Shown one piece after another: positions 1 through 64,000 of a stretch of 64,000 nucleotides of DNA (position 1 is its first letter; each line of letters begins with the position of its first letter). The translations under genes and the position numbers were made by a program. The notes under the pieces were generated by a model, which was given only the letters and a program-made list of their open reading frames with translations, did not search any database and had not been told where the DNA came from. Origin of the DNA: Caballeronia concitans (lineage in GTDB: Bacteria > Pseudomonadota > Gammaproteobacteria > Burkholderiales > Burkholderiaceae); assembly GCF_001544615.1 (NCBI RefSeq), contig NZ_FCNV02000001.1, forward strand, positions 558,001 through 622,000, given 5' to 3'.

Positions 1-170
1 CACATCGAAGGCGTCGTCGTGAGCCTCGCCGTGTCGCCGTTACCCCGGCACATTCAGGCGATTCACCCGCTTTCGCAAGAAAAGTCTTATTCGAAAATCT
101 GCGCCCCCACGCGCATCGTCGGCGTTTCCGTTTCCCGAAGCGCACACGCCGAACCACCGAACCGTCGAAC
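1..170. other. Intergenic / window edge, no gene recognised
   Basis: I see no supportable gene here. It is GC-rich and lies upstream of the large oxidoreductase gene. Reverse-strand reading frames that cross it continue into that gene's antisense and look like mirror frames. No clear promoter or terminator was found. Confidence 0.5.
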
Positions 171-3100
171 ATGAACGCACCTCAAGCCTTCGATCCGAAT
201 GGCGCCCATGCCGCCTTGGCGCTCGATATCGAACCCCGTCTGCGCGAAATTCCGTATAACTACACGTCGTTTTCCGATCGCGAGATCGTCATGCGCCTGC
301 TCGGCGACGAAGCCTGGGCCGCGCTCGACGAACTGCGCGCGGAACGCCGCACGGGCCGCTCGGCGCGCATGCTGTATGAAGTGCTCGGCGATATCTGGGC
401 CGTGCGCCGCAATCCGTATCTGCAGGACGACCTGCTCGACAACCCGAAACGCCGCGCGCTGCTCGTCGAAGCGCTGAATCACCGGCTCGCGGAAATCGAG
501 AAGCGCCGTCGCGCGGACCTGTCCGAGCACAGCGACGAAGCCGGCAGCCGCGAGCGCGCCGAGCGCGTGCAACTGCTGGTCGCCGCTGCGCGGCGCGCCG
601 TCGATGACTTCGCCGCCGAGTTCGACCGCATGGCCGATCTGCGCCGCCGCGCATCGCGCGCGCTGGGCAGAGAGACGCAAAAGGACAACATTCGCTTCGA
701 CGGCCTGTCGCGCGTATCGCATGTGACGGACGCGACCGACTGGCGCGTCGAGTATCCGTTCGTCGTGCTGACGCCGGACACCGAAAGCGAAATCGCCGGG
801 CTCATCAAGGCGTGCTTCGAACTCGGCCTCACCGTGATTCCGCGCGGCGGCGGCACCGGCTACACGGGCGGCGCGATTCCGCTCACGCCGTTTTCCGCCG
901 TCATCAACACGGAAAAGCTGGAGCAGCTCGGGCCGGTCGAGATGACGGATTTGCCGGGCGTCGATCACAAGGTCGCGACGATTTTCTCCGGCGCGGGCGT
1001 CGTCACGCGGCGCGTCACCGAAGCGGCCGAGCAGGCGGGCTTCGTGTTCGCCGTCGATCCGACTTCGCTCGATGCATCGTGCGTCGGCGGCAATGTCGCG
1101 ATGAACGCGGGCGGCAAGAAGGCGGTGTTGTGGGGCACGGCGCTCGACAACCTCGCGTGGTGGCGCATGGTCGATCCGGAAGGCAACTGGCTCGAAGTCA
1201 CGCGCCTGGATCACAACTGCGGCAAGATTCACGATGTCGAAGTGGCGCGCTTCCGGCTCGACTGGTTCGACGGCAATCGCGCGCCGGGCGAAAAGCTGAT
1301 CCGCACGGAAAGCCTCGATATCGCCGGCCGCACGTTCCGCAAGGAAGGGCTCGGCAAGGACGTGACCGACAAGTTCCTGTCCGGCCTGCCGGGCGTGCAG
1401 AAGGAAGGCTGCGACGGGCTCATCACGTCCGCGCGCTGGATTCTGCACAAGATGCCCGCGCATACGCGCACCGTCTGCCTCGAATTCTTCGGCCAGGCGC
1501 GCGACGCGATTCCGAGCATCGTCGAAATCAAGGACTATCTGTTCGAAACGTCGAAGCAGGGCGGCGCGATTCTCGCGGGCCTCGAGCATCTCGACGAGCG
1601 CTATCTGCGCGCGGTCGGTTACGCGACGAAGAGCAAGCGCAACGCGTTCCCGAAGATGGTGTTGATCGGCGATATCGTCGGCGACAACGCCGATGCCGTC
1701 GCGCACGCCACGTCCGAAGTCGTGCGCATGGCGAACGGCAAGAGCGGCGAAGGCTTCGTCGCGGTGAGCGCGGAGGCGCGCAAGCGCTTTTGGCTCGACC
1801 GCTCGCGCACGGCCGCCATCGCCAAGCACACGAACGCGTTCAAGATCAACGAAGACGTCGTGATCCCGCTCAATCGCATGGGCGAGTACACGGACGGGAT
1901 CGAGCGCATCAACATCGAACTGTCGATCAAGAACAAGCTGCAACTGCTCGACGCGCTCGAAACGTTCTTCCGCAACGGCAAGCTGCCGCTCGGCAAGAGC
2001 GACGACGCGAGCGAGATTCCGAGCGCCGAACTGCTCGAAGACCGCGTGCAGCAGGCGCTCGATCTACTCAAGCGCGTGCGCGACCGCTGGAGCTTCGTCG
2101 GTGACAAGCTCGACATGTCGTTGCGCGAGGCGCAGCACTATCTCGTCGGCCTCGGCTACGAAGCGCTCGCCGAGAAGTTCGCCGATCGCGTGGACGTGCA
2201 GCCGGATGCGAACGTGTTCCATCTCGCACAGGACCGCACGCTGCGCATTTCGTGGAAGCAGGAAATCCGCGGGGAACTGCGCCAGATTTTCAACGGCGGC
2301 GAGTTCAAGCCGATCCTCGACGAAGCGCAGGCCATCCACAAGCAAGTGCTGCGCGGCCGCGTGTTCGTCGCGCTGCACATGCACGCGGGCGACGGCAACG
2401 TGCACACGAACATCCCCGTCAACTCCGACAACTACGAGATGCTGCAGGACGCGCATCACGCGGTCGCGCGCATCATGAAGCTCGCGCGTTCGCTCGATGG
2501 CGTGATCTCGGGCGAGCACGGCATCGGCATCACGAAGCTGGAGTTCCTGACCGAAGAGGAAATCGGCGATTTCCGCGCGTACAAGAAGCGCGTCGATCCG
2601 CAAGGGCGCTTCAACGCGGGCAAGCTGCTCGAAGGCGCGGACCTGCGCAACGCGTACACGCCGTCGTTCGGGCTGATGGGCTACGAGTCGATCATCATGC
2701 AGCAGTCGGATATCGGCGCAATCTCCGATTCCATCAAGGACTGCCTGCGCTGCGGCAAGTGCAAGCCGGTGTGCGCGACGCACGTGCCGCGCGCGAACCT
2801 GCTCTACAGCCCGCGCAACAAGATTCTCGCGACGTCGCTGCTCGTCGAAGCGTTCCTGTACGAAGAGCAGACGCGGCGCGGCGTATCGATCAAGCATTGG
2901 GACGAGTTCAACGACGTCGCCGACCATTGCACCGTCTGCCACAAGTGCGCGACGCCGTGCCCGGTGAAGATCGATTTCGGCGATGTGTCGATGAACATGC
3001 GCAACCTGCTGCGCAAGATGGGCAAGAAGAAGTTCAACGCGGGCAACGCGGCGGGCATGTTCTTCCTGAACGCGACGAATCCGCAGACCATCAACCTCGC

Positions 3101-4265
3101 GCGCACCGCGATGATGGGCGTCGGCTACAAGGCGCAGCGTCTCGGCAACGACCTCATTAAGAAGCTGGCGAAGAAGCAGACCGCGAAACCGCCCGCGACG
3201 GTCGGCAAGCCGCCGGTGGTCACGCAGGTGATCCACTTCATGAACAAGAAGATGCCGGGCAATCTGCCGAAGAAGACGGCGCGCGCGCTGCTGGATATCG
3301 AAGATAACAAGATCGTTCCGATCATCCGCAATCCGCAAACGACGACCGTCGATTCGGAAGCGGTGTTCTATTTCCCCGGCTGCGGTTCGGAGCGCCTGTT
3401 CTCGCAGGTCGGCCTCGCGACGCAGGCCATGTTGTGGGAAGCGGGCGTGCAAACCGTGCTGCCGCCGGGTTACCTGTGCTGCGGCTATCCGCAGCGCGGC
3501 TCGGGTCAGTACGACAAGGCCGAGAAGATCGTCACGGACAATCGCGTGCTGTTCCATCGCGTGGCGAACACGCTGAACTATCTCGATATCAAGACCGTGG
3601 TCGTGTCGTGCGGAACGTGTTACGACCAACTCGCGGGCTATGAATTCGAGAAGATCTTCCCCGGCTGCCGGATCATCGACATTCACGAATTCCTGCTCGA
3701 GAAGAACATCAAGCTGGAAGGCGTGAAGGGCACGCGCTACATGTATCACGACCCGTGCCATTCGCCGATCAAGACGATGGACCCGGTCAAGCTCGTCAAC
3801 GACCTGATGGGCGCGGAGCACGACGGCTACAAGATCCAGAAGAACGATCGCTGCTGCGGCGAATCGGGCACGCTCGCGGTCACGCGTCCTGACATTTCGA
3901 CGCAAGTGCGCTTCCGCAAGGAAGAGGAAATCCGCAAGGGCGCGGCGAAGCTGCGCGGCATTCCGCTCGTGGCCGAGGCCGGATCGAACGCGATCAATCC
4001 GATGAACGCATCGGCGGGATCGGCGGGCGCGGCGCCCGGCTCCGTGCTCTCCGCAGGCGATGGCGCGCAGACCAACGGCACGGACGTGAAGATTCTCACG
4101 AGCTGCCCGTCGTGCCTGCAGGGGCTGTCGCGCTACAACGAGGACGCCAACGTCGAGGCGGACTATATCGTCGTGGAAATCGCGCGCAAGACGCTCGGCG
4201 AAAACTGGATGGAACAGTATGTCGAACGCGCGAACAATGGCGGTATCGAGCGCGTGCTGGTGTAA
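171..4265 (+). CDS. DUF3683-type FAD-linked oxidase fused to Fe-S/CCG domains
   Basis: A 1364-residue oxidoreductase resembling a D-lactate/glycolate dehydrogenase whose electron-transfer subunit is fused on. In order: an N-terminal DUF3683-like part (about 20-160); a PCMH-type FAD-binding domain with a glycine-rich loop [10 protein letters not shown] near 225; a FAD-oxidase C-terminal domain with [10 protein letters not shown] near 745 and GEHGIG near 783; two ferredoxin-like clusters [11 protein letters not shown] (about 858) and [11 protein letters not shown] (about 920); and two CCG heterodisulfide-reductase-like domains (CCG near 1103 and 1228). The second CCG domain is interrupted at about 1266-1304 by an Ala/Gly/Ser/Asn-rich insert before the SCPSC motif. 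Family knowledge suggests flavin oxidation of a 2-hydroxy acid with electrons passed through Fe-S centres to the respiratory chain; the substrate is unknown. No good ribosome-binding site precedes the ATG, but no better start is available. Confidence 0.9.
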
Positions 4266-4302
4266 TAGCGGAATCGATGTTCGATTTCGTTAGAGGGTCG
4301 CG

Positions 4303-4737
4303 ATGGACTGTGTCTTTTGCCGTGAAGACGGCGGCGAAGTGCTGTGGTCGGACGACGCATTGCGCGTCGTCCTCGCCGATGAACCCGACTGGCCGGGCCT
4401 GTGCCGCGTCGTCTGGGGCGCGCACGTCGCCGAAATGTCGGACCTGTCGGACGCGGACCGCGCTCGCGTGATGGCCGCCGTCAACGGCGTGGAACGCGCG
4501 ATGCGCCGCGTGCTCGTGCCCGAGAAGATCAATCTGGCGAGCCTCGGCAATCAGGTGCCGCACGTTCACTGGCACGTCATTCCGCGCTTCACCAACGATT
4601 CCCGTTTTCCTCTGCCGATCTGGGCGCCGCGTCAGCGCACGGTCTCCGAGGCGCAACTTTCCAGGCGCCGCGCGCAGGCGACGCTCTTGCGCGAAGCGAT
4701 CCGCAACGAGCTGAATCAGGCGTTCGGCCACCATTAA
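4303..4737 (+). CDS. HIT family nucleotide hydrolase/transferase
   Basis: A 144-residue histidine-triad protein. The HIT motif HVHWH is intact at residues 87-91, with H89 expected to be the nucleophile on the nucleotide alpha-phosphate. An N-terminal CxxC (C3, C6) may bind zinc, as in several bacterial HIT proteins. Family members hydrolyse phosphoramidates of AMP or dinucleoside polyphosphates in the cytosol; the physiological substrate cannot be read from sequence. The gene starts 37 nt after the large oxidoreductase and is followed 21 nt later by the DUF971 gene, so the three probably share a transcript. Length fits a single-domain HIT protein. Confidence 0.9.
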   Translation: MDCVFCREDGGEVLWSDDALRVVLADEPDWPGLCRVVWGAHVAEMSDLSDADRARVMAAVNGVERAMRRVLVPEKINLASLGNQVPHVHWHVIPRFTNDSRFPLPIWAPRQRTVSEAQLSRRRAQATLLREAIRNELNQAFGHH

Positions 4738-4758
4738 TTTCACGAGGCAAGGCTCATC

Positions 4759-5169
4759 ATGAGCGGACTGACATCGACGACGCCGATTCCCACCGGCGTC
4801 GTTCTGCATTCGAAATCCCGCGTTCTGGAACTGCAGTACGACGGCGGCGAGTCGTATCGCGTGCCGTTCGAACTGCTGCGCGTCTATTCGCCCTCCGCCG
4901 AAGTTCAGGGCCACGGCCCCGGCCAGGAGACGCTGCAGACGGGCAAGCGCGAGGTGAGCATCATCGGCGTGGAGCCGGTCGGGCATTACGCGCTGCAGCT
5001 CAATTTCTCCGACGGCCATAACACCGGCATTTATTCGTGGGACATCCTTTACGATCTCGCGACGCGTCAGGACGACCTCTGGCGCGACTATCTGGCGAAG
5101 CTGCAGGCCGCCGGCGTCGACCGCGATGCGCCGATGGCGGCGAAGGCGTCCGGCGGCCACTGCCACTAA
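4759..5169 (+). CDS. DUF971 family protein (GBBH-like N-terminal domain)
   Basis: A 136-residue protein that matches DUF971 over most of its length: a beta-rich domain also found at the N terminus of gamma-butyrobetaine hydroxylases. Visible family features are the strand SRVLELQYDGGESYRVP near residues 17-33 and the HNTGIYSW segment near 94-101, whose histidine, with the C-terminal GGHCH, could take part in metal binding (inference). No catalytic dioxygenase domain is present. Some DUF971 proteins are linked to Fe-S protein maturation, but no role can be assigned here. It lies between the HIT gene and ubiE on the same strand, a layout I recognise from other Burkholderiales. Confidence 0.85.
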   Translation: MSGLTSTTPIPTGVVLHSKSRVLELQYDGGESYRVPFELLRVYSPSAEVQGHGPGQETLQTGKREVSIIGVEPVGHYALQLNFSDGHNTGIYSWDILYDLATRQDDLWRDYLAKLQAAGVDRDAPMAAKASGGHCH

Positions 5170-5262
5170 AAGAACGAATATGGACGAATGCGGCATAAAG
5201 CCGCAGAGCCGGCGCGGCGATTGCGCAGGCTGACAACGAACAACAGGCGAGGAAAGAGCGCT

Positions 5263-5994
5263 ATGAGCAAGACCCACTTCGGATACGAAACGGTCGACGA
5301 GCAGGACAAGGCGAAGAAAGTGGCGGGCGTGTTTCACTCCGTCGCGAGCAATTACGACTTGATGAACGACCTGATGTCCGGCGGGCTGCACCGTATCTGG
5401 AAGCATTTCACGATCGGGCAGGCAAAAGTGCGCTCGGGCTACAAGGTGCTGGATATCGCGGGCGGCACCGGCGATCTGGCGATGGCCTTCGCCAAGCAGG
5501 CCGGCGAAACCGGCGAGGTCTGGCATACGGACATCAACGAATCGATGCTGCGCGTGGGGCGCGACAGGCTGGTGGACAAGGGCGTCATCACGCCGACACT
5601 GCTGTGCGACGCGGAAAAGATTCCGTTTCCGGACAATTATTTCAATGTGATTACAGTGGCGTTCGGCTTGCGTAACATGACCCACAAGGATCGCGCGCTC
5701 GCGGAAATGCAGCGCGTGCTCAAACCGGGCGGGCGGTTGCTGGTACTGGAATTCTCGAAAGTGTGGGAACCGCTGAAGAAGCCGTACGATATCTACAGTT
5801 TCAAGATTTTGCCGTGGCTTGGCGACAAAGTGGCGAAGGACGCGGACAGCTACCGTTATCTGGCCGAATCCATTCGCATGCACCCGGACCAGGAGACGCT
5901 CAAAACAATGATGGAACAAGCGGGCCTGGATCGAGTCGAATATTACAATTTGTCAGGTGGCGTGGTAGCGTTACACGTCGGGACCAAATTTTAG
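5263..5994 (+). CDS. ubiE: Ubiquinone/menaquinone C-methyltransferase UbiE
   Basis: Class I SAM-dependent methyltransferase of 243 residues. It adds the C-methyl group to the polyprenyl-benzoquinol ring in ubiquinone synthesis (and to demethylmenaquinone where menaquinone is made). UbiE signatures are clear: [10 protein letters not shown] at 31-40, the SAM-binding loop DIAGGTGD at 64-71, and RVLKPGGRL in the second half. I start at 5263 rather than the upstream in-frame codon at 5188 because MSKTHFG is the usual UbiE N terminus and a GAGG/GGAAAG purine tract lies just upstream. The C terminus has the family ending VALHVGTKF. It heads a ubiE-Tim44-ubiJ-ubiB run. Confidence 0.97.
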
Positions 5995-6019
5995 TGTTCC
6001 ACTCTCGAAAGGATTCGAA

Positions 6020-7024
6020 ATGTCCGATACGCGCATACCCCAAACCCGGGGTTTCCTGAGCATCTTCTTCAGGAAGGCCGGAGTCGTGGCGCTGGCTGGT
6101 GTCATCGCGGCTGGCGCAATCTTCGCGGAAACGGCGGAAGCCAAACGCATGGGCGGCGGCCGCAGCATGGGCCGTCAGTCCGCCACCGCTACGCAACAAC
6201 ATCAGGCGACGCCGCCGTCGCAGTCGTTCGGCCAGAATCAGCCGGGACAGGCCGCGCAGGCGCAACGTCCGCAGCCCGCGCCGGCGGCGCCCGCCGCGCA
6301 GCCGGCGCGTAATCGCTGGCTCGGGCCGATCGCCGGTCTCGCGGCTGGCCTGGGCATCGCGGCGCTGCTGTCGCATTTCGGCCTCGGCGAAGCCTTTGCC
6401 GGCGCCATGGCGAACATGATCATGATCGCGCTGATCGTGCTGGCGGCCGTCATGCTGTTCCGCTTCATCATGCGCAAGCGTCAGGGCAACAACTCGACGC
6501 CGGCTTACGCGGGTGCGGGCTCCGCTTCGCCTCACAGCGGCCCGTCGACGCGCACCGGGCTGAATCATGAGCCGCCGCGCGTGGCGCAGCCGGGCGGTTT
6601 CGGCGGCAGCTATATCGATAACGCCACGACGCCCGTGACACCGGCGAACGTGCCGGCCGGCTTCGATACCGACGCATTCGTCCGCAACGCGAAGGTTTAC
6701 TTCGTGCGCCTGCAGGACGCGTGGGATCGCGGCAACGTCAACGACATCCGCGAATTCACGACGCCGGAAATGTTCGCCGAAGTGAAGCTGGACATCGATG
6801 CGCGCGGCAGTGCGCCGAATCGCACGGACGTGGTTCAGCTCAACGCCGATGTCCTCGGCGTCGAAGATCGCGCGAACGAGTATCTCGCGAGCGTGCGCTT
6901 CCACGGGCTGATCCGCGAATCGGAAGGCGCGGCGGCGGAGCCGTTCGTCGAAATCTGGAACCTGTCGAAGCAGAAGTCGGGCAACGAAGGCTGGCTGCTG
7001 GCGGGCATTCAGCAGGTGAGTTGA
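6020..7024 (+). CDS. Tim44-domain membrane protein
   Basis: A 334-residue protein ending in a Tim44-like domain (about 220-334). An N-terminal hydrophobic segment (about 13-40, ending in an AEA signal-like stretch) is followed by a Gln/Pro/Ala-rich linker (about 55-97) and two more hydrophobic segments (about 100-120 and 130-152), the latter ending in basic residues RKRQ. It is therefore likely anchored in the inner membrane. Tim44-like domains in bacteria are membrane- and peptide-associated; there is no TIM motor here, so import is not its role. It sits 25 nt after ubiE and before ubiJ-ubiB, splitting the arrangement known from Escherichia coli, which suggests but does not prove a link to membrane-bound ubiquinone synthesis. 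Confidence 0.88.
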   Translation: MSDTRIPQTRGFLSIFFRKAGVVALAGVIAAGAIFAETAEAKRMGGGRSMGRQSATATQQHQATPPSQSFGQNQPGQAAQAQRPQPAPAAPAAQPARNRWLGPIAGLAAGLGIAALLSHFGLGEAFAGAMANMIMIALIVLAAVMLFRFIMRKRQGNNSTPAYAGAGSASPHSGPSTRTGLNHEPPRVAQPGGFGGSYIDNATTPVTPANVPAGFDTDAFVRNAKVYFVRLQDAWDRGNVNDIREFTTPEMFAEVKLDIDARGSAPNRTDVVQLNADVLGVEDRANEYLASVRFHGLIRESEGAAAEPFVEIWNLSKQKSGNEGWLLAGIQQVS

Positions 7025-7151
7025 TCGGTCGGTCGCTGGCCGCGACGCGCACATCGCGCCGCGGCCGGCGTGCTCCTAAGGATCGCCTTGTCGAAATACT
7101 GAACACAGACCGTGAGCCGCGCCGCCTGCGCTGCTTAAAACCGTAGAATAG

Positions 7152-7186
7152 AACCCGCGCGAGCTGCCGCTTGCGCGGGTTTTTTC
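7152..7186 (+). terminator. Intrinsic terminator after the Tim44 gene
   Basis: AACCCGCGC pairs with GCGCGGGTT around a 12-nt loop, followed by a run of T. The hairpin ends only 13 nt before the ubiJ start codon, and a TAGAAT -10-like hexamer lies just before it at 7145-7150, so it could end Tim44 transcription or attenuate entry into ubiJ-ubiB. Confidence 0.8.
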
Positions 7187-7198
7187 ATCTCAGAGCCG

Positions 7199-7912
7199 AT
7201 GACGAACGCATACGAATCCTCCCGTCCCGCCACGAATCCCGCCTTCAAGACCGCGTCCAGTGCGTTCGCGGCCGTCGTCGATCATCTGCTCGTGCGCGAG
7301 CCGTGGGCGCGCGAGCGCGTGAAGCCGTATGCCGGCAAGTGCGTGAAGCTCGTATGCGGACCGGTTTCGATCGCGCTCGTCGCGCAAGCGGACGGCCTCT
7401 TCGCTGCGACGACGGAAGCGGACGCCGCGCGCTTCGACGTCTCGATCTCGGTGCCGCTCGACGCGCTTCCCGCGTTCCTGCAGGGCGGGCAGGCGGCCGT
7501 GATGAAGCACGTTCGCATCGAGGGCGATGCCGAATTCGCGACGACGCTCGCGAAGCTGGCCGAACATTTGCGGTGGGACCCGGAAGAGGATCTCGCGCGC
7601 GTGATCGGCGATGCGCCCGCGCATCGTGTCGGCCTCATCGCGCGGACGGTTCAGGAGCAGGCGCGGCGCACGAGCCGCAATCTGCTGGACACGGTCGCCG
7701 AATATCTGCTCGACGAGCGCCCGCAACTCGTGCGCAAGAGTGCGCTCGATGCGTTCAACGCGGAGCTTTCGCGTGCGCGCGATGCGCTGGCGCGCGTGGA
7801 GAAGCGCATCGAGAAAATCGAGCGAAGCGAACAGGCAGTCCAATCACGACCCACGGCTCGCGGCGCTTCAGCGCGGACCGGCGGCGAATCCGTAAGCGAC
7901 TCGCACGAATAA
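7199..7912 (+). CDS. ubiJ: Ubiquinone biosynthesis accessory factor UbiJ (SCP2 domain)
   Basis: A 237-residue protein with an SCP2-like lipid-binding domain over about residues 15-120, followed by a helical region (about 130-215) with heptad-like charge patterning ([14 protein letters not shown]). This is the layout of UbiJ, which binds ubiquinone intermediates and scaffolds the soluble Ubi hydroxylase complex with UbiK. Its place immediately upstream of ubiB and downstream of ubiE, as in enterobacteria, supports the call more than local sequence identity does. The C-terminal 20 residues are low-complexity and probably disordered. The start ATG has a weak GAG ribosome-binding site squeezed behind the terminator at 7152-7186. 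Confidence 0.9.
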
Positions 7913-7934
7913 CGAGCTGAAGCGAATCCCGACC

Positions 7935-9509
7935 ATGCGTTTTTTGCGTTTTCTCAAGATTTTTTTCACGATTGTCCGCTTCGGCCTGGACGAACTGGTA
8001 ATGAGCGGCATCAACGACCGCCGCGTGCGCTATCTCATGCGCATCACGACGTTCGGCCGCCGCTTCGATATCGAACGCGGCATTCGCTTGCGGCTCGCGC
8101 TGGAAAGCCTCGGGCCGATCTTCGTGAAGTTCGGACAGGTGCTCTCGACGCGGCGCGACCTCCTGCCGGTCGATATCGCCAACGAACTCGCGAAGCTGCA
8201 GGATCGCGTGCCGCCGTTCGATTCGAACGTGGCGGTGTCGATCATCGAGAAGTCGCTCGGCGCGCCGATCGAACAGCTTTTCGACGACTTCGAGCGCGTG
8301 CCGGTGGCGAGCGCGTCCATCGCGCAAGTACATTTCGCGAAGATCAAGCACGGCGAGCACGCGGGCAAGCCCGTGGCGGTCAAGGTGCTGCGGCCCGGCA
8401 TGCTGCCCGTGATCGATTCCGACCTCGCGCTGCTGCGCGACATCGCGATCTGGGCGGAACGCCTTTGGCCCGACGGCCGGCGGTTGAAGCCGCGCGAAGT
8501 CGTCGCCGAATTCGACAAATATCTGCACGACGAACTCGATCTCATGCGCGAGGCCGCAAACGGCAGCCAGTTGCGGCGCAACTTCGCCGGACTCGATCTG
8601 CTGCTCGTGCCCGAGATGTACTGGGACCTTTCCGCGCCGACGGTGCTCGTCATGGAGCGGATGGTCGGCGTGCCGATCAGCCAGGTCGAAACGCTCCGCG
8701 CGGCGGGCGTCGACATTCCGAAGCTCGCGCGCGAGGGCGTCGAAATCTTTTTCACGCAGGTGTTTCGCGACGGCTTCTTTCACGCCGACATGCACCCGGG
8801 CAACATCCAGGTCAGTCTCGATCCGGCCACCTTCGGGCGATACATCGCGCTGGACTTCGGCATCGTCGGAGCGCTCTCGGACTTCGACAAGAACTATCTC
8901 GCGCAGAACTTCCTCGCGTTCTTCAAGCGCGACTATCACCGTGTCGCGACGCTGCATCTGGAGTCAGGCTGGGTGCCGCCGAGCACGCGCGTCGAAGAAC
9001 TGGAAAGCGCGATCCGCGCGGTGTGCGAGCCGTACTTCGATCGCGCGCTGAAGGACATTTCGCTCGGACAAGTGCTGATGCGGCTCTTTTCGACGTCGCG
9101 CCGCTTCAACGTCGAGATTCAGCCGCAACTCGTGCTGCTGCAAAAGACGATGCTCAATGTCGAAGGACTCGGCCGCTCGCTCGATCCGGAACTCGACCTC
9201 TGGAAGACCGCGAAGCCGTATCTCGAGCGCTGGATGAACGAGCAGATCGGCTGGCGCGGCTGGTTCGAGCGCCTGCAGATGGAAGCGCCGCAGTGGAGCA
9301 AGACCATCCCGCAACTGCCGCGGCTGATCCATCATCTGCTCGCCGAGCGCCACGACGCGCCGCGAAGCAGCAACGACGACACCATGCGGCTGCTTCTCAC
9401 CGAGCAGAAGCGCACGAATCGGCTGCTGACGACGCTGCTCGTCGTCGGGCTGGTCGCGATCGCGGGCGCGGGCGTCGTCATCGCGGAAATGTGGATGGGC
9501 CATCTATGA
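7935..9509 (+). CDS. ubiB: Ubiquinone biosynthesis regulatory protein kinase-like UbiB
   Basis: An atypical ABC1/ADCK/UbiB kinase-like protein of 524 residues, normal for proteobacterial UbiB. The family-diagnostic KxGQ motif is present as KFGQ (65-68); FHADMHPGN (about 282-290) is the catalytic-loop equivalent and LDFG (about 305) the metal-binding motif. A C-terminal hydrophobic hairpin (about 495-520) anchors it to the inner membrane. UbiB is needed for ubiquinone production; its ATPase activity is thought to help extract lipid intermediates. It starts 22 nt after ubiJ, with which it very likely forms a unit. Confidence 0.96.
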
Positions 9510-9531
9510 GCGCTTGGCGCAGGGAGCTTCC

Positions 9532-10140
9532 ATGAGCGATCCGACGTTCAATAACCGCGATCCCGATTCGCCGGGTTTCTGGGACGAGCGCTTCGATCAG
9601 CGCTTCACGCCGTGGGATCAGGCGGGCGTGCCGGACGCGTTCGAATCGTTCGTGTCGGCGCTTCCGGTCACGCAGGCCACGAACGTGCTGATTCCCGGCT
9701 GCGGCAGCGCATACGAGGCGTCGTATCTGGCCGAGCGCGGCTGCACCGTGCGGGCGATCGACTTTTCGCCGAGCGCCGTCGCGGCGGCGCGCGCGCAACT
9801 GGGCGCGCATGCGGATGTCGTCGAGCAGGCGGATTTCTTCGCATATCAGCCGCCGTTCGCGCCGGACTGGATCTACGAACGCGCTTTTCTCTGCGCGCTG
9901 CCGAGGCATCGCTGGGCGGATTACGCCGCGCGCATGGCCGCGCTTCTGCGACCGGGCGCGCTGCTCGCCGGCTTCTTTTTCATCGGCGCGACGCCGAAAG
10001 GGCCGCCGTTCGGCATCGAGCGCGACGAACTTCACGCGCTCCTCGGCCCGCATTTCGAACTGACCGACGACCGTGAAGTGACCGGTTCCATTCCCGTGTT
10101 CGCCGGCCGCGAGCGCTGGCTGACATGGCGGCGCGCTTGA
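9532..10140 (+). CDS. TPMT-family SAM-dependent methyltransferase
   Basis: A 202-residue methyltransferase with SAM-binding motif I as LIPGCGSAYEA (about 53-63), followed by an acidic motif-II residue in VRAIDFSP. The N-terminal FWDERF and FTPWD segments match the thiopurine/thiol methyltransferase group, whose members methylate thiols, halides or related small nucleophiles; the substrate here is unknown. I choose the ATG at 9532, preceded by GGAG, over an in-frame TTG at 9514. It begins 22 nt after ubiB and may be co-transcribed, but nothing in the sequence ties it to ubiquinone synthesis. Confidence 0.82.
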   Translation: MSDPTFNNRDPDSPGFWDERFDQRFTPWDQAGVPDAFESFVSALPVTQATNVLIPGCGSAYEASYLAERGCTVRAIDFSPSAVAAARAQLGAHADVVEQADFFAYQPPFAPDWIYERAFLCALPRHRWADYAARMAALLRPGALLAGFFFIGATPKGPPFGIERDELHALLGPHFELTDDREVTGSIPVFAGRERWLTWRRA

Positions 10141-10272
10141 AACAGGCGGGCACCGTCCTCACCTTGCGAAGAACCGTACGGCTTCAACGCGCCCAAAAAG
10201 CGGGCCGATGCCGGTTTGCGGCTATAATTCAAGGCTTTGCAAGCGTCGACAGATCATTGTAGGAAGAGTGCC

Positions 10273-10635
10273 ATGCCGATTTACGCATACCGCTGCGCAT
10301 CCTGCGGCCACGAAAAAGACGTGCTTCAGAAAATGAGCGATGCACCGCTCACGCAATGTCCTGCCTGCGGCAAGGACGCCTTCTCCAAACAGGTCACCGC
10401 GGCTGGTTTCCAGTTGAAGGGCTCCGGCTGGTATGTCACCGATTTCCGGGGCGGCAGCAACGGCGGCGCCAAGTCGGATACGGCGGCGTCGAAATCCGGC
10501 GAAACGGCTGCCGCGAGCAACAGCGCGAACGCGGGCGCGGCATCGTCGTCCGAGGCATCGGCGCCTGCAAGCACGGCGCCTGCTGCTGGGTCGTCGGCGT
10601 CTCCGGCATCCCCGGCATCGTCGGGCGCGGCCTGA
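10273..10635 (+). CDS. FmdB-type zinc-ribbon protein
   Basis: A 120-residue protein with an N-terminal FmdB/CxxC zinc ribbon: MPIYAYRC, with cysteine pairs C8/C11 and C29/C32 expected to bind one zinc. The usual family segment LKGSGWYVTDF follows. From about residue 60 the chain becomes an Ala/Ser/Thr/Gly/Pro-rich low-complexity tail with almost no hydrophobic residues, probably disordered. The name comes from a proposed regulator of formamidase; the biochemical role of the family is not established. A TATAAT hexamer at 10223-10228 is a likely -10 element. It precedes DUF502 and aspS, a neighbourhood common in betaproteobacteria. Confidence 0.88.
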   Translation: MPIYAYRCASCGHEKDVLQKMSDAPLTQCPACGKDAFSKQVTAAGFQLKGSGWYVTDFRGGSNGGAKSDTAASKSGETAAASNSANAGAASSSEASAPASTAPAAGSSASPASPASSGAA

Positions 10636-10777
10636 CGCCTGAACGCCGGGCGCGTCGCGCGGCTCTATCCGCTACTCATCGGACGGCCGCGCATACCCAC
10701 GCACGCTAGAACCGCGACGAACGCGATAACCGCGCCCAGCCCGCTCAACCGTCCGCAGCGACCTTATCGACTACAAC

Positions 10778-11443
10778 GTGACCACGAAAAAGACTACGCT
10801 CAAATCCGTGTTCCTCACCGGCCTGCTCGTGTTGGTGCCGCTCGCCATCACCCTGTGGGTGCTCGGCCTCGTGATCGGAACCATGGACCAGACGCTGCTG
10901 CTCTTGCCGTCCGCGTGGCAACCGGAGCGCGTCTTCGGCTTCCATCTGCCGGGCCTGGGCGCGGTGCTGACGCTGGCGTTCATCTTCATCGTCGGCTTGC
11001 TCACGCAGAATTTCATCGGGCAGAAGCTCGTGCTGTGGTGGGACGCGATCGTTCGTCACATTCCCGTCGTCGGCCCGCTTTATACCAGCGTGAAGCAGGT
11101 GTCCGACACGCTGCTCTCGTCGAGCGGCAATGCATTCCGCAAGGCGCTGCTGATCGAATATCCGCGCAAGGGCTCGTACACCATCGGCTTTTTGACCGGC
11201 ATTCCCGGCGGCGACGTGCTCAACCATCTGAAGGAAGACCACGTGAGCGTCTATGTGCCGACGACGCCGAACCCCACGTCCGGCTTCTTTCTAATGATGC
11301 CGAAAAGCGAAGTCGTCGAACTGGATATGACCGTCGACGCCGCACTGAAGTACATCGTCTCGATGGGCGTGGTCGCCCCCGCCCCGAGCGCGCCGCTCAC
11401 GCCGGTCGCGCCCGCCCGCCGCCCCACCGAGCCGCCGATGTAA
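10778..11443 (+). CDS. DUF502 family inner-membrane protein
   Basis: A 221-residue member of DUF502 with two clear transmembrane segments (about 6-30 and 65-86), then a soluble domain with the family motifs PVVGPLYTSVKQ and the TPNPTSGFFLMMP segment. The end is Pro/Ala-rich (about 195-221). Function is not known; homologues are widespread and often next to aspS. Translation is taken from GTG at 10778, since the hydrophobic helix begins right after TTKKTTLKS and no ATG precedes it in frame within a sensible distance. Confidence 0.88.
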   Translation: MTTKKTTLKSVFLTGLLVLVPLAITLWVLGLVIGTMDQTLLLLPSAWQPERVFGFHLPGLGAVLTLAFIFIVGLLTQNFIGQKLVLWWDAIVRHIPVVGPLYTSVKQVSDTLLSSSGNAFRKALLIEYPRKGSYTIGFLTGIPGGDVLNHLKEDHVSVYVPTTPNPTSGFFLMMPKSEVVELDMTVDAALKYIVSMGVVAPAPSAPLTPVAPARRPTEPPM

Positions 11444-11532
11444 TGCCGGCGCGCGCGCCGCGAATCACGCCGACCAAGAGCACGATCCGCGCGCGAGCCG
11501 TTGATTAACGAACAACGAAAGACACACACATC

Positions 11533-13335
11533 ATGTCGATGCGATCTGAATACTGCGGTCTGGTGACCGAAGCCCTCCTGGGCCAAACCGTCTCGCTGTG
11601 CGGCTGGGTGCATCGCCGCCGCGATCACGGGGGCGTTATCTTCATCGACTTGCGCGATCGCGAAGGGCTCGTTCAGGTCGTCTGCGATCCGGACCGCGCC
11701 GAGATGTTCGGCGTGGCCGAAGGCGTGCGCAACGAGTTCTGCGTCCAGGTGAAGGGCGTGGTGCGCAACCGTCCCGAAGGCACGGCCAACGCCAATCTCA
11801 CGAGCGGCAAGATTGAAGTGCTGTGCCATGAGCTGACGGTGCTGAACGCATCGGTGACGCCGCCGTTCCAGCTCGACGACGACAACCTCTCCGAAACCAC
11901 GCGCCTCACGCATCGCGTGCTGGACCTGCGCCGTCCGCAGATGCAGAAGAACCTGCGCCTGCGCTATCGCGTGGCGATGGAAGTGCGCAAGTATCTGGAC
12001 GCGCAAGGTTTCATCGACATCGAAACGCCGATGCTGACCAAGAGCACGCCGGAAGGCGCGCGCGACTACCTCGTGCCGTCGCGCGTCAACGCGGGTCAGT
12101 TCTTCGCGCTGCCGCAATCGCCGCAATTGTTCAAGCAATTGCTGATGGTCGCGAACTTCGACCGTTACTATCAGATCACCAAGTGCTTCCGCGACGAAGA
12201 CCTGCGCGCCGACCGTCAGCCGGAATTCACGCAGATCGACTGCGAAACCTCGTTCCTGAACGAGCAGGAAATCCGCGATCTGTTCGAAGAGATGATCCGC
12301 CACGTCTTCAAGGAGACGATGGACGTCGCGCTGCCGGAACAATTCCCGGTCATGCTGTACTCGGAAGCGATGCGCCGCTTCGGTTCGGACAAGCCCGACC
12401 TGCGCGTGAAGCTGGAATTCGCCGACCTGACCGACGCCGTGCGCGACGTCGACTTCAAGGTGTTCAGCATGCCGGCGAACTCGAAGGACGGCCGCGTCGC
12501 AGCGTTGCGCGTGCCGAAGGGCGGCGAGCTGTCGCGTGGCGACATCGACGGTTACACGGAATTCGTGCGCATCTACGGCGCGAAGGGCCTGGCGTGGATC
12601 AAGGTCAACGACAAGACGAAGGGCCGCGACGGTCTGCAAAGCCCGATCGTCAAGAATCTGCATGATGCCGCGCTCGCCGCGATCATGGAGCGCACGGCGG
12701 CGCAAGACGGCGACATCATCTTCTTCGCGGCGGATCGCGCGAAGGTCGTGAACGACAGCCTGGGCGCGCTGCGCCTGAAGATCGGTCATTCGGAATTCGG
12801 CAAGGCGAACGGCCTGCTCGAGACCGGCTGGAAGCCGCTGTGGGTCATCGACTTCCCGATGTTCGAGTTCGACGAGGAAGAGAACCGCTACGTGGCCGCG
12901 CATCACCCGTTCACGAGCCCGAAGGACGAGCACCTCGAATATCTCGAAACGGATCCGGGCCGCTGTCTCGCGAAGGCGTACGACATGGTGCTGAACGGCT
13001 GGGAAATCGGCGGCGGTTCCGTGCGTATCTTCCAGGAAGACGTGCAGAGCAAGGTGTTCCGCGCACTGAAGATCGGCGCGGAAGAAGCGCGCCTCAAATT
13101 CGGCTTCCTGCTCGACGCGCTGCAGTACGGCGCGCCGCCGCACGGCGGTATCGCGTTTGGTCTGGACCGCATCGTCACGCTGATGTCGGGCGCCGACTCG
13201 ATCCGCGACACCATCGCGTTCCCGAAGACGCAGCGCGCGCAGGATCTGCTCACGCAAGCGCCGAGCGAAGTGGACGAGCGCCAGTTGCGCGAATTGCATA
13301 TTCGTCTGCGTCAGCCGGAGCAGAAGGCGAGCTGA
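11533..13335 (+). CDS. aspS: Aspartate--tRNA ligase, probably non-discriminating
   Basis: Class IIb aminoacyl-tRNA synthetase of 600 residues, full length for the bacterial type: N-terminal OB-fold anticodon-binding domain (about 1-110), class II catalytic core with motif 2 [18 protein letters not shown] (about 217-234), a GAD insertion domain (about 290-420), and motif 3 in GIAFGLDRI. It charges tRNA-Asp with aspartate. Two positions that set tRNA specificity in Pseudomonas aeruginosa AspRS (H31 and G82) correspond here to H32 in HRRRDHGG and G83 in RPEG, the pair found in non-discriminating enzymes that also make Asp-tRNA-Asn for GatCAB. A strong terminator follows at 13367. Confidence 0.98.
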
Positions 13336-13366
13336 GCGTCGCAGTAAGCGTCGCAATGTTGCGATG

Positions 13367-13403
13367 AAAAAAGGCGCGGGCTGTCATGGCCCGCGCCTTT
13401 TTC
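13367..13403 (+). terminator. Intrinsic terminator after aspS
   Basis: Nine-pair GC-rich stem GGCGCGGGC / GCCCGCGCC with flanking A and T runs, so it can act in both directions. It separates aspS from nudB. Confidence 0.9.
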
Positions 13404-13461
13404 GCTTTTTGCGTTACAGTCTCCGGGACCAAGACAGATAAAGAAGCGTGTTCCTTACGCC

Positions 13462-13938
13462 ATGCAGAAGCCGCCCAAAATCCCCGAATCCGTACTGGTC
13501 GTCATTCATACGCCGGACCTCGATGTGCTCATCATCGAGCGCGCGGACCACAAAGGTTTCTGGCAGTCGGTGACAGGCTCGAAAGATCACATCGACGAGC
13601 CGTTCGCGGAAACCGCCGCGCGCGAAGTGCAGGAAGAGACGGGCATCGTCGTCGGCAGTCCGCTCGTGCCCGAGGCCGCGCTGCTCGACTGGCATCACAG
13701 CATTCAGTACGAGATCTATCCGCAGTGGCGGCATCGCTATGCCGAAGGCGTCACGCACAATACCGAACACCAGTTCAGCCTCTGTGTGCCGCACTGTCTG
13801 GAAGTGACACTCGCGCCGCGCGAACACACGTCGCATCTGTGGCTGCCGCTTCGCGAGGCCGCCGACCGCTGTTTCTCGTGGTCGAACCGCGAAGCGATCC
13901 TTCAATTGCCCGAGCGCCTGGCGGCGCATAACCGATGA
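13462..13938 (+). CDS. nudB: Dihydroneopterin triphosphate diphosphatase (Nudix)
   Basis: A 158-residue Nudix hydrolase matching NudB, which removes pyrophosphate from 7,8-dihydroneopterin triphosphate in folate synthesis. The Nudix helix is plain: GSKDHIDEPFAETAAREVQEETG (about residues 37-59 in two parts), with REVQEE supplying the metal-binding glutamates. There is one extra residue between the glycine and the first glutamate relative to the textbook box, which I regard as family-typical. The end overlaps the clsB start by 4 nt (ATGA), implying translational coupling. NudB next to aspS and clsB is common in betaproteobacteria. Confidence 0.92.
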   Translation: MQKPPKIPESVLVVIHTPDLDVLIIERADHKGFWQSVTGSKDHIDEPFAETAAREVQEETGIVVGSPLVPEAALLDWHHSIQYEIYPQWRHRYAEGVTHNTEHQFSLCVPHCLEVTLAPREHTSHLWLPLREAADRCFSWSNREAILQLPERLAAHNR

Positions 13939-15215
13939 TCGGTGTGCGTCCGCGGCGCAATTTCAAGCGGTTGCGTCAGGCGCTGTTTTCCGGACGGCGT
14001 CCGCCGCGGCTTTGTTTCACCGTCGGCAATCACGTTCGCATCTTTCAGAGCGGCGTGGAGTTTTTCCCCGCGCTGATCGAGCGCATCGACAACGCGAAGA
14101 CGTCGGTGTCGCTCGAAACCTACATTTTCGCCAACGACGACATCGGCCGCGCCGTGTCCGATGCGCTCGTGCGCGCGGCGGCGCGCGGCGTGGTGGTGCG
14201 TGTGATCACCGATGGCGTCGGCACGCAAAGCAATCTTCCGATGTTTGCGCAGTGGAAGGAAGGCGGCGTCGAGCATCGCGTCTACAACCCGCATCTGCTG
14301 TTCGGGCCGCTCGGTTTTTCGCGGACGCATCGCAAGCTCGCGCTGATCGACAACGTCCATGCGTTCTGCGGCGGCATCAATATCGTCGATGACTTCGACC
14401 AGAACGGCACGCGACTCGACGTGCCGCGCTGGGACTTCGCGATGGAAGCGCAAGGTCCCGTTGTCAAAGACGTGCGCGATGCGTTCGACCTCCAGTGGCA
14501 GCGCATTCGCCTGGGCGTGAAGCCGCGCGAGCCGCGTTCGCCGAACTGCGATCCCGAGCCGCCGCAAAGCCGATGGAGTTCGCGTCGCGCATTGCGCGCA
14601 CGCCAGCGCGCGCGCTTGGGCGAGATTCACGCGGTGGACCGTCCGTGCGTGGCGTTCGTCGCGCGCGACAATCTGCTGAACCGACGCGCCATCGAGAAGG
14701 CCTATCTGCGCGCCATCGCCCATGCGGAGCGCGAAGTGCTGCTGGCCAATCCCTACTTCATGCCGGGCCGCAAGCTGCGGCGCGCGCTGGTGCACGCGGC
14801 GCAACGCGGCGTGCGCGTCTCGCTCGTGATCGGGCGTAAGGAGTTCGTCGCGCTCGACTACGCGACGCCTTTCCTCTATGGCAACTTGCTGAAGCACGGC
14901 GTGCGCATCGCCGAATATGAGAAAACGATGCTTCACGGCAAGGTCGCTGTCGTGGACGCCGACTGGGCGACGATCGGTTCATCGAACCTCGACGCACTCT
15001 CGCTCGTCCTGAACAACGAAGCCAACATGGTGCTCGTCAATCACCCGGAAATCGCCGGTTTGCACGACGCCATTCTTCAGGCTTTTGACGAAGCCAGTCC
15101 CATCGACGAAAAGCGTTACGCGTCGCGTCCGCTCTTTGAGCGCGTGCTCAGTTGGCTCGCCTACAACACCTATCGCGCGATGATGAAGATGATCACCATC
15201 GGCCAATACGATTGA
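13935..15215 (+). CDS. clsB: Cardiolipin synthase B-type phospholipase D protein
   Basis: A 426-residue phospholipase D superfamily member with two HKD motifs: HRKLALID starting at H132 and HGKVAVVD starting at H334, each followed by the expected GG or GSSN segment. This fits ClsB, which condenses phosphatidylglycerol with another phospholipid to form cardiolipin at the inner membrane. The N terminus lacks the two transmembrane helices of ClsA, also consistent with ClsB. A basic, Arg/Pro-rich stretch (about 193-225) lies between the two halves. The start overlaps nudB by 4 nt. Confidence 0.92.
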   Translation: MIGVRPRRNFKRLRQALFSGRRPPRLCFTVGNHVRIFQSGVEFFPALIERIDNAKTSVSLETYIFANDDIGRAVSDALVRAAARGVVVRVITDGVGTQSNLPMFAQWKEGGVEHRVYNPHLLFGPLGFSRTHRKLALIDNVHAFCGGINIVDDFDQNGTRLDVPRWDFAMEAQGPVVKDVRDAFDLQWQRIRLGVKPREPRSPNCDPEPPQSRWSSRRALRARQRARLGEIHAVDRPCVAFVARDNLLNRRAIEKAYLRAIAHAEREVLLANPYFMPGRKLRRALVHAAQRGVRVSLVIGRKEFVALDYATPFLYGNLLKHGVRIAEYEKTMLHGKVAVVDADWATIGSSNLDALSLVLNNEANMVLVNHPEIAGLHDAILQAFDEASPIDEKRYASRPLFERVLSWLAYNTYRAMMKMITIGQYD

Positions 15216-15249
15216 AGCCAAAAACTGCGTCCCGACAGGCAGAATAGAT

Positions 15250-15289
15250 GCCGAGTGGCAAACATCTCCCACAGAATGGGAACTCGGGC
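15250..15289 (+). other. Nested hairpin downstream of clsB
   Basis: GCCGAGT (15250-15256) can pair with ACTCGG-GC (15282-15289), enclosing TCCCA/TGGGA (15267-15271 / 15277-15281). There is no T run, so it is not a standard terminator. It may stabilise the clsB mRNA end or be chance. The rest of 15216-15369 shows nothing else I can name. Confidence 0.35.
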
Positions 15290-15369
15290 AGTCACTTACA
15301 TGCAGTCCGTGCATAAAAAGGGACAATCAACGCGCCAAGTTAAGACTTATCGTATTGACGCTGGCAGCG

Positions 15370-15391
15370 TTTTAGAAACTGGTTTCTAAAA
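15370..15391. promoter_or_regulatory. Palindromic operator upstream of the TetR gene
   Basis: TTTTAGAAAC and GTTTCTAAAA form perfect 10-bp arms around TG. Its position about 85 nt before the TetR start and its AT-rich symmetry suggest a repressor site, probably for the adjacent TetR protein. Confidence 0.75.
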
Positions 15392-15425
15392 ATTTGCTTG
15401 TTACACCGGCGTTCGGCCACAATAA

Positions 15426-15446
15426 TAGAACGGCCGTTCGTTTCTA
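15426..15446. promoter_or_regulatory. Second operator-like site with a GAACGGCCGTTC palindrome
   Basis: A perfect 12-bp palindrome GAACGGCCGTTC (15428-15439) is followed at once by GTTTCTA, the same half-site as in the operator at 15370-15391, with TAGAAC as a partial left mirror. It lies 28 nt before the TetR ATG, over or just after the likely promoter (AATAAT at 15421). Confidence 0.6.
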
Positions 15447-15473
15447 ATCGGGACTGAGAGGACGGTAGGGATC

Positions 15474-16169
15474 ATGCGAAAAGGCGAACAGACGCGGGCC
15501 GCGATTCTCGACGCAGCGTTGGATCTGGCAAGCAGGGACGGGCTTGAAGGGCTGACGATCGGCCTGCTGGCCGAACGGATGCAGATGAGCAAGAGCGGCG
15601 TCTTTGCACACTTTGGTTCACGCGAAGATTTGCAGGTGGAAGTGGTGCGCGAGTACCACCGCCGTTTCGAAGACGAAGTGTTCTTCCCGAGCCTGCGCGA
15701 GCCGCGCGGCTTGCCGCGATTGCGCGGGATGATGAGCCGATGGATGGAGCGGCGAATCGAGGAAGTGACGACGGGCTGCATCTACATCAGTGGCGCGGTC
15801 GAGTACGACGACCGGGCGGCGAGCGCGGTGCGCGAGCAACTCGTCAGCAGTGTGACGACCTGGCGGGAAGCGCTGTTGCGGGCGATTCGTCAGGCGAAGG
15901 AAGAGGGGCATCTGAAACCGGAGACGGACCCGAAGCTGATGCTCTTCGAGTTGTACAGCTTCACGCTCGGCCTGCATCACGACGCGCGCTTCCTGCATCT
16001 GCCCGAAGCCGTGCAACTGACGCGGGACGCGCTGGAAAAGACGTTCCTTTCGTATCAGACGTCGAACTTGTCCGCCGATGGCGGCGCGCGGCAGGCGGTC
16101 GAGCCGGGCGCACTCGGGGCTGCCAGTTCGCCGACGACATTTACAACGCATCAAACCGGCAGTCGTTAG
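15474..16169 (+). CDS. TetR/AcrR family regulator of the fatty-acid cluster
   Basis: A 231-residue TetR-type repressor. The N-terminal helix-turn-helix (about 10-55; LTIGLLAERMQMSKSGVFAHF) is canonical, followed by an all-alpha ligand-binding domain of the TetR_C type seen in several acyl-CoA-linked regulators (CIYISGAVEYDD, LGLHHDARFL). The last about 30 residues are low-complexity. It stands 70 nt upstream of the acyl-CoA dehydrogenase gene on the same strand, and two palindromes precede it, so autoregulation and control of the downstream beta-oxidation genes by an acyl-CoA-type ligand is a reasonable inference. The ligand is not known. Confidence 0.9.
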   Translation: MRKGEQTRAAILDAALDLASRDGLEGLTIGLLAERMQMSKSGVFAHFGSREDLQVEVVREYHRRFEDEVFFPSLREPRGLPRLRGMMSRWMERRIEEVTTGCIYISGAVEYDDRAASAVREQLVSSVTTWREALLRAIRQAKEEGHLKPETDPKLMLFELYSFTLGLHHDARFLHLPEAVQLTRDALEKTFLSYQTSNLSADGGARQAVEPGALGAASSPTTFTTHQTGSR

Positions 16170-16239
16170 CGGTGCCGATCGAATCGGCCTGAAGGGTTCG
16201 GCGGCGCGCGACGACAAGCACGAGAAACTGGAGAGACTC

Positions 16240-18027
16240 ATGGGACAGTACGCCGCCCCCCTTCGCGACATGCAGTTCGTGCTGCACGAACTGCTGAACG
16301 TCGAAGCCGAACTGAAGCGCATGCCGAAGCACGCCGAGCTGGATGCGGACACCATCAATCAGGTGCTCGAGGAAGCCGGCAAGTTCTGCTCCGAGGTCGT
16401 GTTTCCGCTGAATCAGGTCGGCGACCGCGAGGGCTGCACGTATGAGGGCGATGGCGTCGTGAAGACGCCGGCTGGCTTCAGGGAGGCGTATCGACAGTAC
16501 GTCGAGGCGGGCTGGCCCGCGCTCGGCTGCGATCCCGAATTCGGCGGCCAAGGGCTGCCTGCGTTCGTCAACAATGCGTTGTACGAAATGTTGAACTCCG
16601 CGAATCAGGCCTGGACGATGTACCCCGGCCTGTCGCACGGCGCTTACGAGTGCCTGCACGCGCATGGCACGCCGGAGCAGAAGTCGGTTTATCTGCCGAA
16701 GCTCGTCGAAGGCGTGTGGACCGGCACGATGTGCCTGACCGAACCGCATTGCGGCACGGACCTGGGCATTCTGCGCACGAAGGCCGAGCCGAACGGCGAC
16801 GGTTCTTATGCCCTCACCGGCACGAAGATTTTCATTTCGAGCGGCGAGCACGACATGGCGGAGAACATCGTGCATCTGGTGCTCGCGCGTTTGCCGGGCG
16901 CGCCGATGGGCACGAAGGGCATTTCGCTGTTCATCGTGCCGAAGTTCGTGCCGGACGCGAATGGCGCGGTCGGTGCGCGCAACGGCGTCAAGTGCGGATC
17001 GATCGAGCACAAGATGGGCATCCACGGCAACGCGACGTGCGTGATGAATCTGGATGGCGCGAAGGGCTGGCTCGTCGGCGAGGCGAACAAGGGCTTGAAC
17101 GCCATGTTCGTGATGATGAACGCGGCGCGCCTTGGCGTCGGCATGCAGGGTCTCGGCCTCACCGAAGTGGCCTATCAGAACTCGCTCGTGTATGCGAAGG
17201 AGCGTCTGCAGATGCGCGCGCTCACCGGGCCGAAAGCGCCGGAGAAGCCGGCTGATCCGATCATCGTGCATCCGGATGTGCGTCGCATGTTGCTGACGCA
17301 GCGGGCGTATGCCGAGGCGGGCCGCGCGTTCGCGTATTGGGCGGCGCTCAATATCGACAAGGAGTTGTCGCACGAGGACGAAGCGGCGCGCCGTGAAGCG
17401 GCTGATTTTGTCGCGCTGCTGACGCCCGTGATCAAGGCGTTTCTGACCGATAACGCGTTCGAAGGCACGAACCTCGCAATGCAGATTTACGGCGGGCACG
17501 GCTTCATTTCCGAATGGGGCATGGAGCAGTATGTTCGCGATGCACGCATCAACATGATTTACGAGGGCACGAATTCGATTCAGGCGCTCGATCTGCTCGG
17601 ACGCAAGATTCTCGGCGACATGGGCGCGAAGATGAAGCGCTTTGGCAAGCTCGTGGCGGCGTTCATCGAGGAAGAGGGCGTGAAGCCCGAGATGCAGGAG
17701 TTCATCAATCCGCTGGCGGACATTGGCGAGAAGGTGCAGAAGCTCACGATGGAGATCGGCATGAAGGCCATGCAGAATCCCGATGAGGTGGGCGCTGCCG
17801 CCGTGCCGTATTTGCGGACTGTCGGGCACCTCGTGTTTTCTTATTTCTGGGCTCGGATGGCACGGGTGGCGCTCGATCGCGCTTCTTCCGGCGATGCTTT
17901 CTATGCTGCGAAGCTCGCTACCGCGCGGTTTTATTTCGCCAAGCTGCTGCCTGAGACCGCTTCTTCTATTCGCGCTGCGCGTTCGGGGTCCAAGTCGTTG
18001 ATGGAATTCGATGAAGCGTGGTTTTGA
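16240..18027 (+). CDS. Acyl-CoA dehydrogenase, large (FadE5/DmdC-like)
   Basis: A 595-residue flavoprotein of the long acyl-CoA dehydrogenase type with an extra C-terminal domain. The core carries the FAD/substrate motif WTGTMCLTEPHCGTDLG and the catalytic glutamate at E442 in IYEGTNSIQALDLLGRK; the GGHGF motif lies just before. It catalyses alpha,beta-dehydrogenation of an acyl-CoA, the first step of beta-oxidation, with electrons going to ETF. ATG 16240 follows a GGAGAG ribosome-binding site; the upstream in-frame extension overlaps the TetR gene and is rejected. From about 17790 onward the codons become unusually rich in T-ending and otherwise rare choices, unlike the rest of the gene; a large palindromic element follows. 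Confidence 0.94.
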   Translation: MGQYAAPLRDMQFVLHELLNVEAELKRMPKHAELDADTINQVLEEAGKFCSEVVFPLNQVGDREGCTYEGDGVVKTPAGFREAYRQYVEAGWPALGCDPEFGGQGLPAFVNNALYEMLNSANQAWTMYPGLSHGAYECLHAHGTPEQKSVYLPKLVEGVWTGTMCLTEPHCGTDLGILRTKAEPNGDGSYALTGTKIFISSGEHDMAENIVHLVLARLPGAPMGTKGISLFIVPKFVPDANGAVGARNGVKCGSIEHKMGIHGNATCVMNLDGAKGWLVGEANKGLNAMFVMMNAARLGVGMQGLGLTEVAYQNSLVYAKERLQMRALTGPKAPEKPADPIIVHPDVRRMLLTQRAYAEAGRAFAYWAALNIDKELSHEDEAARREAADFVALLTPVIKAFLTDNAFEGTNLAMQIYGGHGFISEWGMEQYVRDARINMIYEGTNSIQALDLLGRKILGDMGAKMKRFGKLVAAFIEEEGVKPEMQEFINPLADIGEKVQKLTMEIGMKAMQNPDEVGAAAVPYLRTVGHLVFSYFWARMARVALDRASSGDAFYAAKLATARFYFAKLLPETASSIRAARSGSKSLMEFDEAWF

Positions 18028-18068
18028 TTCGTTGTCGTTGAACTTGTAGGCGCGTCGGTCTGTTTGCG

Positions 18069-18552
18069 CGCCCCTCCCCGGGGCGGGGGTCACTTTCTTT
18101 GCTGCTGCAAAGAAAGTAACCAAAGAAAGCAGCTTTTCCGGCCCGATGCACCTAACCATGTGGACACTCCGTAGAAACACGGTGGCAATCGAATTAATTA
18201 GCAGCCTTGAATGACCTTCCACGCCCGCTGAGCACCACCCCATCCGAGCCCCCGGGCTCGTTAACACCATCGGGGCGCGGCGGCTTAAGTTTGACGCTGA
18301 CTTCGTGTGCGACGGCGCGGAGAACGAGTGCGAAGCACTAGCAAACGTTCGGTGTTGTCGAGCCGTGGGGCTCGGAGGACGTGGCGCTCAGCGGGCGCGG
18401 AAGGTGATTCAAGGCTGTTTCAAGCTGAGTGCCACCGATGTTCTGCGGAGTGACCACTTGATGGTTGCTTCGAGCGGGTCGAAAAAAAGCTGCTTTCTTT
18501 GGTTACTTTCTTTGCAGCAGCAAAGAAAGTGACCCCTCCGCCGGGGAGGCGG
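18069..18552. repeat. 484-bp near-complete palindrome between fad genes
   Basis: Fills most of the 613-bp gap between the acyl-CoA dehydrogenase and the FadN-like gene. Left arm about 18069-18268, right arm about 18351-18552, loop about 82 nt. The outermost part includes 52 nt (18086-18137) whose exact reverse complement is at 18485-18536. Inside each 52-nt unit is a smaller hairpin, ACTTTCTTTGC/GCAAAGAAAGT around TGCT. Further inward the arms stay complementary in blocks: GCCTTGAAT.ACCTTCC.CGCCCGCTGAGC, TCCGAGCCC and AACACC with short mismatched gaps. No transposase or convincing frame lies inside. It reads as a non-autonomous repeat or a very large RNA hairpin. I cannot name a published family. 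Confidence 0.9.
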
Positions 18553-18640
18553 CTACTGAATAGAACTGCAAGACAAGGCATCAACGAACCCCAAACACGC
18601 CGCACAAAGCACAAAACCCCAAACCGGAGGTAAAACCCAA

Positions 18641-21070
18641 GTGAGCACCTTGAACATTCGCAAAGTCGCCGTGCTCGGCGCCGGCGTGATGGGCGCGCAG
18701 ATCGCTGCGCATCTGATCAACGCCCGCGTGCCCGTGCTGCTGTTCGACCTTCCCGCGAAGGAAGGCGCGAAGAACGCCATCGCGCTGAAGGCAATCGAGA
18801 ACCTCAAGAAGCTCTCGCCCGCCCCGCTAGGGATAAAAGACGATGCGCAATACATCGAACCGGCCAACTACGACGACGACATTGCTAAGCTGAAAGACTG
18901 CGATCTCGTCATCGAAGCCATCGCCGAGCGCATGGACTGGAAGCACGACCTCTACAAAAAGGTCTCGCCGCACCTCGCGCCGCACGCCATCTTCGCGAGC
19001 AACACGTCGGGCCTCTCGATCACCGAACTGTCGAACGGCTTCAGCGACGACCTCAAGCAACGCTTCTGCGGCGTGCACTTCTTCAATCCGCCGCGATACA
19101 TGCATCTGGTCGAACTGATCCCGACCGCATCGACGAATCCGGAAATCCTCGATCAACTCGAAACGTTCCTCACGAGCGTCATCGGCAAAGGCGTCGTGCG
19201 CGCGAAGGACACGCCGAACTTCATCGCGAACCGCGTCGGCGTGTTCTCGATCCTCGCCGTGATCGCCGAAGCCGAAAAGTTCGGCCTGCGCTTCGACGAA
19301 GTCGACGATCTCACCGGCTCGCGCCTCGGCCGCGCGAAATCCGCGACCTTCCGCACCGCCGATGTCGTCGGCCTCGACACGATGGCTCACGTCATCAAGA
19401 CGATGCAGGACAACCTCGCCGACGATCCGTTCTTCTCCGTCTACACCACGCCGCCCGTGCTCGCCGAACTCGTGAAGAACGGCGCGCTCGGCCAGAAGAC
19501 CGGCGCGGGCTTCTATCGCAAGGAAGGCAAGGCGATCAAGGTGCTCGACCCGAAGACCGCGCAATACGTCGATGGCGGCGCGAAAGCGGACGAAATCATC
19601 GGCCGCATTTTGAAGCGCCCGCCCGCCGAGCGCTTCAAGCTGCTGCGCGAAACCGACAACAAGCAGGCGCAATTCCTGTGGGCGATCTTCCGCGACGTGT
19701 TCCATTACATCGCGGTGCATCTCGAATCCATTGCCGATAACGCGCGCGATGTCGATCTCGCCATTCGCTGGGGCTTCGGCTGGAATCAGGGGCCGTTCGA
19801 AAGCTGGCAAGCGGCCGGCTGGCAGCAGATCGCGAAGTGGGTGCAGGAAGACATCGATGCCGGCAAGGCGCTCTCGAGCGCGCCGCTGCCCGCGTGGGTG
19901 CTCGACGGCCCCGTCGCGGAGAAGGGCGGCGTTCACGGCGACGAAGGATCGTGGTCGCCCGCCGCGCGAAAGTTCATGCCGCGTTCGACGCTGCCGGTCT
20001 ACGGCAAGCAAGTATTCCGCGCGCCGCTCGTCGGTGAAAGCGGCGCCGATCCGAAGACCTTCGGCAAGACGCTCTTCGAAACCGAGAACGTGCGCGCCTG
20101 GCTCGACGACGATCAGGGCGATGTCGTCATCGTCTCGTTCAAGACGAAGCTGAATACCATCGGCGCGGGCGTGATCGACGGCCTCACGCAAGCCATCGAA
20201 CTCGCGGAGAAGGAGTATCGCGGCGTCGTGATCTGGCAGCCGACGTCGCTGCAACTCGGCGCGCCGGGCGGTCCGTTCTCGGCGGGCGCCAATCTCGAAG
20301 AAGCCATGCCCGCGTTCATGATGGGCGGCGCGAAGGGCATCGAACCGTTCGTGAAGAAGTTCCAGCAAGGCATGCTGCGCGTGAAGTACGCGAACGTGCC
20401 GGTGGTCGCGGCGGTGTCGGGCATCGCGCTCGGCGGCGGCTGCGAATTGCTGCTGCATTCGGCGAAGCGCGTCGCGCACATCGAAAGCTATATCGGGCTC
20501 GTTGAAGTGGGCGTCGGTCTCGTGCCGGCGGGCGGCGGGCTGAAGGAAGCCGCGTTGCGCGCAGCCGAAGCCGCGAGCGCCGTCAACGCGACGAGCGACC
20601 TGCTCAAGTTCCTGCAGAAGCCGTTCGAGAACGCGGCGATGGCGAAGGTCTCGGCCTCCGCGCTCGAAGCCCGCGCGATGGGCTATCTGAAGCCGTCGGA
20701 CACCATCGTGTTCAACGTACACGAGCTGCTCGACATCGCGAAGAAAGAAGCGCGCGCGTTGTCGGATGCCGGTTATCGCGCGCCGCTGCGCGTGAAGCAG
20801 GTGCCGGTCGCGGGCCGCTCGGCGATCTCGACGATCAAGGCGTCGCTCGTCAACATGCGCGACGGGCGCTTCATCAGCGCGCACGACTATCTGATCGCGA
20901 GCCGCATCGCGGAAGCGGTGTGCGGCGGCGACGTCGAAGCGGGCAGTCTGGTCGATGAAGAATGGCTGCTCGCGCTCGAGCGCCGCGCGTTCGTCGAACT
21001 GCTCGGCACGCAAAAGACGCAGGAACGGATCATGGGCATGTTGCAGACCGGCAAGCCGGTGCGCAACTAA
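18641..21070 (+). CDS. FadN-like 3-hydroxyacyl-CoA dehydrogenase/enoyl-CoA hydratase
   Basis: An 809-residue bifunctional beta-oxidation enzyme. The N-terminal part is an NAD-dependent 3-hydroxyacyl-CoA dehydrogenase with a Rossmann GAGVMG loop (13-18) and the HFFNPP motif near 147; the C-terminal part (about 490-680) is a crotonase fold with an oxyanion loop region GIALGGGCELLLH. This order, dehydrogenase first, is the reverse of Escherichia coli FadB and matches Bacillus subtilis FadN; the acyl-CoA dehydrogenase/FadN/thiolase grouping also mirrors fadNAE. Translation starts at GTG 18641 behind GGAGG at 18626-18630. The next gene begins 14 nt after the stop. Confidence 0.95.
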   Translation: MSTLNIRKVAVLGAGVMGAQIAAHLINARVPVLLFDLPAKEGAKNAIALKAIENLKKLSPAPLGIKDDAQYIEPANYDDDIAKLKDCDLVIEAIAERMDWKHDLYKKVSPHLAPHAIFASNTSGLSITELSNGFSDDLKQRFCGVHFFNPPRYMHLVELIPTASTNPEILDQLETFLTSVIGKGVVRAKDTPNFIANRVGVFSILAVIAEAEKFGLRFDEVDDLTGSRLGRAKSATFRTADVVGLDTMAHVIKTMQDNLADDPFFSVYTTPPVLAELVKNGALGQKTGAGFYRKEGKAIKVLDPKTAQYVDGGAKADEIIGRILKRPPAERFKLLRETDNKQAQFLWAIFRDVFHYIAVHLESIADNARDVDLAIRWGFGWNQGPFESWQAAGWQQIAKWVQEDIDAGKALSSAPLPAWVLDGPVAEKGGVHGDEGSWSPAARKFMPRSTLPVYGKQVFRAPLVGESGADPKTFGKTLFETENVRAWLDDDQGDVVIVSFKTKLNTIGAGVIDGLTQAIELAEKEYRGVVIWQPTSLQLGAPGGPFSAGANLEEAMPAFMMGGAKGIEPFVKKFQQGMLRVKYANVPVVAAVSGIALGGGCELLLHSAKRVAHIESYIGLVEVGVGLVPAGGGLKEAALRAAEAASAVNATSDLLKFLQKPFENAAMAKVSASALEARAMGYLKPSDTIVFNVHELLDIAKKEARALSDAGYRAPLRVKQVPVAGRSAISTIKASLVNMRDGRFISAHDYLIASRIAEAVCGGDVEAGSLVDEEWLLALERRAFVELLGTQKTQERIMGMLQTGKPVRN

Positions 21071-21084
21071 TCGCGGAGCAAGCA

Positions 21085-22284
21085 ATGAGCAAACAACTTC
21101 AAGACGCATATATCGTCGCCGCGAGCCGCACGCCGATCGGCAAGGCGCCGCGCGGCGTGTTCAGAAACACGCGCCCGGACGAACTGCTCGTCCACGCGAT
21201 CAAATCGGCCGTGGCCCAAGTGCCGGGACTCGATACCAGCGTGATCGAAGACGCGATCGTCGGCTGCGCGATTCCCGAAGCCGAGCAAGGGCTGAACGTC
21301 GCGCGCATGGGCGCACTGCTCGCCGGGCTGCCGCAGTCGGTCGGCGGCGTGACGGTGAACCGCTTCTGCGCATCCGGGCTGACGGCGCTCGCGATGGCGG
21401 CGGACCGCATCCGCGTCGGGGAAGCCGATGCGATGATCGCGGGCGGCTGCGAATCCATGAGCATGGTGCCGATGATGGGCAACAAGCCGTCGCTGTCGCC
21501 GCATATCTTCGATCGCAACGAAGATGTCGGCATCGCATACGGCATGGGGCTGACGGCGGAACAAGTGGCCGAACGCTGGAAGGTGAGCCGCGAGGCGCAG
21601 GACGCGTTCGCCGTGGAGTCGCATCGCCGTGCGCTGGCGGCGCAGCAATCGGGCGAATTCGCCGATGAAATCGCCGCCTACACGCTGAACGAGCGCTTCC
21701 CGGATATCGCGTCCGGCGAAGTGCGCGTGAATGCGCGCGAGATCGCGTTCGACGAAGGCCCGCGCGCCGACACGACGCTCGAAGGTCTCGCGAAGCTGCG
21801 CCCCGTTTTCGCGAACAAGGGCTCGGTGACGGCGGGCAATAGCTCGCAGACGTCGGATGGCGCGGGCGCGCTGATCGTCGTGTCGGAAAAGATCCTGAAG
21901 CAGTTCAACCTGACGCCGCTCGCGCGCTTCGTGAGCTTCGCGGTGCGCGGCGTGCCGCCGGAGATCATGGGCATCGGGCCGAAGGAAGCGATTCCAGCGG
22001 CGCTCAAGGCGGCGGGTTTGAAGCAGGACGACCTCGACTGGATCGAGCTGAACGAGGCGTTCGCGGCGCAATCGCTCGCGGTCATCAACGATCTCAGCCT
22101 CGATGCATCGAAGGTCAATCCGCTCGGCGGCGCGATCGCGCTCGGGCATCCGCTCGGCGCGACGGGCGCGATCCGCTCGGCGACGGTCGTGCACGGCCTG
22201 CGCCGCCGCAACCTGAAGTACGGCATGGTGACGATGTGCGTCGGCACCGGCATGGGCGCGGCGGGCATCATCGAACGCGTTTGA
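21085..22284 (+). CDS. fadA: Acetyl-CoA C-acyltransferase (3-ketoacyl-CoA thiolase)
   Basis: A 399-residue thiolase. The acyl-accepting cysteine is C95 in VNRFCASGLT, the catalytic histidine is in LGHPLGATGA, and the second cysteine is in the C-terminal MCVGTGMGAAG. It cleaves 3-ketoacyl-CoA with CoA to acetyl-CoA and a shortened acyl-CoA, the last step of the cycle. The start ATG at 21085 has GGAG just upstream; a longer in-frame reading overlaps the previous gene and is rejected. FadA is used as a functional label; I cannot exclude another degradative thiolase of this class. Confidence 0.93.
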   Translation: MSKQLQDAYIVAASRTPIGKAPRGVFRNTRPDELLVHAIKSAVAQVPGLDTSVIEDAIVGCAIPEAEQGLNVARMGALLAGLPQSVGGVTVNRFCASGLTALAMAADRIRVGEADAMIAGGCESMSMVPMMGNKPSLSPHIFDRNEDVGIAYGMGLTAEQVAERWKVSREAQDAFAVESHRRALAAQQSGEFADEIAAYTLNERFPDIASGEVRVNAREIAFDEGPRADTTLEGLAKLRPVFANKGSVTAGNSSQTSDGAGALIVVSEKILKQFNLTPLARFVSFAVRGVPPEIMGIGPKEAIPAALKAAGLKQDDLDWIELNEAFAAQSLAVINDLSLDASKVNPLGGAIALGHPLGATGAIRSATVVHGLRRRNLKYGMVTMCVGTGMGAAGIIERV

Positions 22285-22339
22285 TCTCGAATGGTCCGCG
22301 AGTGCGGTCGCTCGCGGGCCGACATGAAGGAGACAGCGG

Positions 22340-23104
22340 ATGGACATTCAGATCGAACGCGCGGAAGGCGTGCTGAGCATCGTGCTCAATCGGCCGGACA
22401 AGAAGAACGCGATCACCGCGGCGATGTATCAGGAAATGGCCGACGGCCTTTACGAAGCGGAGAAGGACCCGGCGGTGCGCGCCGTGCTGCTGCGCGGCAA
22501 CGGCGGCGCGTTCAGCGCGGGCAACGACCTCGAAGACTTTCTCAACGATCCGCCTAAGGACCAGGACGGGCCCGTGTTCCAGTTCCTGCGTCGTTTAAGC
22601 GCGATGCCGAAGCCCGTGGTCGCGGCGGTATCGGGCGTGGCGGTGGGTATCGGCACGACGATGCTTCTGCACTGCGACATCGTCTATGCCGCGAAGCACG
22701 CGAAGTTTTCGCTGCCGTTCGTGCAACTGGGGCTGTGTCCGGAGGCGGCGTCGAGCTTGCTGCTGCCGGGCATCGCGGGATATCAGCGCGCGGCGGAGAA
22801 GCTGCTTCTGGGCGAAGCGTTCGATGTCGATGAAGCGATCAGCATGGGCTTCGTCAACGGCGCGATGGAAGCCGCCGAGTTGGACGCCTATGCGTTCGAG
22901 CGTGCGAGACGGCTCGCGGCGCTGCCGGCCGGATCGCTGCGCACGACGAAGGCGCTGATGAAAGGCGCGCAGTCGATGGACGTGGCCGCGCGCATGGAAG
23001 AAGAGGCGGCGCATTTCGCGCGGATGCTCGTCGCGCCGGAAGCGCGCGAAGCGTTCGCGGCGTTCTTCGGGAAGCGGAAGGCGGATTTCAAGCAGTTCGA
23101 GTGA
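22340..23104 (+). CDS. Enoyl-CoA hydratase/isomerase
   Basis: A 254-residue single-domain crotonase. It has the substrate-binding segment FSAGNDLEDF near residues 57-66 and the oxyanion GVAVGIGTTMLLHCD near 95-109; FVQLGLCPEAASS carries a glutamate at the usual catalytic position, but the second glutamate of classical hydratases is replaced in the GIGTT segment, so isomerase or another crotonase reaction is possible. GGAG lies upstream of ATG. It ends the fatty-acid cluster and converges on fdhD with a 6-nt gap. Confidence 0.9.
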   Translation: MDIQIERAEGVLSIVLNRPDKKNAITAAMYQEMADGLYEAEKDPAVRAVLLRGNGGAFSAGNDLEDFLNDPPKDQDGPVFQFLRRLSAMPKPVVAAVSGVAVGIGTTMLLHCDIVYAAKHAKFSLPFVQLGLCPEAASSLLLPGIAGYQRAAEKLLLGEAFDVDEAISMGFVNGAMEAAELDAYAFERARRLAALPAGSLRTTKALMKGAQSMDVAARMEEEAAHFARMLVAPEAREAFAAFFGKRKADFKQFE

Positions 23105-23110
23105 AGCCGC

Positions 23111-23938
23111 TCACTCCACGTCGTATTCGACGAAACTGCTTTCCCGCGCAAAGCTCACGAGCCGCAAGCCCGCCTGCTTCGCGATAGAGATGGCAAGCGA
23201 CGTCGGCGCAGAAATGGTCACGACCATCGGCACGCCGACGCGCGCCGACTTGCGCACCAGCTCGTAACTCGCGCGGCTCGACAGGAAGACGAAGCCTTGC
23301 GTCGTATCCACGCGCTGCAGCACGAGCTGACCGATGAGCTTGTCTAGCGCGTTATGCCGGCCGACATCCTCGAACGCGAATCGCACGGCGCCGCTTTCGT
23401 CGCACCACGCGGCCGCGTGCAGGCCGCCGGTGAGCTTCGTCAATCGCTGATGCTCGGGCAATTCGCGCGCCGCGCGCTCGATCGCATCGGGCGCGAGCCT
23501 CGCGAGAAAGCCCGTGTCCGGCACGCGCTCCGGCTGAAGATCCAGCAAGTCGATGCTCTCGATCCCGCACACGCCGCAACCCGTGCGCCCCGCGAGCGCC
23601 CGCCGCTTGTCCTTCAGCGATGCGAACGCCTGCTGCACGACTTGCAGATGCACTTCGGCGTGCGGCAGCGCGTGACCGTCGTCGCGGTAATAGACCTCGA
23701 TATCGTGGATATCGCTTCCGCGCTCGACGATGCCTTCGGTCAGCGAGAAGCCCACCGCGAACGCTTCGAGATCGCGCGGCGTGCACATCATCACCGCGTG
23801 CGAGATGCCGTTGTACACCAGCGCGACGGGCCATTCCTGACCGACGTTATCACTCGCCGCGGCGATCTCCCCGCGCCGGTTTCTTCGCACTTGCCGTTCG
23901 ACGTAGCCCGGCTGATCTTCGGTTTCGATTTGATTCAC
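23111..23938 (-). CDS. fdhD: Formate dehydrogenase accessory sulfurtransferase FdhD
   Basis: FdhD transfers sulfur from IscS to the molybdenum cofactor of formate dehydrogenase. The catalytic cysteine pair lies in TGCGVCG (C121 and C124 with this start), and the family blocks FSLTEGI, LTGGLHAAA, EDVGRHNALDK and FLSSRASYELV are all present. I take GTG at 23938 as the start because GGAG stands 9 nt before it and the extra 36 residues available to the GTG at 24046 are unlike the family; the choice is uncertain. No formate dehydrogenase gene is in the window. It is divergent from the nitrate-reductase-associated gene. Confidence 0.93.
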   Translation of the reverse strand: MNQIETEDQPGYVERQVRRNRRGEIAAASDNVGQEWPVALVYNGISHAVMMCTPRDLEAFAVGFSLTEGIVERGSDIHDIEVYYRDDGHALPHAEVHLQVVQQAFASLKDKRRALAGRTGCGVCGIESIDLLDLQPERVPDTGFLARLAPDAIERAARELPEHQRLTKLTGGLHAAAWCDESGAVRFAFEDVGRHNALDKLIGQLVLQRVDTTQGFVFLSSRASYELVRKSARVGVPMVVTISAPTSLAISIAKQAGLRLVSFARESSFVEYDVE

Positions 23939-24142
23939 TTGACTGCACTCCGTTGCCGCACGAACGATGACCGGACGACGTCCGGGTATGCGGCTTGCTA
24001 AAGGAACGTGCTGTTCGCGCTGGTTCACAGGCGCACGCAGCGGCACAGATTTGCACGGTTCCAGCTCAATACCAGGCCCTACAATAACTTAAGCGGGCGA
24101 TGCGCGCCGGCGCGCGCCCCTCAAACCAATGAGGCTATCGCC

Positions 24143-24622
24143 ATGGGACTTTACGACGCCGCCCGTCTCTTTCAGTTCGAGATCGAATCCTCGGACAACC
24201 TGCGCTTCATTCCGCTCGCGGTCCGCTTCAATCTCGACCGCTTCGGCATGCGCATCTCGCTCGATCAATGGCAGATGCTTCCTTATGACGATCGCGTGCT
24301 GCTCGCGCGCTTTCCGATAGAAGACGAAGCGGAACTGGAGAAGAACTTCGACCTCGCGCTCGAAGAGATGCTGAAAACGCACGCGAACGCCGCGCCGGAA
24401 AAGATTCCGCGCGATACCGAGCCGGTCTGGGCGCATACCGACGCCGTGCCCGAGACCGTCATCCGCCAGAGCAGTCTCGCGGGCGTGAGCGCGCCGAGCC
24501 TCTCGCGCTGGGCCCAACTCGACCGCTTCCAGCGCTATGCGCTCGCCAAGCTGTCGCGCAACACGGACAAGGCCAATCACGACTTCCTGCCCGCGATGCG
24601 CGAGTTCGGGCTGGCCGAGTAG
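24143..24622 (+). CDS. Nitrate reductase associated protein
   Basis: A 159-residue cytosolic protein that I recognise as the nitrate reductase associated family first noted in cyanobacterial and proteobacterial nitrate assimilation clusters. Typical features are LFQFEIES near the start, RFIPLAVRFNLDRFGMR.ISLDQW in the middle and a C-terminal helical part. Its molecular role is not known. Start ATG 24143; a longer in-frame reading has no ribosome-binding site. A TACAAT hexamer at about 24079 could be the -10. With fdhD (divergent) and narK about 6 kb away it hints at nitrate/formate metabolism nearby, but no reductase is encoded here. Confidence 0.82.
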   Translation: MGLYDAARLFQFEIESSDNLRFIPLAVRFNLDRFGMRISLDQWQMLPYDDRVLLARFPIEDEAELEKNFDLALEEMLKTHANAAPEKIPRDTEPVWAHTDAVPETVIRQSSLAGVSAPSLSRWAQLDRFQRYALAKLSRNTDKANHDFLPAMREFGLAE

Positions 24623-24801
24623 GCCGCCGAATAGGGCGAGCGAAAGTTTTTTCCACGCGGCACTAAAGCCCGCGTGAACGCTGCCGTTATCCACGTTATC
24701 CATTAATCGCGGTGTGAATCTCGTGTTCGCACCGCGCTTTTGCGTGGGCGCGCGCGGCATGGGCGCATCCATCGCGGAACAACAGGATCGGCCCGTCGCT
24801 C

Positions 24802-27800
24802 ATGACTCGTTTCCTCTCCAGGCGTTTGCTGGTCAACACCGCCGTGGTCCTCGCCGCGCTCGGCGCGAATGCGTTCGTCGCGTGCGAGCGGATCGCGGAT
24901 CTGCGCGACAGCAACGCCCGCACGCTGCGCTCGATGAGTCTTCTCCGCGATATCTCGGCGTATCGCGGCGCGCTCGGCGAGGCGCTCACGCAACTGAGCC
25001 GTTTCGAGGCGACGGGCGTGGCCGAGTCGGCGGCGCGGCACGAAGCGCGCGAAGCGCATCTCGACGCGCTCGAAAGCGGCCTGCGCGCCCAGACCGCGAT
25101 GGAGCCGGGACTCGGCGGCGCATTCGAAGCGCTCGCCGCGCGCGCCGCGATCATGCGCGACGACGCGAATCTCGCCGACGAACGCGCTCGCAACGCCCCC
25201 GCCGACGACTCGCGCGCCTGGGCCGACGCCGCGTTCGTCAAGCTCGGCGAAGATCAGCAGGCGGTCGATGAAGAACTCGCGGCCGTCCGTTCACGAATCG
25301 ACATGGCGACGATCGCCGCGCTCGACCGCTCGGCGACCGGCTCCAGCGGCGCGATGCTGCTGCTCGCGTTCACCATGCTCGCGGGCAGCGGCGTGCTCAT
25401 CTATCTCTTCGCGAGCCACGAGCGTTCGTCGCGCGAAAAGCTCGGCGTCGCGCGGGCGAAGCATCGCAGCAACGAGCGATTCCGCAGCATGTTCGAGGCG
25501 CATCCGGTGCCGATGTGGATCGTCGACCGGGAAACGATGCGCTTCATTGCCGTGAATCCGGCTGCTATCGAGCATTACGGCTATTCTGAAGCCGAGTTCA
25601 TGGAGATGACGTTGCGCGATCTTCACGTCGCCGACGACTTCGACCGTTTCACGGCGCGGCTCGCGCGCGGCGGCGCGGAAAGCGGCGAGCGGGCAAACGA
25701 GCGTACCGGTGAACGCGCGACGCGCGGCCAGCGATCGAGCGGCGTGTGGCGCTATCGGCATCGCGATGGCTCGACGATCAGCGCGGACGTGTCGCATCAC
25801 GCGCTCACGTATTCGAACCGGCCGGGGCTTTTCATGCTCGCGAACGACGTGACCGACCGCATCAACGCGGAAGCGGAAGCGCGCCGTTCGAACGAAATGC
25901 TCGAAGCGGTCATCGACAACATTCCGCAGCGCGTGTTCTGGAAGGACCGCGAATCGCGCTATCTCGGCTGCAACAACGCGTTCGCCCGCGATGCGGGGCT
26001 CGCGTACAACGAGCAGGTCATCGGCAAGACGGACTACGAGCTGCCGTGGTCCTCCGCCTCCGACGTGGTGCGCGCCGACGATCAGGAAGTCATCCAGACG
26101 ACCGTGCCGAAGATGCATTTCGAGCGCGACGTGCTCGTCGGCGACACGCTGCACACGGTCGTCACGAGCTTGCTGCCGCTGCTCGACGGCGAGGGCAATT
26201 CCATCGGCGTGCTCGGTTCGTATCAGGACGTGACCGAGCGCAAGCGCGCCGAACTCGCGCTGCGTCTGCAAAGCCGCGCGCTCGACGCGAGCGTGAACGC
26301 CATTCTTATCACCGGCGTGGTGAACGGCGCGAACGTGATCGAGTATGCGAACCCGGCGTTCAAGCGCATCACGGGTTACGAGCCGAGCGAAGTCATCGGG
26401 CGCGACTGCCGGTTCCTGCACGGCAAGGACAGCGAACAGGACGGCCTCGCGTCGATCCGCCGCGCGCTCACCGCGAACGCCGAAACGAGCGTCGTGGTGC
26501 GGAACTATCGCAAGGACGGGGCGCTGTTCTGGAATCAGCTGTTCGTCGCGCCGGTGCCGAATGCGCAGGGCATGACGACGCATCACATCGGCATCATCAA
26601 CGACGTGACCGACCTGATGGACTATCAGGAGCAACTCGAATATCAGGCGAATTACGACACGCTCACGCGCCTGCCGAACCGCAATCTGCTGCGCGATCGC
26701 TTGCAACAAGCGATCGAACATGCGCGGCGGCGCGAATCGAAGATCGCGGTCGTGTTCATGGACCTCGACGGTTTCAAGAACGTGAACGATAGCCTCGGCC
26801 ACAGCGTCGGCGACAGGCTGCTCGCGGTGATCGGCGAGCGGCTCGCGCGTTCTGCACGCACGAGCGATACGGTCGCGCGCCACGGCGGCGACGAGTTCGT
26901 GATCGTGCTGACGGATGTAACCGACGAAGCCGATCTCATTGCATGGATGGAGCGCACGCGCGCGGCGATTTCTGAACCGGTATGGCTCGACGAAACGGAG
27001 CTTTACGTCGGCTGCAGCATGGGCGCGAGTCTTTTCCCGCAGGACGGCGACGACGCCGAGACCGTGCTCCAGAAAGCCGACTTGGCGATGTATCGCGCGA
27101 AGGATCTCGGGCGCAACACGTATCAGTTCTACGAGCCCGAGATGAACGCGAGCGCCGGCGCACGCATGAATCTGGAGCGGCGGCTGCGGCGCGCGCTGCG
27201 CGACGGCGAATTCCTGCTGCACTATCAGCCGCAGGTGGATATGGCGACGCGTGCGATCGTCGGCATCGAGGCGCTCGTGCGCTGGCACGATCCGGAGCAG
27301 GGGCTCGTGTCGCCGGCGGCGTTCATTCCGGTCGCGGAGGAAAGCGGGCTGATCGGGCCGCTGTCCGAATGGGTACTGCGCGAGGCGTGCCGGCAGAACA
27401 AGGCGTGGCAGGACGCCGGGCTGCCGCCCGCGCGCATGTCGGTGAATCTGTCGGCGCGGCATTTCCAGCAGCGCGATATCGCGGCACTCGTCACGTCCGT
27501 GCTCGAAGAAACCGGCCTCGAGCCGCGCTATCTCGAACTCGAACTGACCGAAAGCGCGATCATGCGCAACGCCGACAACGCTGCGGCCATGCTCTCAGAG
27601 CTATCGGCGCTCGGCATCGGCATTGCCATCGACGACTTCGGGACCGGCTATTCAAGCCTGTCGTATCTGAAGCGCTTCCCGGTGCATCGGCTGAAGATCG
27701 ATCGCTCGTTCGTGGCGGACATCGGCTCGTCGGGCGACGACGAAACCATCACGTCCGCGATCATCGCGCTCGCGCATTCGCTGGAATTGCAGGTGATCGC

Positions 27801-27939
27801 GGAAGGCGTCGAAACGGACGCGCAGCACGAATTCCTGCGCAAGCGCGATTGCGACGAAATGCAGGGCTTCCTTTTCTCACGCCCGATGCCGCACGACGCC
27901 ATTCCGGGCTTGTTGAAGCAGGGCGTGCTGTTGAACTGA
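24802..27939 (+). CDS. Membrane PAS-PAS-PAS-GGDEF-EAL cyclic-di-GMP protein
   Basis: A 1045-residue signalling protein. A transmembrane helix (about 9-27), a helical periplasmic region (about 28-175) and a second helix (about 180-203) are followed by three PAS-type domains (about 225-355, 360-485, 490-615), a GGDEF domain (about 625-790) and an EAL domain (about 800-1040). GGDEF is intact at 695-699 and the inhibitory-site RxxD is present as R686-D689. EAL is intact (E823-L825), with downstream ELTES and DDFGTGYSS motifs. Both synthesis and hydrolysis of cyclic-di-GMP are therefore chemically possible. The third PAS (GRDCRFLHGKDSEQ) looks like a LOV-type core: the NCRFL motif has D before C, and this C is at the flavin-adduct position. 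Confidence 0.93.
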   Translation: MTRFLSRRLLVNTAVVLAALGANAFVACERIADLRDSNARTLRSMSLLRDISAYRGALGEALTQLSRFEATGVAESAARHEAREAHLDALESGLRAQTAMEPGLGGAFEALAARAAIMRDDANLADERARNAPADDSRAWADAAFVKLGEDQQAVDEELAAVRSRIDMATIAALDRSATGSSGAMLLLAFTMLAGSGVLIYLFASHERSSREKLGVARAKHRSNERFRSMFEAHPVPMWIVDRETMRFIAVNPAAIEHYGYSEAEFMEMTLRDLHVADDFDRFTARLARGGAESGERANERTGERATRGQRSSGVWRYRHRDGSTISADVSHHALTYSNRPGLFMLANDVTDRINAEAEARRSNEMLEAVIDNIPQRVFWKDRESRYLGCNNAFARDAGLAYNEQVIGKTDYELPWSSASDVVRADDQEVIQTTVPKMHFERDVLVGDTLHTVVTSLLPLLDGEGNSIGVLGSYQDVTERKRAELALRLQSRALDASVNAILITGVVNGANVIEYANPAFKRITGYEPSEVIGRDCRFLHGKDSEQDGLASIRRALTANAETSVVVRNYRKDGALFWNQLFVAPVPNAQGMTTHHIGIINDVTDLMDYQEQLEYQANYDTLTRLPNRNLLRDRLQQAIEHARRRESKIAVVFMDLDGFKNVNDSLGHSVGDRLLAVIGERLARSARTSDTVARHGGDEFVIVLTDVTDEADLIAWMERTRAAISEPVWLDETELYVGCSMGASLFPQDGDDAETVLQKADLAMYRAKDLGRNTYQFYEPEMNASAGARMNLERRLRRALRDGEFLLHYQPQVDMATRAIVGIEALVRWHDPEQGLVSPAAFIPVAEESGLIGPLSEWVLREACRQNKAWQDAGLPPARMSVNLSARHFQQRDIAALVTSVLEETGLEPRYLELELTESAIMRNADNAAAMLSELSALGIGIAIDDFGTGYSSLSYLKRFPVHRLKIDRSFVADIGSSGDDETITSAIIALAHSLELQVIAEGVETDAQHEFLRKRDCDEMQGFLFSRPMPHDAIPGLLKQGVLLN

Positions 27940-27953
27940 CGAAGACGCCGCCT

Positions 27954-28349
27954 TTAATCCAGCGGCGGAAGCGCGCGCGGGCGGCGGTCGTTGTCGGTGG
28001 CGACGTAGGTGAGCGTCGCTTCCGTCACCTTGACGACTTCCTCGGCGAGGCTTAGGCGCTGCGCATAGACTTCGACGTAGACGGTGATCGACGTATTGCC
28101 CGTCTTCACGATGTCGGTATAGAAGCTCAGCAGGTCGCCGACGAATACCGGATTCTTGAACAGGAACGAATTCACCGCGATGGTCGCGACGCGGCCGTTC
28201 GCGCGACGGCTCGCCGGGATGGAACCGGCAATGTCCACTTGCGCCATGATCCATCCGCCGAAGACGTCGCCGTGCATGTTGGAATCGGCGGGTTGCGGCA
28301 CGACGCGCAGCGTGACGGGCTTCTGAGGCAGTTTCGATTCTTCAGGCAT
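27954..28349 (-). CDS. Hotdog-fold acyl-CoA thioesterase (YciA-like)
   Basis: A 131-residue thioesterase of the YciA/acyl-CoA hydrolase group. The segment NMHGDVFGGWIMAQVDIAGS (about 24-43) carries the conserved Asn, His/Gly and Asp of the active site, and ATIAVNSFLFKNPVFVGDLL follows on the central strand. It hydrolyses acyl-CoA thioesters to free acid and CoA in the cytosol. Two ATG codons are possible, at 28349 and 28370; I use 28349 because PEESKLPQKPVTLRVVPQP resembles family N termini. It converges on the GGDEF-EAL gene with a 14-nt gap. Confidence 0.9.
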   Translation of the reverse strand: MPEESKLPQKPVTLRVVPQPADSNMHGDVFGGWIMAQVDIAGSIPASRRANGRVATIAVNSFLFKNPVFVGDLLSFYTDIVKTGNTSITVYVEVYAQRLSLAEEVVKVTEATLTYVATDNDRRPRALPPLD

Positions 28350-28587
28350 GAAAGGTAGTCCGGTCCGCATGCCGCTCGACTGAAGGCAGGCGCGAGCGTG
28401 GCCTTGAACCTTCTGCGACAATGCTCATGTATAGGGAAAGGCCGCGCGCCGAAGCGCCGCAGCCTCCGATAAATTGTACGGGATGCACGCACGGCGTGTC
28501 CCCGCTTTCCCGGTCAGGCGTCCCCACGCCGCGCGTCGCCAGGCAACGTCCGCCACGTGCTTTTGAAGCGCCTCACAACTCGAACTC

Positions 28588-30465
28588 ATGCGCCGCTATT
28601 CGAACACCGAGCCGGGCCCGGTCGCGCAAGGTCCGCGCAACGACTGGCAGACCATCCGCTCGCTGCTGCCTTATCTGACCACGTATAAGTGGCGCGTCGC
28701 CTTCGCGCTGACGTGCCTCATCGGCGCGAAAGTCGCCAACCTCGGCGTGCCGATCGTGATGAAGCGCATCGTGGACGGCCTCGCGTCCGTGCAGCATCTG
28801 ACCGCGCTCGGCCGCGCGAACGATGCGCCGGGCATCGTGCTGATCGGCGGCATCGGGCTGCTCGTGGTCGCGTATGCGGGCGTGCGGCTTTCGACGTCGC
28901 TATTCACGGAACTGCGCGAACTGCTCTTCGCGAAAGTGACGGAAAGCGCGGTGCGGCAACTCGCGCTCAAGGTGTTTCGTCATCTGCATTCGCTGTCGCT
29001 GCGGTTTCATCTCGAGCGGCAAACGGGCGGCATGTCGCGCGATATCGAGCGCGGCACGCGCGGCATTCAGCAACTCGTGTCGTATTCGCTGTACAGCATC
29101 TTGCCGACGCTCGTCGAAGTCGGGCTCGTGCTCACGTTCTTCGTGACGAAATACGAGGCGTATTACGCGATCGTCACGCTCATCGCGCTGTGCCTGTATA
29201 TCGGCTTCACGGTGAAGGTGACGGAGTGGCGCACGCATTATCGGCGCACGATGAACGAGCTGGATTCGAAGGCGAACTCGCGCGCCATCGATTCATTGCT
29301 CAACTACGAGACCGTGAAATACTTCGGCAACGAAGAGTGGGAAACGCGCCGATACGACGAGAATCTGCAACGGTATCGCGCGGCCGCGATCAAGTCGCAG
29401 CGTTCGCTTTCGATGCTCAACTTCGGGCAGCAGACGATCATCGGACTGGGACTCGTGTTCATTCTCTGGCGCGCGACGCAGGGCGTGATGGCGGGGCGGC
29501 TCACGCTCGGCGATCTCGTGCTCATCAACACGTTCATGCTGCAGCTTTATATTCCGCTGAATTTTCTGGGCGTGGTGTATCGCGAACTGAAGCAGGCGCT
29601 CACCGACATGGACCGCATGTTCACGCTGCTCGGCGCGGGCCGCGAAGTGCCGGACGCGCCGAACGCAGCGCCGCTTCGGGTGGCGGGCGGCGAAGTGCGA
29701 TTCGAGCGCATGAGCTTCGCGTATGAAGCGGCGCGGTCCATCCTGCACGATGTCGACTTCACCATCGCCGCGGGCACGACGACCGCCGTGGTCGGACATA
29801 GCGGCTCGGGCAAATCGACGCTCGGGCGGCTCCTGTTCCGCTTCTACGATCTGGATCGCGCGGCGGGCGGGCGCATCGTGATCGACGGGCAGGACATTCG
29901 CGACGTCACGCAGGATTCGCTGCGCGCGTCGATCGGCATCGTGCCGCAGGACACCGTGCTCTTCAACGATTCGATCTATTACAACATCGCGTACGGTCGG
30001 CCATCGGCGACGCGCGACGAAGTGATCGCGGCGGCGCGGGCGGCGCACATTCATGACTTCATCGAAGGGCTGCCGGCGGGTTATGAAACGACGGTCGGCG
30101 AGCGCGGGCTGAAGCTGTCGGGCGGCGAAAAGCAGCGCGTGGCGATCGCGCGGACGCTGCTCAAGAATCCGCCGATCCTGATCTTCGACGAAGCCACGTC
30201 CGCGCTCGATTCGAAGTCCGAACGCGCGATCCAGCGCGAACTCGATTCGATCGCGCGCGAGCGGACGACGCTGATCATCGCGCATCGGTTATCGACGGTC
30301 GTGCATGCGCAGCAGATCATCGTGATGGATCATGGGCGCGTGGTCGAGCGCGGCACGCACGCGGAGTTGCTGCGCGCTGGCGGGCTGTTCGCGCAGATGT
30401 GGGCGTTGCAGCAGCAGCGGGCGGCGGAGCCCGCCGTCGAGCAGGGGGATGCGGCGAGGGTTTGA
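28588..30465 (+). CDS. Atm1/HMT1-type ABC exporter (fused permease-ATPase)
   Basis: A 625-residue half-transporter: an N-terminal membrane domain (about 30-330; six helices expected) and a C-terminal ATPase. Walker A is GHSGSGKST (403-411), the signature is LSGGEKQR (from 510), Walker B is ILIFDEATSALDS shortly after, and the H-loop follows in IIAHRLSTV. The membrane-domain blocks NYETVKYFGNE and LNFGQQTIIGLG are those of the Atm1/ABCB7 group, which exports glutathione-linked or sulfur-containing compounds for Fe-S homeostasis and metal tolerance. It works as a homodimer in the inner membrane. It converges on narK. Confidence 0.93.
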   Translation: MRRYSNTEPGPVAQGPRNDWQTIRSLLPYLTTYKWRVAFALTCLIGAKVANLGVPIVMKRIVDGLASVQHLTALGRANDAPGIVLIGGIGLLVVAYAGVRLSTSLFTELRELLFAKVTESAVRQLALKVFRHLHSLSLRFHLERQTGGMSRDIERGTRGIQQLVSYSLYSILPTLVEVGLVLTFFVTKYEAYYAIVTLIALCLYIGFTVKVTEWRTHYRRTMNELDSKANSRAIDSLLNYETVKYFGNEEWETRRYDENLQRYRAAAIKSQRSLSMLNFGQQTIIGLGLVFILWRATQGVMAGRLTLGDLVLINTFMLQLYIPLNFLGVVYRELKQALTDMDRMFTLLGAGREVPDAPNAAPLRVAGGEVRFERMSFAYEAARSILHDVDFTIAAGTTTAVVGHSGSGKSTLGRLLFRFYDLDRAAGGRIVIDGQDIRDVTQDSLRASIGIVPQDTVLFNDSIYYNIAYGRPSATRDEVIAAARAAHIHDFIEGLPAGYETTVGERGLKLSGGEKQRVAIARTLLKNPPILIFDEATSALDSKSERAIQRELDSIARERTTLIIAHRLSTVVHAQQIIVMDHGRVVERGTHAELLRAGGLFAQMWALQQQRAAEPAVEQGDAARV

Positions 30466-30483
30466 GGCCCAAGGTACGGCGCA

Positions 30484-31872
30484 TCACTCCATCGCGTGTG
30501 CGCCGTTGATCGCGACGGCATCGCGCTCGTGCGCCGACAGCGCCGACCACCGCAGCCACTGTCCGCGCAGCACGAACAACGCGCCGAACGCGCACGTCGC
30601 GAGCACGCCGAACGTGGCGAAGCCCATCTGATAGCTGCCGGTGCTTTCCTTTGCAATCCCCATGATCACCGGCAGATAGAATCCGCCGATACCGCCCGCC
30701 GCGCCGACGATCCCTGACAGCAATCCCGTCTTGCCCTTCCAGCGATGCGGCACGAGCTGAAACGTCGAGCCGTTGCCGAGCCCGAACGCAAGATACAGAC
30801 ACACGAGCAGCGCGAGGCCGCCGGTCACGGGCGGCATCCAGATCGCGAAGGCGAAGTCCGCGGCGGCGATCAGCGCGAGCAGCACGAGCAGCGCGCGCAC
30901 GCCGGTCACGCGATCGGCGACATAGCCGCCGAACGGCCGGACGATCGCGCCGAGAAACGCGAGCAGCGACATGAAGAGGCCGGCTTCGAGCTTCGGCATC
31001 TGATAAAGCGACGTCAGCAGCAGCGTCACATACGACGACATGCCGACGAAGCCGCCGAACGTGATGCTGTAGATGAGCATGACGACCCACGTATCGCGCT
31101 CGGCCAGAACCGAACGATAGCGGCGCGGCAACACGGCGATCGCGATGAGCGCGCCGATCACCGGCAGCAGCAGCACGCCCGCGCGCCCCGCGCCGAAAAC
31201 GCCGCTGTGCACCGCGAGCACGAGCACGATGAGGCTCGCGAGCGTCACGCCGAAGCTGGCGAGCGCGCGCATCGTGCTGCCGGTTTTCTCGCCGGCATCC
31301 GACGCCCACGCGTACAGCGCGGCCGCCGTGATCGCGAGCAGCGGCAGCGCGGCGGCGGTCGATACTTTCCAGCCGAAGGCATCCGCGAGATGGGGAAACA
31401 GGAAGCCGTCGAGCACCGCGCCGATGTTGCCCGCCGCCGCGAGCCCGAGCACGAGGCCCTGCACCTTCGGCGGATAGTTGCTGCCGGCCATCGGCAACGC
31501 AACGGCGAAGCTCGCGCCGCCCATGCCGAGGAAGACGCCCAGCACGAGCAGCAGCGCATGCGACGGCACGCCCGGCACGAGCGGCAGCACGATCGACGGA
31601 ATCGACGAAAGCAGCACGCCCATCAGCGCGATACGGCGGCCATCGGTCGATTGATAGAGGTTGCCGAGCGTCACGCGCAGGATCGCGGCGGCGAGCACCG
31701 GCACCGCGACGAGAAAGCCTTGCTGCGCGGCGGACATCGTCACGTCGCGGCCGATGAACGGCGCAAGCGGGCCGTACAGCACCCAGACGGTGAAGCCCGT
31801 ATCGAAATAAAGGAAGCAGGCGAGCAGTGAGCGCCAGTTGCCGCTCTTGAGCGATACGACGAGATTCGACAT
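30484..31872 (-). CDS. narK: NarK/NasA-family nitrate/nitrite transporter
   Basis: A major-facilitator protein of 462 residues with about 12 hydrophobic segments. The first helix FLYFDTGFTVWVLYGPLAP, the LGMGGASFAVALPM segment, the nitrate-signature-like GLAAAGNIGAVLDGF and the LAFGLGNGSTFQLVP segment place it in the nitrate/nitrite porter family. It would move nitrate (or exchange nitrate for nitrite) across the inner membrane. The ATG at 31872 is preferred to one 21 codons upstream because MSNLVVSLKSGNWRSLLACF is the normal N terminus. It is divergent from a LysR regulator. No nitrate reductase is in the window. Confidence 0.9.
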   Translation of the reverse strand: MSNLVVSLKSGNWRSLLACFLYFDTGFTVWVLYGPLAPFIGRDVTMSAAQQGFLVAVPVLAAAILRVTLGNLYQSTDGRRIALMGVLLSSIPSIVLPLVPGVPSHALLLVLGVFLGMGGASFAVALPMAGSNYPPKVQGLVLGLAAAGNIGAVLDGFLFPHLADAFGWKVSTAAALPLLAITAAALYAWASDAGEKTGSTMRALASFGVTLASLIVLVLAVHSGVFGAGRAGVLLLPVIGALIAIAVLPRRYRSVLAERDTWVVMLIYSITFGGFVGMSSYVTLLLTSLYQMPKLEAGLFMSLLAFLGAIVRPFGGYVADRVTGVRALLVLLALIAAADFAFAIWMPPVTGGLALLVCLYLAFGLGNGSTFQLVPHRWKGKTGLLSGIVGAAGGIGGFYLPVIMGIAKESTGSYQMGFATFGVLATCAFGALFVLRGQWLRWSALSAHERDAVAINGAHAME

Positions 31873-32133
31873 TGCATGTCCCGGTGGATGCGAAGCGTTC
31901 GAGCGACGGCTTCGCGGCGGCCCGGACTTTTGCAACCATCATGCCAATCGCATGCATGTTTTCGCGAAGCGCGGCGCACGCACGCCGGAGCGCGTTCTGA
32001 GCGATAACGGGGACGACACTTCGAATAGAGGACACCGCACCGCTTCCGTGCGACGCGTCCGCCGATGGTGCGCTGCGCCACGCGCGTGCCCCGCTAAAAT
32101 GCCGCATCCCGCATATCAAGGCGCGAATCCAGC

Positions 32134-33105
32134 ATGGAACTGAAATGGCTCGAAGACTTCGTCTCGCTCGCGGAGACGCGCAGCTTTAGCCGATCCGCCG
32201 AGCTTCGGCACATCACGCAGCCCGCGTTCTCGCGGCGCATCCAGGCGCTCGAAGCGTGGCTGGGAACCGAACTCATCGACCGTTCTGTCTATCCGACGCG
32301 CCTCACGCAAGCCGGCAACGTGTTCTACGAACAGGCGCTCGCGATGCTCTCGCAGTTCCACGAAGCGCGCACGCTATTGCGCGGGCAGGGCGGCGTGCCG
32401 GCGGCGACCATCGAGTTCGCGGTGCCGCATACGCTCTCGCTCACGTACTTCCCGCGCTGGCTGCAGCATATCGAGGCGCGGCTCGGGCGTATCCGCACGC
32501 GGCTGCGCGCGCTCAACGTGCACGACGCGGTGCTGTCGCTCGTCGAAGGCGGCTGCGATCTCGTGATGGGCTATCACCATCCGAGCCATCCGGTCGCGCT
32601 CGATCCCGCCCGCTACGACATGCTCACGCTCGGCGCCGAACCGATCAGCCCGTTCTCCGCCGCGAACAAGGCGGGCCGCGCGCGCTACACGCTGCCCGCC
32701 ACCGCCGATGCGCCCGTGCCGTATCTGTCGTACACGCCTAATGCGTACCTCGGCCGCATGACGGAAGTGATCATCGCCACTGCGCCGACGCGCCTTCATC
32801 TCGACAAGGTCTATGAAACCGACATGGCCGAAGGTCTGAAGGCGATGGCGCTCGCCGGCCACGGCATCGCGTTCCTGCCGCACAGCGCGGTGGAAGACGC
32901 GATCGACGAAGGACGCCTCATCCGGCTCGATCGCGGAACGCGCGGCACGCCCGCCGGTCAGTTCACGTTGACGATGGAAATCCGCCTCTATCGCGACAAG
33001 CTCGCATCGCAAGGCGACGAACCGCGTCAAGCACTGATGCGCGCGTTATGGGATGCTGTCGGTGAAGAATTGTTGAAGGCATCGGCGGAAACGCCCGCCG
33101 CGTAA
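32134..33105 (+). CDS. LysR-family regulator, HypT/YjiE-like
   Basis: A 323-residue LysR-type regulator. The N-terminal winged helix-turn-helix (about 1-62) begins MELKWLEDFVSLAETRSFSRS and contains ITQPAFSRRIQALE; the rest is a periplasmic-binding-like effector domain. The opening residues, the YPTRLTQAG segment and the SYTPNAYLGRM segment resemble the Escherichia coli hypochlorite-responsive HypT (YjiE) group, but that is by memory of the family only. It is divergent from narK, with 261 bp between the two starts, so it could control narK; the intergenic region shows no obvious LysR box that I can defend. Confidence 0.88.
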   Translation: MELKWLEDFVSLAETRSFSRSAELRHITQPAFSRRIQALEAWLGTELIDRSVYPTRLTQAGNVFYEQALAMLSQFHEARTLLRGQGGVPAATIEFAVPHTLSLTYFPRWLQHIEARLGRIRTRLRALNVHDAVLSLVEGGCDLVMGYHHPSHPVALDPARYDMLTLGAEPISPFSAANKAGRARYTLPATADAPVPYLSYTPNAYLGRMTEVIIATAPTRLHLDKVYETDMAEGLKAMALAGHGIAFLPHSAVEDAIDEGRLIRLDRGTRGTPAGQFTLTMEIRLYRDKLASQGDEPRQALMRALWDAVGEELLKASAETPAA

Positions 33106-33213
33106 GGCTTTCGGACGTTATGCAAGAAACGCATGATGGGATAAGGAAACGGCATTGGATTTGGAATCGCCGTTTTTCGACAATGCATGCATTCCACAAC
33201 CGCTGGAGCATCA

Positions 33214-34506
33214 ATGTCCTCCCCGAAGCTTGACCATGCCATCCCCTCGTATCTTCATGCCGACGATCTCGGCCCCTGGGGCAACTATCTGCGGCAGGTC
33301 GATCGCGTCGCGCCGTATCTCGGCTCCCTTTCCCGCTGGCTCGAAACCCTCAAGCGTCCGAAGCGCATTCTGATCGTCGATTGCCCGATCGAACTCGATA
33401 ACGGCACGGTCGCGCACTTCGAAGGCTATCGCGTGCAGCACAACACGTCGCGCGGTCCGGGCAAGGGCGGCGTGCGTTATCACCAGGACGTGACGCTTTC
33501 CGAAGTCATGGCGCTGTCCGCGTGGATGTCGGTGAAGAACGCAGCGGTGAACGTGCCGTACGGCGGCGCGAAAGGCGGTATCCGCGTCGATCCGCGCACG
33601 TTGTCGCGCGGCGAACTCGAACGCGTGACGCGTCGTTATACGAGCGAGATCGGCATCATCATCGGGCCGAACACGGACATTCCCGCGCCGGACGTGAACA
33701 CGAACGAGCAGATCATGGCGTGGATGATGGACACGTACTCCATGAACCAAGGCCAGACGGCGACGGGCGTCGTGACCGGCAAGCCCATTTCGCTCGGCGG
33801 CTCGCTCGGCCGCAAGGAAGCGACGGGACGCGGCGTGTTCGTCGTCGGCACTGAAGCGGCTCGCCGCGTCGGGCTCGACATCGAAGGCGCGCGCATCGCG
33901 GTGCAAGGCTTCGGCAACGTCGGCGGCATCGCGGCGCGTCTGTTCCAGGAAGCGGGCGCACGCGTGATCGCGGTGCAGGATCACACGGGCACCGTGTTCA
34001 ACTCGAAGGGCCTCGATACGGTCGCGCTCGCCGAGCACGTTGCAAAGAACGGCGGCGTCGGCGGCTTCGCGGGCGGCGATCCGGTTTCGCGCGACGAGTT
34101 CTGGACCATCGAAAGCGACATCCTGATTCCGGCCGCGCTCGAAGGGCAGATCACCGAAGAGAACGCGCCGAAGATCAAGACGAAGATCATCGTCGAAGGC
34201 GCGAACGGCCCGACGACCACCGCCGCGGACGACATCCTGCACGACAAGGGCGTGCTCGTGATTCCGGACGTGGTCGCGAACGCGGGCGGCGTGACCGTCT
34301 CGTACTTCGAATGGGTGCAGGACTTCTCCAGCTTCTTCTGGACGGAAGACGAGATCAACCTGCGTCTCGAGCGCGTGATGCGCGAAGCGTTCGCCGCCGT
34401 GTGGCAGGTTGCAAGCGAACAACAGGTTTCGGTGCGTACGGCGGCGTTTATCGTGGCGTGTACGCGCATTCTGATGGCGCGTGAAATGCGCGGCCTGTAC
34501 CCCTGA
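33214..34506 (+). CDS. gdhA: Glutamate dehydrogenase (Glu/Leu/Phe/Val family)
   Basis: A 430-residue amino-acid dehydrogenase that interconverts glutamate with 2-oxoglutarate and ammonia. The catalytic lysine is K120 in [10 protein letters not shown]84 (GPGKGG) and K108 (SVKNAA) complete the substrate site, and the Rossmann loop VQGFGNVGG lies near 230. The length and the GAKGG context are those of the hexameric NAD-type enzyme common in Burkholderia. ATG 33214 has GGAG upstream; a longer in-frame reading from 33187 is rejected. The gene stands directly upstream of the glutamate/aspartate transporter operon, separated by a strong terminator, suggesting a catabolic role with separate control. 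Confidence 0.94.
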
Positions 34507-34593
34507 TCGGCGCTGATCGTGCACGACGCAGGCGTTCGTTGCAACCGGTCGATGACGCGGCGCGCAGGTCGCGTCAGCGTCGTCTCGAAACAG

Positions 34594-34637
34594 GCGGACG
34601 GCATTCATCTGAATGCCGTCCGCTTTTTCTTTTTTTT
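34594..34637 (+). terminator. Strong intrinsic terminator after glutamate dehydrogenase
   Basis: A 13-14-pair stem GCGGACGGCATTCA / TGAATGCCGTCCGC with a very short loop, followed by a long T-rich tract from 34624. It isolates the gene from gltI. Confidence 0.93.
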
Positions 34638-34781
34638 CGCGTAATATGCGCGCCTACGCAGAGTTGCACCGGGTTGCACCGACCGTCTCATAAATGTCAC
34701 GGACCTGCGGTTAACAATCATTCTTTCAGAATAATTACCCTGCTAAACTTGGCCCGGTTTTTCGCCATAGGAGATCGAACG

Positions 34782-35675
34782 ATGAAGGTTAAAAAGGCTG
34801 CGCTGCTCGTCGCTGCGCTCGGAATTTTTGCTACGGGCGCTTACGCGCAGGACGCCGGCACGCTCAAGAAAATCAAGGACACGGGCGTGATCTCGCTGGG
34901 GCATCGCGAGTCGTCCATCCCGTTCTCGTACTATGACGACAAGCAAAACGTCGTGGGCTATTCGCACGAATTCGCGCTGAAGGTCGTGGACGCGGTCAAG
35001 CAGAAGCTCAACATGCCGAACCTGAAGGTGAAGCTCACGCCGATCACCTCGCAGAACCGCATTCCGCTCGTGCAGAACGGCACCGTCGACCTCGAATGCG
35101 GCTCGACCACGAACAACGCCGAGCGTCAGCAGCAAGTCGCCTTCTCGAACACGATCTTCGTGATCGGCACGCGCCTCATGACCAAGAAGGATTCCGGCGT
35201 GAAGGACTGGGCGGACCTGAAGGGCAAGACGGTCGTGACGACCGCCGGCACCACGTCCGAGCGCCTGCTTCGCAAGATGAATCAGGACAAGAGCATGGGC
35301 ATGAACATCATCAGCGCGAAGGATCACGGCGAGTCGTTCCTGACGCTCTCGACCGGCCGCGCGGTTGCGTTCATGATGGACGACGCACTGCTCGCAGGCG
35401 AGCGCGCGAAGTCGAACAATCCGGGCGACTTCGTGATCGTCGGCGCGCCGCAATCGCATGAAGCGTACGGCTGCATGCTGCGCAAGAACGATCCCGAATT
35501 CAAGAAGGTCGTCGACGACGCGATCGCCAAGGTCGAAACGTCGGGCGAAGCGGACAAGATCTACAAGAAGTGGTTCGAAAGCCCGATTCCGCCGAAGGGC
35601 CTCAACCTCAACTTCCCGGAAAGTGACGACATGAAGGCTCTCTTCAAGAGCCCGAATGACAAGGCAATCGACTAA
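34782..35675 (+). CDS. gltI: Glutamate/aspartate ABC transporter substrate-binding protein
   Basis: A 297-residue periplasmic binding protein for the GltIJKL importer. The N-terminal signal peptide (1-22) has a basic start, a hydrophobic core and an AYA-Q cleavage site. The mature part is a bilobed SBP family 3 fold with ISLGHRESSIPFSY and VQNGTVDLECGSTTNN, the usual glutamate/aspartate-type ligand segments. The ATG at 34782 is behind AGGAGA; the long upstream frame is noise. A hairpin follows at 35699 before gltJ, and could make this gene more abundant in mRNA than the membrane components, as is usual for binding proteins. Confidence 0.95.
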   Translation: MKVKKAALLVAALGIFATGAYAQDAGTLKKIKDTGVISLGHRESSIPFSYYDDKQNVVGYSHEFALKVVDAVKQKLNMPNLKVKLTPITSQNRIPLVQNGTVDLECGSTTNNAERQQQVAFSNTIFVIGTRLMTKKDSGVKDWADLKGKTVVTTAGTTSERLLRKMNQDKSMGMNIISAKDHGESFLTLSTGRAVAFMMDDALLAGERAKSNNPGDFVIVGAPQSHEAYGCMLRKNDPEFKKVVDDAIAKVETSGEADKIYKKWFESPIPPKGLNLNFPESDDMKALFKSPNDKAID

Positions 35676-35698
35676 CCGGTTCGAGCATCGAACGAACG

Positions 35699-35731
35699 AA
35701 ACGGAAGGAGCTTGCTTCTTCCGTTTCTTTT
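35699..35731 (+). terminator. Hairpin with T run between gltI and gltJ
   Basis: AAACGGAAG (35699-35707) and CTTCCGTTT (35718-35726) form a perfect 9-bp stem, followed by CTTTTT. A partial terminator inside the operon is the simplest reading; it ends 13 nt before the gltJ start and leaves its GGAG intact. Confidence 0.75.
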
Positions 35732-35743
35732 TGGAGTGAGTCC

Positions 35744-36484
35744 ATGTCTTATCACTGGAACTGGGGCATCCTGCTGAGTCCGGTTTCCACCGGCGAACCC
35801 ACCACGTATCTGGGCTGGCTGATATCCGGCTTCTGGGTGACGATCACCGTGTCGCTCGCGGCCTGGGTGATCGCGCTCGTGGTCGGCTCGTTGTTCGGCA
35901 TCTTGCGCACGGTCCCGAATCGCACGCTGGCGGGCATCGGCACCGTCTATGTCGCGATCTTCCGCAACATTCCGCTGATCGTGCAGTTCTTCGTCTGGTA
36001 TCTCGTGATACCGGAATTGCTGCCGCCTTCCATCGGCAACTGGTTCAAGCAACTGCCGCCTTCGGCGCAGTTCTTTTCGTCGTCGATCATCTGTCTCGGG
36101 CTTTTCACCGGCGCGCGCGTGTGCGAACAGGTGCGCTCGGGCATCAACGCGCTGCCGCGCGGACAGCGCAACGCGGGCCTCGCGATGGGCTTCACGCAAT
36201 GGCAGACGTATCGCTACGTGCTGATGCCGGTGGCTTACCGCATCATCGTGCCGCCGCTCACGTCGGAATTCCTCAACGTGTTCAAGAACTCGGCGGTGGC
36301 GTCGACCATCGGTCTGCTCGATCTGTCCGCGCAGGCGCGTCAGCTCGTCGACTATACGGCACAGACGTATGAATCGTTCATCGCGGTGACGCTCGCTTAC
36401 ATGCTCATCAACCTCGTCGTCATGCTGTTGATGCGCTGGATCGAAGCGAAGACGCGGCTGCCTGGCTACATCGGAGGCAAGTAA
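35744..36484 (+). CDS. gltJ: Glutamate/aspartate ABC permease GltJ
   Basis: A 246-residue HisM-type permease with about five hydrophobic helices. The cytoplasmic EAA-type loop is seen as [20 protein letters not shown] followed by LMPVAYR, the contact site for the ATPase, and [13 protein letters not shown] follows. With GltK it forms the inner-membrane channel for glutamate/aspartate. GGAG stands before the ATG. The stop overlaps the gltK start (TAATG), implying coupled translation. Confidence 0.94.
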
Positions 36485-37161
36485 TGCATCAGTTCAACTG
36501 GAGTGGCGTCATCGGGGCGCTGCCTACGCTGTGGACGGGCGCGATCATCACGCTGCAGATCACGGTGCTCGCCATCGTCATCGGCATCATCTGGGGAACG
36601 GTGCTGGCGCTGTTCCGCCTTTCGGGCATCAAGCCGCTGCAATGGTTCGCGGGCGCGTATGTCACGCTGTTCCGCTCCATCCCGCTCGTGATGGTGTTGC
36701 TGTGGTTCTTCCTGATCGTGCCGCAATTGCTGCAGAACGTGCTCGGGCTGTCGGCGGATATCGACATTCGCCTGGCATCGGCGATGGTCGCGTTCTCGCT
36801 CTTCGAAGCCGCGTACTATTCGGAAATCATCCGCGCCGGCATTCAGGCAGTGCCGCGCGGTCAGGTGAATGCGGCGTTCGCGCTCGGCATGACCTACGGC
36901 CAGGCGATGAAGCTCGTCGTGCTGCCGCAGGCGTTTCGCGCGATGGTGCCGCTTTTGCTCACGCAGGCGATCGTGCTGTTCCAGGATACGTCGCTCGTCT
37001 ACGTCATCAGTCTCGCGGACTTCTTCCGCACGGCGACGAATATCGGTGACCGCGACGGCACGACCGTCGAAATGGTCCTGTTCGCTGGGGCATGTTATTT
37101 CGTGATTTGCGTGGTGGCGTCGGCCCTCGTCAAAAGTCTTCAGAAAAAGGTCGCAAGATGA
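36484..37161 (+). CDS. gltK: Glutamate/aspartate ABC permease GltK
   Basis: A 225-residue HisM-type permease, partner of GltJ, with about five hydrophobic helices, the loop [20 protein letters not shown] and [12 protein letters not shown] for ATPase coupling, and [15 protein letters not shown] near the end. It begins one base inside the gltJ stop and ends overlapping gltL by 4 nt (ATGA), so gltJ, gltK and gltL are tightly coupled. Confidence 0.94.
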
Positions 37162-37883
37162 TCTCTATCAAGAATGTTTCCAAGTGGTACGGGCAGTTTC
37201 AGGTGTTGACCGACTGCACGACCGAAGTGAAGAAGGGCGAGGTCGTCGTGGTGTGCGGCCCGTCGGGTTCGGGCAAGTCGACGTTGATCAAGACCGTGAA
37301 CGGTCTCGAGCCGTTCCAGAAGGGCGAGATCACGATCAACGGTCAGTCGCTGACGGACAAGAAGACGAATCTGTCGAAGCTGCGTTCGAAGGTCGGCATG
37401 GTGTTCCAGCACTTCGAACTGTTCCCGCATCTGTCGATCGTGCAGAACCTGACGCTCGCGCAGATCAAGGTGCTCGGCCGTTCGAACGACGAAGCGACGC
37501 AGAAGGGCCTGAAGCTGCTCGATCGCGTGGGCCTGCGCGCGCACGCGGACAAATATCCGGGGCAATTGTCGGGCGGTCAGCAGCAGCGCGTGGCGATTGC
37601 GCGCGCATTGTCGATGGACCCGATCGCGATGCTGTTCGACGAGCCGACATCCGCGCTCGATCCGGAGATGATCAACGAAGTGCTCGACGTGATGGTCGAA
37701 CTCGCGCAGGAAGGCATGACCATGATGTGCGTGACGCACGAAATGGGCTTCGCCAAGAAGGTCGCGCATCGCGTGATCTTCATGGACAAGGGCTTGATCG
37801 TGGAAGACGACCAGAAGGATGCGTTCTTCGCGAATCCGAAGTCGGATCGCGCGAAGGACTTTCTGGCGAAAATCCTGCACTGA
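37158..37883 (+). CDS. gltL: Glutamate/aspartate ABC ATPase GltL
   Basis: A 241-residue ATPase of the polar amino-acid importer group. Walker A is GPSGSGKST (about 34-42), the Q-loop is [11 protein letters not shown], the signature is LSGGQQQR, Walker B is [13 protein letters not shown] and the H-loop is in [15 protein letters not shown]. It powers GltJK. A longer frame from 37092 is rejected in favour of ATG 37158, which overlaps the gltK stop. The terminator at 37915 ends the operon. Confidence 0.95.
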
Positions 37884-37914
37884 GCGCTTTTGGGTTTTCC
37901 CAGGGCAGCAAGAG

Positions 37915-37949
37915 ACGCGGCGCTTCGAGAGAAGCGCCGCGTTTTTTTA
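37915..37949. terminator. Convergent terminator of gltL and the amidotransferase
   Basis: A perfect 12-bp stem ACGCGGCGCTTC / GAAGCGCCGCGT with a GAGA loop and seven T. The T run overlaps the TAA stop of the minus-strand amidotransferase gene at 37947. Confidence 0.92.
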
Positions 37950-38849
37950 TTCGATGCCCAGTTCCGATTCCACCGCCGCCGTCGTCCTTATCTCGTCGAT
38001 CTTCAGCGCCGAGCCGACGCAAGCCTTCGCGAGCGGCTCCGCCGCTTTCTTCGCCACCGCCTCCGGCACCGGAATGTTCACCGTCCGCGCGAGCGCGCCT
38101 TGCTGGAACATCGCGAGATCGCCGGGCGCGAAGCGCGTCCAGATTTCGTTGTCCGTGAGCGGCGACGTGGCGATCACCGCGACGCGATCTTCCGGCGTCG
38201 TGTACTTCGCGAAGTCGATGGACATGTCCGCGTCGATCAGATGCGCCGTCGAGAACGGCCAGCTTCTAACCAGATAGTACAAATGCGTCGAGCAGTGGGA
38301 GAAGAGCGCCTGTCCGTTCGACATCAGGAAATTGAAGACGCCGTACTGCGTGATGTCGCGCGTGAGCGTGGCGAGGGCATCGAAGAGTTCGTCGAGCGGC
38401 GGCTGCGATTGCGGAAACGCGCTGCGCAAGCCTTGCAGCAGCGCGCAAAAGGCGAGTTCGCTGTCCGTCGTGCCGACCGGCTGATACACGCCCGTCAGTT
38501 CGGGCGCGTGGCCGTTCAGGTCGCCGTTATGCGCGAAAATCCAGTGCCGTCCCCACAATTCGCGCATGAACGGATGGCAATTCTCGAGCAGGATATGCCC
38601 CTGCGTCGCCTTGCGAATATGCGCGATGGTGTTCTTCGACTTGATCGGATAGCGCTTCACCATCTCCGCGAGCGGCGAACTGGCGGACGACTGATGATCG
38701 ATGAAAAGCCTGCACGCCTTGTCCTCGAAGAACGCGATCCCCCAGCCGTCCGCGTGGTGATCCGTCATTCCGCCGCGCGCCGCGAAGCCGGTGAACGAGA
38801 AGGTCACGTCGGTCGGTTCGGCGCAATTCATTCCGAGAAGTTGGCACAT
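37947..38849 (-). CDS. Class II glutamine amidotransferase (YafJ-like)
   Basis: A 300-residue protein with an N-terminal nucleophile glutaminase domain: the chain starts MCQLLGMNCA, so C2 becomes the catalytic residue after Met removal, and HHADGWGIAFF (about 30-40), KNTIAHIRKATQG and the HNGDLNG oxyanion segment are in place. No synthetase domain follows, so it is a stand-alone amidotransferase like Escherichia coli YafJ, whose acceptor is unknown. It converges on gltL and is divergent from pyrC. Confidence 0.92.
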   Translation of the reverse strand: MCQLLGMNCAEPTDVTFSFTGFAARGGMTDHHADGWGIAFFEDKACRLFIDHQSSASSPLAEMVKRYPIKSKNTIAHIRKATQGHILLENCHPFMRELWGRHWIFAHNGDLNGHAPELTGVYQPVGTTDSELAFCALLQGLRSAFPQSQPPLDELFDALATLTRDITQYGVFNFLMSNGQALFSHCSTHLYYLVRSWPFSTAHLIDADMSIDFAKYTTPEDRVAVIATSPLTDNEIWTRFAPGDLAMFQQGALARTVNIPVPEAVAKKAAEPLAKACVGSALKIDEIRTTAAVESELGIE

Positions 38850-39076
38850 TTGCTTCAGGCAGACGGGCTAAGGCCGTGGGGCCGGGTTGATACAATACGT
38901 CCGACAAGCATATCACCCGGGCCTCTTCGAAAAAATCGAACGACGCCCGCGCCAGCCGCGCGTTGTGCGATTTCCACGGCGATTTTTTCCGGTGCGCGCG
39001 GCCTTCGAAGCGCAGTTTCGGCGCATCCTGCTTGCGGTTTGCTTACCTCTTCCAACGTCTTCGCCGTCACCACGCC

Positions 39077-40147
39077 ATGTCCGCCCATTCCGCTTCGAAC
39101 TCGACCCTGACATTCGCCCGTCCCGACGACTGGCACCTTCACGTGCGCGACGGCGCGACGCTCGCCGCCGTCCTGCCGCACACCGCGCGCCAGTTCGGTC
39201 GCGCGATCATCATGCCGAACCTTAAGCCGCCCGTGACGACCACGGAGATGGCCGCGGCGTACCGCGAGCGCATTCTCGCGGCGCTGCCGAAGGACGGCGC
39301 GGCGGCGCGTTTCGAGCCGCTGATGACGCTCTATCTGACCGACAACACGCCGCCCGAAGAGATCCATCGCGCGCGTGAAAGCGGCTTCGTGCATGGCGTG
39401 AAGCTGTATCCGGCGGGCGCGACGACCAATTCCGACGCGGGCGTGACGGACCTCGCGAAGTGCGCGAAAACGCTCGAAGCGATGCAGGCAAGTGGCGTGC
39501 CGCTGCTCATCCACGGCGAAGTGACCGACGGCGATATCGACGTGTTCGACCGCGAAAAGGTGTTCATCGACCGCGTGATGACGCCGCTGCGCCGCGATTT
39601 TCCGGAACTGAAGGTCGTGTTCGAGCACATCACGACGAAGGACGCCGCCGAGTACGTGCGCGACGCGGAAGGTCCCATCGGCGCGACGATCACCGCGCAT
39701 CACTTGCTGTTCAACCGTAACGCGATGCTCGTCGGTGGCATCCGCCCGCACTATTTCTGCCTGCCGGTGATCAAGCGCGAGACGCATCGCGTGGCGCTGG
39801 TCGAGGCGGCGACGTCGGGCAATCCGCGCTTTTTCCTCGGCACGGACAGCGCGCCGCATCCGAAGGGCCTGAAGGAGCACGCGTGCGGTTGCGCCGGATG
39901 CTACACGGCGCTGCACGCGCTCGAGCTTTACGCCGAAGCATTCGACAAGGCCGGCGCGATCGACAAGCTGGAAGGTTTCGCGAGCTTCCACGGCGCCGAT
40001 TTCTACGGCCTGCCGCGCAGCACGGACACGGTGACGCTTGAGCGCGCATCGTGGACGCTGCCTGCGGAATTCGCAGCCGGCGACACGCAGATCGTTCCGC
40101 TGCGCGGCGGCGAATCGATCGGCTGGCGTTTCGTCGACGGGAATTGA
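39077..40147 (+). CDS. pyrC: Dihydroorotase (class II)
   Basis: A 356-residue zinc amidohydrolase for the third step of pyrimidine synthesis, cyclising carbamoyl-aspartate to dihydroorotate. Metal ligands are seen as HLH (H20, H22), the carbamylated lysine K109 in GVKLYPAG, the histidines in LIHGEVTD and FEHITT, and the aspartate in GTDSAPHP. Size and motifs match the shorter Escherichia coli type. ATG 39077 is chosen because [17 protein letters not shown] then starts the family alignment; the longer frame runs through a region with a TACAAT promoter-like hexamer at about 38892. Confidence 0.96.
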
Positions 40148-40148
40148 G

Positions 40149-40997
40149 TTGTCGCAGGTGGCGGATGATCGGCACTCGGACGCGCTCGCGCCTTTCCGCG
40201 CAATCGACTGGACGCGTCCGTGGCTCGCGCCGCTCGAATCGCGCGGCAGGCGCTGGCAGGCCGCCGCGCTCGACGGCCACGCGCGCTACCTCGCGCAACT
40301 GAACGACGACGCGTCGAAGGCGGCGCTCGTCACCGGACGCGGCCAGCCGCTCGCCTTCATCGCGCAGGAAGATTTGCCGGCGGACGCATCGTACGAAGCT
40401 CATATCGCGCAAACGGGCTCTGTGCCGACGCGCCACAATCTCCACGATTTCTTCAACGCGCTGATGTGGTTCGAGTTTCCGCGCACGAAGGCGGCGCTGA
40501 ACGCGCGTCAGGCCGATCAGATCGATGCGCTCGGCATCGGTCCGACACGCGGCGGCGTGCGCGACGCGCTCACGCTGTTCGACGAAAACGCGGTGCTCTT
40601 CGCCTGCGCCGAGGCCTCGCTCGCCGATGCGCTGCGCCGCTTCGACTGGCGTGCATTGTTCATCGACGGCCGCGCGTCGTGGGGCGCGCAATGCGAGGCG
40701 CGCATCTTCGGACATGCGCTGCTGGAAAAGCTCGTCGCGCCGTACAAGGCATGCACGGGGCACGCGTGGATCGTCGACGTTCCCGCCGATTATTTCCTCG
40801 CCGACGAACCCACGCGCCGCGCGATGCTCGACGAACGCGTGTCGCGCAGCCTCGACGCCGCGCCGATCCGAAGCCGCGCCTTCGCGCCGCTGCCGGTTCT
40901 GGGCGTGCCAGGCTGGTGGGCGGCGAACGCGTCGCCCGCGTTCTACGACGACACGAGCGTATTCCGTCCGGGCCGCCGCCTGCATCGTCAATGCTAG
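40149..40997 (+). CDS. DUF3025 family protein
   Basis: A roughly 282-residue protein of DUF3025, function unknown. The family segment PTRHNLHDFFNALMWFEFPR.KAALN (about 99-124) is clear. There is no ATG near the pyrC stop; in-frame options are TTG at 40149 and GTG at 40158, with an ACGGGA purine stretch about 8 nt upstream of the TTG. I use the TTG. The gene starts one base after the pyrC stop, so translational coupling is likely. Its TAG stop is part of the TAGAAT -10 hexamer of the RNase P RNA gene. Confidence 0.85.
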   Translation: MSQVADDRHSDALAPFRAIDWTRPWLAPLESRGRRWQAAALDGHARYLAQLNDDASKAALVTGRGQPLAFIAQEDLPADASYEAHIAQTGSVPTRHNLHDFFNALMWFEFPRTKAALNARQADQIDALGIGPTRGGVRDALTLFDENAVLFACAEASLADALRRFDWRALFIDGRASWGAQCEARIFGHALLEKLVAPYKACTGHAWIVDVPADYFLADEPTRRAMLDERVSRSLDAAPIRSRAFAPLPVLGVPGWWAANASPAFYDDTSVFRPGRRLHRQC

Positions 40998-41000
40998 AAT
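40995..41000 (+). promoter_or_regulatory. -10 element of the RNase P RNA gene
   Basis: TAGAAT, about 8-10 bases before the expected RNA 5' end. Its first three bases are the stop codon of the DUF3025 gene. No good -35 was found at the right distance (GC-rich). Confidence 0.65.
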
Positions 41001-41007
41001 CGATGCT

Positions 41008-41425
<418 letters not shown>

Positions 41426-41434
41426 TTCAAAAAG

Positions 41435-41472
41435 AAAGAGCCGGCGTCTTCCCGACGCCGGCTCTTTTTTCT
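41435..41472. terminator. Bidirectional terminator of rnpB and the OsmC gene
   Basis: A perfect 14-bp stem AAAGAGCCGGCGTC / GACGCCGGCTCTTT around TTCCC, then TTT. A and T runs on both sides allow it to act in both directions. Confidence 0.93.
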
Positions 41473-41487
41473 TCCCGTGCGGTTTGC

Positions 41488-41910
41488 TCAGCGCTCGACG
41501 ATATCGAACGAATGCGTCAGCTCCGCCGTTTTCGCGAGCATGATCGACGCCGAGCAGTATTTGTCGTGCGACAGGTTGATCGCGCGCTCGACCGTCGCCG
41601 GATTCAGATTCTTGCCGGTGACCGTGAAATGGAAGTGGATCTTGGTGAACACCTTCGGGTCTTCGCTCGCGCGTTCAGCCTTGAGTGTCACCGAGCAGCC
41701 CTCGATCTCCTGACGGCTCTTTTTCAGGATCATCACGACGTCGTAGGCGGTACAGCCGCCCGTGCCGAGCAAGACCATTTCCATCGGGCGGGGCGCGAGA
41801 TTGCGTCCGCCGCCTTCCGGCGCGCCGTCCATCGCGACGAGGTGACCGCTTCCGGTTTCGGCGGCGAAAGCCATGCCGTCTTGTCCCATCCAGCTAACTT
41901 TACATTCCAT
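41488..41910 (-). CDS. OsmC family peroxiredoxin-like protein
   Basis: A 140-residue OsmC/Ohr-fold protein. Two cysteines expected at the active site are in LLGTGGCTAYDVV (about 67) and SHDKYCSAS (about 120), each in the family position. Members reduce organic or lipid hydroperoxides; this sequence resembles the YhfA subgroup, whose physiological role is less certain. The ATG at 41910 gives the standard MECKVSWMG start; a 14-codon longer reading is possible but unlike the family. It converges on rnpB. Confidence 0.92.
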   Translation of the reverse strand: MECKVSWMGQDGMAFAAETGSGHLVAMDGAPEGGGRNLAPRPMEMVLLGTGGCTAYDVVMILKKSRQEIEGCSVTLKAERASEDPKVFTKIHFHFTVTGKNLNPATVERAINLSHDKYCSASIMLAKTAELTHSFDIVER

Positions 41911-42147
41911 GCTTGGACTCCAGCCGCTTGACACGTGTTTCAGAGGTTTCATTGTAGCGGGTCATGCGTCCGCCGACCGCGCGCGGGTGCGCGCATTCAC
42001 CGGTTGACTGCTGCTATGGCGTGGCAGGCGCAGAGGAGCGGCGGGCTATTCCCATGATTCGAGAAAGGCTTCTAGTCGGCGATTAGCGGCACGGCGCATC
42101 GTAGGTTATTGTTTTTATTGCATTTATGAAGCAGAAGCGCATCTCGT

Positions 42148-42163
42148 AATGTGGGATAACATT
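42148..42163. promoter_or_regulatory. Inverted repeat upstream of the candidate sRNA promoter
   Basis: AATGT-GGGATA-ACATT, centred about 60 nt before the predicted start of the candidate sRNA, a distance typical of activator sites. It follows an AT-rich stretch (about 42100-42140). The rest of 41911-42147 holds only the presumed upstream region of the OsmC gene; I see no gene there. Confidence 0.4.
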
Positions 42164-42180
42164 TCACGATGCAAATCTCC

Positions 42181-42209
42181 TTGCCTCGGCGCACGAGCGT
42201 GCCTATACT
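42181..42209 (+). promoter_or_regulatory. Sigma-70 promoter of the candidate sRNA
   Basis: TTGCCT (42181-42186), a 17-bp spacer, then TATACT (42204-42209). Both hexamers and the spacing are close to consensus. Start of transcription is expected near 42216. Confidence 0.75.
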
Positions 42210-42215
42210 CGGCTC

Positions 42216-42308
42216 ATTGGTTGTCGCAGTCCGACAAATCTACCGTGTCTCCTCCACCTCCTCCTTTGGTGGATTAAACCCGAGCCTCAAGGCGCTCGGG
42301 TTTTTTTT
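42216..42308 (+). ncRNA. Candidate trans-acting sRNA with anti-Shine-Dalgarno loop
   Basis: About 93 nt with three hairpins. Stem 1: TTGTCG/CGACAA (42221-42226 / 42232-42237). Stem 2: TCCACC/GGTGGA (42253-42258 / 42268-42273) presenting the loop TCCTCCTTT, complementary to AGGAGGA. Stem 3: ACCCGAGC/GCTCGGGT (42278-42285 / 42294-42301) followed by eight T, an intrinsic terminator. A good promoter is placed upstream. The layout (CU-rich loop, rho-independent end, intergenic) is that of small RNAs that pair with ribosome-binding sites, such as CCUCCUCC-loop RNAs known in other proteobacteria and CU-rich Burkholderia RNAs. A 109-codon frame across it is rejected. Identity with any named RNA is not claimed. 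Confidence 0.72.
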
Positions 42309-42360
42309 CGTCTGCGCCGTCTGCAAGGGGCGAAGCTGCGAGAACAAGCATCGCAACCCT

Positions 42361-42390
42361 TTGACGCGCCGGGCAATTTCCCGCTATACT
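42361..42390 (+). promoter_or_regulatory. Sigma-70 promoter of rplM-rpsI
   Basis: TTGACG (42361-42366), an 18-bp spacer and TATACT (42385-42390). Expected start about 42397, leaving a leader of about 135 nt before rplM. Confidence 0.8.
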
Positions 42391-42396
42391 TCAAAG

Positions 42397-42531
42397 TTCT
42401 CTTTGCCACAAGCCCGCGAAGAGAAGCCTGTGAGAGCCTGCACGCGCCGTCGAGCGCAGCTCGTCGAGTGCACCTATAAGCAGGACCGAACACGGTAAAA
42501 GCAAAAGGGCGAATCAATTTTTGGATCGATC
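42397..42531 (+). other. Structured 5' leader of rplM
   Basis: About 135 nt with competing pairings: CCTGC (42437-42441) with GCAGG (42480-42484), and TGCAC (42439-42443) with GTGCA (42468-42472). Three bases are shared, so the two stems exclude each other. In Escherichia coli the L13 protein represses rplM-rpsI through the leader; whether this one does so is inference. Confidence 0.45.
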
Positions 42532-42960
42532 ATGAAGACGTTTTCCGCAAAAGCCGAAGAGGTGACGCGCGAATGGTACGTGATTGACGCGACGGATAAG
42601 GTTCTCGGCCGTGTCGCCAGCGAAGTGGCACGCCGTCTTCGCGGCAAGCATAAGCCTGAGTTTACTCCGCACGTCGACACTGGTGATTACATCATCATCA
42701 TCAACGCCGGCAAGCTGAAGGTCACGGGCAACAAGACCACGGACAAGAAGTACTATCGTCACTCGGGCTACCCGGGCGGCATTTATGAAACGACGTTCGG
42801 CAAGATGCAAGAGCGCTTCCCGGGCCGCGCGCTCGAGAAGGCAGTGAAGGGCATGCTGCCGAAGGGTCCGCTCGGCTACGCGATGATCAAGAAGCTGAAG
42901 GTCTACGCCGAAGCAACGCATCCGCATACGGCTCAACAGCCTAAAGCGCTCGAGATCTAA
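42532..42960 (+). CDS. rplM: 50S ribosomal protein L13
   Basis: A 142-residue L13 protein, of normal length. Family features are [19 protein letters not shown] near the start, [18 protein letters not shown] and YRHSGYPGG in the middle and [18 protein letters not shown] near the end. It binds 23S rRNA early in 50S assembly. It is followed 11 nt later by rpsI in the universal rplM-rpsI pair; the leader upstream is structured. Confidence 0.98.
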
Positions 42961-42971
42961 GGGGAGCCCAC

Positions 42972-43364
42972 ATGATCGGTAACTGGAACTACGGTACGGG
43001 CCGCCGCAAGAGCGCCGTCGCTCGTGTCTTCATCAAGTCGGGCAAGGGCGAGATCATCGTCAACGGCAAGCCCATCGCCGACTATTTCTCGCGTGAAACG
43101 TCGCTGATGATCGTGCGTCAGCCGCTGGAACTCACGAACCACGCCACCACGTTCGACATCAAAGTCAACGTGAACGGCGGCGGCGAAACGGGTCAGGCAG
43201 GCGCGGTTCGCCACGGCATCACCCGCGCGCTGATGGACTACGACGCAACGCTCAAGTCGCAACTGTCGAACGCAGGCTTCGTCACCCGCGACGCGCGTGA
43301 AGTGGAACGTAAGAAGGTCGGTTTCCACAAGGCACGCCGCAGGAAGCAATTCTCGAAGCGTTAA
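42972..43364 (+). CDS. rpsI: 30S ribosomal protein S9
   Basis: A 130-residue S9 protein with [14 protein letters not shown] near the N terminus and the basic C-terminal tail [10 protein letters not shown], which reaches the P-site tRNA on the ribosome. A GGGGAG ribosome-binding site stands before the ATG. Second gene of the rplM operon; hairpins at 43384-43400 and 43419-43453 close the transcript. Confidence 0.98.
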
Positions 43365-43418
43365 GCGCTTCGGCATCGCGTGGAGCCGGAAACTCCGGCT
43401 TCGAAGCGAAGCTGCCGC

Positions 43419-43458
43419 AAAAGCCGCCCGCACTGCACGTGCCGGCGGCTTTTGTTTT
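43419..43458 (+). terminator. Terminator after rpsI
   Basis: AAAAGCCGCC / GGCGGCTTTT with a second pairing inside (GCAC/GTGC), followed by TTTGTTTTT. A smaller hairpin, AGCCGGA-AAC-TCCGGCT, precedes it at 43384-43400. Confidence 0.85.
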
Positions 43459-43576
43459 TGTGCCGGCGTTGGCGCGCTGTGTCGAAATTGCATATAGCCT
43501 CTTGATTACATGGGCATTCGGCACGATTTTGAGATCAGCCCTACAATGGTGGCTAGAAGCCAATTGGAGAATTCGC

Positions 43577-43942
43577 ATGAGCGCTGTCAGCGACACCCCC
43601 ACGACCGAAATGCCGATGCCCTTCGTCTTCACCGACGCGGCTGCGGAGAAGGTCAAGCAATTGATCGACGAAGAAGGCAATCCGGATCTGAAGCTGCGCG
43701 TGTTCGTGCAAGGCGGCGGATGCTCGGGTTTCCAGTACGGTTTCACGTTTGACGAAGCGGTCAACGAGGACGACACCGTGATGGACAAGAGCGGCGTGCA
43801 ATTGCTCGTCGATTCGATGAGCTATCAGTACCTCGTCGGCGCGGAGATCGACTATAAGGACGACCTCAACGGCGCCCAGTTCGTGATCAAGAATCCGAAC
43901 GCGACGACGACTTGCGGCTGCGGTTCGTCGTTTTCGGTCTGA
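43577..43942 (+). CDS. erpA: Iron-sulfur cluster insertion protein ErpA
   Basis: A 121-residue A-type Fe-S carrier. Its three conserved cysteines are C49 (QGGGCSGF), C113 and C115 (TTCGCGSSF). It delivers [4Fe-4S] clusters to apo-enzymes such as those of isoprenoid synthesis and respiration. The acidic, Asp/Glu-rich centre is typical of ErpA as opposed to IscA. ATG 43577 has GGAG upstream; an in-frame upstream extension is rejected. A TACAAT hexamer at 43542-43547 is a possible -10. It ends at a UUCG-loop terminator. Confidence 0.95.
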
Positions 43943-43963
43943 GCGGGAACCGAAGCATCAAAG

Positions 43964-43992
43964 AAAAACGGAGCCTTCGGGCTCCGTTTTTC
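43964..43992. terminator. Bidirectional terminator between erpA and anmK
   Basis: A perfect 12-bp stem AAAAACGGAGCC / GGCTCCGTTTTT with a TTCG tetraloop. Placed between convergent genes and symmetrical, it serves both strands. Confidence 0.94.
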
Positions 43993-44013
43993 GTTTTCGG
44001 ACGCAAAAACGCG

Positions 44014-45165
44014 TCAATGCGGATAGATGGCGCCGAGCACGCGCTCCCCAGCCGCACCCGTCACCGCCGCCAGGTTGCCCGGCTCGCGGGCGACGCAACG
44101 CATCGCCAGCCACGCGAACGCGAACGCTTCGACTTGCTGCGGCGGCACGCCGAGCGCTTCGGTCGTCATGACGGGCACGCCCGACACGCCGCTTTCGTTC
44201 AGCGCCTGCTCGAGCATCTTCAGCAGCACGGGATTGCGCGCGCCGCCGCCGCACACGTAGACCGCGCGCGCGTCGGAGGCGTGGCGCTCGATTTCCCGCG
44301 CGACCGTCGTGGCCGTGAGCGCGGTGAGCGTCGCCTGGACATCGGCGGGAGCGAGATTCGTGAACGCCGCGAGTTTCGCATCGAGCCACGCCGGGTTGAA
44401 CAGGTCGCGCCCGGTGCTCTTCGGCGGCGCTTCTTCGAAAAACGGCTCGTCCAGCAGCGCATTCAATAGCGGACGATTCACCTCGCCACTCGCCGCGAAC
44501 TTCCCGCCGTCGTCATAAGGCCGTTGCAAATGCCGATGCGCCCACTCGTCGAGCAGCGCGTTCGCCGGGCCGCAGTCGAAGCCGCGCACCGCGCCGCTCG
44601 CCGCGAGAATCGTGATATTGCTGATGCCGCCCAGATTGCAGACGACGCGCGTTTCATTCTTCGCACCGAAAATCGTCGCATGAAACGCCGGCACGAGCGG
44701 CGCGCCCTGACCGCCGGCGGCGACGTCGCGGCTGCGGAAATCCGCGATCACGTCGATGTTCGTCATTTCCGCGAGCAGCGCCGGATTGTTGATCTGCCGC
44801 GTGTAACCCTTCTCCGGCCGATGCCGCACCGTCTGCCCGTGCACGCCGATCGCGCGCACTTTCGACGCCGAATACCCGCTCATGCTCTGCAGTTCGTGGC
44901 AGCAGACGGCATAGCGCGTGGCGAGGGCGTTGGCGGCGAGCGCCTCGCGTTCAAGTTCGTTGTCGCCCGAGGCTTGCAGCGCGAAGAGGGCGTCGCGCAG
45001 GCCTTGGGAAAACGAAACGTGCGCCTCGCCGAGCACGACGGGCGGCTTGCCGGTGGCGAACTGCACCGCGACGCCGTCGACGCCGTCCATGCTCGTGCCG
45101 GACATCAGACCGAAGTAGACGCCGTCCGCCTTGCCGGTTTCGATTGCTTCGGCTTTCTTCCCCAC
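44014..45165 (-). CDS. anmK: Anhydro-N-acetylmuramic acid kinase
   Basis: A 383-residue sugar kinase of the ASKHA fold. [15 protein letters not shown] (about 18-32) is the phosphate-binding loop with the catalytic aspartate; [34 protein letters not shown] and [12 protein letters not shown] are the remaining family blocks. It hydrolyses and phosphorylates 1,6-anhydro-MurNAc to MurNAc-6-phosphate in peptidoglycan recycling. In many betaproteobacteria it lies beside erpA and tyrS, as here. It is divergent from tyrS. Confidence 0.96.
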
Positions 45166-45389
45166 GTTGCTCTCCTCGTCGATGCGCGTCCGTCAAGCCG
45201 CGATTATCCGCGCAACCGGGGCGCGCGTTAAGACACGTCTGCACGTTTCGCGGACGACTGCCGCGCTCGGGAACGGCACGGAAGGGCACGTCATCGCGTA
45301 AAATCCTGTGCCTGAACAAGCCTTTGCGCGCGATCCGTACATCCCGCGCCGCGAGGCATTGCATCCATTACACATCACAAGCCGCAAGC

Positions 45390-46646
45390 ATGACCACAGA
45401 CTCCAACGCTTCATCCGCGTCCGCCGAGAAGGCCTTTCCGATCACCGACGACGTGCGCGCCGCGCTCGCCATCGCCAAGCGCGGCTGCGACGAACTGCTG
45501 ATCGAAGAGGAATTCGCGCAGAAGCTCGCGAGGAGCGCCGCGACGGGCAAGCCGCTGCGCATCAAGCTCGGCCTCGATCCGACCGCGCCGGACATCCACA
45601 TCGGCCATACGGTCGTGCTGAACAAGATGCGCCAGTTGCAGGATCTCGGCCATCAGGTGATCTTTCTGATCGGCGATTTCACGTCCCTGATCGGCGATCC
45701 GTCCGGCCGCAACGCCACGCGCCCGCCGCTCACGCGCGAACAGATCGAAACGAACGCGAAGACGTATTTCGAGCAGGCCGCGCTCGTGCTCGACCGCGAA
45801 AAGACCGAAATCCGCTACAACAGCGAATGGTCGATGCCGCTCGGCGCCGACGGCATGATCAAGCTCGCATCGCGCTACACGGTCGCGCGCATTCTGGAAC
45901 GCGAGGATTTCACCAAGCGCTTCCAGAGCGGCGTGCCCATTTCGATCCACGAATTCCTGTATCCGCTGATGCAGGGTTACGACTCGGTCGCGCTCAACGC
46001 CGATCTCGAACTCGGCGGCACGGACCAGAAGTTCAACTTGCTCGTCGGCCGCGAATTGCAGAAGCAATACGGCCAGGAACAGCAATGCATCTTGACGATG
46101 CCGCTGCTCGAAGGTCTCGATGGCGTCGAGAAGATGTCGAAGTCGAAGAACAACTACATCGGCATCAGCGAGAAACCGACGGACATGTTCGGCAAGCTCA
46201 TGAGCATCTCCGACGTGCTGATGTGGCGTTACTTCGAACTGCTGTCGTTCCGCAGCATCGAGGAGATCGCGCGTTTCAGGCAGGAAGCGGAAGGCGGCCG
46301 CAATCCGCGCGACTTCAAGGTGATGCTCGCGCAGGAAATCGTCGCGCGCTTTCACTCTCAGGCGGACGCGGAACGCGCGCTCGAGGACTTCAACCATCGC
46401 GCGAAGGGCGGCGTGCCGGACGATATCGCGTCGGTCACGCTGGCGGGCGCGCCGCTCGCCATCGGCCAGTTGCTGAAGCAGGCGGGCCTCGTGCCGTCGA
46501 CGAGCGAAGCGCTGCGCAACATCGAGCAGGGCGGCGTGAAGATCGACGGCGCGACCGTCTCCGACAAGAGCCTCAAGGTCGACGCGGGCGAGTTCGTCGT
46601 GCAGGTCGGCAAGCGCCGCTTCGCGCGCGTCACGCTGACCGCATGA
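45390..46646 (+). CDS. tyrS: Tyrosine--tRNA ligase
   Basis: A 418-residue class I synthetase. The ATP site motifs are HIGH (70-73) and KMSKS (248-252), and the C-terminal S4 RNA-binding domain covers about 355-418 ([19 protein letters not shown]). The N-terminal extension of about 20 residues is Ser/Ala-rich. It joins tyrosine to tRNA-Tyr. The start used is ATG 45390; upstream in-frame codons extend into non-homologous sequence. A TAAAAT hexamer at 45299-45304 may be the -10. The stop overlaps the dtd start by 4 nt. Confidence 0.97.
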
Positions 46647-47086
46647 TCGCGCTCATTCAGCGCGTGCGGCGCGCGGACGTGCGCGTCGGCGACCGTGTGA
46701 CCGGCGCGATCGATGCGGGCCTGCTCGCGCTGGTCTGCGCCGAACGCGGCGACAACGAAGCTGCCGCCGACAAGCTGCTCGCCAAAATGCTCGCGTATCG
46801 CGTGTTCAGCGACGCCGCGGGCAAGATGAATCTGTCGGTGCAGAACGTCGAAGGCGGCCTGCTGCTGGTGTCGCAATTCACGCTTGCCGCCGATACGTCG
46901 AGCGGCTTGCGCCCGAGCTTCACGCCCGCTGCGCCGCCCGACGAAGGCAAGCGGCTCTTCGATTACTTCGTGCGCGAGGCGCGGGCGAAGCATCCCATTG
47001 TCGAGACGGGAGAATTCGGCGCCGACATGCAGGTGTCGCTCGTCAACGACGGCCCCGTTACTTTCTGGCTTCAGGTACGTCCATGA
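46643..47086 (+). CDS. dtd: D-aminoacyl-tRNA deacylase
   Basis: A 147-residue DTD. The two active-site motifs SQFTL (77-81) and GPVT (137-140, holding the Gly-cisPro element) are intact. It removes D-amino acids, notably D-tyrosine, mischarged on tRNA. The start overlaps the tyrS stop and the end overlaps the next gene's start by 4 nt, so tyrS, dtd and the phosphatase are coupled; pairing with TyrRS makes functional sense, since that enzyme can charge D-Tyr. Confidence 0.96.
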
Positions 47087-47730
47087 CGACTCAGGTGCTT
47101 TTTATCCGCCACGGCGAAACCGACTGGAACCGCATCAAGCGCATTCAGGGGCATATCGACATTCCGTTATCCGGGCACGGTTTCCTGCAAGCGGAACAGT
47201 TGGGCGCGCGGCTCGCGCGCGAGGGCGGGCTCGATGCGGTGTATTCGAGCGATCTGCTTCGCGCGCAGCAGACGGCGCGTCCTTTCGCCGATGCGCTCGG
47301 GCTCGATCTGCGGTTGTCGGAAGGCTTGCGCGAGCGTCAGTACGGCGCGTTCCAGGGCCACGACAGCGACGAGATCAACGTGAAGTTCCCGGCGGAATAT
47401 GTCGAATGGCAGACGCGCGATCCGGGTTTCGCGCCGCCGGAAGGCGAATCGCAGCGCGTGTTTTATCACCGCGTGATTCATGCGATGGAGCCGATCGTCG
47501 CGGCGCATCCGGGCGGCCGAATTGCGTGCGTCGCGCATGGCGGCGTGCTGGATTGCATCTATCGGTTCGCGATGAAGCTGCCGCTCACGGACCCGCGCAA
47601 TTGGCCGCTTCTGAACTGCAGCGTGAATATCGTCGATTACGATGAAGGCGGCGCGAAAGTCGTATCGTGGGGCGATGTCAGTCACCTCGCGACGGACACG
47701 GAAGACGACAACCTGCGCAAGCGCGCCTGA
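47083..47730 (+). CDS. Histidine phosphatase family protein (GpmB-like)
   Basis: A 215-residue member of the phosphoglycerate mutase/histidine phosphatase branch. The phosphorylated histidine is H10 in IRHGETDWN, and H152 in VAHGGVLD is the second catalytic histidine; [10 protein letters not shown] is the acid-base segment. Such proteins act as broad phosphatases or cofactor-dependent mutases; GpmB-like is a shape label and the substrate is unknown. Starts inside dtd (ATGA). Converges on the MpaB-type gene with a 6-nt gap. Confidence 0.9.
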
Positions 47731-47736
47731 TTGCAC

Positions 47737-48651
47737 TTAATCGGGCTTGCTCGCCGCTCTCGCCCGCGCGCGCTTCGAGATTCCATTCACGAGCGCCCAG
47801 CGCATGACGGGCGCCATCGCGCGCACGCCGGGACGCGCGATCACCCGCCGCACCGGCGCGAGCGCGGACAGCCCGAGCATCTCCTGCGCCCAGTCCGGCA
47901 GCAAATCGACGCCCGCGCTGAACACGAGCTTGCTCGCCGGCTTCATCGCGATGCGCGGCGTCGGCGCATTCTTCAGCACGCGAATCACTTCCCGCGTGCG
48001 TTCGCTTGACTGCAATCGCGGACGCATGGCCGCGAGATACGCGTCGATCTGTGCGCGCGTGACCGGCACGTCGAGCGCGCCGAGCATCCGCGCGATGGTC
48101 GCGGTTTCATCGAAATAGCGGTCTTGATCGGCAATCGACAACGCGGGATCTACATAGCGCAGATAGCCGTTCAGAAAGCTCGACACTTCCGCGACATGCA
48201 CCCACGTCAACAAGTCAGGGTCGCTCGCGCGATACGGCCGGCCATCGGTCGCAACGCCGGTCACGCCGAGATGGATGTTCTTCACGCGCTCGATGAGCGC
48301 GAGCGCGTCGCTGCGATTGCCGAACGTCGTGCCCGCGATGAAGGTTGCCGTGCGGCGCAGGCGGCCGAGAATGTCGGTGCGAAACGTGGAGTGATCCCAC
48401 ACGCCCGCGAGCGCCAGGGGATGCAGCGTCTGCAACAGGAGCGCGCTGATGCCGCCCGTCATCATCGACGTGAAATCGGCGTGGACTTTCCAGCAAACGG
48501 AATCGGGACCGAAGAGGCCGGGATCGCCGGGCGGCGACGAGTAATCGAGCCCCGGACCGCCGCCGCCGCTCGTCAGGCTGGTGATGCCGCGCGCGATCGA
48601 TGAGCGCACGGATGACCGCACGCGCGTAACGAACGTCGCCTGATCCGACAT
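47737..48651 (-). CDS. Oxygenase MpaB family protein (DUF2236)
   Basis: A 304-residue protein of the MpaB/Lcp-like oxygenase superfamily (DUF2236). Family landmarks are LLLQTLHPLALAGVWDHS (about 74-91), with the heme-ligand-like histidine, FIAGTTFG and the VRNIHLGV-type KNIHLGVTG, plus LLTWVHVAEVSSFL. Some members are heme-dependent oxygenases acting on rubber or prenyl-type substrates; the substrate here is unknown. The N terminus (about 1-40) is Ser/Gly-rich. It starts 4 nt after the ruvB stop, so it is probably the tail of the ruvCAB transcript. Confidence 0.86.
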   Translation of the reverse strand: MSDQATFVTRVRSSVRSSIARGITSLTSGGGGPGLDYSSPPGDPGLFGPDSVCWKVHADFTSMMTGGISALLLQTLHPLALAGVWDHSTFRTDILGRLRRTATFIAGTTFGNRSDALALIERVKNIHLGVTGVATDGRPYRASDPDLLTWVHVAEVSSFLNGYLRYVDPALSIADQDRYFDETATIARMLGALDVPVTRAQIDAYLAAMRPRLQSSERTREVIRVLKNAPTPRIAMKPASKLVFSAGVDLLPDWAQEMLGLSALAPVRRVIARPGVRAMAPVMRWALVNGISKRARARAASKPD

Positions 48652-48654
48652 GCG

Positions 48655-49716
<1,062 letters not shown>

Positions 49717-49771
49717 GGGTCGATTGTACAGCGAGGTTTTAGGCGGCGAAGCTGGCCGAATGGCCCACTCC

Positions 49772-50353
49772 TCACCCCTTCGACAACGCCTTCAACGCCA
49801 GCTTGATGCCCTCCGACACGCCCGTTCCCGCCGGCACGTTCTTGATCGCCGCGAGCGCTTCCTTCTCCGAGTACCCGAGCGCGAGCAGCGCGTTGAGAAT
49901 GTCCGACGCGTGATCCGACTGCGAAGCCGCACTCGCCATCGCGCCGAGATCCGCGCCGAGCTTGCCCTTCAGTTCGAGCAGCAGCCGCTCGGCCGTCTTC
50001 TTGCCGATGCCCGGCACGCGCGTCAAACGCGCCGTGTCCTGCGTCGTCACCGTCTGCGCGAGTTCATGCACGCTCATGCCGGAGAGCACGGCCAGCGCCA
50101 TGCGCGCGCCGATGCCGCTGATCTTCAACAGCTCGCGAAACGTCGCGCGTTCCTGCGATGTCAGAAAGCCGTAAAGCAGGTGCGCGTCCTCGCGCACGAT
50201 CATCTGCGTGAGCAGCACGACCTTTTCGCCGGCATGCGGCAGGTTGTAGAACGTGCTCATCGGCACGTCGACTTCATAGCCGACGCCGTTGCAATCGACG
50301 AGCAAGTGCGGCGGATTTTTTTCCAGCAGAACGCCGGCGATGCGACCGATCAT
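49772..50353 (-). CDS. ruvA: Holliday junction DNA helicase subunit RuvA
   Basis: A 193-residue protein with the N-terminal OB fold ([20 protein letters not shown]), two helix-hairpin-helix DNA-binding motifs ([10 protein letters not shown] and [12 protein letters not shown]) and a C-terminal RuvB-interacting three-helix domain (about 145-193; [16 protein letters not shown]). It forms the tetrameric collar at the junction. It lies 24 nt after ruvC. Confidence 0.97.
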
Positions 50354-50377
50354 GTTTTCTTGCTAAAGGTAAAAGTG

Positions 50378-50920
50378 TTAGCCGATAAGCCTGCCGCGCC
50401 GCACGCGCAGGCCCTTCTTCGCGAGCGACGGCGCAATGCCGCCCAGCGTCGCGAGCCCCGTGCCGCCGTGCGCGTGACAGATCGCCATGCCGAGCGCATC
50501 GGCGGCGTCGGTGCTCGGCACGCCGGACAGATTGAGCAGCCGCACGACCATCTGCTGCATCTGCTCCTTCGTCGCGCGGCCATAACCGACGACAGCCTGC
50601 TTCAGCTGCAGCGCCGTGTATTCGGCAACCGGCATGCCGCTCGCGACGAGTCCGCAGATCGCGGCGCCGCGCGCCTGGCCGAGCAGCAGCGTCGATTGCG
50701 GATTGACGTTCACGAAGACTTTTTCGATCGCGGCCTGATCCGGATTGTGCTGCCGAATGAGCGTGGAAATGCCGTTGAAGATGGTGTTCAGACGCGAAGG
50801 CAGGTCGGCGTCGGCGGTCTTGATGACGCCGCTCGTCACATAGGTGAGCGAATGCCCGGCCACGTCGATGATGCCGAAGCCCGTCACGCGCAGGCCGGGG
50901 TCGATGCCTAGAATTCTCAT
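50378..50920 (-). CDS. ruvC: Crossover junction endonuclease RuvC
   Basis: A 180-residue Holliday junction resolvase of the RNase H fold. Catalytic acidic residues appear as D7 in [10 protein letters not shown], a glutamate in the [12 protein letters not shown] segment and the aspartates of [15 protein letters not shown]. It cuts junctions symmetrically with RuvAB. ATG 50920 is preferred; an upstream reading of 17 codons is not family-like. Confidence 0.97.
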
Positions 50921-51009
50921 TCGTTCGCGATGCGGCTCGTTGAAATCAAAATGGCCTGCTTGCGCCATCAATAGCGCAAACAGGCCAATAGTAAATGAAG
51001 CGAGCCGGA

Positions 51010-52575
51010 TTAATGGCGGAAGTGACGCGTGCCGGTGACGATCATCGCGACATTGTGCTCGTCGGCGGCGGCGATCACTTCGTCATCCCGCATGGAGCCG
51101 CCCGGCTGGATCACGCACGTCGCGCCCGCGTTCACCACGACATCGAGGCCGTCACGAAACGGGAAGAACGCATCCGATGCCACCGCCGAGCCGTTCAGCG
51201 ACAGCCCCGCGTTCTGCGCCTTGATGCCCGCGATGCGCGCCGAATCCACGCGGCTCATCTGGCCCGCGCCGACGCCGAGCGTCATGCCGCCGCCGCAGAA
51301 CACGATGGCGTTCGACTTCACGTACTTCGCCACGCGCCACGCGAACATCAGGTCGTCCATTTCCTTCGGCGTCGGATGGCGCTTCGTCACGACGCGCAGT
51401 TCGTGCGGCTGCACGTTCTTCGCATCGAGCGATTGCACGAGCAGGCCGCCGCCGACGCGCTTCAGATCGAACGTGTTGTGACCGTCGCCGAGCGCGATCT
51501 GCAACAGACGCACGTTCTGCTTCGCCGCGAACACGGCGCGCGCCGCCTCGCTGAACGAAGGCGCGATCAGGACTTCGACGAACTGCTTCGCCACCGCTTG
51601 CGCCGCCGCTTCGTCCACTTCGCGATTGAACGCGATGATGCCGCCGAACGCCGACGTCGGGTCCGTCTGGAACGCCTTCGAGTACGCCTCGTGCGCGTTC
51701 GCGCCGACCGCCACGCCGCACGGATTCGCGTGCTTGATGATGACGCACGCGGGCGCATCGAACGTCTTCACGCATTCCCACGCGGCGTCCGAATCCGCGA
51801 TGTTGTTGTACGACAGTTCCTTGCCCTGCAACTGCTCGTAATTGGCGAGCGCGCCGGCGGGCACCGAAAGATCGCGATAGAACGCCGCGCTCTGATGGGG
51901 GTTTTCTCCATAACGCAGGTCCTGCACCTTCCCGAACGCCATGTTGAAGGTCGCCGGATACGTGTTGCGCTCGCTGTGCTGCAGTTCTTCGGTGAGACTC
52001 GTCAGATAGTTCGTGATCGCGCCGTCGTACTGCGCGGTGTGCGCGAACACCTTCGTCGCGAGACGGAAGTTCGTCTTGTAGCCGACGCTGTTGCCGTTCG
52101 CGCGCATTTCGTCGAGCACGGCGGCGTAGTCGGCCGGATCGACGACGACCGTCACGTCGCGATGATTCTTTGCCGCCGAGCGCAGCATGGTCGGCCCGCC
52201 GATGTCGATGTTCTCGATCGCGTCTTCGAGCGAGCACTCTTCCTTCGAGACCGTCTGCACGAACGGATACAGGTTCACGACGAGCAGGTCGATAGTCGGA
52301 ATGTCGTGCTTTTCCAGCGCGGCCATGTGCTCGGGCAGGTCGCGGCGGGCGAGAATGCCGCCGTGCACCTTCGGATGCAGCGTCTTCACGCGCCCATCGA
52401 GCATTTCCGGAAAGCCGGTGTAGTCGGCGACCTCGGTCACGGGCAGGCCCGCGTCGGCGAGCAGTTTGGCCGTGCCGCCGGTCGAGAGAATCTTGACGCC
52501 GAGTTCCGACAGCGATTTCGCGAAATCGACGATACCGGACTTGTCGGAAACGGAGATGAGCGCTTGCTTGATCAT
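51010..52575 (-). CDS. purH: Bifunctional purine biosynthesis protein PurH
   Basis: A 521-residue enzyme for the last two steps of IMP synthesis. The N-terminal MGS-like domain (about 1-145; [23 protein letters not shown]) is IMP cyclohydrolase; the rest is AICAR formyltransferase, whose catalytic Lys-His pair is K281-H282 in IIKHANPCG. It uses 10-formyl-tetrahydrofolate. The ATG at 52575 is selected; a GTG three codons upstream is possible. Placed 65 nt after fis and 90 nt before ruvC on the minus strand. Confidence 0.97.
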
Positions 52576-52639
52576 GATGAACACTGAAACCGAAAAGGAT
52601 AACCAGGCCGGACCAAGGCAAGCGCCTCAGTCCGATGAA

Positions 52640-52873
52640 TCAAATCAATCCGTGCTGCTGCAGCTTCTTGCGTAGCGTGTTGCGGTTGATGCCGAGATAT
52701 TCGGCCGCGAGCGACTGGTTGCCGCCCGCCTGCTCGAGCACCACTTCGAGCAGCGGCTTTTCAACACACGAAATCACCATGTCGTAGACGTCGTGCGGGT
52801 TGGAGCCGTCCAGATCCTGAAAGTAGTTGTCCAGGCTCTGGCGGACGCATTGTTCGATGTTATGTCTGCTCAT
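52640..52873 (-). CDS. fis: Fis-family DNA-binding protein
   Basis: A 77-residue nucleoid-associated protein of the betaproteobacterial Fis type. The C-terminal helix-turn-helix is about residues 50-75 (NQSLAAEYLGINRNTLRKKL) and the N-terminal helices (VRQSLDNYFQDL) give dimerisation. Start ATG 52873 overlaps the dusB stop by 4 nt (ATGA), the dusB-fis pairing known from Escherichia coli, so translation of fis is probably coupled to dusB. It is short compared with enterobacterial Fis (98 residues), usual in this group. Confidence 0.95.
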   Translation of the reverse strand: MSRHNIEQCVRQSLDNYFQDLDGSNPHDVYDMVISCVEKPLLEVVLEQAGGNQSLAAEYLGINRNTLRKKLQQHGLI

Positions 52874-53961
52874 GCGGCTATTAGTCGGTCGGTGTTGTCT
52901 TGCCCGCCGCACGATTCTTCCCCCGCCGCGTCTTCGGCGTCCTGCGCCTCGTCCACGTAGATGAGACGGTCCGACAGCGCCTTCTGCGCGTCGAAGAATT
53001 CGTTCACGGCGAGCAATTGTTCTTTGGTCGTGTCGAGCGTATTCATCCGGTGGCGGAAGGTGCCCGCGCCGGAAAGGCCGCGAGTGTACCAGCCGATGTG
53101 CTTGCGCGCAGTCCGAACGCCGGTGAATTCCCCATAGAAAGCATAGTGGTCTTCGAGGTGCTCGTTCATGACCTGCTGAATCTCGTCGATGCGAGGCGCC
53201 GGCATGCGCTCGCCCGTCTTCAGGAAGTGCTCGATCTCACGGAACAGCCACGGACGCCCCTGCGCCGCGCGGCCGATCATGATGGCGTCCGCGCCCGTCG
53301 CGGCGAGCACGTCGCGCGCTTTCTCGGGCGTGGCGATGTCGCCGTTCGCGACGACCGGAATCTTCACCGACGCCTTCACGGCCGCGATGGTTTCGTACTC
53401 GGCGTCGCCCTTGTAGAGATCGGCGCGCGTGCGGCCATGCACGGTCAGCATGGAGATGCCGGCCTCTTGCGCGATCCGCGCGATGGTCAGCGCGTTCTTG
53501 TTCTCGCGATTCCACCCCGTGCGAATCTTGAGCGTGACCGGCACCGCGTCCGGCCCCACGCCGACCGCCTGCACCACCGCCTCGACAATGCGCGCCACGA
53601 GCGGCTCGTTCTGCAGCAGCGCCGAACCCGCGGCGACGTTGCAGACCTTCTTGGCGGGACATCCCATATTGATGTCGATGATCTGCGCGCCGTTCGCGAC
53701 GTTGTGGCGAGCGGCTTCGGCGAGCATCTGCGGGTCCGCGCCCGCGATCTGCACCGAGATCGGCTCGACCTCGCCGGCGTGATTCGCGCGGCGCATGGTC
53801 TTCTCGCTCTTCCACAACTGCGCGTTCGACGCGACCATCTCCGACACCGCGTAGCCCGCGCCCATGCGCTTGCAGAGCTGGCGGAACGGGCGATCGGTGA
53901 CGCCTGCCATCGGAGCGACGAACAGGTTATTGCGCAGAACGTGTGAACCGATGGTGGGCAT
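52870..53961 (-). CDS. dusB: tRNA-dihydrouridine synthase B
   Basis: A 363-residue FMN enzyme that reduces uridines in tRNA. FVAPMAGVTDRPFR (14-27) is the FMN-binding start, the catalytic cysteine is C101 in NMGCPAKKV, and HGRTRADLY and NGDIATPEKA complete the barrel motifs. The C-terminal helical tRNA-binding part ends with an unusually acidic/Ala tail (about 335-363; EAQDAEDAAGEE). The ATG at 53961 (MPTIGSHVLRNN) is the family start; a 22-codon extension is possible. First gene of the dusB-fis-purH-ruvCAB run. Confidence 0.95.
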   Translation of the reverse strand: MPTIGSHVLRNNLFVAPMAGVTDRPFRQLCKRMGAGYAVSEMVASNAQLWKSEKTMRRANHAGEVEPISVQIAGADPQMLAEAARHNVANGAQIIDINMGCPAKKVCNVAAGSALLQNEPLVARIVEAVVQAVGVGPDAVPVTLKIRTGWNRENKNALTIARIAQEAGISMLTVHGRTRADLYKGDAEYETIAAVKASVKIPVVANGDIATPEKARDVLAATGADAIMIGRAAQGRPWLFREIEHFLKTGERMPAPRIDEIQQVMNEHLEDHYAFYGEFTGVRTARKHIGWYTRGLSGAGTFRHRMNTLDTTKEQLLAVNEFFDAQKALSDRLIYVDEAQDAEDAAGEESCGGQDNTDRLIAA

Positions 53962-54218
53962 GAAGGCTTGGGCCTCCGCGCGGGCGTCGAGCGGCGAGCG
54001 TGCCGGTTTCGCGTCAGGCGGATGCAAGGATGCGGAAGGGAAACGCGTATTTTAACGCTAAGCGGCTGCTGAAATTAAGTGCAATCGCGTGCAAGTCTTT
54101 AAATCTTCGACGAAAGCGCGAGGCGCGGCAGAGGATAAGTGGGCGCGGCGCGTGATGCGGCCGACTGGCGCCGGCTTTCGCGGCGGCGTGAGCTAGAGCG
54201 GGCCTGCGCCCGATCCCT

Positions 54219-55418
54219 CTATCGCCGCTGTCCGAACATCATTTGTCGCGCCAGCGCCGTCTTCACCGGCGGCAAGAACTCCAACGCGGTGAGCGCGAGC
54301 CCGCGCATCGCGGCGAGCGGCGGGAAATCGACGGTGAAAATGCGTGCGAGCGTGTCCGTCGCGCCGATCGTCAGACGCCGGTCCAGCGCCCGCCGCTGTG
54401 CGAAATGCGCGAGCGCGAGCGGTCTAGGTCCGTCGGTGGACAGCGCATCGCAGAGCGCCTGGGCGTCGCGCAGGCCGAGATTCAGCCCTTGGCCCGCCAC
54501 CGGGTGCAGCGTTTGCGCCGCATTGCCGATGGCCACCGCGCGCCGTTCGACGAGCGCGTGCAGCGCCGTCAGTCCGAGCGGAAACGCCGCGCGCCCGACG
54601 ATGCGCGTGAACCGTCCCATGCGCGCGCCGAACGCGGCGCCGAGTTCCGCAAGGAACGCGTCGTCGTCGAGCTGCATGCGGCGCGCGGCTTCATCAGGCG
54701 AGCCGCACCAGACGAGCGAGTAGTCCGCGTGACGCTGCCCGCCGCACGGCAGGAGCGCAATCGGCCCTTCGTTCGTGAAACGCTCCCACGCGACATTCGC
54801 TTGCGGCTCCGACACGCTCACCGTGCCGACGATGGCCGTCTGCCCGTAATCGCGCGCGCGCCGGTCGTTGGCTACGGCAGTTTCGCGCGGCGCTTGCTGA
54901 TACAGGCCGCCCTCGGCATTGACGAGCACCCGCACGCGGATCGTGCGTTCGCCGCTCGCGGACTGCAGCGGCACCGTGACGCTTTCGTCGTCTTGCAGCG
55001 GCGGCAGCGCGGAAGTATCGGTGACCCAGTCGACGTGCGTCTTGCGCACCGCGTCCGCGAGCGCCGCGACGAGCGAGCCGTAACGCACGACATAGCCTAG
55101 TTCCGGCAACTCGTGCTCGTCGTGCTCGATCAACGTGCGCCCGAAGTGGCCGCGCTGCGAGACGTGGATTCGGCGAATGGGCGTGGCGTCGGCGGGAAAG
55201 CCGAGCGGCTGCAGCATCACGCGGCTGCCGTGCGACAGCGCGAGCGAGCGCGGGTCGGTCGCGGCGGCTTCGGGCGTGCGCGCGTCGATCAGCGCGATGG
55301 ACAGCCGCGATGTCGCGCTGCGCCGCGCGAGCCAGCCGGCGAGCGCGAGCCCGACCGGCCCCGCGCCGACGATGGCGATGTCGTAGTCGAAATGCGGTTC
55401 TGTGGTCGCGTCGCTCAT
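54219..55418 (-). CDS. ubiH: UbiH/UbiF-type ubiquinone flavin hydroxylase
   Basis: A 399-residue FAD-dependent aromatic hydroxylase. The dinucleotide loop is IVGAGPVGLALAGWLARR (G18, G20, G23), and the second FAD motif is IGNAAQTLHPVAGQGLNLGLRD. It belongs to the UbiH/UbiI/UbiF group, which hydroxylates the quinone ring at C5, C1 or C6; sequence alone does not decide which position. UbiH is used as a provisional symbol. It lies 10 nt after pepP in the conserved pepP-ubiH order. The 157-nt gap to dusB downstream shows no clear terminator. Confidence 0.88.
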   Translation of the reverse strand: MSDATTEPHFDYDIAIVGAGPVGLALAGWLARRSATSRLSIALIDARTPEAAATDPRSLALSHGSRVMLQPLGFPADATPIRRIHVSQRGHFGRTLIEHDEHELPELGYVVRYGSLVAALADAVRKTHVDWVTDTSALPPLQDDESVTVPLQSASGERTIRVRVLVNAEGGLYQQAPRETAVANDRRARDYGQTAIVGTVSVSEPQANVAWERFTNEGPIALLPCGGQRHADYSLVWCGSPDEAARRMQLDDDAFLAELGAAFGARMGRFTRIVGRAAFPLGLTALHALVERRAVAIGNAAQTLHPVAGQGLNLGLRDAQALCDALSTDGPRPLALAHFAQRRALDRRLTIGATDTLARIFTVDFPPLAAMRGLALTALEFLPPVKTALARQMMFGQRR

Positions 55419-55428
55419 GTTCTGCTCT

Positions 55429-56826
55429 TCAATTGCCGATGGATTCGCGCATCAGCGCTTCGATTTCGTCCGCCGCGACGGGCACTTCGCGCGTCAGCAG
55501 CTCGCAGCCGCCGGCCGTGACGAGCGCGTCGTCCTCGATGCGGATGCCCGTGTTCCAGTAACGCTCGGGCACGTTCTCGGCGGCGTGCACGTAGAGGCCC
55601 GGCTCGACCGTCAGCACGTTGCCCGCCGCGAGCGTGCGCCAGGGCCGCGCACCTTGCTCGTCGCGCGGGCCGTCGGCGTCGCGGTATTCGCCCGCGTCGT
55701 GCACGTCCATGCCGATCCAGTGCCCCGTGCGATGCATATAGAAAGGCAAGTACGCGCGCTCGGCGATGACGTCATCGGCGCTGCCGAACTTCGTCTTGTC
55801 CACGATGCCCGTGTCGAGCAGTCCTTGCGACAGCACTTTCAATGCCGCCTGATGCGGCGCGTCGAAGCTCACGCCGGCACGCGTTGCCTCGATCGCGGCG
55901 GCTTGCGCGGCGAGCACGATGTCGTACAGCTCGCGTTGCGCGGGCGTGAACCGGCCGTTCGCCGGGAAGGTGCGCGTGATGTCGGACGCGTAGCCTTCGA
56001 GTTCGCACGCGGCGTCGATGAGGATGAGGTCGCCGTCGCGCGCCGCCGCGTTGCCCGCCGGATAGTGCAGCACGCACGCGTTCGCGCCCGCCGCGACGAT
56101 CGAGCCGTACGCGGGCGCCTGAGCGCCGTGGCGGCGGAACGTGTAGAGCAGTTCGGCTTCGATCTCGTACTCGCGCATGCCTGGACGGCACGTTTGCATC
56201 GCCCGGCGATGCGCTTGTGCCGAGATGGACCCGGCGCGGCGCATGATGCCGATTTCGTGCGCATCTTTCAAAAGCCGCATCTCATCGATGATCGGCAGCA
56301 CGTGCTGCGCCTTCGCCGGCGCGCGCACGCCGCTGCGGCTCTGCGCGCGCACGGCGGCGAGCCAGCCGCGCACTTGCGCGTCGAGTTCAGCCGACGTGCC
56401 GAGCGCGTAGAAGAGCGCGGGCTTGTCGGCGATTAGCCGCGGCAGTTGTTCGTCCAGTGTGGCGATGGGAAATGCCGCGTCGAGACCGAACGCATCGCGG
56501 GCGGCTTCCGGCCCGTAGCGAAAGCCTTCCCATGTTTCGCGCTCGGCGTTCTTTTCGCGGCAAAAAAGAATGGACGCCGGCTCGCCGTTCTGAGCGCTCG
56601 CGTCCAGCACGAGCGTCGCCTCGGGTTCGGTGAAGCCCGTCAGGTAGTAGAAATAGCTGTCGTGACGGAAGGGAAAGTCCGTGTCCCGATTGCGCATGAC
56701 TTCCGGCGCAGTCGACAGGATGGCGACACCGCCGCCCTGCGCGCGCAACGCCGCGAGCAGACGTTCGCGGCGGCCACGGTAGACATCCACGGCGATCGGA
56801 TTGGCATGTTCGGTCTGTGAGTTCAT
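55429..56826 (-). CDS. pepP: Xaa-Pro aminopeptidase (aminopeptidase P)
   Basis: A 465-residue metallopeptidase of the pita-bread fold. An N-terminal aminopeptidase P domain (about 10-145) precedes the catalytic part. The two-metal ligands are visible: Asp in LILIDAACE and SDITRTFP, His in RTGHWIGMDVHD, Glu in TVEPGLYVH and in GIRIEDDALVT. It removes N-terminal residues before proline. It is the first gene of the pair with ubiH, as in Escherichia coli. Confidence 0.95.
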   Translation of the reverse strand: MNSQTEHANPIAVDVYRGRRERLLAALRAQGGGVAILSTAPEVMRNRDTDFPFRHDSYFYYLTGFTEPEATLVLDASAQNGEPASILFCREKNAERETWEGFRYGPEAARDAFGLDAAFPIATLDEQLPRLIADKPALFYALGTSAELDAQVRGWLAAVRAQSRSGVRAPAKAQHVLPIIDEMRLLKDAHEIGIMRRAGSISAQAHRRAMQTCRPGMREYEIEAELLYTFRRHGAQAPAYGSIVAAGANACVLHYPAGNAAARDGDLILIDAACELEGYASDITRTFPANGRFTPAQRELYDIVLAAQAAAIEATRAGVSFDAPHQAALKVLSQGLLDTGIVDKTKFGSADDVIAERAYLPFYMHRTGHWIGMDVHDAGEYRDADGPRDEQGARPWRTLAAGNVLTVEPGLYVHAAENVPERYWNTGIRIEDDALVTAGGCELLTREVPVAADEIEALMRESIGN

Positions 56827-56927
56827 GCGCCCGATTGTATCGCCGGGTCTGACGTGGCGCGACTAGGCCATTCGGCCTAGTGTTCGAGCGAATGTGCGCG
56901 TTGGATACTTGTCGCGAAGCGGTGAGG

Positions 56928-58229
56928 CTAGTCTTCCGCGCGATGACGCACGCTGCCCGCAACGAGGTCGAAGCGGAACAGCCGGCATTCCAGCGCGCCG
57001 TTGAAGAGCGGCGTTTTCGTCGATTCGCGCAGTCGCAACATGCCAGGCAGCTTGCGGTCGGACGTGAGCACGTATGCGCGCCAGCCGGGAAAGCGCTGCT
57101 TCAGCGCGTTGCCGAACGAGACGAAGAACTCCGTATCGGCGGGATCGGGTTGCGCGCGGGCGAAGGCGTCGTCGTCTTCGCGGCGCGAGCGGGCCGTGTC
57201 GCGGATCTCGCCGCGCGGGCCGCGTCCGCGCACTTCAATGCGCTCGCCATACGGCGGATTCGCGACGAGGATGCCGGGTGCGTCCGTCGGCGGCGTCATG
57301 TTGCGGGCGTCGAGTTGCTTGAGCGCCAGATCGGGAATGCCCGCGCGGCTCAGGTTCGCGCGCGCTTTCTCGAGCATGTCGCCGGAGATGTCGCTGCCGA
57401 AGATGTTCAGTTGCGATTGCGTCGCGCGCGTGGCGCGTCGCGCTTCCGTCGCGGCGGTCTTGAGCTTTTGCCACATGCCCGGATGAAACGGCTTGAGCTT
57501 CTCGAAGCCGAAGCGCCGCTCGCTGCCCGGCGCGATATTGAGGGCGGTCTGCGCGGCTTCGGCGAGGAAGGTTCCGCTGCCGCACATCGGATCGAAAAGG
57601 GGCGTGCCGGGCGTCCAGCCGGTGAGGCGAAGAATGCCTGCCGCGAGGTTTTCGCGCAGCGGCGCCGCGCCCTTGTCGAGCCGCCAGCCGCGCTTGAAGA
57701 GCGGTTCGCCGGAGGTGTCGAGATAGAGCGTGCATTCGTTCATCGTGAGGAACGCGAACACGCGGACGTCCGGCTGCGCGGTGTCGATGCTCGGGCGCGC
57801 GCCGCTGATGTCGCGCAGCCGGTCGCAGACGGCGTCTTTCACGCGCAGCGTCGTGAATTCGAGGCTCTTGAGCGGCGATTTGATCGCGGTGAGGTCCACG
57901 CGCATCGTCTGGCTCGGCGTGAACCACTGTTCCCAGCGCTGGCGATGCGTGAGGTCGTAGATGTCGTTTTCATTGCGATACGGGCCGTGCGCGATTTTCA
58001 GCAGCACACGGCTCCCGATGCGCGAATGCAGATTCGCCGCCATGCCCGCGACCCAGCTACCCCGGAAGTGCACGCCGCCGGGCACTTGCGCGCCGACGTT
58101 CAGCGGACCGCCGCCGGACAGCGGCGCGCTGTTGACGTGACGTTCCCCGATCTCCGCAAGCTCGGCGGCGAGCGGCGCTTCGAGACCGCGCGGGCAGGGG
58201 ACAAACCAGTCGAAGAGGGGGGAGGACAT
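56928..58229 (-). CDS. THUMP-domain class I RNA methyltransferase (RlmL N-half type)
   Basis: A 433-residue SAM methyltransferase: an N-terminal THUMP RNA-binding part (about 60-170) and a C-terminal Rossmann domain with LFDPMCGSGTFLAEA (about 200-214) and the base-methylating motif NPPYGER (about 310). It resembles the 23S rRNA G2445 N2-methyltransferase half of Escherichia coli RlmKL without the RlmK half. The modified nucleotide is inferred. The catalytic region has a basic, Asp/Arg-rich insertion (about 317-350; RSRREDDDAFARAQ). Confidence 0.92.
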   Translation of the reverse strand: MSSPLFDWFVPCPRGLEAPLAAELAEIGERHVNSAPLSGGGPLNVGAQVPGGVHFRGSWVAGMAANLHSRIGSRVLLKIAHGPYRNENDIYDLTHRQRWEQWFTPSQTMRVDLTAIKSPLKSLEFTTLRVKDAVCDRLRDISGARPSIDTAQPDVRVFAFLTMNECTLYLDTSGEPLFKRGWRLDKGAAPLRENLAAGILRLTGWTPGTPLFDPMCGSGTFLAEAAQTALNIAPGSERRFGFEKLKPFHPGMWQKLKTAATEARRATRATQSQLNIFGSDISGDMLEKARANLSRAGIPDLALKQLDARNMTPPTDAPGILVANPPYGERIEVRGRGPRGEIRDTARSRREDDDAFARAQPDPADTEFFVSFGNALKQRFPGWRAYVLTSDRKLPGMLRLRESTKTPLFNGALECRLFRFDLVAGSVRHRAED

Positions 58230-58446
58230 GTGGGGAGAGTGCGGGGTTCAAAGGCGGTATTGTACGCGGCCGAACTTGTGCCGGCTGTGAGCTAGAATCT
58301 GCCGCACTGCTGGTTCGACTTGCCATCTCTGTTATTCCGTAGTTATCGATTCAATCGACTTAAGCATCCGGAGCTTTGGTCATTCGGTGGTTTGACGGAA
58401 CCGGTCCGTAGTGAAACGCGAACAACGCATTTGCAACGAAGATTCA

Positions 58447-58968
58447 ATGATGGTCAATTGGGCATACTTTCCGAGGTCAGACAAGGCCACTCCTCTCGCC
58501 ACCGACGTTGTCCAGGCATTCAAAGACGTTCATTCCCTGATATCTTCGGATTTGCATGCGCTCCCAAGCAACGGCGTTTTGGCTCATGTCGCTGCGCACC
58601 TCCAAGAAATGGGATTCGCGGTGGAGGCCGGAAAGAAGCACATAGACAAGATTCGAGTCCCGGTGTTGTACGGAAACAATGGGCGCATTGCAAAGGCATT
58701 CGAAGCCGATGCATATCATGCAGAGCAGAAGTTCGTGGTCGAAGTGGAAGCTGGACGAGCCGTGGCTAACAACCAGTTCCTCAAGGACTTGTTTCAGGCG
58801 TGCATGATGGACGACGTCGACTATTTGGCGATCGCCGTTCGGAATGTCTACGTGGCTGCGGGTGTCACTAATCCGGACTTCGAACGTGTCGTTACCTTCT
58901 TTGACACGCTGTTCGCAAGCAATCGAATGCGACTTCCGCTCAAGGGCATTCTGATCGTGGGCTACTGA
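58447..58968 (+). CDS. Orphan protein with nuclease-like acidic motif; atypical composition
   Basis: A roughly 173-residue hypothetical protein. Its base composition is visibly more AT-rich than all neighbours, and codon choices are mixed, suggesting acquisition by transfer. Short helical N terminus; the core has RVPVLYG (70-76), then FEADAY (E86, D88), FVVEVEAGRAV (E99, E101) and NNQFLKDLFQACMM...VDYLAIAVRNVY. The spacing of D/E and the ExE after a hydrophobic strand resembles PD-(D/E)XK nuclease folds, but the expected lysine is not obvious, so this is weak inference. It has no DNA methyltransferase neighbour. Start: ATG 58447 or 58450; GTG 58411 is also in frame. Confidence 0.7.
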   Translation: MMVNWAYFPRSDKATPLATDVVQAFKDVHSLISSDLHALPSNGVLAHVAAHLQEMGFAVEAGKKHIDKIRVPVLYGNNGRIAKAFEADAYHAEQKFVVEVEAGRAVANNQFLKDLFQACMMDDVDYLAIAVRNVYVAAGVTNPDFERVVTFFDTLFASNRMRLPLKGILIVGY

Positions 58969-58980
58969 CTAACGCGTTGA

Positions 58981-59011
58981 CGCTCATTCAGCCCTTTACG
59001 GGGAATGAGCG
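58981..59011. terminator. Hairpin between the orphan gene and pntB
   Basis: CGCTCATTC (58981-58989) and GAATGAGCG (59003-59011) form a 9-bp stem. Followed only by a weak T-containing tract, but its place between convergent genes suits a terminator. Upstream, 58230-58446 shows no gene. Confidence 0.55.
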
Positions 59012-59032
59012 CCTTGTTGCCGTAGATGGCCC

Positions 59033-60475
59033 TCACTCCACCGCCTTCATCATCTCCTCCACCACCTTCTTCGCATCCCCGAACACCATCATCGTCTTGT
59101 CCATATAGAACAGTTCGTTATCCAGCCCGGCATAACCCGCTGCCATCGACCGTTTATTCACGATGATCGTCCGCGCCTTGTAAGCCTCGAGAATCGGCAT
59201 TCCCGCGATCGGCGATTTCGGGTCCGTCTTCGCCGCAGGATTCACCACATCGTTCGCGCCGAGCACGAGCACCACATCCGTCTGCCCGAACTCGCTGTTG
59301 ATGTCCTCCATCTCCTGCACCATCTCGTACGGCACTTCCGCCTCGGCAAGCAGCACGTTCATGTGCCCCGGCATCCGCCCGGCGACGGGGTGAATCGCGT
59401 ATCGCACGTCGATTCCCTTCTCCACGAGCTTGTCCGTCAGCTCCTTCAGCGCATGCTGCGCGCGCGCGACCGCGAGCCCGTATCCCGGCACGATCACCAC
59501 GCTCTCCGCATTGCCGAGCATGAAGGCGGCGTCGTCGGCGGAACCGGATTTCACCGGGCGCTGTTCCTGCGCGCCGCCCGCCACCGCACCGCCCGCTTCG
59601 CCGCCGAAGCCGCCGAGAATCACGTTGAAGAACGAGCGGTTCATCGCGCGGCACATGATGTAGGACAGGATCGCGCCCGACGAGCCGACCAGCGATCCCG
59701 CGATGATCAGCATCGGATTGTTCAGCGAGAAGCCGATGCCCGCCGCCGCCCAGCCCGAGTACGAGTTGAGCATCGAGACGACCACCGGCATGTCCGCGCC
59801 GCCGATCGGAATGATGATGAGCACGCCCAGCGCGAACGCGATCAGCGTCATGATGACGAACGGCAGCCACGACTGCGTCAACATGAAGATGATGCCGAAG
59901 CCGACCATCGCGACCGCGAGCAGCAGGTTGATCAGATGCTGCCCCGAGTACACGACCGGCGCGCCCTGAAACAGCCGGAACTTGTACTTGCCCGAGAGCT
60001 TGCCGAACGCGATCACCGAGCCGGAAAACGTGATCGCGCCGACGAACGTGCCGATGAACAACTCGACGCGATTGCCGTACGGAATCGGATCGCCGGGCGC
60101 GGCGAGACCGAACGCCGAAGGCTCCGACACCACGCCGTACGCAATGCAGACCGCCGCGAGACCGATCAGCGAGTGCATCGCCGCGACGAGTTCGGGCATC
60201 TTCGTCATCTCGACTTTCGCCGCGATATACGCGCCCGCGCCGCCGCCGACGATCAACGCCACGAACAGCAGCGACAGCCCGAGCGCGAGATTCGCTTCGA
60301 GATAAGCGCCCTGTTTCACGATGAGCGCGAGCGTCGTGAGAATGGCGATCGCCATCCCGGCCATGCCGAACGTATTGCCGATGCGCGCGGTCTTCGGATT
60401 CGACAGGCCCTTCAGCGCCTGAATGAAGCACACCGACGCGACCAGATACAGGAGAGTGACGACGTTCATGCTCAT
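59033..60475 (-). CDS. pntB: NAD(P) transhydrogenase subunit beta
   Basis: A 480-residue membrane protein, subunit beta of the proton-translocating transhydrogenase. About nine transmembrane helices fill residues 1-270; the C-terminal domain III (about 300-480) binds NADP, with VIVPGYGLAVARAQHALKELTD and the DVVLVLGANDVVNPAA segment. It couples hydride transfer from NADH to NADP+ to proton entry. The stop of pntAb abuts its ATG; all three pnt genes are one operon. Confidence 0.96.
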   Translation of the reverse strand: MSMNVVTLLYLVASVCFIQALKGLSNPKTARIGNTFGMAGMAIAILTTLALIVKQGAYLEANLALGLSLLFVALIVGGGAGAYIAAKVEMTKMPELVAAMHSLIGLAAVCIAYGVVSEPSAFGLAAPGDPIPYGNRVELFIGTFVGAITFSGSVIAFGKLSGKYKFRLFQGAPVVYSGQHLINLLLAVAMVGFGIIFMLTQSWLPFVIMTLIAFALGVLIIIPIGGADMPVVVSMLNSYSGWAAAGIGFSLNNPMLIIAGSLVGSSGAILSYIMCRAMNRSFFNVILGGFGGEAGGAVAGGAQEQRPVKSGSADDAAFMLGNAESVVIVPGYGLAVARAQHALKELTDKLVEKGIDVRYAIHPVAGRMPGHMNVLLAEAEVPYEMVQEMEDINSEFGQTDVVLVLGANDVVNPAAKTDPKSPIAGMPILEAYKARTIIVNKRSMAAGYAGLDNELFYMDKTMMVFGDAKKVVEEMMKAVE

Positions 60476-60796
60476 TTACGCGCCCTCCTTGCTGGTCAGT
60501 TTTTTCGGCTCTTTCTTCTTGAACATCTCCAGCATTCGCCGCGTGACGAGAAAGCCGCCGAACACGTTCACCGCCGCGAGCAGCACCGCGAGCGTGCCGA
60601 AGAACTTGCCCGCGCCGCCGATCGTCAAGCCGACCGCGAGCATCGCGCCGACGATGACGATCGCCGAGATCGCGTTCGTCACCGCCATCAGCGGCGTATG
60701 CAGCGCGGGCGTGACGTTCCAGACCACGTGATAGCCGACGTAGATCGCCAGCACGAAGATGATCAGGTTGATCACCGTGTGATTGATGACATCCAT
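60476..60796 (-). CDS. pntAb: NAD(P) transhydrogenase subunit alpha, membrane part (PntAb)
   Basis: A 106-residue protein equal to the membrane tail of Escherichia coli PntA, here as a separate gene. Three hydrophobic stretches (about 6-27, 31-56, 62-85), then a basic tail [17 protein letters not shown] 60796 is chosen over an upstream frame. It ends where pntB begins and starts 14 nt after the pntAa stop. Confidence 0.93.
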
Positions 60797-60810
60797 GTTC
60801 GTCTCCGTGT

Positions 60811-61959
60811 TCAGGCGGTGGCGGCGCGCGCCGGCTGACCGTCGCGGCACTGGAGCGTGGCCGCGACGATGTCGTCCGCGAGGTCGATGTTGAGCGTGCC
60901 TTCCTTCGTGATGATCAGCTTGAGGAAGTCGAGCAGATTGCGCGCGTAGAGCGCGGACGCATCGGCGGCGACCATCGACGCCAGATTCGTATGGCCCACG
61001 ATATGCACGTCATGCTTCGTCACGACCTGATCCACTTCGGTCAGCGGACAGTTGCCGCCTTTTCTGCCCTCGAACTCGGGGCCGCGTCCGGCGGCGAGAT
61101 CGACGATGACCGAGCCCGGCTTCATGTGCTTCACCGTTTCCACCGAAAGCAGCGTCGGCGCGGGACGGCCGGGGATCAGCGCCGTCGAAATGACGATGTC
61201 CGCCGCCTTCGCGCGTTCGTGAACCTGCGCCGATTGCCGCGCGAGCCAGCTTGCCGGCATCGGCCGCGCGTAACCGCCGACGCCGACCGCCGCCTCGCGT
61301 TCCTCGTCGGTTTCGAACGGGACGTCGACGAACTTCGCGCCGAGCGACTCGATTTGCTCCTTCACTGCCGGCCGCACATCCGATGCTTCCACGACCGCGC
61401 CGAGGCGCTTCGCCGTGGCGATCGCCTGCAGGCCTGCGACGCCCGCGCCCAGCACCAGCACGCGCGCCGCCTTGACGGTGCCCGCGGCGGTCATCAGCAT
61501 CGGCATGAAGCGCTGATAGTAGTGGCACGCGATCAACACGGCCTTGTACCCGGCGATGTTCGCCTGCGACGACAGCACGTCGAGGCTTTGCGCGCGCGTG
61601 GTGCGCGGCGCGGCTTCGAGCGCGAACGCGGTGACGCCCGCCGACGCGAGCCGTGCGGTGTTTTCGGTGTTGAAGGGATCGAGCATGCCGATGAGCACGG
61701 TGCCCGGCTTCTGCATCGCCAGTTCGCTTTCGCTCGGCGACTGAACCTTGAGAACGATTTCGGCGGAAAAGGCGGTGGCGGCATCGACGATATCCGCGCC
61801 TGCGGAGGCGAACGCGTCGTCGATATAGCTGGCTTTGATGCCCGCGCCGCTCTGCACCGAGACGCGATGCCCCTGTGCGACGAGCTTCTTCACTGTCTCC
61901 GGCGTGGCGGCGATGCGCGCCTCGTTCGCCCGCGTTTCAGCAGGCACTCCGATGTGCAT
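60811..61959 (-). CDS. pntAa: NAD(P) transhydrogenase subunit alpha, NAD-binding part (PntAa)
   Basis: A 382-residue soluble domain I subunit. [20 protein letters not shown] is the family start; the Rossmann loop [22 protein letters not shown] begins near residue 166, and VEASDVRP follows. [13 protein letters not shown] is the third conserved block. It binds NAD(H) and with PntAb replaces the fused PntA found in enterobacteria, the three-subunit form known from Rhodospirillum. Divergent from the Nudix gene across a 200-bp gap that shows no other gene. Confidence 0.95.
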
Positions 61960-62164
61960 TTTTGAATCCTCCGGTTTTATTTTTTCTTCCCGCGCCCTGG
62001 GGCCCGGCGGCGGGAAGAATCGAGGCTGGCTTTCGTTTCAAATGCTGGATCAACGGCTACTGCAACTTTAACCGAAGAATGCGCGTAAAAAATACGTTCC
62101 GGCACCGCGCTAACCCTTAGGGCATCGCGGGCGTGTTCGGGGCCGGGACGGTAAAATGTCGGCC

Positions 62165-62647
62165 ATGAAATCAGATACTTGGGCACCACACGTTACGGTT
62201 GCAGCCGTCGTCGAGCGGGACGGGCGGTTCCTCGTCATCGAGGAACACACTTCCGCAGGGCTGCGAATCAACCAACCGGCCGGTCATCTCGAAGCCGGCG
62301 AAACGCTCGTCGAAGCGGTCGTTCGCGAGACGCTCGAGGAAACGGCGCATCGCTTCGAGCCCGAGGCGCTCGTCGGCGCGTATATGACGCACTTCGCGCG
62401 GCCGGGACGCGACGTCACTTATCTGCGCTTCACGTTCTGCGGCAAGTCCGCGGGCGAGGTCGCGGGAAGGGCGCTGGACAAGGGCATCGTCCGCGCGATG
62501 TGGCTCACGGCCGACGAACTGCGCGCGACGGCGGCGCAACATCGGACGCCGCTCGTCATGAAGTGCGTCGACGATTACTTGTCCGGGCGGCGCGTGCCGC
62601 TCGATTTCATCCATACGCATTCGGTCGCGCCGGTGGTGCGGGCGTGA
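62165..62647 (+). CDS. Nudix hydrolase (NudJ-like)
   Basis: A 160-residue Nudix protein with a full Nudix box, [20 protein letters not shown] in residues 40-59 (REXXEE at 54-59). The layout matches NudJ/YmfB, a pyrophosphatase for thiamine precursors and nucleotides, commonly found just upstream of mnmA as here. ATG 62156 is an alternative start three codons upstream; TAAAAT around 62152 may be a -10, so the later start is preferred. mnmA begins 7 nt after the stop. Confidence 0.9.
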
Positions 62648-62654
62648 TATCCCT

Positions 62655-63791
62655 ATGAGCAAGCAAAGAGTGGTGGTGGGCATGTCGGGCGGCGTGGATT
62701 CGTCGGTGACGGCATGGCTTTTGAAAGAGCAGGGCTACGACGTCGTCGGCCTCTTCATGAAGAACTGGGAAGACGACGACGACAGCGAATACTGCTCGAC
62801 GCGTCAGGACTGGATCGACGTGGTGTCGGTGGCGGATCTGATCGGCATCGACGTGGAAGCCGTCAACTTCGCCGCCGAATACAAGGACCGCGTGTTCGCC
62901 GAATTCCTGCGCGAATACTCGGCTGGGCGCACGCCGAATCCGGACGTGCTCTGCAACGCCGAGATCAAGTTCAAGGCGTTTCTCGACCACGCGATGTCGC
63001 TCGGCGCGGAAACCATCGCGACCGGCCACTACGCGCGCGTGCGCGAACGCGATGGCCTTTTCCAGTTGATGAAGGCCGCCGATTCGACCAAGGATCAGTC
63101 GTACTTCCTGCATCGGCTGAACCAGCAGCAGCTATCGAAGACGCTCTTTCCGCTCGGCGAAATTCCGAAAACGAAGGTGCGCGAGATCGCGGCACAGATC
63201 GGCCTGCCGAACGCGAAGAAGAAGGATTCGACCGGCATCTGCTTCATCGGCGAACGGCCGTTCCGCGACTTTCTGAACCGCTATCTGCCGACCAAGCCCG
63301 GCCCGATGAAGACGGCGGAAGGGAAGATCGTCGGCGAGCATATCGGGCTGGCGTTCTATACGTTCGGGCAGCGCAAGGGCATCGGCATCGGGGGCGCGAA
63401 GGACGGCAGCGGCGAGCCGTGGTTTGTCGCGGGCAAGGACATGGCGAGCAACACGCTGTATGTCGTGCAGGGGCATGACCATCCGTGGCTGCTGTCGCAT
63501 ACGCTCCTTGCGGGCAACACGAGCTGGGTCGCGGGTTTCGCGCCGGACGACGGCGCGGCGTGCGCGGCCAAGACGCGGTATCGGCAGCAAGACGCGGCGT
63601 GCACATTCGCGCTCACCGGCAACGATGCGCACTTCGAGCTGCGTTTCGACGATGCGCAATGGGCGGTGACGCCGGGCCAGTCCGCCGTGCTGTATCAAGG
63701 CGATGTGTGTCTGGGCGGCGGGATCATCGAGCGCGCGGCGGCTGGCGTCGCTTCGGATACGGCGGCAGTCGCGGTTTCGAGCGCAAGTTGA
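62655..63791 (+). CDS. mnmA: tRNA-specific 2-thiouridylase MnmA
   Basis: A 378-residue PP-loop enzyme that makes 2-thiouridine at position 34 of Lys, Glu and Gln tRNAs. The ATP-binding PP-loop is SGGVDSS (11-17); the two catalytic cysteines are C100 (PNPDVLCN) and C196 (DSTGICFIG). The C-terminal beta-barrel ends in an Ala/Ser-rich tail. Co-transcribed with the Nudix gene; a terminator follows. Confidence 0.97.
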
Positions 63792-63795
63792 CGCG

Positions 63796-63825
63796 AAGCC
63801 CCGGCCGACGAGCCGGGGCTTTTTT
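63796..63825 (+). terminator. Terminator after mnmA
   Basis: AAGCCCCGGC / GCCGGGGCTT around CGACGA, followed by TTTT. A strong stem with T run. Confidence 0.9.
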
Positions 63826-63869
63826 ACCATTACCTATCGCGCCGATAAAAAGTTATTCGATACAAGCGC

Positions 63870-63898
63870 TTGACTATCTACCTATCAGTAGATAAATT
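63870..63898 (+). promoter_or_regulatory. Promoter with embedded TetR operator
   Basis: TTGACT (63870-63875), a 17-bp spacer and TAAATT (63893-63898). Inside lies the inverted repeat TATCTAC-CTATCA-GTAGATA (63875-63894), placed so that a bound repressor would cover the promoter of the TetR gene that follows. Confidence 0.75.
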
Positions 63899-63927
63899 TC
63901 ACCCATCGAACGCAGGGGAAAGAGGTC

Positions 63928-64000
63928 ATGGACAAGAACACGGTACGCGAGTCTTTGCTGGACCACGCGCAGACCATCATGATGATGCGCGGGTACAACG
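63928..64000 (+). CDS. TetR-family regulator, start only (cut by the window end)
   Basis: The first 24 codons read MDKNTVRESLLDHAQTIMMM followed by RGYN. The helix and the phasing of RESLLDHAQTIMMMRGY fit the N-terminal helix 1 of TetR-type DNA-binding domains. It continues beyond the window. AGAGG stands 5 nt upstream of the ATG, and the operator at 63875-63894 lies close, so it is likely self-regulated. Which ligand it senses cannot be told. Confidence 0.65.
   Translation, partial: MDKNTVRESLLDHAQTIMMMRGYN

Follow-up and report, generated by a model that had tools for sequence, protein, structure and literature searches.

Between an osmC-like gene and rplM lies a short stretch of DNA with the outward signs of a promoter, hairpins and a terminator, and the question that this locus raises is whether it encodes a small RNA of its own, to which family such an RNA would belong and which signal might control it. 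Within the 64,000-nt stretch of DNA that was analysed as a whole (the window), the earlier note had described a promoter-to-terminator small RNA of about 93 nt with an anti-Shine-Dalgarno (anti-SD) loop, a description that is supported as far as the sequence can tell. The promoter-like pair TTGCCT/17/TATACT that it named is present where it had been placed, as are the three hairpins ending in a T8 terminator, which were recovered by both fold and scan. The features of the locus are as follows.

42181..42186, + strand: -35-like hexamer TTGCCT, from the promoter scan
42181..42197, + strand: decayed PhaR/PhbF-type site in which the TGCN3GCA core is absent; most orthologues of other genera have the palindrome there
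42204..42209, + strand: -10-like hexamer TATACT, separated from TTGCCT by a 17-nt spacer, from the promoter scan
42216..42308, + strand: predicted primary transcript of about 93 nt, its start placed from the -10 box
42221..42237, + strand: 5' hairpin TTGTCG/CGACAA, from the predicted fold
42246..42309, + strand: match to RF02278 (Betaproteobacteria_toxic_sRNA), 69.6 bits against a gathering cut-off of 50
42248..42256, + strand: anti-SD site 1, TCTCCTCCA, invariant across the alignment (34 of 34 copies)
42253..42273, + strand: seed hairpin TCCACC/TCCTCCTTT/GGTGGA, from the predicted fold; its loop, 42259-42267, is anti-SD site 2
42276..42308, + strand: intrinsic terminator, stem 42276-42303 followed by a T run (T8), from fold, terminator scan and covariation
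41488..41952, - strand: osmC-like gene of 465 bp, divergent neighbour, from the ORF list and tblastn matches in orthologous loci
42532..42960, + strand: rplM (ribosomal protein L13), downstream neighbour, from the ORF list
41010-41422, + strand: RNase P RNA (class A), beyond the osmC 3' end, over the Rfam cut-off

The neighbours are presumably osmC and rplM (L13), names given on the basis of their sequences. Many of the loci fetched for comparison show the same gene order, RNase P RNA, osmC, small RNA and rplM. A separate promoter-like site, TTGACG-18-TATACT, lies on the + strand at 42361-42390 before rplM and leaves that gene a leader of about 135 nt. The closest rplM proteins in the named collection, from which very near records were possibly left out, are those of Caballeronia arvi (99%), followed at 98% by Burkholderia sp. 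8Y, Trinickia soli, C. glebae and Caballeronia sp.; by these identities the host is probably a Caballeronia or a near relative.

The small RNA and its family

The 104-nt stretch 42205-42308 folds at -34.4 kcal/mol compared with -23.3 (sd 2.95) for 200 dinucleotide shuffles, a z of -3.76 with no shuffle as low (0/200), and a promoter scan of 41500-43000 returned three sites where shuffles gave 0.5. The same 1.5-kb interval yielded one terminator against a shuffle mean of 1.5, which taken alone is not beyond chance and is the one result that favours a fortuitous promoter-hairpin-terminator arrangement in an intergenic stretch. Such an origin has a negligible probability and is rejected because of the covariance-model match, with an E-value of 5.7e-12 for the whole window, and the conservation of synteny, the RNA recurring in 47 of 80 loci; these two results are the decisive evidence. 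The earlier judgement that the arrangement is too orderly for chance holds for the covariance match, the synteny, the fold and the promoter scan, and does not hold for the terminator by itself.

Positions 1-64 of RF02278, the full model, are matched at 69.6 bits (E 5.7e-12 for the 64-kb window; gathering cut-off 50), and this RNA and the RNase P RNA are the only Rfam matches over cut-off in the window. The predicted structure has the architecture of the family, that is, two hairpins of which the second is an intrinsic terminator, together with C/U-rich unpaired stretches. Judged by this score and structure, the element is a member of RF02278, already known in kind, and is, as one would expect, orthologous to a small RNA that has been characterised. 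The proposal of a candidate small RNA is borne out at the level of sequence, while the known family, the published orthologue ncS27 and the six copies in the genome had escaped the first reading. Other families were rejected: NmsRb (RF02877) scored 33.2 bits against a cut-off of 52 and anti-hemB 25.1 against 49.5, and SorX, SorY and ncS16 each remained below their own cut-offs.

The own genome holds 6 RF02278 copies over cut-off among 22 matches at E<=10. In the family sample the model was matched over cut-off in 133 of 150 genomes, compared with 0 of 14 control genomes, and at E<=0.001 in 137 of the 150. The own-genome paralogues have a stem of the ATG...GAT type. Four own-genome loci, L004-L007, form another RF02278 class with a different promoter (GGTTTAT[AG]CT in L004-L006, GATTTATACT in L007) and without the PhaR core described below. 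Growth inhibition in Escherichia coli has been reported for the family (PMC4603805, PMC5688073); toxicity in E. coli is nevertheless not a general trait, since Bordetella pertussis S17 was reported not to be toxic there under the conditions tested (PMC11722255).

Orthology with ncS27 and conservation of the RNA

The ncS27 RNA of Burkholderia cenocepacia J2315 has been reported as a 92-nt transcript at complement 3666557..3666648, beside the 465-bp gene BCAL3349 at 3666923..3667387 (PMC4603805, PMC5688073), and BCAL3348 is named among ribosomal proteins (PMC5688073). The osmC-like gene of the window and BCAL3349 are equal in length (465 bp). By position, orientation and length, with coordinates taken from the papers, the RNA of the window is the orthologue of ncS27, also called bdhR1 on our reading of the papers' references. 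The two share the Rfam family, the junction and the orientation, their lengths are 92 and about 93 nt, and anti-SD stretches are present in both; they differ in host, that of ncS27 being B. cenocepacia, probably another genus, and the hairpin of the window is one C shorter than that of B. aenigmatica (L049), the stand-in for J2315 on which the comparison with the cepacia complex rests.

For the study of orthologous junctions, 80 named loci were fetched by rplM and osmC was located in them by tblastn. RF02278 was found over cut-off in 47 of the 80, on the rplM strand in 47/47, and in 47/47 the osmC match lay on the opposite strand at the far side of the RNA. The claim that the small RNA stands alone between osmC and rplM is right about the junction. 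The earlier note had named a lack of conserved loop and stems in aligned orthologous junctions as what would refute it, and these loci, 47 of which carry the RNA over cut-off, did not show such a lack. The positive loci include entries from Caballeronia, Paraburkholderia, Burkholderia, Trinickia, Cupriavidus and Ralstonia, as well as Pandoraea, Herbaspirillum, Collimonas, Glaciimonas, Undibacterium and Limnobacter. The other 33 loci had no RF02278 match over cut-off, 11 of them also having no osmC match in the fetched stretch; no entry from Massilia, Duganella or Janthinobacterium exceeded the cut-off.

The constant orientation towards rplM would also be expected of a cis-acting leader or attenuator of the L13 gene rather than an independent small RNA, and a short BCAL3348 5'UTR has been listed among possible cis-regulatory leaders (PMC5688073). 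This explanation is improbable: a terminator and its T run stand between the element and rplM, the second promoter-like site TTGACG-18-TATACT follows it, the RNA starts anywhere from 204 to 994 nt upstream of rplM across the 47 orthologues, and the own genome has five further copies over cut-off at other places. Even less probable is a small coding gene, although a mechanical frame of 109 aa does run across the RNA (42169-42498) and a putative 32-residue frame has been reported in S17L of B. pertussis (PMC11722255), because single bases differ in the hairpins of orthologues, as with the additional C of B. aenigmatica, and the 5' hairpin is missing altogether from some of them.

The anatomy of the RNA was followed in an alignment of 34 copies, comprising the window and 33 of the 47 orthologues after thinning for redundancy. 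Nine columns, TCTCCTCCA at 42248-42256, are identical in 34/34 copies; they sit 5' of the seed stem and run into it. The invariant pairing stretch is this 5' UCUCCUCCA and not the seed-hairpin loop, which varies between genera. The anti-SD loop put forward at first is present as TCCTCCTTT, and conservation among the anti-SD stretches is highest at 42248-42256. The seed stem hardly varies and for this reason gives little evidence of covariation, whereas four pairs of the terminator stem (42276-42308) show compensating double changes in 3, 4, 9 and 7 of the 34 sequences, the same pairs being broken or gapped in 5, 2, 5 and 9.

The 5' hairpin is predicted in many genera and orthologues with a changed sequence, and is absent from the predicted folds of Caballeronia arvi (L039) and C. 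glebae (L042). In L039, L042 and L043, which have no 5' hairpin, about six bases separate the -10 box from the TGTCTCC downstream of it, and the primary transcript of these loci would resemble the reported processed form of ncS27. Since a processed short form of ncS27 has been reported (PMC5688073), the 5' part seems dispensable.

Proposed pairing with ribosome-binding sites

On the basis of the sequence, predicted structure, family membership, synteny, conservation and multiple copies observed here, the element is most probably (at a rough probability of 0.93) an ncS27-type (bdhR1) double-hairpin RNA of RF02278 with its own promoter and terminator, which would damp translation by anti-SD pairing. 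By analogy with its published relatives, it would be transcribed from its own sigma-70-like promoter as an RNA of about 93 nt that stops at the intrinsic terminator; as has been described for ncS27, processing may then yield a short form beginning near UGUCUCC. The loop carries CCTCCTTT, which matches the anti-SD end of 16S rRNA, and the two C/U-rich stretches, TCTCCTCCA and the loop, resemble the 3' tail of that rRNA. In this way they could pair with the Shine-Dalgarno sequences of numerous transport and catabolic mRNAs and block ribosome binding, with slower nutrient use and growth as the likely outcome. In the own genome, AAGGAGGAG followed by N3-10 and ATG occurs at 7 starts compared with 1 for a reversed-pattern control, and the frames behind it include, by eye, an MFS-type transporter, a short-chain dehydrogenase and a class II aldolase, among others.

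The 2019 work of Sass is said, in a review, to have found that ncS27 affects the expression of genes for phenylalanine/tyrosine catabolism and carbohydrate transport. Overexpression of ncS27 has been reported to attenuate planktonic growth and its silencing to increase it, neither having a significant effect in biofilms, and for the double-hairpin RNAs 55-80% of the predicted interactions were reported to fall near gene starts (PMC5688073). The NmsR RNAs of Neisseria have been described as down-regulating TCA-cycle genes by means of anti-SD sequences, and the slow growth that they caused in E. coli vanished when the anti-SD sequence was mutated, a result that its authors give as data not shown (PMC5362039). 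Pairing with ribosome-binding sites is supported by the ncS27 work, the account of Sass 2019 and the NmsR work taken together.

Several known systems resemble the RNA of the window to different degrees. NmsRA/NmsRB (NgncR_162/163) of Neisseria are reported to have three stem-loops, two anti-SD motifs, sibling copies and a role in metabolic control (PMC5362039); the NmsRb model scores 33.2 against its cut-off of 52 on the window, and the likeness is an analogy, with an RNA that would work alike and is not a member of that family. The short form S17S of B. pertussis has a 5' stretch two mismatches from bdhR1, arises by processing and has a terminator, and on the other hand S17 has a precursor of about 190 nt, lies next to coq7 and is not toxic in exponential E. 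coli (PMC11722255). The RF02278 members ncS03, ncS05 and ncS62 are very short RNAs with two hairpins, for which no 5' hairpin is reported, unlike the RNA of the window (PMC5688073).

A PhaR/PhbF-type palindrome and a possible link to stored carbon

A sequence resembling TTGCRNYGCANMA over the -35 box is common to many of the orthologue upstream regions. The PhbF motif of Herbaspirillum seropedicae, footprinted at the phbF promoter, has been given as TG[N]TGC[N]3GCAA (PMC3206438), and the PhaR palindrome of Ralstonia eutropha as YTKNTGCRNYGCANMAR, with up to 3 mismatches accepted (PMC12849132). The core TGCN3GCA occurs within 120 nt upstream in 34 of 47 orthologues (mean 3.8 and maximum 8 in 60 dinucleotide-shuffle rounds), and the 17-mer YTKNTGCRNYGCANMAR in 28 of 47 at <=2 mismatches (shuffles 1.7, maximum 6) and in 36 of 47 at <=3 (9.1, maximum 16), comparisons whose significance the shuffles overstate given that the sequences are related. 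Controls within the same loci share this relatedness, and there the core was found in 1/47 of the 120-nt stretches before rplM and in 7/47 of the stretches further upstream. When the 64 triplet palindromes with a 3-nt spacer are ranked, TGC leads with 34 loci, the runner-up having 12, and TGC/GCA with other spacer lengths was found in 0 to 16 loci.

The position of the core is equally regular, as 32 of the 34 cores contain a TTGCNN hexamer that precedes a -10-like hexamer by 16-18 nt (17 nt in 31/32), the other two (L068 and L069, Ralstonia) having it downstream of the -10 box. The best-scoring family loci (L009-L038) carry the core in 26 of 30 cases, at -34 relative to the RNA start in 25 of them and at -33 in the other, a count that is biased to one paralogue class through the choice of the highest-scoring matches. 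In seven named genomes, 13 of the 30 matches examined out of 35 have the core, three of them away from the normal -35 position (L191 3' of the -10, L199 at -22 and L208 at -73), and each of the seven has at least one examined copy with a well-placed core. Two own-genome paralogues, L001 and L002, carry the exact PhbF consensus TGNTGCN3GCAA, as does the best phasin gene of that genome.

Not all copies share this feature. The core is missing from 13 of the 47 orthologues, including L047, L049, L052 and L053 (Burkholderia) and three Cupriavidus rows, and from the window copy and L004-L008, so that 4 of the 6 own-genome copies over cut-off lack it. The window has no TGCN3GCA in the 120 nt upstream of the RNA and no YTKNTGCRNYGCANMAR site at <=1 mismatch; one YTKNTGCRNYGCANMAR register there has 3 mismatches with one half broken, and the copy reads TTGCCTCGGCGCA where many other loci have TTGCGTCGCACAA. 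As the core has been lost there, and is also absent from B. aenigmatica and three further Burkholderia loci, PhaR control is not proposed for the window copy. For the family and for L001 and L002 we propose it from the promoter sequences, in a form that can be tested.

A phaR-type gene (PF07879) is present in the own genome and in 133 of 150 family genomes. The best phasin gene of the own genome (L119; sites 1902 and 1960) has an exact and a 1-mismatch PhaR palindrome upstream, 58 bp apart, a layout that recalls phaP1 of R. eutropha as described (PMC12849132). Among the five phasin loci checked, L120 has a 1-mismatch site about 47 nt before its likely start and L121-L123 have no near PhaR site, and the fetched stretch around the own phaR gene (L142) contains no site at <=2 mismatches. 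Genome-wide, TTGCNNNGCANCAA is not enriched (18 sites vs 29 for the reversed control), three of the 18 lying at the two RF02278 paralogues and the best phasin gene. The exact YTKNTGCRNYGCANMAR occurs at 8 distinct own-genome sites (L180-L187) against 2 for the control, four times as often, and on a brief inspection by eye of the flanks of the other seven, the phasin site is the only one at a gene that could be tied to PHB.

When 30 of 40 matches were compared by the presence of PhaR, the core was found in 14 of 22 loci of PhaR-positive and 2 of 8 loci of PhaR-negative genomes (Fisher p 0.10, only a guide as the genomes are related). Both positive loci of the latter group belong to the incomplete genome G053 (83%), without which the PhaR-negative count is 0/6 (p 0.016), and it is 0/5 (p 0.016) when the incomplete G086 (85%) is also set aside; in genus g15, the core is likewise missing from the loci examined in PhaR-positive genomes. 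The exact placement over the -35 box raises the odds of PhaR control and the weaker PhaR-negative comparison lowers them, which leaves them unchanged.

We consider it fairly likely that the anti-SD RNAs of RF02278 in Betaproteobacteria form a translational arm of the PHB-storage regulon, with PhaR/PhbF repressing them at the -35 palindrome. Bound over the -35 box, PhaR/PhbF would keep the small RNAs silent; once PHB granules form, PhaR would be sequestered and the RNAs released together with phasin, and translation of nutrient-uptake and catabolic genes would be damped. A precedent for control of a small RNA by a PhaR-type protein is MmgR of Sinorhizobium meliloti, which is reported to be negatively controlled by AniA (PhaR) and would offer a parallel circuit if this reading is true, although MmgR belongs to another family and to an alphaproteobacterium and is reported to lower phasin levels (PMC8401924).

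Among the papers listed by searches combining PhaR with small RNA terms, none joined the RF02278 family with PhaR. The main texts of the consulted papers that name RF02278 hold, apart from one reference title, nothing relevant on PHB metabolism, phasin or PhaR; their supplements, Sass 2019 or Kimelman 2012 may note the box, and a common upstream motif of three copies in Fig. S3 of PMC5688073 may be the same one. What is new here is the PhaR/PhbF-type palindrome on many RF02278 promoters.

If true, a place in the PHB regulon would account for the reported induction of these RNAs in glucose medium and biofilm. In glucose medium, ncS03 was reported to be induced 8.0-fold, ncS05 6.9-fold and ncS27 4.3-fold (PMC5688073), which fits a storage signal, ncS03 and ncS05 not being matched to particular loci; S17 is reported to be higher in the Bvg+ mode (PMC11722255). 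In conclusion, what matters is the promoter pattern: the PhaR-type box that covers the -35 in many copies suggests stored carbon as a signal, and PhaR control of RF02278, if true, would link PHB storage to translational damping.
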